From IMG/VR virus record IMGVR_UViG_3300025942_000017, positions 1 through 30,580 of that record: a stretch of DNA of 30,580 nt; one strand, given 5' to 3'. Below, in pieces: positions 1 to 30,580 of the stretch. A model generated the notes under the pieces. It ran no database searches and was not told the DNA's origin. It saw nothing but the letters and a program-made list of their open reading frames with translations. Numbering within the stretch: the first letter of the stretch is position 1; each line of letters starts with the position of its first letter. This DNA comes from a virus. Both the position numbers and the translations under genes were made by a program.

Positions 1-711
1 CTATCCGCTACCGTGATCGAAGCTCTAGCCGCTGCCGGCTGTTCCATGGAGCAGATCATCGCCGCCGCCAAGGCGACCGAAATCGCCGACAGCGACAAAG
101 CCCAGGCTCGCCGAGAGGCTGAGAGGATGCGTAAACGTCGGCAGCGTGAAAGAGAAAAGATAGCAGAAACAACGGTCGCGTCCGAAGTGTCACGCGGGAC
201 AAGCGTGACAGAGCGTGACGCCCCTTCTCCGCCCCCTGCCCCTTCCCCTGATAAAGAAATCCCCCCCACACCCCCTAAAGAAAATAACCTCTTCCCCGAA
301 CCCCCACCTCAACCATTTTCGTTGAGCGCGAGTGACCCTTTCGACACCTTCTGGGAGATTTACCCAAACAAGGTCGGAAAGGCTGATGCTCGCAAAAAAT
401 TCGCGATCGCGTCACGGAAGGTCGGGATCGAAGCCATGCTCGAAGCCCTTCGCCGCTACGCCGCAAAAACTGATGATCGGCTATGGATGAACCCGTCAAC
501 GTGGCTGTACCAAGAACGCTGGAACGATCAGCCGGCCAGAGCATCCCCGACGCGACAACGACAACTCACTGGCCTAGCGGCCGTAACTGCGAACTTTGTC
601 GAGGAATTACAAAATGGCGGATACCGATCGATCGAAGAAGAAGGCCCAGATTATCGCGATGATGCACGGCTACCCAGGCGCGCAATCGCAGATCACCGAG
701 GGGACCGTTAA
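1..711 (+). CDS. Phage replication protein, 5' end cut by window
   Basis: The frame is open to the left edge, and the GTG at 13 is unlikely to be the true start because the preceding codons read as continuous protein. The visible part has an N-terminal helical stretch, a basic Arg/Glu-rich coil (about residues 33-50), a proline-rich linker (about 72-100) and a conserved-looking C-terminal module with FDTFWEIYPNKVGKADA and a WLYQERW motif. Such a FWxxYPxKxxKxxA module is typical of the C-terminal part of phage replication/initiation proteins (lambda O-like or DnaT-like helix-turn-helix proteins), which bind the origin and recruit the helicase loader. The next gene starts inside its 3' end, consistent with a replication operon. 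The N-terminal DNA-binding domain would be expected upstream of the window. Replication role is inferred from the motif and the neighbours. Confidence 0.7.
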   Translation, partial: LSATVIEALAAAGCSMEQIIAAAKATEIADSDKAQARREAERMRKRRQREREKIAETTVASEVSRGTSVTERDAPSPPPAPSPDKEIPPTPPKENNLFPEPPPQPFSLSASDPFDTFWEIYPNKVGKADARKKFAIASRKVGIEAMLEALRRYAAKTDDRLWMNPSTWLYQERWNDQPARASPTRQRQLTGLAAVTANFVEELQNGGYRSIEEEGPDYRDDARLPRRAIADHRGDR

Positions 712-1114
712 CGCATACCTCGTGGCCGTTGCCGATTGCAGTCTCGATGCCGTAACGCGCTCTTGTGGCCAGTTCCTGTCGGGCAAGGTCGAGAGCCACA
801 ACAACGCCTATTTGCCCACCGCTGCCGAGCTCGCGGCGAATGCTGCGTCATGGGACAGCGCGCTTGGGTCACTCGAAGCGGCCCGCTCGTTGAAACGCAT
901 GGTTGTCTATCCGGTAGGCACGCTGCCGCCCCCGCCGCTCAAGCCCCTCGGCCCGATCAAGATGGAAATCGAAGGCATCATGCGGGACACCTCGTCCTGG
1001 TCCTACGAAGAGAAAATGGAAGCGATGACGACGGGCAAGATGCCGGCCTCGCGCCAGATCGGCTCGATCGGCAAAAAGGTCACCGCCCGGCTACAGAAGA
1101 TGACCGACAAATGA
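614..1114 (+). CDS. Probable replication accessory (loader-like) protein
   Basis: This 166-residue protein starts at ATG 614, preceded by GAGG at 601-604 with good spacing; a TTG at 596 in the same frame lacks a ribosome site. It overlaps the end of the upstream replication gene by 98 bases. It has an N-terminal helical domain with the pattern YLVAVADCSLDAVTRSC followed by a stretch ending LPTAAELAA, a form seen in phage replisome organiser or helicase-loader N-termini, then a proline-rich linker (PPPPLKPLGP) and a basic tail. No Walker A motif is visible, so it is not a DnaC-type ATPase. It may act with the upstream protein at the origin. Family assignment is weak; position is the main argument. 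Confidence 0.6.
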   Translation: MADTDRSKKKAQIIAMMHGYPGAQSQITEGTVNAYLVAVADCSLDAVTRSCGQFLSGKVESHNNAYLPTAAELAANAASWDSALGSLEAARSLKRMVVYPVGTLPPPPLKPLGPIKMEIEGIMRDTSSWSYEEKMEAMTTGKMPASRQIGSIGKKVTARLQKMTDK

Positions 1115-1179
1115 TCCCCGCCCGTATCGCTAAACGCGGCCCACTCACCATGCAACAGCCAAAAACGAGGACCGCATGA
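1111..1179 (+). CDS. Possible 22-residue coupled micro-ORF
   Basis: A small ORF begins at ATG 1111, overlapping the stop of the preceding gene (ATGA), and ends at 1179, overlapping the helicase start at 1176 (ATGA). The product MIPARIAKRGPLTMQQPKTR plus two residues is basic and has no recognisable domain. It has no strong ribosome site of its own. It could carry ribosomes from the upstream gene to the helicase gene, or be chance. GAGG at 1167-1170 lies inside it and serves the helicase start. Confidence 0.2.
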   Translation: MIPARIAKRGPLTMQQPKTRTA

Positions 1180-2528
1180 CCTACGCCGAGTTCATTCGAC
1201 GTAAATCCCAACTAGGTGGCGATCACGGCTTTGAGCCTGATTTCCTGCCGGACTACCTGTTCGATTTCCAAGCTCATTTGGTTGAGTGGGCCGTGCGCAA
1301 GGGGCGCGCCGCGATCTTTGCCGACTGCGGTATGGGGAAAACCCCAATGCAGCTGGTATGGGCCGAGAACATCGTGCGGCACGAGAACAAGCCGGTGCTG
1401 ATCATGGCGCCGCTATCCGTGTCTCAGCAGACGGTCGAAGAGGCGGAGAAATTCCAGATCGATGCCAAGCGATCGATGACGGGAAAATCGGAGGGTGCTC
1501 GAGTGGTGGTGACCAACTATGAGCGGCTGCACTACTTCAACCCCGACGAGTTTGCCGGTGTCGTTTGCGACGAGAGCTCAATCATCAAGAACTTTGACGG
1601 GTCCCGGAAGGGCGAAATCACCGAGTTCATGAAGAAGGTGAAGTATCGCCTGCTCTGCACCGCGACCGCAGCGCCGAACGATTACATCGAACTGGGCACG
1701 AGTTCTGAAGCTCTCGGCTATCTCGGCTACATGGACATGCTGACCACGTTCTTCAAAAACGACGAGGACAGTTTGCACCCGGCTTCGATGGGATCGAAGT
1801 GGCGTTTCAAGTCACACGCGCAGCGAGACTTCTGGCGCTGGATGGCGTCCTGGGCGCGCGCCTGCCGGAAGCCATCCGATCTCGGCTTCGATGACCGGGA
1901 TTTTGTGCTGCCGCAGCTGTCGGAGACTGAAGTGGTGGCGAACAGTCTGATCCCATTCGGGGAAATGTTCCACACGCCGGCACAGACGCTCGAGGATCAG
2001 CGCGAGGACACGCGGGCGACGATTGAAGCCCGTAGCGAGCTCGCGGCCAACATCCTCGCCACGGGCAGGCCTGGCATCGCGTGGTGCCATCTCAACAGCG
2101 AGGCCGACCTGCTCGAGCGGATCATCCCTGGCGCCGTACAGGTCAGCGGCTCGGATGACGATGACCGGAAAGAAGAAGTATTCAACGCCTTCCGCCATGG
2201 TCAAGTTCGGGTGTTGGTCACCAAGCCGAAGATCGCGGCCTTCGGCATGAATTGGCAACATTGCGACCACATGACCTACTTCGCCACGCACTCGTTTGAG
2301 CAGTATTATCAGGCGGTGCGCCGGTGCTGGCGCTTCGGGCAACTGAACCCGGTCAAGGTCGAGGTGGTGACCTCTAGTTCTCAGGCTGGCGTTCTGGCGA
2401 ACCTCAAGCGCAAGGCCGACGCCTGCGACGTGATGTTCAGCCAGTTGGTTTCGGAAATGAACAATGCGATCAGCCTCGATCGGCTGAAGATTTTCAACAA
2501 AACAGAGGAGCTTCCATCGTGGCTGTGA
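1176..2528 (+). CDS. SNF2/DEAD-like superfamily 2 helicase
   Basis: This 450-residue protein carries a full set of superfamily 2 ATPase motifs: Walker A DCGMGKT (50-56), motif Ia-like LIMAPLSV (75-82), a DEAH-equivalent CDESS (131-135), motif III TATAAP (162-167) and motif VI QAVRRCWRFGQ (379-389), whose two arginines would act as finger residues. The layout is that of compact SNF2-like DNA translocases of phages. ATP-driven movement on double-stranded DNA is expected. GAGG at 1167-1170 precedes the ATG at 1176. The gene overlaps the DNA methyltransferase gene by 10 bases, so the two are translated together and probably work on the same DNA. Helicase identity is firm; the substrate and purpose are inferred. 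Confidence 0.88.
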   Translation: MTYAEFIRRKSQLGGDHGFEPDFLPDYLFDFQAHLVEWAVRKGRAAIFADCGMGKTPMQLVWAENIVRHENKPVLIMAPLSVSQQTVEEAEKFQIDAKRSMTGKSEGARVVVTNYERLHYFNPDEFAGVVCDESSIIKNFDGSRKGEITEFMKKVKYRLLCTATAAPNDYIELGTSSEALGYLGYMDMLTTFFKNDEDSLHPASMGSKWRFKSHAQRDFWRWMASWARACRKPSDLGFDDRDFVLPQLSETEVVANSLIPFGEMFHTPAQTLEDQREDTRATIEARSELAANILATGRPGIAWCHLNSEADLLERIIPGAVQVSGSDDDDRKEEVFNAFRHGQVRVLVTKPKIAAFGMNWQHCDHMTYFATHSFEQYYQAVRRCWRFGQLNPVKVEVVTSSSQAGVLANLKRKADACDVMFSQLVSEMNNAISLDRLKIFNKTEELPSWL

Positions 2529-3502
2529 ACGACCAGGTGCTGACCGAGAATTACGCGCTCTATAATGGCGACTGCTGCGAGGTGCTGCCCACGTTGCCAG
2601 ACAACTCGGTGCATCTGTCGGTGTACTCGCCGCCCTTCTGCGGCCTCTACAACTACTCGAGCTCCGATCAGGACATGTCCAACAATGCGACCTACGAAGG
2701 GTTCATGGAACACTACCAGTTCCTGATCAACGAGATCGCGCGCGTGACCAAGCCGGGTCGGATGACGGTCGTGCACTGCATGGACATTCCGAACGCCGGC
2801 CAGCGGACGGGATACTACGACTTCCCCGGCAAGATCATTGCCGCGCATGAGGCCGCGGGGTTTTTCTTCTTCGGTCGCGTCGCGATTTGGAAGGAACCGC
2901 TGCGCGTCGCCATCCGCACCCGCCTCAAGCACCTCACCCACAAGCAGCTGGTAAAGGACAGCACGCAATCGACAGTGGCGGCCGGCGACTTCCTGTTGAT
3001 ATTCAAGAAGGCCGGCGAGAACGCCGAGCCGGTGACCCATCCTGGCGGGTTCCAGCGCTATGTGGGCGAGCGCGAGGTGCCGCCAGAGGTGATGGACAGC
3101 AAAGGCGCCGAGGATCAGCGCGTCAATCGCCTATCGCAGTGGATCTGGAGAAACTACGCCTCGTGCTTCTGGGACGACATTCGGATTGGCCGCACGCTGC
3201 CCTACAAGGCCGCAAAAGACCCCGACGATGAAAAGCACGTCCATCCGCTGCAACTGGACGTGATCGAGCGCGCCGTGGTTCTGTGGAGCAACCCCGGCGA
3301 TGTGGTGATGACGCCGTTCATGGGTGTCGGCAGCGAGGTCTATGGCGCTCTCATCAATGGCCGGAAAGGCATCGGCATCGAACTCAAGACGAGCTACTTC
3401 AAGCAGGCCATTCGGAACTTGGCGGAAGCCAAATTCGGGATTAGCGATGTGGTCGAGGGCGACCCAGGCCTGTTCTCCGAACTCGAGGATGAGGAAGCCT
3501 GA
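2519..3502 (+). CDS. Site-specific DNA methyltransferase, probably N4-cytosine class
   Basis: This 327-residue enzyme starts at GTG 2519 with an AGAGGAG-like site at 2504-2510. The catalytic motif IV is SPPF (residues 37-40), near the N-terminus, while the S-adenosylmethionine motif I TPFMGVGSE (265-273) is near the C-terminus, followed by KGIGIEL (283-289). This order (IV before I) is that of beta-class amino-methyltransferases. An SPPF/SPPY core favours N4-methylcytosine over N6-methyladenine, though the product cannot be settled by eye. No restriction endonuclease gene is adjacent. With the overlapping SNF2-like helicase it forms a two-gene cassette that could protect phage DNA against host restriction or mark it for replication or packaging. 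Confidence 0.88.
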   Translation: MAVNDQVLTENYALYNGDCCEVLPTLPDNSVHLSVYSPPFCGLYNYSSSDQDMSNNATYEGFMEHYQFLINEIARVTKPGRMTVVHCMDIPNAGQRTGYYDFPGKIIAAHEAAGFFFFGRVAIWKEPLRVAIRTRLKHLTHKQLVKDSTQSTVAAGDFLLIFKKAGENAEPVTHPGGFQRYVGEREVPPEVMDSKGAEDQRVNRLSQWIWRNYASCFWDDIRIGRTLPYKAAKDPDDEKHVHPLQLDVIERAVVLWSNPGDVVMTPFMGVGSEVYGALINGRKGIGIELKTSYFKQAIRNLAEAKFGISDVVEGDPGLFSELEDEEA

Positions 3503-3792
3503 TGGCTCGATGGGATGATTTCGACTACGGCGAGCCGACCAACAGGCCGGCCGCCGTTGCCCGCCACCTCAATCGCATCGGATTAAGCCTAGAGCCCGGC
3601 GACAAACGCAAGCTCGGCCAGGTCGAGGAAGACCCCGCCATTGCCGAACGCCGGGCACTGGAGGCAAGGGAAAGGCTGGCGGCGCACGATCGATTATTCC
3701 ACCTCGACGGCGGCCTGGAGGGCTCGCTGTTGCGCGTGAGCCGCCAGCACTACGATGCTGGCGACCCGGAGGGCGATGCCGACCTCGGCTAG
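3502..3792 (+). CDS. Small hypothetical protein
   Basis: A 96-residue acidic/basic mixed protein that I do not recognise. The ATG at 3502 overlaps the methyltransferase stop (TGATG), with GAGGAAG at 3488-3494 as ribosome site, so it belongs to the same operon. It has a predicted helical centre (EERRALEARERLAAHDRL-like stretch) and no cysteines, membrane segment or catalytic motif. It is the last gene of the block; a 145-base non-coding stretch with a promoter follows it. Confidence 0.6.
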   Translation: MARWDDFDYGEPTNRPAAVARHLNRIGLSLEPGDKRKLGQVEEDPAIAERRALEARERLAAHDRLFHLDGGLEGSLLRVSRQHYDAGDPEGDADLG

Positions 3793-3850
3793 AGCCGATA
3801 CGTCGCGCCTCGCGGTTTCGATAATCAGAATAGGACAAAGGTCGTAGCGA

Positions 3851-3865
3851 ATTGCAATAGGCAAT
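3851..3865. repeat. Operator-like inverted repeat upstream of HTH gene
   Basis: ATTGC-aatag-GCAAT is a perfect 5-bp dyad with a 5-base centre. It lies in the 145-base gap before the HTH gene and about 16 bases upstream of the predicted -35 box. Size and place suit a repressor or activator binding site, perhaps for the HTH protein itself. Only one copy was seen, so this is suggestive. Confidence 0.35.
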
Positions 3866-3881
3866 CATCGTATTTTTCTAA

Positions 3882-3909
3882 TTGTCTTCCGCCGATGTTC
3901 GTATATGAT
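3882..3909 (+). promoter_or_regulatory. Predicted sigma70-type promoter for HTH gene
   Basis: TTGTCT (3882-3887) and TATGAT (3904-3909) are separated by 16 bases and match the -35 and -10 consensus in 4 and 5 of 6 positions. The surrounding DNA is clearly richer in A/T than the rest of the window. An AGGAG ribosome site at 3924-3928 and ATG 3938 follow. This is the best promoter on the + strand in the window and probably starts the transcript running into the terminase genes. Confidence 0.55.
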
Positions 3910-3937
3910 GCGCAGACCAATATAGGAGACCTTTCGC

Positions 3938-4135
3938 ATGGACGTGCATGACGTTCTTGCCGATGCCGTTAAGAAGGCCGGCAACCAAACCGCGTTCGCC
4001 AAACAGCACGGCATGTCGCTGGCCTACGTCAATGACGTGATCAAAAAGCGCGCCGAGCCTGGCCAGAAAATCCTCGACGCGCTCAGCCTCGAGAAGGTCG
4101 TCACCTACCGCAGAAAGGCCAAAGCCAATGCCTGA
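3938..4135 (+). CDS. Small helix-turn-helix regulator (Cro/YdaS-like)
   Basis: This 65-residue protein has the layout of a Cro/YdaS-type DNA-binding domain: VLADAVKKAGNQTAFAKQHG (helices 1-2) followed by MSLAYVNDVIKKRAEPGQ (turn and recognition helix) and a basic tail. The ribosome site AGGAG (3924-3928) is well spaced and a promoter lies directly upstream. It is alone: no divergent repressor gene is present, so a classic CI/Cro switch is not visible here. It may control its own transcript and the following small genes and terminase, possibly through the dyad at 3851-3865. Confidence 0.72.
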   Translation: MDVHDVLADAVKKAGNQTAFAKQHGMSLAYVNDVIKKRAEPGQKILDALSLEKVVTYRRKAKANA

Positions 4136-4424
4136 TCTCCGCGTCATCGATGACCCTTTCTCTCGCCCCTTCGAGCTCACCCGCCCGATCTCCTCAATCA
4201 CCTTCCCCGATGGTGAAGGCCCATTCGAGTTTCAGAAAACCCCGCAGAGCACCGCAATCCCAGATCCGATCATCGCCATGGTCGAGAATCTCGGCCGGCA
4301 GTGCCCGAACTTCTTCGGCGATCGCCGCCCCGAATGGCAGCGCCTCAATCCAATGCAGCAGGAATTTGCGCAAAACTGGGCCGCCCGCACCGACCTGCGA
4401 ACCAAGGAGCGCTCGACGCCATGA
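4128..4424 (+). CDS. Small hypothetical protein
   Basis: A 98-residue protein with no family I recognise. It overlaps the HTH gene by 8 bases and its own stop overlaps the next start (ATGA at 4421), so it is part of a coupled run of small genes. The middle contains DPIIAMVENLGRQCPNFFGD, and the end is charged. No membrane segment, signal peptide or metal-binding motif is visible. Confidence 0.55.
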   Translation: MPDLRVIDDPFSRPFELTRPISSITFPDGEGPFEFQKTPQSTAIPDPIIAMVENLGRQCPNFFGDRRPEWQRLNPMQQEFAQNWAARTDLRTKERSTP

Positions 4425-4615
4425 GCGACGACTTTGACCCCTATGACGACGATCTCGAAGACGACGAAGACGATCTGTACGTGGATGAATGCGGCATGGG
4501 CCACGATGGCCAGTGCTCAATGGCCGGCAGCGAGTGGTGCGATTGGGATTGCCCGATCATGGCGCAACATGCTCGGGCGAGAATTGCCGCGATGAAGCGA
4601 GAGACGAAACCATGA
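4421..4615 (+). CDS. Small acidic cysteine-rich protein
   Basis: This 64-residue ORF starts at ATG 4421 (ATGA overlap, AAGGAG at 4404-4409). A longer same-frame start at 4301 would run inside the upstream gene and is less likely. The N-terminal 20 residues are almost all Asp/Glu/Tyr, then come four cysteines in CGMGHDGQCSMAGSEWCDWDC-like order (split here: CGMGHDGQC, then WCDWDC). That spacing could bind zinc. A strongly acidic head suggests DNA mimicry or protein binding, but this is speculation. The stop overlaps the ATG at 4612 of the next gene. Confidence 0.55.
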   Translation: MSDDFDPYDDDLEDDEDDLYVDECGMGHDGQCSMAGSEWCDWDCPIMAQHARARIAAMKRETKP

Positions 4616-4925
4616 CGGAGACTGTCGACCCTTTTGCCGCGGGCCTCTTTGGTGGCTTACCAAAGACGGCGACCTCTGCGTCCGCGACCTCTACCGTCGC
4701 CACTACAGCTCGCGGAAGTCGAAGCAGACCCGAGACCTCATCGTCGGTCCCGGAGACAAGATCGTCCTCCGAACCAGCGAAGGGGACGCGGCGTTCTCGT
4801 GGCGGTATTCCCGCTATCGGCGCGACGGGCAAGAAGGGGTCGAGTGCAACCTCTTCCGCAATGAAGGCCCGCCCTCTTACACGAGGGGCGAGGATAAACT
4901 TGCACCAATCGCCGCGCGAGGCTAA
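4612..4925 (+). CDS. Conserved-type phage protein disrupted by a -1 frame change
   Basis: ATG 4612 overlaps the preceding stop and opens MTETVDPF. From 4635 on, sensible protein lies in the -1 frame: CRGPLWWLTKDGDLCVRDLY, then ...HYSSRKSKQTRDLIVGPGDK, ...DAAFSWRYSRYRRDGQEGV and CNLFRNEG, ending at TAA 4923-4925. That frame has no start codon between its upstream stop (4593) and the Trp-Trp pair. The W-W-L, RxLYxRHYS and FRNEG elements recall an unnamed family of short phage-borne proteins in which, from memory, DPF is followed directly by CRGPLWW. The break falls at C-CCT-TTT (4629-4635). Either one T was lost from a T5 run (true mutation or sequencing error), or the ribosome slips -1. The shifted product would be 104 residues. 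The unshifted frame is low-complexity Ser/Thr/Arg and runs open into the small-terminase ORF. Function unknown. Confidence 0.6.
4617..4635 (+). other. Candidate -1 frameshift signal
   Basis: C-CCT-TTT (4629-4635) fits the X-XXY-YYZ pattern in the phase set by ATG 4612. GGAG (4617-4620) lies 8 bases upstream, close to the spacing of the stimulatory Shine-Dalgarno element in bacterial -1 frameshifting genes such as dnaX. A strong 3' stem was not evident by eye. A simple one-base deletion explains the same data. Confidence 0.35.
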
Positions 4926-4935
4926 ACGAAAGCCC

Positions 4936-5235
4936 ATGAGCTCAGACCTCGGCGCGAATAAAAAAAGCCCACGCAAGGCCGTGTTGCCGAAATCATCCGG
5001 CCGGCCCAAGGGTTCAGTGAACAAACTTCATGCCGAGGCTAAAGACGCCATCGCGGACGCTGCTCGAGGTCTAGGAGGTGCCCGGCGCTTGGCGACTTGG
5101 GCAAAGGAAAGCCCTGAGAATGAGCGGGCTTTCTGGGTTTCGATCTATCCTAAGCTGATCCCGCTGCAAGTCGGCGGCGACCCGAACGGTGCCCCGATCG
5201 TCACTGAGATTATCCAGCGGATTGTACGTCCATAG
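4936..5235 (+). CDS. Candidate small terminase subunit / DNA-binding protein
   Basis: A 99-residue basic protein starting at ATG 4936, 10 bases after the end of the disrupted gene; GAGG at 4918-4921 is a rather distant ribosome site. A longer same-frame reading reaches back to 4489 but is low-complexity and conflicts with the gene in the other frame. Near residue 20 it has GRPKGSVNK, an AT-hook-like element, followed by a helical region and a hydrophobic end (KLIPLQVGGD, VTEIIQRIVRP). It sits where a small terminase is expected, before the large subunit, and would recognise phage DNA for packaging. The call is mostly positional. Confidence 0.5.
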   Translation: MSSDLGANKKSPRKAVLPKSSGRPKGSVNKLHAEAKDAIADAARGLGGARRLATWAKESPENERAFWVSIYPKLIPLQVGGDPNGAPIVTEIIQRIVRP

Positions 5236-5268
5236 TTATCGGTACGGATTGACGCTGTTCGGATTAAT

Positions 5269-5282
5269 GGGCATGTTTGCCC
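5269..5282 (+). other. Perfect hairpin just before endonuclease start
   Basis: GGGCA-TGTT-TGCCC forms a 5-bp stem ending one base before the ATG at 5284. No Shine-Dalgarno sequence is seen there. Free-standing homing endonuclease genes are often held at low expression by start-region structure (as in T4 I-TevI), so this stem may limit translation. Confidence 0.4.
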
Positions 5283-5283
5283 T

Positions 5284-5946
5284 ATGCCAATCCCGCTCGA
5301 TATTGCCGGTCAAAAGTTCGGTCGCCTCACCGCCATCCGCGACGTTGGGAAGTGCATCCACGGTCGCGTGTGGCTATGCTGGTGCGACTGCGGCGGCGAA
5401 TCTAACGTCCCCGCATCAAGATTGCGGGGTGGGCACACGCGATCATGTGGGTGCCTGACACGAGAAGCAGCGCTCAAGCCGAAGACCTCGACGCATGGGT
5501 TCACGCGGGTGGCGAACAAGGCCACCAGCTACGAATATCACATCTGGTCTTCGATGAAGCAGCGTTGCCTTAACCCCAAGGGGAAGTCCTATCCGCGCTA
5601 CGGTGGCCGAGGGATCACCGTTGATCCATCTTGGCTGGGCCCCAATGGGTTTCTGACGTTCCTCAAGGACATGGGGCCTCGGCCATCCCGCCAACACTCT
5701 GTTGAGCGGAAAAATCGAGACGGAAACTACTGCAAGGCCAACTGCAAATGGGCCACCCAACTCGAGCAACAGAACAATCGATCGGGCACGCGCGCCATTG
5801 AGTTCAAGGGCGAGACGCTGACTAGTGCAGCTTGGGCAAGGCGCACTGGGATACCGGCCTGCACCATTCGCAGCCGGATCGACACGGGATGGACGGTCGA
5901 GCGGGCTCTTTCGGAACCCGTGCACGCCACTGGGCGACGGAATTGA
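5284..5946 (+). CDS. Free-standing homing-endonuclease-like protein
   Basis: The 220-residue protein has three parts. The N-terminus (1-60) has GQKFGRLTAI and cysteines in the form CWCDCGG and SCGCL, a likely zinc-binding module. The centre (about 85-160) has YHIWSSMKQRC, YGGRGI, FLKDMG, SVERKNRDGNY and NCKWAT, a core found in phage HNH-type endonucleases. The end (about 165-212) has SAAWARRTGIPACTIRSRI and GWTVERAL, a NUMOD-like helix-turn-helix for target recognition. Such proteins cut DNA lacking their gene and so spread it. It lies between the small- and large-terminase genes and its stop overlaps the terminase TTG start (TTGA). The - strand gene at 27056-27712 has a similar core. Activity is inferred from architecture. 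Confidence 0.78.
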   Translation: MPIPLDIAGQKFGRLTAIRDVGKCIHGRVWLCWCDCGGESNVPASRLRGGHTRSCGCLTREAALKPKTSTHGFTRVANKATSYEYHIWSSMKQRCLNPKGKSYPRYGGRGITVDPSWLGPNGFLTFLKDMGPRPSRQHSVERKNRDGNYCKANCKWATQLEQQNNRSGTRAIEFKGETLTSAAWARRTGIPACTIRSRIDTGWTVERALSEPVHATGRRN

Positions 5947-7352
5947 CCGCGCTAGTTGTCGATGTCCCCGAGAAGCTATCGGCACTTTTGCGGCCTGCTC
6001 GGTACAAAGGAGCTCACGGGGGCAGAGGTGGCGCCAAGTCACACTTTTTTGCCGAACAGTTGGTCCTACGATGCTTCAGCAGAAAGACACGATGGGTTTG
6101 CATTCGAGAGGTGCAACTGACGATGAGAGAGTCGGTGCGCCAGTTGCTCAGCGACAAAATCGAGAAATTGGGGCTTGGCGGCTTTTTTGATGTCATGGAC
6201 AATGAAATCCGCGGGAAAAACGGAAGCCTGATAATTTTCAGGGGCATGCAAAGCTACAACGCGGAAAATATTAAGAGCCTAGAATTGATGGACGGGGCAT
6301 GGATCGAGGAGGCCCAAACGCTCAGCGCCAGGTCGCTCCGGTTGCTGCGACCAACGATCCGAAAGAAGGGCTCGGAAATCTGGGCGTCGTGGAACCCTCG
6401 ATACGAAACAGACGCGATAGACGAGTTTTTCCGCGGTGACGAGCCGCACCCTGACGCCATCTGCGTCGAGGTCAATTGGCGTGACAATCCGTGGTTTCCT
6501 GATGTGCTCCGCGACGAAATGGAGCTCGATCGCCGCCGCGACCCGGAGATGGCCGCCCATGTGTGGGATGGTGGGTACGAGATCATCACCGAGGGCGCCT
6601 ATTACGCCAAACTGATCGCCCAAGCCGAAGCAGAGGGCCGCTGCGGCGTGTTCCCATACCGGCCAGCCATGTTGGTGCGCACCGGCTGGGACATCGGCGT
6701 CGATGATTACTCGGCGGTATGGTTCATCCAAGACGACGGGACCGAGGCTTGGGTGATCGACTATTTCGAGAGCAACGGGCTCGGAGCGCCACAGATCATT
6801 CACGAGGCATTGCCGGAATATCTCGATGATCCGATCGAGCGCATGCGCCAGCTGATCGAGATCGGCCGGCCGCAGCCCTACCGCTACGCGCGGCACTTCT
6901 TCCCACATGACGTCAAGGTCAGGGAATGGGGCGCTGGTGCCCGCACCCGCATCCAATCGCTGATGAACGCCGGCATGACCGAGATCCAGCGCGGCGCCAA
7001 CCAAGGCCCGGAGGAGCGCATCAACGCGGTTCGCGAGGTCCTACCGCTGATGCACTTCAACACCGGCCTGCCTGGCAAGCAGATCACTCCGGCACAAAAG
7101 CGGGTGCGGGCTGGGCTCAACCGAGTGCGCAGGTACTCGCGCCAGTTCAACGAGGCGATGAACACCTACACCACAGTCGCCGCCCATGACGTGAATTCGC
7201 ACGGCGCCGACGCTCTCGGCGAATGGGCGATCAACGCGCAACTGATCCCGCCACCGAAGCCCAAGCAGCCCGAGCATCCGCCGATCCCGTTCGGCCACAT
7301 GCAGTTGCCGCCACCACCAGATCCATCCACAGGTCGTCGCATGAAGCTCTAG
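5943..7352 (+). CDS. terL: Phage terminase large subunit
   Basis: The ATPase and nuclease of the DNA packaging motor, 469 residues from TTG 5943. Walker A is GGRGGAKSH (26-34), with Ala before the lysine; Walker B with catalytic acid is LELMDGAWIEEAQ (about 113-125); a coupling region ASWNPRYETDAIDEFF follows; the RNase H-like nuclease begins at GWDIGVDDYSAVWF and includes later acidic residues near HDVNSHGADALGEWA. This is the Terminase_3/PBSX-like form. The frame stays open upstream to 5832, but that part reads the endonuclease gene out of frame. TTG 5943 gives MTALVVDVPEKL, a normal terminase beginning, and couples to the upstream stop. No good Shine-Dalgarno is present, so expression may depend on reinitiation. 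Confidence 0.93.
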   Translation: MTALVVDVPEKLSALLRPARYKGAHGGRGGAKSHFFAEQLVLRCFSRKTRWVCIREVQLTMRESVRQLLSDKIEKLGLGGFFDVMDNEIRGKNGSLIIFRGMQSYNAENIKSLELMDGAWIEEAQTLSARSLRLLRPTIRKKGSEIWASWNPRYETDAIDEFFRGDEPHPDAICVEVNWRDNPWFPDVLRDEMELDRRRDPEMAAHVWDGGYEIITEGAYYAKLIAQAEAEGRCGVFPYRPAMLVRTGWDIGVDDYSAVWFIQDDGTEAWVIDYFESNGLGAPQIIHEALPEYLDDPIERMRQLIEIGRPQPYRYARHFFPHDVKVREWGAGARTRIQSLMNAGMTEIQRGANQGPEERINAVREVLPLMHFNTGLPGKQITPAQKRVRAGLNRVRRYSRQFNEAMNTYTTVAAHDVNSHGADALGEWAINAQLIPPPKPKQPEHPPIPFGHMQLPPPPDPSTGRRMKL

Positions 7353-7444
7353 CGCGCGGGCGAAATAGAGCGCATGAAGGTGGCGCGAAGCGGTTACTTC
7401 ATCGCCCCGCACGACTTCATCATGTTTGACCCCCCTATCTGCTT

Positions 7445-7484
7445 GGCCCGCTGCTCGCCCGAAAACGCAGCGGGCCTTTTCTTT
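7445..7484 (+). terminator. Rho-independent terminator after terL
   Basis: A perfect 10-bp stem GGCCCGCTGC (7445-7454) / GCAGCGGGCC (7467-7476) with a 12-base loop is followed by TTTTCTTT. It lies in the 203-base gap 7353-7555, which otherwise holds no convincing gene. It is the strongest terminator in the window and separates packaging genes from virion genes. No clear promoter was found between it and 7556. Confidence 0.88.
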
Positions 7485-7555
7485 GCGTGCGACTTCGCAT
7501 ATGGTTCCCGTGCTGCCATCGCTCAGACCGAGGCTCGTCCCTGCGGAGCGAATGG

Positions 7556-7837
7556 ATGCCACTAGGCGGAACTCCCGTAACACTGGTCCCTGAGAGCGGT
7601 CCCGCTTATAGCGACACCAATCCGCTCCCCGTTCGCATTCCAGTCGATCCAGACGGTGATCCCGAAGTCGACGCCGTCGCGGCCGCCAATCTTGACGCAC
7701 GCACGACCCACGAAATCCTGGCCTCGATCGACGACAAGCTCGGGGCTCTGTTGCTTCTCCACATCAACGTCTTTGGGGCCAAGGATCGCGTCGATCAACT
7801 GATCGACGCCGCCAACTCTCTGCGCACCCTCTCGTAA
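7556..7837 (+). CDS. Small hypothetical protein, likely virion region
   Basis: A 93-residue protein from ATG 7556, with GGAG at 7545-7548. The same frame is open upstream through the terminator, but that part is not protein-like. The N-terminal half is proline- and glycine-rich with extended character (GTPVTLVPESGPAYSDT), the C-terminal half is helical (LDARTTHEILASIDDKLGAL and LIDAANSLRTLS). No family is recognised. It is the first gene after the terminator and lies just before two unknown structural-type genes. Confidence 0.65.
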   Translation: MPLGGTPVTLVPESGPAYSDTNPLPVRIPVDPDGDPEVDAVAAANLDARTTHEILASIDDKLGALLLLHINVFGAKDRVDQLIDAANSLRTLS

Positions 7838-7854
7838 CAAGGAAAGGTCCGAAT

Positions 7855-8466
7855 ATGGACACGGAATTCAAAGTCGGACAGCAGCTCCTTACTCCGGGTG
7901 CGAAGTCCATCGGCCGCGGTGGCCGCAGTGGCGAGCAGATTGTCGCCGACGGCCACGGCCGCTATCAGGAAGCCGTGCTCGGCGGCAACGTCTTTTACGC
8001 CCACAACGTCGCGGCGCAGGCCGTGTCTGTGGCCCTGGCGACCGCCTACACCGGGCTCTGCTTGTCCAATCCGATGGGCTCGGGCAAGAACCTCGTCCTG
8101 CTCGCCGCGCAGTTCGCGATCACCGTGGCGGAAGCCGCGATCGCCTCGCAACACCTCATCGGCGGGTATTCGACGACTGCGGTCACCCACACCACCCCGC
8201 TTGCCGCGCCCGGCATCCAGTCCGCGTTGCTCAATGGCCAGTCGAACTCGATCGCCAAGGTCGACTCCTCGGCGACCATCCCGACACCGGGCTATATCTG
8301 GCCGTTGCGTGCCGGCTTCACCGCTGCCGCTCTGGGTGGCCCATCGCTCGGTGCATTCGATTATGGTGGGCTGTTCGTCATTCCTCCGGGCGGCTTCATC
8401 GCCATCGGTGCTCTGACCGCAGTGACGGGCTTCGGCGCCTTCGCTTGGGAAGAAGTGCCGCAGTAA
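7855..8466 (+). CDS. Putative virion structural protein
   Basis: This 203-residue protein follows an AGGAAAGG ribosome site. It is rich in Gly, Ala, Ser and Thr with small hydrophobic runs (AQAVSVALATAYTGLCLSN, AQFAITVAEAAIA) and ends GFGAFAWEEVPQ. It lacks charges typical of enzymes and has no catalytic motif. Its character and neighbours fit a virion surface or decoration protein. Homologues may be annotated only as hypothetical; I do not recognise a named family. Confidence 0.65.
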   Translation: MDTEFKVGQQLLTPGAKSIGRGGRSGEQIVADGHGRYQEAVLGGNVFYAHNVAAQAVSVALATAYTGLCLSNPMGSGKNLVLLAAQFAITVAEAAIASQHLIGGYSTTAVTHTTPLAAPGIQSALLNGQSNSIAKVDSSATIPTPGYIWPLRAGFTAAALGGPSLGAFDYGGLFVIPPGGFIAIGALTAVTGFGAFAWEEVPQ

Positions 8467-8494
8467 GCATCTTCCTCTAACTGAGGCGTCCTAG

Positions 8495-9001
8495 ATGCTC
8501 CCGGTTAAAATCGACAGAACGGACGATCCGCCGACCTCGTTCAGCGCCTTCGTCCGTTTCGCTCGCCCCAACGACACCACGCAGTACGGCGCCGAGGACG
8601 TGGTTGGGCCAGCCGATGGCTCGACCATCGAATTCAAGAACATCGGTCTGCCTGGGCAGCGGATCATGATCACCAGCCATTCGCTGCTGATCGAAGATAC
8701 CGGCGTGATCGCATCGGAAACCAGCTATCGGCTCTATCTTTACAATCGCGTCCCCCAGATCACGCGCGCCGACAACACCGTTTGGGACATCACGGCTCCC
8801 GATCGCGATAGTTTCGTGGGCTACGTCGCGCTGGGCACGGTGGTCGATTTGGGCTCAACGCTCTACGTCGAGACCAACATCGCCAACAAGCAGCTGCAGA
8901 TGGTGAGCTCGTCGCTCTGGGGCTTCATGACCACGGCCGGCAACTACACCCCGACCGCCAATCGCGTGTTTGTGCCGAAGCTTCATTCGATCCTAGTCTA
9001 A
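8495..9001 (+). CDS. Putative virion protein
   Basis: A 168-residue protein starting at ATG 8495, with GAGG at 8482-8485. It reads as a beta-rich domain: FSAFVRFARPNDTTQYGAED, STIEFKNIGLPGQRIMI, SYRLYLYNRVPQI and STLYVETNIANKQLQMVS. This looks like a single jelly-roll or similar sandwich, common among capsid decoration and spike-attachment proteins. The next gene (spike) starts directly after its stop, so the two may assemble together. The function is inferred from fold character and place only. Confidence 0.65.
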   Translation: MLPVKIDRTDDPPTSFSAFVRFARPNDTTQYGAEDVVGPADGSTIEFKNIGLPGQRIMITSHSLLIEDTGVIASETSYRLYLYNRVPQITRADNTVWDITAPDRDSFVGYVALGTVVDLGSTLYVETNIANKQLQMVSSSLWGFMTTAGNYTPTANRVFVPKLHSILV

Positions 9002-10192
9002 ATGCTCACAGCAGCTCAGCGAACCGTCATCCTGAGCGGAGGTTGGTGGTTCCCAGGCTCAGCCCTGGATTTGGACTTCCAGCTCAACCGCGCCGCCGTC
9101 AATGGCAATCCGGCTGATACTGCGACCTCGCAACTGAGCATCACCCGCGCCACCGTGGGCATGGCACAAACCTCGGGCGGGTTGTGGCAGTCATTCGCCT
9201 CTGGAGCCTTCCGTCTCACGGACCTGGGCCTGCTGGTTGAGGAAGCGCGGACGAACGTCTCTCTTTGGAATACGAAATATTCCGACAGTTCATGGACCAA
9301 AGGTAACGGAGGAACGGGGTCAGTTCCGACCATCACCGACAATTTTGCTACTGCGCCGGATGGAACGGCGACGGCGGGCCGGGTTCAATTAGCCTTGAAT
9401 GGCGGCAACACATCTTCGGATATTTCATCGCTCCGTCAGAATGTCGCAAATCTAACGAACGGCGCGACCTACACCCATAGTGTCTGGCTAAAGTCAAATA
9501 CTGGCTCTAGCTATGTTATTCAGATTATCGATAGCGAGGGGACGTCTAAGACAAATATCACCGTCACGCCAACGTGGCAGCAGTTCCAGATTTCTCACCT
9601 CCAGACTTCGGTAAATGGCTCGTGGGGTATCTGGTTGCGTGGGGCGAACAGCAATTCGGATAGCGCCGATATTCTGATCTGGGCCGACCAGAATGAGATT
9701 GGTGCCTTCGCCACCTCCCCCATCCTCATCACCAATGCGGCGGCGACGAGGAATGCGGATGTGGTGCAGGTCATCGGGCCGGGCGCGATGATCATCCCGG
9801 TGAGCGCGAGCGCGTTCTTTCAGGGGTTTGGGCAAGAAGGGATCAGCACCAACGCCAAACTGTTGTCGGCTGGCCCCGCGCAAATTCTCATTACTTCATC
9901 GACCAACGTTGCACCTAATGACAGTGTGAACGCGGCTACGGCTACGCTTGGCAGCGGTACATGGGCAGGAACCGTGAAAGCGGCCTTTGGCCTCGACAAC
10001 ACCAGCATGACGGCTATCGCGAACGGTGGAACCAAGGTTACGCAGTCAACGAGTACATGGACTACGTCCATCGCTGGTCAGACACCATACCTGGGTAATC
10101 AGTTAGCGACCAATCGGTCCTTTAACGGCTACCTCCAGCGTGCCGCCTTTGCCGTTCCCAAGGGCATCTTCGACAATAGGACCTCGCCATGA
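9002..10192 (+). CDS. Head or tail spike/fibre with carbohydrate-binding-like domains
   Basis: A 396-residue protein. Residues about 15-90 hold the attachment-type region LDLDFQL...TRATVGMAQT...LGLLVEEARTNVSLWN, a pattern common in phage spike proteins. Residues about 110-250 look like a carbohydrate-binding beta-sandwich (YTHSVWLKSNTGSSYVIQII, TPTWQQFQI). After ATRNADVVQV comes a second LamG/concanavalin-like domain ending YLGNQLATNRSFNGYLQRAA. Base composition drops around 9240-9720 (more AAT, AAA, TTA codons), which suggests that the middle domain was exchanged. It would bind host or environmental glycans. Whether it sits on head or tail is unknown; its place between terL and portal favours neither. 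Confidence 0.68.
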   Translation: MLTAAQRTVILSGGWWFPGSALDLDFQLNRAAVNGNPADTATSQLSITRATVGMAQTSGGLWQSFASGAFRLTDLGLLVEEARTNVSLWNTKYSDSSWTKGNGGTGSVPTITDNFATAPDGTATAGRVQLALNGGNTSSDISSLRQNVANLTNGATYTHSVWLKSNTGSSYVIQIIDSEGTSKTNITVTPTWQQFQISHLQTSVNGSWGIWLRGANSNSDSADILIWADQNEIGAFATSPILITNAAATRNADVVQVIGPGAMIIPVSASAFFQGFGQEGISTNAKLLSAGPAQILITSSTNVAPNDSVNAATATLGSGTWAGTVKAAFGLDNTSMTAIANGGTKVTQSTSTWTTSIAGQTPYLGNQLATNRSFNGYLQRAAFAVPKGIFDNRTSP

Positions 10193-10632
10193 ACATCCCG
10201 CGCGGCTGGATTATCGCAGGGTGGGCGCTCGCGGCGTGGGTGGCCATTCTCCTCGCCGTGGCGGCAGTCTGGTTTGTCGGCTCATCATTCTACCCAGCCA
10301 AGGGTGCTGAGCAAACCTGTGCCGATGTGGTCAGCAATCCACGCTATCAGCCCCCAGCCTGTCCGGGGCAGGTGTGCCAGTTCTACGGCCCAGGCGGGTG
10401 CCCGCAGACGTGGACACTGGCCGCCAAACTTGCAGTGTTGCAGGGGAAGAGCATTGTGGTGCCGGCAAAGCTGTGCGCCAGTGCATGCGTGCTCGCTGTG
10501 GGTGTGGCGCTGAACGCGGGCGGGCGCGTCGTCATCAGCCCGCATGCGCGCTTTGTCTGGCCGCACGGTCGGGCCAGCCTCGCTGCTGCGGCAATGCCGG
10601 GGTGGTTTCGGTCGCGCGTTGCTCTGAGATGA
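10189..10632 (+). CDS. Membrane-anchored mini-protein with ClpP-like CASAC motif
   Basis: A 147-residue protein starting in an ATGA overlap with the spike gene. Residues 8-31 form one strong membrane segment with a short basic N-terminus, so the rest is probably outside the cytoplasm. Six cysteines (44, 58, 63, 71, 96, 100) could form disulfides. Residues 78-126 (AAKLAVLQGKSIVVPAKL, CASAC, GGRVVISPHARFVWPH) resemble the core of ClpP-like serine proteases of the C-A/S-S-A-C type, with Ser98 as possible nucleophile and His119/His126 as partners. At this length most of that fold is missing, so it may be a remnant, a minimal domain or chance similarity. Its stop overlaps the next start. Confidence 0.5.
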   Translation: MNIPRGWIIAGWALAAWVAILLAVAAVWFVGSSFYPAKGAEQTCADVVSNPRYQPPACPGQVCQFYGPGGCPQTWTLAAKLAVLQGKSIVVPAKLCASACVLAVGVALNAGGRVVISPHARFVWPHGRASLAAAAMPGWFRSRVALR

Positions 10633-11063
10633 TGTCGTCGATTGCTCATATCGTTCGAAGCGGGTTCAACCGGGCGCAACGAGCAGTCGATCCAAACTTT
10701 GACTCCGGCGGGCTGACCGTTCTTGGCGGATCCGGATTAGGAACGTCTTCGGTCACAGGGGGCGTGCTCTCGATCATCTCGACCACCAACGCCTACTTTG
10801 CTCGCAATCCGCTGCTGCTCGAGCCAGGCAGTTACTCGGTGAGTTTCACCATCCTCAATTACGTCTCCGGCGCGATCTCGATTTCGTGCAGCGCGAACAC
10901 CGACATGAGTTCGTCGACCGATGGCACGACGCGCAGCGCCAACGGCACATTCACCGAAAGCTTGACCCTCACCGCACCGGGTTATATCGGCCTTAAGGGG
11001 CAGGGCGCCGCGATCGTCAACGCACTGCAGGTCGACAATCTCTCAATCACACGGGTGGCCTGA
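10629..11063 (+). CDS. Putative beta-sandwich virion protein
   Basis: A 144-residue protein from ATG 10629, overlapping the previous stop; a longer same-frame ORF from 10374 is the shadow of the upstream gene. The sequence reads as alternating strands: LEPGSYSVSFTILNYVSGAI, SISCSANTDMSSS, NGTFTESLTLTAPGYIGLKG, ALQVDNLSITRVA. The opening NFDSGGLTVLGGSGLGTSS is typical of small carbohydrate-binding-like virion domains. It may decorate the particle together with the upstream spike. No enzyme motif is seen. Confidence 0.6.
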   Translation: MMSSIAHIVRSGFNRAQRAVDPNFDSGGLTVLGGSGLGTSSVTGGVLSIISTTNAYFARNPLLLEPGSYSVSFTILNYVSGAISISCSANTDMSSSTDGTTRSANGTFTESLTLTAPGYIGLKGQGAAIVNALQVDNLSITRVA

Positions 11064-11293
11064 TGCAAGAAGCCCAAATCCTCGATCAGGTCCGCTCTGG
11101 TCTCCGCAATCTGGGCATCGCTGCGTCTTCAGTTCTGGACAGTGCCGGCAACGTCCACTGCGTAGGCATGGGCAACGGCAAGTATGTCTCGGCCAAGATC
11201 GTCGGGCCTGATAAGGAAGAGCTCGCAGATGCGATCACGCAACGCGCCGAGGCCTACGTCAAGGCAATCTCGTCGGAAATGGCTGGGCAGTAA
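11063..11293 (+). CDS. Small hypothetical protein before portal
   Basis: A 76-residue protein, TGATG-overlapping at both ends: its start shares bases with the previous stop and its stop with the portal start. It is partly helical, with a central glycine-rich GNVHCVGMGNGKYVSAKIVG hairpin and a C-terminal helix ELADAITQRAEAYVKAISSE. No family is recognised. The tight coupling suggests matched expression with the portal. Confidence 0.6.
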   Translation: MQEAQILDQVRSGLRNLGIAASSVLDSAGNVHCVGMGNGKYVSAKIVGPDKEELADAITQRAEAYVKAISSEMAGQ

Positions 11294-13719
11294 TGGATGA
11301 TGCCGAGGACGAAATCGACGTTGGCACTGGCCCCGAGTCCGTAGTCGACCCCAAGAACCTCAAATCCTCCAAGGGCTGGCTGGGGCTGATCAAGCAGGCC
11401 GAGAAGGCCTTCGATGCCTGGCATCGCACAGCGAATGCCGTCGACAAGATCTTCGCCAATCTGGAAAAGCTCGCAGCGATCGCGCGGGACCGTGAATTCC
11501 AGTTGTTCTGGGCCAATGTGCAGGTGCTCGGCCCCTCGATCTATAGCCGGCCGCCGATCCCGGTCATCGTGCCGCGGTTCAAGGATCAAAAGCCGCTGCC
11601 GCGCATCGCCTCAGAACTGCTCGAGCGCAGCTGCGTGGTGACCTACGATACCCAGGACATCGACGGCACCATGAAGATGGTCCGCGACGATCTCAACATC
11701 GTTGCCCGCGGTGCCCTCTGGGTGCGCTACGAGGCCAAATCCGACGAGGGCAATCTCGGCCAGCGCGTGTGCATCGAGCACAAGGATCGCAAAGACTTCC
11801 TCCACGATCCGGTCAAGAAGTGGGCCGATGTCGACTGGGTCGACGGCATCTCGTATCTGACCCGCAAGGAGATGCGGAAACGGTTCCTCAAGACCTCAGG
11901 CGATGCCTACAAAGAGGCCGCCTACGAAATCCGCAAGGACCCGGTGACGGGCGAGAACGAGGTCAGCCTCAAGGCCAAGGTCCACGAGATCTGGTGCAAG
12001 TCAAAGAACCGCGTCTACTGGGTCACCGAGGGCGTCGAGGTGTTCCTCGATGAGCAGCCGCCGCACCTAACCCTTGAGGGCTTCTTCCCGGCCCCGCGGC
12101 CGGCCTACGGCACCACGCAGCGCGGCTCGATGGTCCCGGTTCCGGACATGCTGTTCTACAAGGATCAGCTCGAGGAGATCAACGAATACACCGCGCGCAT
12201 TTCGGCGCTGAGCGAGGCGCTGCGGCTCAAGGGCTTCTATCCGGGTGGCGCGGGAGAACTCGCCGACGCCATCGAAACGGCGATGAAGCGCCAGGACGAT
12301 CGGGCAATCTTGGTGCCGGTGTCCAACTGGGCGCTGCTCGGCAACGGCCAGGCGAAAGACACCATTGTCTGGATTCCGATCGAGATGGTGGCGACCACCA
12401 TCACCGAACTGGTCGCGCTGCGGAAGCAGGTGATCGAGGATGTCTATCAGATCATGGGTCTGAGCGACATTATGCGCGGCCAGACCGAGGCCAGCGAGAC
12501 GCTCGGCGCGCAGCAACTCAAAAGCCAGTACGGCTCGGTGCGCATCCGCGACAAGCAGAACGAGCTCGTCCGGATTGCCCGCGATGTGACGCGCATCGTC
12601 GCCGAGATCATGGCCGAGAACTTCACGTCGAAGTCGCTCTTGGACATGTCGCAACTCGACATTCCCTCCGATGCCGACATCGCCAAGCAGGCGGCCCCGC
12701 TCAAGCAGCAGGTGCGCCAGATCGGCATGGACCTCAGGAAGGCCGCCACTGATCCCCAGATCAAGCAGATGGCGGCCCAGCAGCCCGACAAGGCCAAGCA
12801 GGTCATCGCGCAATATGAGCAGCACGCCCAGGAATTGACGGCGCAAATTCAAAAGCTCGAGGAAACCGTCACCATCGAGCAGGTGATGACGTTCCTCAGG
12901 GACAACCGGACCCGCGTATTCGATCTCGACATCGAGACAGATTCGACGATCACGCCCGACGAGAATGCCCAGAAGCAGCGCGCCACCGAATACATGACTG
13001 CCATGGGCGCGCTGTTCGGCCAGATCGTGCCGGCGGTCGAGGCCGTGCCGCAGTCGGCGCCGCTGGCCGCCGAGGTGATCCGGTTCGTGAACGCCCAGTT
13101 CCGCGTTGGTCGGCAGTTCGAGCAGGTCATCGAGACGTTCACCGACCAGATGAAGCAACTTGCGGCGCAGCCAAAGAACACTGGACCGACCGCCGAGGAG
13201 ATCAAGCAGCAGTCCGAGCAGATGAAGGGTCAACTTGCGGCTCAGCAGATGCAGATGGACGCCAAGGACTCGCAGGCCGCCGCGATACTGGCCGGCAAAG
13301 ACCTCGAATTGCGCCAGGCAACCGCCGCGGCAGACGCCAAGAACAAGGCCGACAAGATCGCCGCCGACGAGCGTGTCGCCCTGGCCAAGAATGAAGCGAC
13401 ATCGGCCAGCGACAAGCTCAAAGCGATCACTTCGATCGCCGTTGCGCTGATCAACAATAAGGACGAGGCGCAGGGCCAAATCCTCGAAGCCCAGCTTGCG
13501 CATGCGCTCGGGATGCAGGAACACCAGCAAACGCTGCAACAGGCCGAGCAAGAGCATCAGCACCAGCTCGAACTACAGGCCAATGAGCAACAGCACCAAG
13601 TCGAGACGCAGGCGGCCGACCAGCAGCACCAGCAGGGCATGCAGGCCGACCAAAACGACGCTGCAATGGAGCAGCAGGAAACGGCTCTAGAGGCCGCAAA
13701 GGAACAGGAGCCCGCATAG
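11293..13719 (+). CDS. Portal protein (podovirus type)
   Basis: The 808-residue protein would form the 12-subunit ring through which DNA enters and leaves the head and on which terminase docks. Supporting features are the size, the N-terminal AEKAFDAWHRTANAVDKIF and FWANVQVLGPSIYSRPPIPV segment, the portal-type strand LNIVARGALWVRYE, and around residues 388-415 the wing/clip motif IMGLSDIMRGQTEASETLGA followed by QQLKSQYGSVRIRDKQ. The C-terminus (about 640-805) is a long helical tail ending in His/Gln-rich repeats, such as HQQTLQQAEQEHQHQLEL. A helical C-terminal barrel is known for the P22 portal. The gene lies before scaffold and coat genes, as usual. Confidence 0.88.
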   Translation: MDDAEDEIDVGTGPESVVDPKNLKSSKGWLGLIKQAEKAFDAWHRTANAVDKIFANLEKLAAIARDREFQLFWANVQVLGPSIYSRPPIPVIVPRFKDQKPLPRIASELLERSCVVTYDTQDIDGTMKMVRDDLNIVARGALWVRYEAKSDEGNLGQRVCIEHKDRKDFLHDPVKKWADVDWVDGISYLTRKEMRKRFLKTSGDAYKEAAYEIRKDPVTGENEVSLKAKVHEIWCKSKNRVYWVTEGVEVFLDEQPPHLTLEGFFPAPRPAYGTTQRGSMVPVPDMLFYKDQLEEINEYTARISALSEALRLKGFYPGGAGELADAIETAMKRQDDRAILVPVSNWALLGNGQAKDTIVWIPIEMVATTITELVALRKQVIEDVYQIMGLSDIMRGQTEASETLGAQQLKSQYGSVRIRDKQNELVRIARDVTRIVAEIMAENFTSKSLLDMSQLDIPSDADIAKQAAPLKQQVRQIGMDLRKAATDPQIKQMAAQQPDKAKQVIAQYEQHAQELTAQIQKLEETVTIEQVMTFLRDNRTRVFDLDIETDSTITPDENAQKQRATEYMTAMGALFGQIVPAVEAVPQSAPLAAEVIRFVNAQFRVGRQFEQVIETFTDQMKQLAAQPKNTGPTAEEIKQQSEQMKGQLAAQQMQMDAKDSQAAAILAGKDLELRQATAAADAKNKADKIAADERVALAKNEATSASDKLKAITSIAVALINNKDEAQGQILEAQLAHALGMQEHQQTLQQAEQEHQHQLELQANEQQHQVETQAADQQHQQGMQADQNDAAMEQQETALEAAKEQEPA

Positions 13720-13720
13720 A

Positions 13721-13981
13721 ATGGCCCAAACAGTTGACGACCAGCTTTCCGGCTTGGGATGCCCGCCGGCGCTCGCCATCGAACTCAAGCGCTCCCTGCT
13801 CACCGGGCAGACCACCACGGCCGCCATCATCAGCGGGTGCGGTGTGGCCTATCCGAGCGCGGTGGAGATCGCCACTCAGGTCAACGCCAGGACCGGCAAC
13901 GCGACCAACCTCTGCAACGCCGGGTTCTCGGCGCCGCTCGCCGCCATCATGGCCGCGGTGATCAGTGCGGGGCCAGCGTGA
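13721..13981 (+). CDS. Small conserved-looking head-region protein
   Basis: An 86-residue Ala/Gly/Thr-rich protein with two cysteine patches (GCGVAYPSA and NLCNAGFSAP). It starts one base after the portal stop; AGGAG in the end of the portal gene is about 13 bases away. The C-terminal part LAAIMAAVISAGPA is hydrophobic but short. I do not recognise a family with a defined role; position between portal and scaffold suggests a part in head assembly. Its stop is shared with the next GTG start. Confidence 0.65.
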   Translation: MAQTVDDQLSGLGCPPALAIELKRSLLTGQTTTAAIISGCGVAYPSAVEIATQVNARTGNATNLCNAGFSAPLAAIMAAVISAGPA

Positions 13982-14088
13982 TTGTGGTCTTCGCCGTAGT
14001 CTGTGGGGTGATCCTGGCTCTGCTCGGGGTCCTCGTTTGGGTAGGTATCGGCACCAAGCGGGCAATGAACCGGAACGACAATCGATGA
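13978..14088 (+). CDS. 36-residue single-span membrane protein
   Basis: A small gene starts at GTG 13978 in a GTGA overlap and ends at 14088 in an ATGA overlap with the next gene. The product starts MIVVFAVVCGVILALLG and is one membrane helix (about residues 2-26) followed by a basic tail (TKRAMNRNDNR). Double coupling argues that it is real. It resembles small holin-like or accessory lysis peptides by size, but it is far from the lysin gene, so its role is open. Confidence 0.6.
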   Translation: MIVVFAVVCGVILALLGVLVWVGIGTKRAMNRNDNR

Positions 14089-14273
14089 CCCCGCAACTCG
14101 CGCCCGTCCCGCTTTCGGTCCCGCCATCGATGCACGCTCTCGTGCAGCGCTCGGCCGAATGGTGCCCGTGGCCGCTCAAATGCATGGTCACCAAGCAGCC
14201 GATCAGCGGCAAATGGGTGGGAACACCTTGCGCTTGCGCGAACTGCGTGCTTTTCCGAACCGGAGCCGCGTGA
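14085..14273 (+). CDS. Small cysteine-containing hypothetical protein
   Basis: A 62-residue protein from ATG 14085 (ATGA overlap with the membrane peptide). It has four or five cysteines arranged WCPWPLKC and PCACANC, which could bind a metal. The N-terminus is proline-rich (PQLAPVPLSVPPS). A longer same-frame ORF from 13965 is the shadow of the upstream genes. The family is unknown. Confidence 0.55.
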   Translation: MTPQLAPVPLSVPPSMHALVQRSAEWCPWPLKCMVTKQPISGKWVGTPCACANCVLFRTGAA

Positions 14274-14286
14274 TATTCGCGAGGGC

Positions 14287-14748
14287 ATGAGCACTCAAAC
14301 TGCTTCCCCGATGAAGATCACCGTCCGCGGCTCCCTCCGACTCATCGCCTGCCCCTCATGCGGCGAACTCCACGACAAGAGCGATTGGCCGCCGAACCAC
14401 GCCCGCCCAGGTGAAGTGCTCGTCGCTCCCAATGTCATCCGCGATGAGATGCCACCGATCCAGGGCCAGCACGACGGCAAGATCTACGACAGCAAGCGCG
14501 CCATCCGCGCCAGCTACGAGCCGAGTGGCAACGCCGAGGGCAAGAAGTTCGTCGAGATCGGCAACGACCCGGCCAGGTTGCGCCCATTCAAGCGACAACC
14601 GCCAGACAAGAAGGGCATTCGCACCTCGATTGAGAAAGCCCGCGCTAAGCTCTCAAACGGCGAAGTCACGCCGGAAACCTATGAGCGCAAGGTAATCACG
14701 CGACCCGGCCCGCTGCTCGCCCGCAAGGGCAAGGAAAAGCGGATATGA
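14287..14748 (+). CDS. Zinc-ribbon-like head-region protein
   Basis: A 153-residue protein. Near the start is CPSCGELH, half of a zinc ribbon; the following part VLVAPNVIRDEMPPIQGQHD and SKRAIRASYEPSG reads like small FmdB-like phage proteins found near portal and scaffold genes. The rest is basic and helical (GIRTSIEKARAKLSNGEVT). The start is uncertain: ATG 14287 has GAGGG only one base away, while the in-frame ATG 14311 lacks a good site. The stop overlaps the next start by ATGA. Function unknown. Confidence 0.62.
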   Translation: MSTQTASPMKITVRGSLRLIACPSCGELHDKSDWPPNHARPGEVLVAPNVIRDEMPPIQGQHDGKIYDSKRAIRASYEPSGNAEGKKFVEIGNDPARLRPFKRQPPDKKGIRTSIEKARAKLSNGEVTPETYERKVITRPGPLLARKGKEKRI

Positions 14749-15002
14749 TCGACAAACTGCTGCAAAACTGGAGCGATGACGAGCGCTGGACACCTGAACT
14801 CGCCGCCAACGTTCTCACCGCGCAAGAAGCCATGAGTGGCGGGTGGTATCCGACCGAACACATCCGCTTTGTCGAGCGCGGCGTGCCGGCTCGGTTTATC
14901 CTCCAGCAACTATGGCTCGCGATCAGCCCAAATACCGGCCAATCTCTCGATTTCGCCGAGTGGCGAGACGTTCCATCCGTAAAGGAAACTCCGCATGCCT
15001 GA
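14745..15002 (+). CDS. Small hypothetical protein before scaffold
   Basis: An 85-residue protein with several tryptophans and helical character (LLQNWSDDERWTPELAANVL, FILQQLWLAISPN). It overlaps the previous gene by ATGA and the scaffold gene by 8 bases. It has no membrane segment or catalytic motif. Tight coupling on both sides suggests a part in head assembly, but I recognise no family. Confidence 0.62.
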   Translation: MIDKLLQNWSDDERWTPELAANVLTAQEAMSGGWYPTEHIRFVERGVPARFILQQLWLAISPNTGQSLDFAEWRDVPSVKETPHA

Positions 15003-16257
15003 CGCCATCGTCGCCGAAGCCTCGCCGGCTCCCGATCCCAACGCGATCGTCATGCCGGACAATCCGATCACGGACCCGGAGCCAAAAAAGCCCGAGCCCA
15101 AGGTCGAGGAAAAGCCAAAGCCATCGCTGCGTGACAGCATCGCCAAGGCCAAGGCCAAAGTGGACGCTGCCGAGGTCGACCCGAAGGCGGTGAAGACCGA
15201 GGCCAAGCCCAAGGTTGAGGTGAAAACCGAGAAGGTCGATCCGAAAGCGAAGCCGGAGACGAAGACCGAGCCGGTCAAGTCGGAGCGACCGCGCGGCGAG
15301 CATGGCCACTTCGCGCCGGATCCCAATAAGACCGATGCCGAGAACGAAGCGGCGCGGCGCGAGAGCGAGGTCAAGGACGCTGCCACCACGCGCCAGAGCG
15401 AGGCGAAGCCCGGCGACACGACCGATCACCGCCAGCCGCCGGCGCGCTTCTCGCAGGCCGCCAAGGAGACCTGGGCCACACTCCCCGAGGAGACGCAGAA
15501 GGAGACGCACCGCGCCTTCCGCGAACTCGAGGCCGGCTTGACTAAGCACCGCGAGGGCTCGGCCCGCTACAACGAGGTCTTCAAGACCTATGACGACATG
15601 GCCAAGCAGTCGAATGTCGACCCCAAGGCCACGCTCGAGGGCTACATCGCGATCGATCGCGCGCTGCACTCCGGCAATCCGCAGCACATCGTCGGCGCCA
15701 TCAACGAGGTGATGAAGGCGGCCGGCATCGATCCGAAGCAATATGCGCAGGCCATTCTTGGCGGTCAGCAACAGCAGCCCAACCAGCAACAAGAACGCCA
15801 GGCGCAGCCCAGCGCCGAGGTGGTCGAATTGCGCCGTACCGTGGCTCAGTTGCAGGAGAAACTCGGCGGCGTCGAGCAGCATATTCAGTCACAGGTCAAG
15901 GATAGGCACCAGCAGACGTTGCAGGAATGGGGCGCCGACAAGCCGCACTGGGACAAGCTGCTGCCGCAGATCAGAACGTTGGTCAAGGACGAGGGATTGT
16001 CGCCCGACGACGCCTATGCTAGTGCTTTGGTCGCGGCGCAGGATCAAGCGCGGGCCTTTCTCGGTGACAGTGCGCTCAAAACGCCATCACCGCGGCCCTC
16101 GAAATCTAGCACCGAAGAGCTTAGCGAGCAGATCGAAAAAGGCTCGAGATCGATCAACGGCGCTCCAAGCGCAGGTGCAGAACCCGCGTCTCGTAAATCA
16201 GGACCGCTCCCCCCACTCAAGGAATCCATCGCGAGGGCCATGCGCTCAGTGGTGTGA
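14995..16257 (+). CDS. Probable capsid scaffolding protein
   Basis: A 420-residue, highly charged, cysteine-free protein directly before the coat gene, the usual place for scaffold. Residues 1-140 are Pro/Lys/Glu-rich and probably disordered (EPKKPEPKVEEKPKPS, VEVKTEKVDPKAKPE). The centre has PPARFSQAAKETWATLPEET and a long helical part with LRRTVAQLQEKLGGVEQHI coiled coil (about 275-300). The end is a basic helix, PPLKESIARAMRSVV. In other short-tailed phages such proteins co-assemble with coat and leave the shell before DNA packaging. Assignment rests on location and composition. Confidence 0.75.
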   Translation: MPDAIVAEASPAPDPNAIVMPDNPITDPEPKKPEPKVEEKPKPSLRDSIAKAKAKVDAAEVDPKAVKTEAKPKVEVKTEKVDPKAKPETKTEPVKSERPRGEHGHFAPDPNKTDAENEAARRESEVKDAATTRQSEAKPGDTTDHRQPPARFSQAAKETWATLPEETQKETHRAFRELEAGLTKHREGSARYNEVFKTYDDMAKQSNVDPKATLEGYIAIDRALHSGNPQHIVGAINEVMKAAGIDPKQYAQAILGGQQQQPNQQQERQAQPSAEVVELRRTVAQLQEKLGGVEQHIQSQVKDRHQQTLQEWGADKPHWDKLLPQIRTLVKDEGLSPDDAYASALVAAQDQARAFLGDSALKTPSPRPSKSSTEELSEQIEKGSRSINGAPSAGAEPASRKSGPLPPLKESIARAMRSVV

Positions 16258-16280
16258 TCTCCGCCACATCGGGTGCTTAA

Positions 16281-17291
16281 ATGAGCCTGACTACCGTCGA
16301 GAAAAACCAGGAAATCCTGTCGATGACGCTGGAGGATCGCGCCCCCGGCTATCAGGATCTGGTCTCGAACTCCAACGCGCTCCTCGCCACGATGCAGCGC
16401 AAGGGCCTTTGGCAGACCTACTCCGGCCCCACCATTCGTGAGCGCCTGCTGTACGCGCTCAGCGGCAACATCGTCTGGTACAACGGCTACGACTATCTGC
16501 CGAACTCGCCGGCCGAGCTGTTCAACGACGCCGAGTTCCGCCCCAAGATGCTGGCGGCTGGCGTGTCCCTCGCCAACGAGGATATCCTCAACAACGAGGG
16601 GTCCAACCAGCTGATGGACATCATGGAAGCTCACATCGGCGCGGCCGAAATCGAGCTCCAGAACGAAACCGACACGTCGCTGCAGTCGGATGGCACTCGT
16701 TTTGGCGGCAAGGAGCTCGGTGGCCTCAAGCTTGCCGTTCCGACCACCGTCAACTCGGGCACCTACGGCGGTATCTCGCGCGTGACCAACGCCATCTGGC
16801 GCACCACCACATTCGACATCAACTCCTACGATACCGGCATTGGCACCGGCTGGACCTCGACGACGGTCCGCCCATTCCTCAATCGCTTCATGACCATCCG
16901 GTCGCGGGCGAAGCAGGGCGCCGATCTGCTCTTGGCCTCGGCCGAGCCGTACGCGGCTTACGACGCGGCAACGGTGGCGATCCAGCGCATCAACGACGAG
17001 ACCCAGCTAGGCAAGCTCGGGTTCCAGTCGCTGAAATACTTCGGCGCCGGCCGCTCGGCCGAAATCGTGCAGGATGGTGGCATCGGCTCCAATATGCCGT
17101 CGAGCACGGTCTATGGCCTGATGACCGACGCGCTGCGCATCCGCTACCACCCGGAGCGCAACTTCTCCAAGATCGGCAAGACGATGATGCCGATCAATCA
17201 GGACGCCCAGGTCCAGTATATCGGGCTCATGGCCGAACTCACGATGGTCAATCCGCTGTTCCAGTGGAAGGCCTACGACAGTTCGCCATGA
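16281..17291 (+). CDS. Major capsid protein
   Basis: A 336-residue protein after the scaffold gene. It has no membrane segment and few cysteines, with features of a capsid subunit: an N-terminal helix region EKNQEILSMTLEDRAPGYQD, GPTIRERLLYALSGNIVWYN, a beta-rich body (KELGGLKLAVPTTVNSGTYG), FNRFMTIRSRAK-like helix (here PFLNRFMTIRSRAKQGADLL), a probable spine region ASAEPYAAYDAATVAIQRIN and the C-terminal GLMAELTMVNPLFQWKAYD. The HK97 fold is assumed from knowledge of tailed phages. GGGTG at 16271-16275 is a modest ribosome site. A smaller capsid-associated gene follows. Confidence 0.85.
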   Translation: MSLTTVEKNQEILSMTLEDRAPGYQDLVSNSNALLATMQRKGLWQTYSGPTIRERLLYALSGNIVWYNGYDYLPNSPAELFNDAEFRPKMLAAGVSLANEDILNNEGSNQLMDIMEAHIGAAEIELQNETDTSLQSDGTRFGGKELGGLKLAVPTTVNSGTYGGISRVTNAIWRTTTFDINSYDTGIGTGWTSTTVRPFLNRFMTIRSRAKQGADLLLASAEPYAAYDAATVAIQRINDETQLGKLGFQSLKYFGAGRSAEIVQDGGIGSNMPSSTVYGLMTDALRIRYHPERNFSKIGKTMMPINQDAQVQYIGLMAELTMVNPLFQWKAYDSSP

Positions 17292-17337
17292 GATGCCTCT
17301 GACCCAAACCCCAAAAACCCCGTCCTGAGAGGCGACA

Positions 17338-17862
17338 ATGACCTTCGTTCCCGCAACTTCAAGTCTCGGCCTGCAGCGCATCGCCGATACCGCTCTGGCG
17401 GTGTCCACGATGTTCGCTGGCGGTCGCAAGCCAGGCCCCCAGCTCGGCGACATCATCCGCGCCATCGACCCGACGTATGGTGCGGGCGAGTTTATCTATC
17501 TGCAGGGCGTCGCCTCCACAGTGGTGGGCTCGCTGGTGACGTTCGACCCGTACCTAAACACCACCACGCTCGCTCCGGCGACGGGCGGCAAGGGGCCCGT
17601 CGCTGTGGCAATGTCGATCAACCTGCTCGGCTATTACGGCTGGTATCAGATCGGCGGTGTGGCCGCGGTGAAGTGCCCCAACTCTGTGGTGGTCGGCGCG
17701 GATGTCTACATGCTGGCGGCGACGCCGGGCAGCGTGGACGATGCGCAGGTCAACGGCGAGCAGGTGCTCAACGCGACGTTCTCGACCGACACCGGCACGC
17801 CATCGAGCGGTCTGGCGCTGGTCCATATCAACCGCCCGTTCCTCCAGGGGCAGGTGGTCTAA
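17338..17862 (+). CDS. Probable capsid-associated/decoration protein
   Basis: A 174-residue Gly/Ala/Val-rich beta protein immediately after the coat gene. It reads as strands such as GEFIYLQGVASTVVGSLVTF, GPVAVAMSINLLGYYGWYQI, GVAAVKCPNSVVVGADVYML and SSGLALVHINRPFLQGQVV, a pattern common in head-decoration proteins. GAGAGG just upstream is the ribosome site; it can pair with GCCTCT at 17295-17300 in a weak long-loop stem. A terminator follows, so this is the last gene of the head transcript. Confidence 0.68.
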   Translation: MTFVPATSSLGLQRIADTALAVSTMFAGGRKPGPQLGDIIRAIDPTYGAGEFIYLQGVASTVVGSLVTFDPYLNTTTLAPATGGKGPVAVAMSINLLGYYGWYQIGGVAAVKCPNSVVVGADVYMLAATPGSVDDAQVNGEQVLNATFSTDTGTPSSGLALVHINRPFLQGQVV

Positions 17863-17887
17863 CCATCTCCCATATATTCTCCCGGAA

Positions 17888-17921
17888 GGGGCTGGCAGCG
17901 ATGCTGGCCCCTTTTGCGTTT
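17888..17921 (+). terminator. Rho-independent terminator after head genes
   Basis: GGGGC (17888-17892) pairs with GCCCC (17907-17911), with an inner CAGC-GAT-GCTG stem, followed by TTTTGCGTTT. It lies in the 108-base gap between the capsid-associated gene and the next gene. It is weaker than the one after terL because the stem has a three-base bulge. Confidence 0.72.
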
Positions 17922-17929
17922 ATCAGGTA

Positions 17930-17946
17930 AGCCTAATCAATAGGCT
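17930..17946. repeat. Small inverted repeat between terminator and gene
   Basis: AGCCTA-atcaa-TAGGCT is a perfect 6-bp dyad just after the terminator and before GAGGAA (17958-17963) and ATG 17971. It could be a protein-binding site or a leader hairpin. No convincing -35/-10 pair was found beside it. Confidence 0.35.
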
Positions 17947-17970
17947 CAAACCCTTCCGAGGAAATCCCCG

Positions 17971-18747
17971 ATGGACCAAATTTACCTCAAGCCCGATGCG
18001 AATGCTGGAACGCGAGTCGTGTTCCGCGTGCACGGCATTGTTGACGAAATGGCGTCTCGCGCCGCTAAGCGCGCCATTCACAAAGACATCGAGGTCTGCG
18101 ACATCAGTTTCGCGGGCAACAAGCAGACGATCGGCACGTTCCCGGCGCACGAAGTTGCCGACTGGGTCGACGATCCGGAATACGGTGAGCGCCACCAGCG
18201 CACTTATGCCGAGAAGTACGCCAAGGAATATGCCGCGTTCAAAGCCGGCAACCCGCAGTCGCAGGCCGGAACGCCGCTCGAAGCACTGGCGATGAGCGAG
18301 AACAAACGCCGCGAATTGCGCCAGATCAACGTGTGGACCGTCGAAGCCCTGGCCTCACTCGACGGCAACAATCTCAAGAACCTCGGCATGGGCGGCCGCG
18401 AGCTCAAGAACCAGGCCATTGCGTTCCTCGAGCAGGCGGCGGCCGGCGCCGGCGATCAGCTCCTGATCACCGAACTCGCCAAGCGAGACGCCGTCATCGC
18501 CGAAATGCAGGCTAAGCTCGAGGCGCTAACGTCATCGGACAAGACCGGCGCCGAGCCAGAAACCACAGAGATCGAGCCCGACGTCACCGCCTCGACCGAA
18601 AATCCGCAGTGGGCGACCTTCTCCGACGAGGACATCGCCAACATGCTGACCGAGGCTGGCATCAAGGTCGATGGTCGCTGGGGCCGCGCCACGCTGATCG
18701 AGAAGGCCGAAGAAAAGATCGCCGCGAAGACTAAGCAAGACGCCTAA
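17971..18747 (+). CDS. Hypothetical protein with HhH-like and coiled-coil parts
   Basis: A 258-residue acidic protein. The first 85 residues look globular (MDQIYLKPDANAGTRVVFRV, FAGNKQTIGTFPAHEVADWV). Residues about 112-150 (INVWTVEALASLDGNNLKNL then GMGGRELKNQAIAFLEQA) resemble a helix-hairpin-helix segment. A short coiled coil follows (LAKRDAVIAEMQAKLEAL), then an acidic linker, and the end (ATFSDEDIANMLTEAGIKVD, GRWGRATLIEKAEEKI) looks like a SAP/HeH-type helical motif, which often touches nucleic acid. Location between coat and tail-adaptor genes suggests a virion or assembly role. No named family. Confidence 0.65.
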   Translation: MDQIYLKPDANAGTRVVFRVHGIVDEMASRAAKRAIHKDIEVCDISFAGNKQTIGTFPAHEVADWVDDPEYGERHQRTYAEKYAKEYAAFKAGNPQSQAGTPLEALAMSENKRRELRQINVWTVEALASLDGNNLKNLGMGGRELKNQAIAFLEQAAAGAGDQLLITELAKRDAVIAEMQAKLEALTSSDKTGAEPETTEIEPDVTASTENPQWATFSDEDIANMLTEAGIKVDGRWGRATLIEKAEEKIAAKTKQDA

Positions 18748-18759
18748 CAGGAGGCCGCC

Positions 18760-19503
18760 ATTTCGATCCTCACAGTCGTGCAGCAGGCGTCATCGAAATG
18801 CGGCTTCACCAGCCCGACGCAATTGGTCGCGGACACCACTGCGACCTCGCTTGAAATCCAGGCCACCCTCGCCGAGGTCGCCGCCCAGATCCGCGATCGC
18901 TACGACTGGCAGGCCTACAAGGCCCTAGGGACGCTAACCGGAGACGGCGTGACCTTGGGGTTTAGCTTCCCCGCAAATTACGCCCGCATGCTCAAGAAAG
19001 CGAGCTTATGGCCGTCCTCGAACCCCAATCGGCCTCTGACCCATATCGTCGACTCCGACCTGTGGCTGGGGATGATCTCGCAGAACTTCACTCCCGTCGT
19101 CGGGATGTGGACGATCTACGGCAACCTGATCCAGATCCGCATGGGCGGCCAGACTGCCCCGATGGCTTTGGCTGCAACGGTGCAATTCTTCTACGAGACC
19201 AACCTGCAGTTCACCGACAGTGGCGGCACGCCCAAGACAGCGATTACCGCGGATGGCGACATCTTCCGGCTGACCCCTGACACGACGGTCGGCGAGCGCC
19301 TGTTGAAACTGGGTTTCATCGCCAAGTGGAAGCAGGACAAAGGCCGCCCCTATGCGCAGGATACCTCGGATTTCGAGGATGCGCTCGGAGTGCTGATCGG
19401 CAACGACAAGGGCAGCAAGATCATCGCCGTCGGACCGGGCCGCTACCCCGCAGGGGTCGACATCGCGGCGCCTTGGCCGGTGATCGACAACGGGGGGCCG
19501 TAA
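18760..19503 (+). CDS. Head-to-tail adaptor-like protein, probable ATT start
   Basis: The protein (247 residues) resembles podoviral tail-adaptor/tail-tubular A-like proteins: a short helical start, TTATSLEIQATLAEVAAQIR, DRYDWQAYKALGTLTGDG, LGFSFPANYARMLKKASLWP, MWTIYGNLIQIRMGGQ and FFYETNLQF. The usual start codon available is GTG 18778, but the only ribosome site, CAGGAGG (18748-18754), is 23 bases from it. The site is 5 bases from ATT 18760, which gives the expected family-like beginning (M)SILTVVQQA. An ATT start is rare in bacteria (known for infC). Its stop overlaps the next ATG as TAATG. The adaptor would bind below the portal ring. Confidence 0.72.
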   Translation: MSILTVVQQASSKCGFTSPTQLVADTTATSLEIQATLAEVAAQIRDRYDWQAYKALGTLTGDGVTLGFSFPANYARMLKKASLWPSSNPNRPLTHIVDSDLWLGMISQNFTPVVGMWTIYGNLIQIRMGGQTAPMALAATVQFFYETNLQFTDSGGTPKTAITADGDIFRLTPDTTVGERLLKLGFIAKWKQDKGRPYAQDTSDFEDALGVLIGNDKGSKIIAVGPGRYPAGVDIAAPWPVIDNGGP

Positions 19504-21140
19504 TGCCGTATGCAGCTGGCCGCCGCGTCCCCGTTCAACCCCAGTTTGAACCAGAAAGCGCTCCGGTCCATTTCCCGGCCCCGACTGGCGGTTGGGTCTC
19601 GGCCAAGAACCCGGCAGCTGATGGCAAGGTCCCGTTCAAGCTCTACGGTCCTCCGGCCGAGCGGCTTGAGAACTTCTTTCCCGACGAGGTCGGCATCTCG
19701 GTCATGGGCGGCTCGGCGCTCTACGCGACGATCGGCGCGTTCCCATGCGAATCGATGTGGGCCTACATCGGCGGCACGACACACAAACTCGCTGCGGCCG
19801 GCAACGGCAAAATCTTCGACATCACAACGCCGGGCAGTCCGACCGTTCCACCTTCGGCAGACGTGACGGGCCGGACCACCAACTATTATTCGACACAGAA
19901 TTTCGCGACCTCGGGCGGCAATTACCTCTACGCCTGCAACGATACCGATAAGCCGCTGCTCTATGACGGCACGACCTACACCGCGATCGATGGCGTCTCG
20001 GTTCCCGCGATCACGGGGGTGACTACCTCAACGCTCAGCCAGGTCAACGCCTACAAGAACCGGCTGTTCTTTGTGCAGGGCGGCACTATGAACGTCTGGG
20101 CACTGCCGGTCGGCGCAATCGGCGGCGCTGCGATCCAGATCAGCTTGGCGGGTATCTTCCGCAAGGGCGGTGCGGTGCTGTTCACGGCGACATGGTCGCT
20201 CGATGCCGGCGACGGCTTGAACGCCAATCTGGTGATCATGTCGACCCAGGGCGAGGTCGCGATCTACAACGGCACCGACCCATCGGACGCCACCAAATGG
20301 GCGCTGGTTGGCGTCTACGATGCGCCAAAACCGCTGGGCAAGAACGCCTTCGTCAAGGCCGCGGCGGATCTGCTGCTGTTCACCGAGCAAGGCGCTATCC
20401 CGGTGTCGACCCTCAAGGGTCGCGACAAGGCCAATATCGGCTCCTATGCCGTCTCCAGGGCGATCGAGCCGGACTGGGTTGTGGACGCCCGCACCCGCCG
20501 CGCATTGCCATGGGAGGGCGTGATCTGGCCAAATCGCCAGCGCATGATCGTCTCTAACCCGGTCACCGCCGACGACCAGGCGACTCCACCATGGTGCTAC
20601 GTCGCAAACACGACCACCGGGGCGTGGTGTAAACGCACCGGCTGGAACACGCGCTGTCTCGCGCTGCACAACGAGTTCGTCTATTTTGGCTCCAATGACG
20701 GCACCATCAAGCAGATGGAAATCGGCGCCTCCGACGTCGGCGCGATCTACTACCCGGTCGCCGTGTTCGGCTGGTCGGACATGGGCAAGCCCGGATTCCA
20801 AAAGACCGTCATCTCGGCGATCTCGCGCTGGATCATCGCGGCCCCGATCAATCCGCTGATCTCGGTTTCAGTCAATTTCGCCATCCTGCTCCCCTCGCCG
20901 CCGAACGCGCAGCCCGACATCACGGCGCCAGGCCAGTGGGATGTTGGTCTCTGGGACGTCTCGAAATGGGATACGGGCGCCACGCTCTATGCCTACAATT
21001 CCGGCTGGGTTTCCGTGAACCAGTCCGGCTTTGCGCACGCCGTTCAGGTGCAAATGTCGATGGGCGGCACTGTGACCCCGAACGCCAAACTGCTGCAGGT
21101 GTCGGCGCTGGTCGAGAGCGGCGAGATCATGCTGACGTGA
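19503..21140 (+). CDS. Tail nozzle/hub-like structural protein
   Basis: A 545-residue protein starting in TAATG overlap. Opening residues include FPAPTGGWVSAKN and RLENFFPDEVGISVMGGSAL, common in podoviral tail proteins. The body is a series of beta repeats such as NYLYACNDTDKPLLYDGTTY, AYKNRLFFVQGGTMNVWALP, ADLLLFTEQGAIPVSTLKG and NEFVYFGSNDGTIKQMEIG, which suggests a beta-propeller like that of P22 gp10-type tail hub/nozzle proteins. The C-terminal part (residues 420-545) is another beta domain. It would sit below the adaptor and carry the ejection channel. A longer ORF from 19326 in this frame is the shadow of the adaptor gene. Confidence 0.68.
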   Translation: MPYAAGRRVPVQPQFEPESAPVHFPAPTGGWVSAKNPAADGKVPFKLYGPPAERLENFFPDEVGISVMGGSALYATIGAFPCESMWAYIGGTTHKLAAAGNGKIFDITTPGSPTVPPSADVTGRTTNYYSTQNFATSGGNYLYACNDTDKPLLYDGTTYTAIDGVSVPAITGVTTSTLSQVNAYKNRLFFVQGGTMNVWALPVGAIGGAAIQISLAGIFRKGGAVLFTATWSLDAGDGLNANLVIMSTQGEVAIYNGTDPSDATKWALVGVYDAPKPLGKNAFVKAAADLLLFTEQGAIPVSTLKGRDKANIGSYAVSRAIEPDWVVDARTRRALPWEGVIWPNRQRMIVSNPVTADDQATPPWCYVANTTTGAWCKRTGWNTRCLALHNEFVYFGSNDGTIKQMEIGASDVGAIYYPVAVFGWSDMGKPGFQKTVISAISRWIIAAPINPLISVSVNFAILLPSPPNAQPDITAPGQWDVGLWDVSKWDTGATLYAYNSGWVSVNQSGFAHAVQVQMSMGGTVTPNAKLLQVSALVESGEIMLT

Positions 21141-21655
21141 CCTACACCATTGGCCTCGAGAGCGGCCACACCGCTCACCCCGAGCTCGACCCGCTCTATC
21201 GCCAGCACTATGCCGAGATGCAGGACCGCCTCGCCTCGCAGGGCATCCCGATCGGTCCCTACGCGCCGCGGCTCGATGAATATTTCAAGGGCATGGATGC
21301 AGGGTACATCCTGACTTTTGTCGTGCGGTTCGACGGCGCCCCAGTCGGCTATGCCAATATTTATTTGACATCGGACATGCATAATTCTCAGCCCATCAGT
21401 TCCGAGGACACTATTTTCGTGACCAAGGCGCACCGAAACGGTATCGGTCGGCGCCTCACCAAATTCATCATTGAAGAACTTCGATCCCGCGGTGTTTTAA
21501 GGGCGTGGGCGACTGCCACGACCGACCCTCGCGTGGTACTAATGCTTGAGCGGATGGGGTGGCGTCGGGCCGCCACTGTCATGGTCTACAACTTCGAGGA
21601 CCCCAAGAATGCGCCAAAGAAAGACGCCAGTTCCGACCCGGGAACGTCTGCGTGA
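21137..21655 (+). CDS. GNAT-family N-acetyltransferase
   Basis: A 172-residue protein from GTG 21137 (GTGA overlap with the nozzle gene). It has the GNAT core: strands YILTFVVRFDGAPVGYANIY, acetyl-CoA motif A IFVTKAHRNGIGRRLTKFII with R-N-G-I-G-R at about 100-105, and motif B RAWATATTDPRVVLMLERMG ending at WRRAATVMVYNFE. It would move an acetyl group from acetyl-CoA to an amine; the target is unknown. Such genes occur within tail gene clusters of some short-tailed phages. The last part (PKNAPKKDASSDPGTSA) overlaps the start of the HNH-AP2 gene by 47 bases and looks non-conserved, so the C-terminus may have been altered by that insertion. Confidence 0.8.
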   Translation: MTYTIGLESGHTAHPELDPLYRQHYAEMQDRLASQGIPIGPYAPRLDEYFKGMDAGYILTFVVRFDGAPVGYANIYLTSDMHNSQPISSEDTIFVTKAHRNGIGRRLTKFIIEELRSRGVLRAWATATTDPRVVLMLERMGWRRAATVMVYNFEDPKNAPKKDASSDPGTSA

Positions 21656-22112
21656 GCTTTTTGACTATGACCCGCTGAGCGGTCTTTTCACCCGCAAACT
21701 CAGCGTTGGGCGCAAGAAGTTCAAGCCCGGGACCATCGCAGGATGCGTCGAGGCCCGGGGCTACATCAACATCGGCGTCGATGGGGTCATCTACCGAGCG
21801 CACCAACTGGCCTATCTCTACATGACCGGCGAGTGGCCAGACGACACCATCGATCACTGGAATCGGGTTAAGTCCGACAATCGCTGGGAAAATCTGAGAC
21901 CCGCGACCATGCAAGAGCAGGCGTGGAATATGGATGCCCGTGGCGCCAGTGGTTTACGAGGCGTAAGGCAGGCCGCCCCGGGTAGGTGGTATGCTGGCAT
22001 TACGGTTGATCGGCAATTCTTCTATCTCGGCAGCTTCGACACGCCAGAGGCGGCGCATGAAGCCTATCTCGCCGCCAAAGCCGTTCACCATCCGGGAGCG
22101 CCGCTGCATTGA
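21609..22112 (+). CDS. HNH-AP2 homing endonuclease
   Basis: A 167-residue protein. The N-terminal region RERLRELFDYDPLSGLFTRK and VEARGYINIGVDGVIYRAHQ lead to the HNH core: H65 (YRAHQLAY), then TIDHWNRVKSDNRWENLRPA (D82, H83, and the DNRWENLR turn). Residues 114-161 form an AP2 DNA-binding domain (GLRGVRQAAPGRWYAGITV, FFYLGSFDTPEAAHEAYLA). This architecture is well known for free-standing phage homing endonucleases. It starts within the acetyltransferase gene and ends 83 bases before the probable start of the S74-like gene. It is a selfish insertion rather than a virion gene. Confidence 0.9.
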   Translation: MRQRKTPVPTRERLRELFDYDPLSGLFTRKLSVGRKKFKPGTIAGCVEARGYINIGVDGVIYRAHQLAYLYMTGEWPDDTIDHWNRVKSDNRWENLRPATMQEQAWNMDARGASGLRGVRQAAPGRWYAGITVDRQFFYLGSFDTPEAAHEAYLAAKAVHHPGAPLH

Positions 22113-22154
22113 TTGCCAAAGGGTCGGCTTCGCGGTATTTGTAGCCAGCGGCTT

Positions 22155-22185
22155 CCTCAGACGAAACGCTTTCTCGTCTCTGAGG
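22155..22185 (+). promoter_or_regulatory. Hairpin that hides a Shine-Dalgarno sequence
   Basis: CCTCA (22155-22159) pairs with TGAGG (22181-22185), GAC (22160-22162) with GTC (22176-22178), and GAAA (22163-22166) with TTTC (22170-22173), with loop CGC and two TC bulges. The 3' arm contains TGAGG, the only ribosome site for the ATC 22196 start. No T-run follows, so it is not a terminator. It may act as a translation switch. Confidence 0.45.
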
Positions 22186-22195
22186 GTGATCAAAA

Positions 22196-23218
22196 ATCTG
22201 CCAGCAAGCTCCTCCCGCTCCGCCGTCCGTAGCCCAGACCGCTGCCGCTCAGACGCAGGTCAATACCGACACCGCCGCGGCGCAGGCGAAGGCCAACAAA
22301 GAAACGGCCATTGCGCAGTCGAACCTCAATGCGATCAATCAGGTCACGCCGACCGGCTCGCTGACCTACTCGACCACCGGCACCAATCCCGATGGCACCC
22401 CGATCCGCACCGCCACGCAGACGCTCTCCCCGGTCGAGCAGGCGCTTTTCGACACCAACGAGGGCACCAAGCAAAACCTTTCCGAGCTCGCCAAGACTCA
22501 GTCTGGCCGGCTCGGTGGCTTGCTGTCCACGCCGATCGACTTCACCGCGCAAAAGGACTACCTCGAAAATCTGACCAAGGGCGCGCTCGATAAGACCTGG
22601 GCGCAGGACGAAGCCACCCTCGCCAGCACCTTGTCCAACAAGGGCATCAGCGATCAGTCCGACGCCTACACCCGAGCGTTCTCCGACTTCCGCAAGGACA
22701 AGTCAGCCGCCTACGATGCGGCCAATGTCGGCAACTTCACCACGGCGTTGCAGGACCAACTCGCGCTGCGCAACCAGCCCATCAACGAGATCCTCGCTCT
22801 CGCCGGCCAGAGCGGCGTCACCAGCCCGTCTTTCGCGTCGACTCCGCAATCGAGCGTGTCGCCAACCGGGATCGCAGGGGTCGACATCGCAGGCCTGACC
22901 AACACCAACTACAACCAGCAGGTTGCCGCGGTGAACGCCGCGAACAACAACACCAACCAGACCCTGGGCGGCCTCTTCGGCATTGGCACCTCGTTGCTCA
23001 AGCTCTCCGACGAGCGCACCAAGACCGATATCGAATACGATGGCGGCGAGACCGAGGACGGCATCCCGACGGCGACCTATCGCTACCTCTGGGACGATCC
23101 CGACACGATCCGCGAGGGCGTGATCGCCCAGGACGTGGCCGAACGCCGGCCGGATGCAGTGCGCCGGATAGGCGGGCTGCTCGCGGTTGATGCGCGTAAG
23201 ATCCCGGAGGCGGTATAA
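22196..23218 (+). CDS. S74 (endosialidase chaperone)-like tail protein with no usual start codon
   Basis: In this frame the stop at 22187-22189 is followed by about 110 codons of convincing protein (QQAPPAPPSVAQTAAAQTQ, LNAINQVTPTGSLTYSTTG, TLSPVEQALFDTNEGTKQN) before the first TTG at 22520; no ATG, GTG or TTG occurs earlier. GAGGG (22182-22186) stands a normal distance before ATC 22196, giving (M)CQQAPPAPPS, 340 residues. Alternatively an extra A in the A5 run (22192-22196) breaks a GTG 22186 start, or the nearby endonuclease insertion removed the true start. The C-terminus (SDERTKTDIEYDGG, TYRYLWDD, EGVIAQDVAERRPDAV) is a Peptidase S74-type intramolecular chaperone domain seen in podoviral tail proteins. 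Its place before ejection proteins fits a tail role. Confidence 0.72.
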   Translation: MCQQAPPAPPSVAQTAAAQTQVNTDTAAAQAKANKETAIAQSNLNAINQVTPTGSLTYSTTGTNPDGTPIRTATQTLSPVEQALFDTNEGTKQNLSELAKTQSGRLGGLLSTPIDFTAQKDYLENLTKGALDKTWAQDEATLASTLSNKGISDQSDAYTRAFSDFRKDKSAAYDAANVGNFTTALQDQLALRNQPINEILALAGQSGVTSPSFASTPQSSVSPTGIAGVDIAGLTNTNYNQQVAAVNAANNNTNQTLGGLFGIGTSLLKLSDERTKTDIEYDGGETEDGIPTATYRYLWDDPDTIREGVIAQDVAERRPDAVRRIGGLLAVDARKIPEAV

Positions 23219-24580
23219 ATGGCCGTCACACTCCCATTTGTTTGGGGGCCCGGAGGCTCGCAGGTCACGCCCGAAGCGTTGGCCAAGCAGCAGGCCGTGA
23301 TCGATGCGCTCATGGCCTCGAGCGACAAGCTGCCAACGAACTTCTGGGAGGGCGCCAAGGGCCTGACCGATACCCTCGTGGGCAATACCCTGCAGGAACG
23401 CCACGACCAGGCGCTGTCGAAGGCCCAGGGCGATTTCTCGCAGCAGTTCGATGCGCTGGGCAGCACGCCATCCCGATCGCAACTCGAAACGCTCGCCGGC
23501 AACGGCTTCGCCAATCCGAACCAAGAGGCCGTGGTCAGGGCGCTGCTGGCTCAGAACCTCGAGCAGACCGATCCGTCGCAGCAACTCGATCGGCAATACA
23601 AGCAGGCCCAGATCGACCAGATGAAGGCCAAGCCGGCGCAGCCGCTGGTCAATGCTGGTGGCGGCTCGATCTATGACCCGAATAACAAGACGTGGATCAC
23701 GCCGCCCGGCGCGATTACTCCGGACGCGCCTGTCGTCACCTTGACCGATCAGGGCACGCCGGATCCGACGTCGCAGGATGCGTTTCTCAAGTCGATCCCC
23801 GATCAGAAATATGCGCAGACCGTCAAGGCCGTCGCCAATTACGAACTCGACCCCCGTGTTGCGTCTAAGCGTGGCGATGCGCAGCTCAAACTCATCGAGG
23901 ACGCCAAGGCGTTCGATCCGACCTATGACGCTTCGCAGTTCCCGGCTCGCATGGCGGCGCGCAAATCGTTCACTTCCGGCCCCGCCGCTTCGGCGCTGAA
24001 CTCGGCCAATCTCGTGATCGGCCACCTCAACGAGTTGATGAAGGCCTCGGGCGAGCTCGGCAATTCAGGCTTCACGCCGTGGAACATGGCGGTGAACACC
24101 TACAAGACCAACACCGACAATCCGGCGATCAAGAAATTTCAGGTCGCCCAGCAGGCCTCGGCCGATGAACTCGCCAAGGTATTCAAGGGCTCCGGTGCCT
24201 CGGACGTGGAATCGATCGCCGGCTGGATGCGTAACCTCGATGCGAACGCCGGTCCAGATCAGCAGAAGGCCTCGATTCAGCAGGCGATCACGCTGCTGCA
24301 GTCGCGTGTCGCCGCGTTGCGCGACCAATATCAGAACGCCATGGGCAAGCCCGCCGACTTTCAGTTCCTCAACGAGCACTCGGCTGAGGCGCTCGTCGCC
24401 ATGGGCGTGGATCCAGCCACTGTCGATCCGAACTATAAGCCGCCCCCGGATGGTGACGGCACCCCGAGCGCGCCCAAGCTGCTCAGCAAGGACAGCAAAG
24501 AGGCCGACCGCCAGTTCGAGGCTCTGCCCGCCGGGGCTCACTTCATCGGTCCCGACGGTGTGCCGCGGGTGAAGCCGTGA
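23219..24580 (+). CDS. Putative internal virion / DNA ejection protein
   Basis: A 453-residue protein starting one base after the previous stop, with GGAGG at 23206-23210. It is long, helical and Gln/Ala/Asp-rich with no cysteines: a disordered linker around residues 135-190, then repeated helices (QTVKAVANYELDPRVASKR, ALNSANLVIGHLNELMKAS, QAITLLQSRVAALRDQYQN). The C-terminus REFEALPAGAHFIGPDG-like (here FEALPAGAHFIGPDGVPRV) recurs in podoviral proteins of this neighbourhood. Such proteins may travel inside the head and leave with the DNA. Function is inferred from location and composition. Confidence 0.6.
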   Translation: MAVTLPFVWGPGGSQVTPEALAKQQAVIDALMASSDKLPTNFWEGAKGLTDTLVGNTLQERHDQALSKAQGDFSQQFDALGSTPSRSQLETLAGNGFANPNQEAVVRALLAQNLEQTDPSQQLDRQYKQAQIDQMKAKPAQPLVNAGGGSIYDPNNKTWITPPGAITPDAPVVTLTDQGTPDPTSQDAFLKSIPDQKYAQTVKAVANYELDPRVASKRGDAQLKLIEDAKAFDPTYDASQFPARMAARKSFTSGPAASALNSANLVIGHLNELMKASGELGNSGFTPWNMAVNTYKTNTDNPAIKKFQVAQQASADELAKVFKGSGASDVESIAGWMRNLDANAGPDQQKASIQQAITLLQSRVAALRDQYQNAMGKPADFQFLNEHSAEALVAMGVDPATVDPNYKPPPDGDGTPSAPKLLSKDSKEADRQFEALPAGAHFIGPDGVPRVKP

Positions 24581-26163
24581 AGTGGAGCGAAGCCCCTCCG
24601 GTGGATAAGCCAGCGACCGCTACAGTCGCCAGCGCAGGCACGTCCAAATGGCAGGATGCGCCGCCGCTTGATAAGGCACCCAACGCACCGGCCGGCCCAA
24701 TGACGCTTTCGGCGCAGCCGAACCTCGGCGGCGTGCCGCTGGTCGGTCCGCTGTTGAGCGCCATGGGCTATAACGGCGTCCCGAAGGTCAATGAGCCAGG
24801 CTACACGCCGAGCAGCGTGCCAATCCTCGACCCGATCAATTCGTTTGCGCATGGGTTCCTCAACGGCGTCCCAATCGTCGGGCCGATGTTGAACAGCGCG
24901 GCCGACAAGCTCGATGCGCTCACCTATGGCGAGAAACCGGATGTTCGGGCCGCATTGAATGCGTCCGATCAGCAGCAATTTCCAACGGCGTCGACCGTCG
25001 GAGAGGTTACTGGCACTGTCGCACCGCTGGCCGTCGCCGGCGCCACATCGCTGGGCGGCAAGATCCTCGGGCTGACCGGAAGTACGGCACAGCGCATTGG
25101 TGCTTCTCTCGGCTCAACGGCGGCGCTTACGACTGCCGATCAGATGGCGCGCGGCAAGTCATTCCAAGATGCCGTGCGCGATGCGCTGGTGCCGTCGTTG
25201 GTGTCGGCTGCCGTGCCAGGCGGTGAGCGTGTCGTGACCAATGTCGTGAAGAGCTTCGGCAAGACCGCCGCGCCGACTGTGGAAGCGCTCAAGGAGCAGG
25301 CGGGCAAGATCTACGATGCCGCGCGCGACTCGGGCGTGCAGATGAGCCAGGAAGGCACGATCAACCTCTCGGATCGCATGTACGAGCTCGCCCAGAATGA
25401 AGGTCTCGTTTCGCCGACTGGTCGCGTCGATACGTCCTATCCGAAGATCGTCAACGCCCTGCAGACGTTTGATGACTACTCGCATGGCTCGATGACCGTG
25501 CCACAGATGCAGTCGGTGCGCCGGAAGCTACAGGACGCCGCGGCGAGCGCCGACTCGGGCGAGAAGCGCATCGGCACGATCATGCTGCGCAAATTTGATC
25601 AGGTGGTCGCGCAAGGGGTGCCTGAACTCAGCCAAGCCTCAGCGCTCTACCACAAGGCGATGAAGGGGCAGGAGATCGAGCAAGCCATCGAACTCGCTGG
25701 CAATCGCGCCGGCCAGTTCTCAGGGTCAGGCTTCGAGAATGCTCTCCGCACCGAGTTCCGCGCTCTCGATCGTCGCTATATCAAGGGAGATCTTCCGGGC
25801 TACACTCAGGAAGAAATCGACGCGATCCGAAAGGTGGCAAGCGGTGGGCCGATCGAGAATATCCTCCGGTACTTCGGCAAGGCTGCGCCGACTGGCATTG
25901 TCAGTGCGCTTGGTGGCGCTGGTGCTGGATATTTGGCAGGCGGCCCAGTTGGGGCGGCGGCGGTCATGGGAACTGGCGCTGGCGCTCGCATGGCTGCTAC
26001 GGCTCTGCAGAAGCGGAATGCGGCGGTCGCGGATGCTCTAGTGCGGCGCGGTGGCCCCGCCGTCATGGGCGACAAGCAAAGAGCCATCGTCCAGGCCATA
26101 TTGGCATCTTCGCCGGGTATTGCACTCGGAGCTCGCGGTTTAGCGATGCAGGAGGCTCAGTGA
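24577..26163 (+). CDS. Putative DNA ejection / internal virion protein
   Basis: A 528-residue protein from GTG 24577 (GTGA overlap). The N-terminus carries a near-duplicate motif, KWSEAPPVDKP and KWQDAPPLDKAP, a W-x-[ED]-APP-x-D repeat often present in podoviral ejection proteins. Hydrophobic Gly/Ala-rich segments (TVAPLAVAGATSLGGKILGL at about 145-164 and SALGGAGAGYLAGGPVGAAA, about 440-460) could insert into membranes. Between them lie helical stretches. Membrane-active proteins of this kind form the channel for DNA through the host envelope. No lysozyme or transglycosylase motif was seen. Confidence 0.65.
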   Translation: MKWSEAPPVDKPATATVASAGTSKWQDAPPLDKAPNAPAGPMTLSAQPNLGGVPLVGPLLSAMGYNGVPKVNEPGYTPSSVPILDPINSFAHGFLNGVPIVGPMLNSAADKLDALTYGEKPDVRAALNASDQQQFPTASTVGEVTGTVAPLAVAGATSLGGKILGLTGSTAQRIGASLGSTAALTTADQMARGKSFQDAVRDALVPSLVSAAVPGGERVVTNVVKSFGKTAAPTVEALKEQAGKIYDAARDSGVQMSQEGTINLSDRMYELAQNEGLVSPTGRVDTSYPKIVNALQTFDDYSHGSMTVPQMQSVRRKLQDAAASADSGEKRIGTIMLRKFDQVVAQGVPELSQASALYHKAMKGQEIEQAIELAGNRAGQFSGSGFENALRTEFRALDRRYIKGDLPGYTQEEIDAIRKVASGGPIENILRYFGKAAPTGIVSALGGAGAGYLAGGPVGAAAVMGTGAGARMAATALQKRNAAVADALVRRGGPAVMGDKQRAIVQAILASSPGIALGARGLAMQEAQ

Positions 26164-26243
26164 TGGCGCAGCCAGATCATAAAACCCGCCACCACGAGAA
26201 TGCCGACCCAAAACGAAATGCGTTCAGTGGTTGTCTTTCCCAT
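26157..26243 (-). CDS. Possible antisense 28-residue membrane peptide
   Basis: Read on the - strand, ATG 26243 to TGA 26157 encodes MGKTTTERISFWVGILVVAG followed by FMIWLRHH: a polar head, one membrane helix and a basic end. The design is that of many tiny phage or toxin membrane peptides. AGGGGG lies just one base before the ATG, too close for normal initiation, and no reverse promoter was found. It overlaps the forward small ORF in the same 114-base gap, so only one may be real. Confidence 0.3.
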   Translation of the reverse strand: MGKTTTERISFWVGILVVAGFMIWLRHH

Positions 26244-26294
26244 GCCCCCTATGTAGCGCTGGGGAAAGGGGGCGACAATGGCCCAGTTGCTTAA
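26163..26294 (+). CDS. Possible 43-residue small protein
   Basis: ATG 26163 overlaps the previous stop (TGATG) and has a perfect AGGAGG (26150-26155) seven bases upstream, which supports translation. The product is hydrophilic and His-rich (MAQPDHKTRHHENADPKRN) with one Cys and no known motif. It overlaps the next gene's start by 17 bases. Alternatively the strong site is only part of the upstream coding sequence. Confidence 0.35.
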   Translation: MAQPDHKTRHHENADPKRNAFSGCLSHAPYVALGKGGDNGPVA

Positions 26295-27069
26295 GGTCAT
26301 CCAAGACCCGTCGATCGTTAACAACGTTCCGACGACGCCGCTCGAGCAGCTGCAGCTCGCGACCGAGCGCAAGGCCGCCGAAATGGCCAAGGCGCGCGGC
26401 GCCGCCATCACGCAGGCGATCCTCGCCTCATCGCCCTATGACGTGCAGAACGATCCGAATTATCCGGTGAGCGCCGGCTACAAGGCCGGGACCTGGGCCA
26501 ATCCGCCCAAGCAGGTCGGAACGCTCCGGGTGGCATCGTCGGACACCGCTGTGCCCGGTCCGCGCGGGTCGGTGGTGCTGAACAAAGATCAGGACCGTCT
26601 CGCCTCAGGCGGCGGGCTGGCATTCGCCGGCGAGCAACCTACCACGCCAGCGCAGCGGGCTATTGTCGCCGCGCTCGTCGCTCCTCCGCCGAAACCCCGT
26701 GTGGTCGCCGCGCCGCTCGCTGTGGCGAAGCGTGAGGGCATTATCGGCACGCCATGGACTGGCGGATGGGGCGCGGCCGGCCTCGGTCAAACCGATTGGT
26801 CGGTCGCAAATCAGGGCATGGGTGGCATCGGCGGGCTCGTCTCGCAGCGCGCGCCTGCAGTCGTTGCGGCACCAAGCGACGGCGGGTTCAACCTGTTCTC
26901 GCTGTTCGGCAATGGCGGTGGCTACGCGCCGCAGGTCGGCTATAACGGCTCGACCACCGTGACCTCAAACGATCTCGCTGGCGTCAACGGCGGCAATCAA
27001 AGCATTTTCGGGGTGAACGCCGTGTTGCCGGACAGCATGAACACCAAACGTTGGATTACGGGGGAGTAG
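26278..27069 (+). CDS. Putative virion-associated protein
   Basis: A 263-residue protein with a GGGG-type ribosome site before ATG 26278. Residues 1-70 are helical (TPLEQLQLATERKAAEMAKA, AITQAILASSPYDVQNDP); the remainder is Gly/Ala/Pro-rich and low in secondary structure, with GGWGAAGLGQTDWSVANQG and GGFNLFSLFGNGGGY. No catalytic motif. It is between the ejection-type genes and the tail fibre, so a minor virion role is likely. The - strand endonuclease gene overlaps its last 14 bases. Confidence 0.55.
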   Translation: MAQLLKVIQDPSIVNNVPTTPLEQLQLATERKAAEMAKARGAAITQAILASSPYDVQNDPNYPVSAGYKAGTWANPPKQVGTLRVASSDTAVPGPRGSVVLNKDQDRLASGGGLAFAGEQPTTPAQRAIVAALVAPPPKPRVVAAPLAVAKREGIIGTPWTGGWGAAGLGQTDWSVANQGMGGIGGLVSQRAPAVVAAPSDGGFNLFSLFGNGGGYAPQVGYNGSTTVTSNDLAGVNGGNQSIFGVNAVLPDSMNTKRWITGE

Positions 27070-27712
27070 GGTGAGGCTTCCTCCGCAGAGCAGCTGGTTT
27101 GGCTGGGTCGAATCCTTCAGCGCGGACTTTGTCGCGCCACGCTTGGCCGCGAACGTTCAGGCAGATGCGACAATGCCGGCGACCAGAATTGATGTAGGTA
27201 TTCTCTGGCGTATATTCGTGGCCGTGTGGGCAATGCGTCTTGCCGCGATTGTGAGCCCAGGCCTTCTCGAGCTCCTCGGGCTGGAAGTTGTAGCCCTTAA
27301 GGTGCTTGGCCGAGAGAACTTCTTCGATCGGGCGCCCGTTTTTCGCGCGGTTGGCGATAGTCCGCGCCTTGAACCCCAAGGTCTCTCCGACGAGATTTGC
27401 GAGTACAGGGACGCCTGCGACATCAATTATCAGCGTGCGACGAGTGTTGAGCGATTGCTCGCGACGGGTCGCCCAGCGACAATTGTTGGGCTCGTAATTG
27501 CCGTTCTTATCGGGGTGGCGATCAAGAGTATGCTTGGGCGTCGGCTTCGGCCCCATATCTTCGAGGAACGCTTCGAAACTGTTCTTCCAGCGTTCGCAGA
27601 CGCGAATGCCGCGCCCCCCATAATTTTCCCATCCGGTGCTCTTTTCATAGGTGCAGCGGCGATTCATCATGTACCAAGTCAGGTAAAGCGGGTGCTTGTT
27701 TTTGTACGACAT
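27056..27712 (-). CDS. Homing-endonuclease-like protein with two zinc/HNH modules
   Basis: The only sizeable convincing - strand gene. The 218-residue product has an HNH-type core (PLYLTWYMMNRRC, YGGRGIRVCERW, FLEDMG, LDRHPDKNGNYEPNNCRWAT), matching the core of the + strand gene at 5284 but lacking its N-terminal CxCG module. A helix-turn-helix region follows (ANLVGETLGFKARTIANRAK, GRPIEEVL), then a second module THCPHGHEYTPENTYI with HCRICLNVRGQAWRDK, a known HNH zinc-finger form. It thus joins two endonuclease-type units. ATG 27712 has no Shine-Dalgarno; its own promoter lies directly upstream. It sits between a virion gene and the tail fibre gene. Confidence 0.8.
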   Translation of the reverse strand: MSYKNKHPLYLTWYMMNRRCTYEKSTGWENYGGRGIRVCERWKNSFEAFLEDMGPKPTPKHTLDRHPDKNGNYEPNNCRWATRREQSLNTRRTLIIDVAGVPVLANLVGETLGFKARTIANRAKNGRPIEEVLSAKHLKGYNFQPEELEKAWAHNRGKTHCPHGHEYTPENTYINSGRRHCRICLNVRGQAWRDKVRAEGFDPAKPAALRRKPHPTPP

Positions 27713-27722
27713 GGTATAAGCG

Positions 27723-27750
27723 AGTACATCTCATACACCACGCTTGTCAA
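27723..27750 (-). promoter_or_regulatory. Reverse promoter for endonuclease gene
   Basis: On the - strand TTGACA (27750-27745) is a perfect -35 box, followed after 16 bases by TGTACT (27728-27723), a 4/6 match to -10. Transcription would start only a few bases before ATG 27712, giving a nearly leaderless message. This fits the lack of a ribosome site and would make the gene independent of phage late transcription. Confidence 0.5.
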
Positions 27751-27764
27751 GGCAGGGGCTTAAT

Positions 27765-29240
27765 ATGCCGCGCAACGGATCAGGGGTCGCTTCTGCTGTT
27801 CCCGGAAGTAATACTGTGGCCGCTTCGACCACCATACTTTCAGCTTTAGAGAACTCGCTCGTCAACGATCTGATCAACATGCTCAACACCGCATGGCCGC
27901 TTTCGGTCGGCCTCGGTGCAGCTGGCCAGATCGGCTCATGGGACGCGCTCACCGCCAAAGGCACTGATATTCCCTCGGCTGGCACGATCAATCTTACCAC
28001 GGCGACCGGGCCGCGTGTTGACATCAGCGGCACGACGACGATTACTGCAGTCACGCTCGCCAACAGTGATATGCGCATTGCCCGCGCGACGGGTGTGTTC
28101 AAGCTCACCGCCTCTTCGACGCTATTGGTCAACGGCTCGGCGACCACGAGCTACACCACCAAGAGCGGTGACCTGCTGCTATTCCAGGCCGAGGGCGGGA
28201 TCGTCTCGGTCTATATCATCGGTCGAGGTCTCAAGGACACGCTGCGGTCACGCACCAACCGCGAGTGGAATCCGGCTTGCGAAGTCAGCCAGCAGAACGG
28301 CACGACGCTCGGCACGACCAACGGCTACTTCGCGACCGACAATCTGGCGATGTATTTCACCGCCGCGACCGCCGCGATGTCGATTCAGCAGATCGCAGGC
28401 CCGACACTCAACGGCTCAGCGCATCAGGTCGAGTGGAAATGCACCACGGCCAAGGCGTCGCTGTCGGCCGGCGACTTCGTGCTGCTCACCACCAAGATCG
28501 AAGGCCTCGACGTTGCCGACCTCAAATGGGGCACCGCCAGCGCTATTCCAGCGACCCGCTCGTTCCAGTTCAAGGGTCCGGCCGGTACCTATCACCTCCA
28601 CGGTCAGAACCGCTCGGGCAATCGGCACATCGCCATCCCATTCACACCGACCGCGGCGAACACCGAGGAGCGCATCGATCTCGTGGTGCCGGGTGATACT
28701 TCGGGCACATGGACGGTCGATAACGATACTCTCATTACCTGGGACATCGTGCTGGCGGCAGGGTCAACTTTCACAGGCGGCTCTGCCTCAACGTGGTCGG
28801 GATCGACGTTCTATGCCGCCAGCACGCAGTTCAATGCGCTGAGCCTCAACACCAATGTCGTGCGCGTGGGGGATTTCAGCTTCTCCCCCGATCCTGATGC
28901 AACGGGTGTGGCTCCGGCTTGGGTGCCGGTGAATATCGATGATGCAACGAGAAAGAGCCAGCGATACTATTCTGTCGTTTATGCCAGCGGAACGCAGGCC
29001 GCAACCACTACTGTTGCCACTTATACTGAACTCCCGGTCGCAATGCGTAGCGTTCCGGGGGTTAACTATGTGACCGGGTCGTTGACCATCGAGGGGATCG
29101 GGACTCCTGCAAGCATCACTGTGACATCTACCTCCTTCACGACAGCGTATTGGATGCGATCGAACTTCTCCTTTACGGCTACTGGCGCAACTGGAACGCC
29201 GTCGTTTTCACAGCATACGCTTAACGCGAGACTGACATGA
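27765..29240 (+). CDS. Tail fibre protein
   Basis: A 491-residue protein from ATG 27765 with AGGGG upstream; an earlier TTG (27744) lies inside the reverse promoter. The start MPRNGSGVASAVPGSNTVAA and the following TILSALENSLVNDLINML match the N-terminal attachment region of many podoviral tail fibres. The body is beta-rich: GPRVDISGTTTITAVTLANS, STLLVNGSATTSYTTKSG, then LFQAEGGIVSVYII, and a second part with carbohydrate-binding character (GDFVLLTTKIEGLDVADLKW). Base composition falls in the last 200 bases, as expected for swapped receptor-binding tips. The SGNH esterase gene overlaps its end by ATGA. Confidence 0.75.
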   Translation: MPRNGSGVASAVPGSNTVAASTTILSALENSLVNDLINMLNTAWPLSVGLGAAGQIGSWDALTAKGTDIPSAGTINLTTATGPRVDISGTTTITAVTLANSDMRIARATGVFKLTASSTLLVNGSATTSYTTKSGDLLLFQAEGGIVSVYIIGRGLKDTLRSRTNREWNPACEVSQQNGTTLGTTNGYFATDNLAMYFTAATAAMSIQQIAGPTLNGSAHQVEWKCTTAKASLSAGDFVLLTTKIEGLDVADLKWGTASAIPATRSFQFKGPAGTYHLHGQNRSGNRHIAIPFTPTAANTEERIDLVVPGDTSGTWTVDNDTLITWDIVLAAGSTFTGGSASTWSGSTFYAASTQFNALSLNTNVVRVGDFSFSPDPDATGVAPAWVPVNIDDATRKSQRYYSVVYASGTQAATTTVATYTELPVAMRSVPGVNYVTGSLTIEGIGTPASITVTSTSFTTAYWMRSNFSFTATGATGTPSFSQHTLNARLT

Positions 29241-30256
29241 CGCTACACGCATGGGGGGACTCGCTTCCAGCCGGAGCAGGGGCATCCGACCCGAGTAGGT
29301 GTTTTGCGCAACTGCTGGCCACCAGCATGGGCGTCTCGCTCGTCAACCACGGTTATACATCCTTCATGGTCATGGATGCCTATGACGGAATCATGGGGGT
29401 GCCGCCGACCGCCAACGATGTACACATCTTCGAGTTCGGGACCAACGACGAACGCTGGTACAATCTAGATGCCACGAAGCGTGGTTACTTCATCGACGGG
29501 CTGCGCTACGAGATAGCGCGAATGGCCTCCGTCATCACGCCAATCGCATCGTCCATGCTGACCGGCTCTTGGACGACAGGCGCCCCATTCGGTACTTACG
29601 CGGCAAATGCCAACGGCTCTAAAGCCACGTTCTCATTTACGGGGCCGAACCTCATTATCGGCACGTTGCGCCAGGCTGCTAATCCAACTTCGTTACAGGT
29701 AAGGATTGACGGTGTCGTCAAGACGACCTTCGCGGTCGGCGGCATCGTGACCACCATGTACAATCGGCAGTACGGCCCCGCCGCGTTCGGCCTGACCGGC
29801 CTCGGCGCGGGCTTACACACATGCGAGGTCACGGCGCTCAACGCTGATCCTGGCAATTGGTGTTACCTGCAATATTTCTCGACCGGCGCGCCTCTGGGGA
29901 AAGCGTGTGTCATCAACATTCCGCACGCTCTCCAATACGAGTTGAACGGCAACCCGGCTGGCTCGCAGGCAAATGTTGATGCCTACAACGTTGCCCTTGC
30001 TGCTCTCGTGTCAGAACTCGCCGGGTACGGATTGAACGTGGCGCTGGCCGACGTGTGCAGCGTCCTAACAACCTCTGACATGTTCGATGAAGTTCATCCG
30101 AACGACAGTGGGCATCTAAAGATTGCCAACGCTGCATCGATCTCCTTAACTGGCGATCAGATCTATGTTCCGACCCAAACATTTATGCGAGGCGATGGGA
30201 AATATTTTGTTGGGGTCGGAAGTACTCGCAAGGAAATCGGGACAATAGCGGAATGA
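29237..30256 (+). CDS. SGNH/GDSL hydrolase, probable tail polysaccharide esterase
   Basis: A 339-residue enzyme beginning in an ATGA overlap with the fibre gene. Block I is WGDSLPAG with nucleophile Ser9; block III is FGTND with Asn70; block V is DEVHPND with Asp284 and His287. This is a complete SGNH-type active site. Between about residues 105 and 215 a beta-rich insertion (GSKATFSFTGPNLIIGTLR, TSLQVRIDGVVKTTFAV, GAGLHTCEVTALNA) looks like a carbohydrate-binding domain. Such tail enzymes remove acetyl groups from capsule, exopolysaccharide or O-antigen so the phage can reach the cell. No signal peptide, consistent with a virion protein. The substrate is unknown. Confidence 0.8.
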   Translation: MTLHAWGDSLPAGAGASDPSRCFAQLLATSMGVSLVNHGYTSFMVMDAYDGIMGVPPTANDVHIFEFGTNDERWYNLDATKRGYFIDGLRYEIARMASVITPIASSMLTGSWTTGAPFGTYAANANGSKATFSFTGPNLIIGTLRQAANPTSLQVRIDGVVKTTFAVGGIVTTMYNRQYGPAAFGLTGLGAGLHTCEVTALNADPGNWCYLQYFSTGAPLGKACVINIPHALQYELNGNPAGSQANVDAYNVALAALVSELAGYGLNVALADVCSVLTTSDMFDEVHPNDSGHLKIANAASISLTGDQIYVPTQTFMRGDGKYFVGVGSTRKEIGTIAE

Positions 30257-30268
30257 GGTTCTAAGGCG

Positions 30269-30580
30269 ATGCAAAAAGGCTACGAATGGCTGCTCGATGA
30301 GACTGGTCCCAAGATGCTGCTCGAGGGACTGAAGCTCTACGGCGTGCACGAGGTCGCCGGCCCCAAGAACAATCCAGAGATTATCGATTGGGCCAATGAG
30401 GTCCATACGACCTATCCCGGCGATTCCACCGCGTGGTGTGGGCTCTTCATCTCGATCTGCGCCAAGCGTGCCGGCTGGGACTACCACCCGAACGGCAACG
30501 CCCTATGGGCTCGCAATTGGGCGTCGTGGGGCACCGCTCAGCATGTGGCGATGCTCGGTGATGTACTGGTCTTTCCCCGC
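30269..30580 (+). CDS. Endolysin-like cysteine peptidase/amidase (TIGR02594-like), cut by window
   Basis: The first 104 residues of a gene running off the right edge. ATG 30269 has GAGG at 30255-30258. The order LKLYGVHEVAGPKNNPEIID, then DSTAWCGLFISICAKRAGW, matches the NlpC/CHAP-like phage and bacterial family known as TIGR02594, with Cys57 in AWC as nucleophile. The catalytic His would be expected in the part beginning QHVAMLGDVLVFPR. It would cut peptidoglycan at the end of infection. No holin or spanin is visible before the edge. Confidence 0.78.
   Translation, partial: MQKGYEWLLDETGPKMLLEGLKLYGVHEVAGPKNNPEIIDWANEVHTTYPGDSTAWCGLFISICAKRAGWDYHPNGNALWARNWASWGTAQHVAMLGDVLVFPR

Follow-up and report, generated by a model that had tools for sequence, protein, structure and literature searches.

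A probable start-proximal -1 frameshift and a conserved overlapping reading frame in the phage gene family phrog_24928

Introduction

Does a phage gene whose reading frame breaks a few codons past its start encode one broken protein, or two overlapping proteins from one start codon? The question was raised by an earlier note, made from the sequence alone, on the window, which here means the whole 30,580-nucleotide stretch of viral DNA that was analysed (IMG/VR record IMGVR_UViG_3300025942_000017). The note described a gene split at a slippery heptamer, and offered both programmed -1 frameshifting and the loss of one T from a T5 run as explanations. In tailed phages, programmed frameshifting has been described chiefly for tail chaperone genes, which made up 2,397 of the 2,476 annotated cases in one phage set (PMC10885494). 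Frameshift finders overlook start-proximal shifts; GeneTack missed those less than about 50 nt past the start (PMC3711429).

Results

The frame break in the window

The features of the locus are listed in Table 1. The reading of the window bears out the ATG that the note saw opening MTETVDPF. It also agrees that the protein continues only in the -1 frame: the conserved sequence (CRGPLWWLTKDGD...AARG, 4635-4922, stop at 4923-4925) was found in that frame alone, which is open from 4596 and holds no ATG, GTG, or TTG ahead of the conserved protein. The change of frame falls on the heptamer in the phase X_XXY_YYZ, as the note had read it (C4629, CCT 4630-4632, TTT 4633-4635), and this phase fits tandem -1 slippage of CCT to CCC and of TTT to TTT. 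The zero frame stays open, again as described. The trans-frame product would have 8+96 = 104 residues, which is the length that the note gave, but it is a truncated relative of homologues of ~145 residues. The GGAG lies 8 bases upstream, where it had been placed, while its proposed role as a frameshift stimulator found no backing in the homologues, which do not keep it.

No Pfam or PHROG family matched the upstream ORF (4421..4615). The downstream ORF had been called small-terminase-like, and no family match supported this; the only PHROG match of 4936-5232 was phrog_11043, whose function is not annotated there. An HNH endonuclease gene follows at 5284-5946, and it overlaps and directly precedes the large terminase ORF (5832-7352).

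Table 1. Positions of the features around the frame break in the window
Feature	Position	Strand	Remarks
Upstream ORF, 64 aa, acidic, Cys-containing	4421..4615	+	stop overlaps the shared start as ATGA
Common ATG of the zero frame and the putative trans-frame product	4612..4614	+	reading M T E T V D P F
GGAG, SD-like	4617..4620	+	8 nt 5' of the heptamer; not conserved
Slippery heptamer C_CCT_TTT, -1 register	4629..4635	+	
-1 frame portion of the product, N-terminal half of phrog_24928 (GNAT-like)	4635..4925	+	profile match E=4.4e-10
Zero-frame ORF, 207 codons	4612..5235	+	beneath the -1 product, then in frame through the downstream ORF
Downstream ORF MSSDLGANKK..., own ATG, zero frame	4936..5235	+	phrog_11043; 5' of HNH endonuclease and TerL

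The same break and the same heptamer in homologues

We compared 133 distinct homologous loci from viral contigs, genomes, and plasmids. The majority begin normally with M(x)(x)PLWWLTKDGD. Thirteen of the 133, including the window, are start-less, that is, no in-frame start lies within 15 codons of the M(x)(x)PLWWLTKDGD-type motif. In 12 of these 13, among them the window, (C/T)CCTTTN follows a zero-frame ATG or GTG and keeps one register, versus only 2 of the 120 loci that have an in-frame start (Fisher p=3e-14). Those two are L003, alone among the heptamer relatives in having an in-frame ATG, and L170, whose only 'start' is a TTG immediately before WW and which has a TAG immediately before CCC. 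The comparison of heptamers across homologues that the note had set as a check thus gave (C/T)CCTTTN kept in register in 14 lineages, with a zero-frame ATG or GTG upstream in 14/14. The form is C_CCT_TT(T/C/G) in 13 lineages and T_CCT_TTT in L071. The zero-frame leader (3-26 codons) varies in length and sequence, and the spacing from heptamer to WW also varies, while the register is constant; examples of the predicted junctions are MNDTDPF/RDGPLWW (L004), MGDPF/SDGPLWW (L071), VSRPVPF/WWLTK (L046), and MSDRKDDAAPF/WWITK (L230). The motif is otherwise rare, with no in-phase C_CCT_TTN in 6,080 codons of other window genes or in the long ORFs of related contigs, which span 16,336 codons (22,416 codons combined). 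CCT makes up 6-15% of Pro codons.

A sequencing or assembly error, or a recent loss of one base in the T run, would leave the window gene simply broken. Single-base changes at short C/T runs are a classic artefact, and the copy in the window is 3'-truncated already. However, the identical break and motif occur in 13 other lineages from independent samples, among them two isolate genomes, Sphingopyxis witflariensis and S. flava (L068, L076), and since isolates carry the break it is not an assembly error. We therefore give next to no credence to an error or a recent loss in the window, and the explanation is refuted at the level of the family, as is the note's T5 run. Nor does the protein follow DPF without a change of frame in the relatives, as the note had it; they show the same frame break instead. 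The predicted trans-frame peptide of the S. witflariensis prophage is MDSPHLLSLAGEGTRPF-WWLTK. A search of 398 Sphingopyxis-family genomes returned no further frameshift-type member.

In a quick tree, built from few columns and with many weakly supported forks, L001-L008 group with the window in a single clade (support 98), and five more frameshift-type loci are scattered outside it. The arrangement needs at least 6 changes on this tree, and well-supported branches force at least 3. Thus, the arrangement was probably gained or lost several times, or transferred between lineages.

Could translation of the GNAT-like protein instead begin in the protein's own frame, from a non-canonical codon or through re-initiation beside the heptamer, with CCCTTT kept for another reason such as an unusual initiation region? 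The sole start-less homologue without the heptamer, L150, has a Shine-Dalgarno sequence and an in-frame ATT that would suit such initiation, CTG precedes WW in some loci, and no stimulator of frameshifting was found. On the other hand, the product frame has no conserved near-cognate start. Several loci (L230, L170, L008, L071) have a product-frame stop 4-7 codons 5' of WW, which leaves no room for a product-frame start, whereas zero-frame starts are present at all loci. Re-initiation would also leave the constant register of the heptamer unexplained. We regard initiation in the product frame as improbable, and programmed frameshifting as the better account of these loci.

Three loci drew attention for their own sake. 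In L150, around position 2000, AGGAG lies 8 nt 5' of the in-frame ATT, possibly a non-canonical start. In L239 (oriented to match), TAG replaces the conserved aromatic residue just 5' of the KDGD motif; the +1 frame is open, and the product frame becomes so only past this TAG. In L078, from 1501 onward, the N-terminal product frame runs directly into +1-frame sequence (NDSGQLSDRLMPLLISSGLVKGIIPTS), as if an indel had fused both overlapping proteins.

The shift signal

In E. coli, C_CC.U_UU.A/G/U and C_CC.U_UU.C are listed as shift-prone, and H_HH.U_UU.Y, which C_CC.U_UU.Y fits, is among the most efficient -1 motifs (PMC4066793). C_CC.U_UU motifs without a stimulator shifted at low frequency in the same species (PMC4066793). 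No conserved SD-like sequence or hairpin stimulator was found at the frameshift-type loci, where structure z-scores ranged from -2.95 to +0.16. T_CCT_TTT of L071 offers poorer re-pairing in the P site. As the heptamer is so near the start, the Shine-Dalgarno sequence of initiation could act as a stimulator, but this is speculation.

The zero frame and a conserved overlapping ORF

At the frameshift-type loci the zero frame (the +1 frame relative to the product) is open over essentially the whole gene. At codons 0-3, a +1-frame stop (CTG-AC just after WW) was seen in none of 13 frameshift-type loci versus 54 of 114 ordinary ones (p=4.5e-4). Over codons 4-74 the frameshift group had 0 stops against 2.3 expected, which is weakly significant alone. 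The zero frame tends to end at the next gene: its stop overlaps or abuts the next start in L001, L002, L003, L005, L006, L046, L170, and L272, as ATGA, GTGA, TAGATG, or a few bases off, and two further loci come within 5 nt.

Codon-position analysis located a stretch where both frames appear to be constrained. In the first ~70 product codons and after codon ~108, constraint comes from the product frame only. In codons ~74-106, the variable position becomes product position 1, where the zero frame has its wobble base. The ratio p1/p3 was 2.1-3.8 at codons +2 to +9 in all of three groups, and 0.2-0.8 farther upstream. Product codons of this stretch (NCT/NNT) vary in the amino acid they encode, but Gly (GGN) and Leu (CTN) of the zero frame stay fixed, and over these ~32 codons 127 genes contained 0 zero-frame stops against ~98 expected. 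The absence of stops and the wobble shift were also seen in ordinary homologues without the frameshift, so the whole family appears to have the overlapping ORF. By this signature, the ~32-codon stretch is best read as a conserved overlapping, dual-coding ORF, and the zero frame looks real.

The frameshift could nevertheless be real and the zero frame not a gene, being open only to keep unshifted ribosomes on the mRNA as far as the next gene (coupling or anti-polarity), with the signature due to an RNA or DNA element. The coincidence of zero-frame stops with next-gene starts would suit this. So would the zero-frame amino acids, which showed no conservation outside the ~32-codon stretch, and the AF2 model of the zero-frame protein, which showed mainly disorder, no confident fold, and, within the conserved stretch, a helix of low confidence. 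Against this, substitutions follow the zero-frame wobble, with GGN and CTN fixed as the product residue changes; stops are absent from 127 genes, including those that have no frameshift; and Rfam gave no match. We consider a non-coding role of the zero frame unlikely.

Two other sources of the constraint were rejected. An antisense gene is not favored, as the in-register antisense frame, which has its wobble position in common with the zero frame, contains 0.4-0.6 stops per gene and scores lower in similarity. A hairpin is not favored either: by eye, the GCCU/AGGC pairing is broken without compensation in L037, L047, and L060, and zero-frame Gly is kept.

An example of a predicted zero-frame peptide, from the Sphingopyxis witflariensis prophage, is SLSDRLTPSLISSGLVCGITPSSIR. 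In the ordinary members a consistent start codon for the +1 ORF was not found. An internal TTG at the conserved ATTGCT was considered and discarded, as stops are absent from the 12 codons upstream of it too.

Two observations concern long open frames elsewhere. In L005 (L162:2440-2580), the zero frame passes the product stop into a zinc-ribbon-like domain and ends on the ATGA of the next gene. The domain matched PF18912 (DZR_2) at E=4.7e-4, below its cut-off, and its value as proof of zero-frame translation is weakened by a TTG at L162:2401 that could start the domain. In the window, the +1 frame of the 498-aa gene at 27744-29240 holds a stop-free run of 322 codons, and no window gene checked had a longer one.

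The window copy is truncated

The window copy differs from its relatives at the 3' end. Its homology stops near 4871 (query residues 3-79 matched), the last ~17 residues of its -1 product are non-homologous, and ~65 C-terminal residues are missing, including the dual-coding stretch. Its zero frame continues straight into the ORF at 4936-5235. By this comparison, the window copy is one whose 3' half was lost by deletion while the fork was kept, so that both predicted products are truncated or altered. The window copy itself may or may not be functional, and its frameshift may be a relic.

The product family

The phrog_24928 profile matched the window over the N-terminal half and intact relatives with E-values down to 5e-27; the PHROG annotation gives its function as unknown. 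For an intact relative, L006, the AF2 model (pLDDT 89.8) has the strand and helix order of GNATs, and Foldseek searches of PDB and viral libraries returned GNAT matches with modest scores (best E 9e-4, TM about 0.6). The modelled product is thus GNAT-like in fold, and we claim the fold only and not the use of acyl-CoA. The canonical acetyl-CoA loop (Q/R-x-x-G-x-G/A), which lies between strand 4 and helix 3, is absent from the family consensus, which at that place reads FRNESxHxSSxLIRQADAIAD. The truncated window copy would be without the second half of the fold. Sequence searches of the product against Pfam, NCBIfam, and PDB gave no useful match. Membership in the Mom family (PF25680) was rejected, with no Pfam match in 55 members and an hhalign probability of 0.2% to Mu Mom.

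The gene surroundings in three relatives contain replication and modification genes. The gene adjoins a DNA methyltransferase in L006 (1966-3156) and a DnaB-like helicase in L002 (1645-2952), and it lies beside two DNA methyltransferases in Paenibacillus phage Lily (L216).

Discussion

We think it quite likely that a subset of phrog_24928 makes its GNAT-like protein by programmed -1 frameshifting on (C/T)_CCT_TTN, a few codons past the start. Translation would begin at the zero-frame ATG or GTG, coupled to the upstream gene in some loci. With Pro-Phe tRNAs on CCT-TTN, a fraction of ribosomes would slip back by one base onto CCC-TTT and make M...PF joined to WWLTKDGD..., the GNAT protein. Unslipped ribosomes would make the overlapping zero-frame protein over the whole gene and be delivered to the start of the next gene. 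In frameshift-type members, one start codon would supply two overlapping proteins, and this is the outcome the note had proposed; conservation of the heptamer and of its register, the lack of a product-frame start, and a zero frame that stays open all support it. These features, together with the position of the break and the dual-coding signature, come from sequence comparison; from them we infer that slippage occurs, its efficiency, and the function of both products.

The arrangement has partial parallels. Like the lambda-type tail assembly chaperone (gpG/gpGT), it concerns a phage gene with a -1 shift at X_XXY_YYZ and two products per start. In gpG/gpGT, however, ribosomes shift close to the 3' end of the first ORF, and the protein gains a C-terminal extension, while here the shift would come 3-26 codons past the start of a GNAT-like gene outside the tail region, with both frames open for ~130-200 codons. 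In prfB (release factor 2), a start-proximal frameshift also governs the full enzyme, but it is a +1 shift at CUU_UGA with an immediate stop, whereas the shift here would be -1, out of a long zero-frame ORF. The overprinted genes Rz/Rz1 similarly have a second ORF in another frame with evolutionary constraint on both, although Rz1 has its own start and the frames here have a common start and would be joined by a slip in the frameshift subset. In the com-mom system of phage Mu, too, translation of a phage protein with a GNAT-like fold is specially controlled. There, however, Com unmasks the start of Mom and no frameshift is involved, and Mom has no sequence relation to the phrog_24928 product. 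Insertion sequences of the IS1/IS3 families share overlapping ORFs, a -1 heptamer, and a downstream frame that depends on the shift, but their motifs are mostly A-rich with stimulatory structures (PMC4066793), and here there is C_CCT_TTN with no conserved stimulator and no transposase.

In the open-licence literature searched we found no start-proximal -1 frameshift that connects two long overlapping frames within a GNAT-like phage gene. Overprinting is known and so is programmed frameshifting; their combination in a phrog_24928 gene would be new. A broader proposal, on which we are evenly divided, is that the +1 frame of phrog_24928 holds a widespread unannotated overlapping gene, and that at least 14 lineages feed both proteins from one start by a -1 shift within 3-26 codons, which would set their ratio, while separate starts would serve elsewhere. 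Genes of this kind risk being dismissed as frameshifted pseudogenes. The start-proximal -1 shift would be one conserved in a non-structural phage gene, and it reveals a putative overlapping ORF that annotation has missed. The family thus offers a testable case in which a single start codon would split ribosomes between two overlapping proteins.
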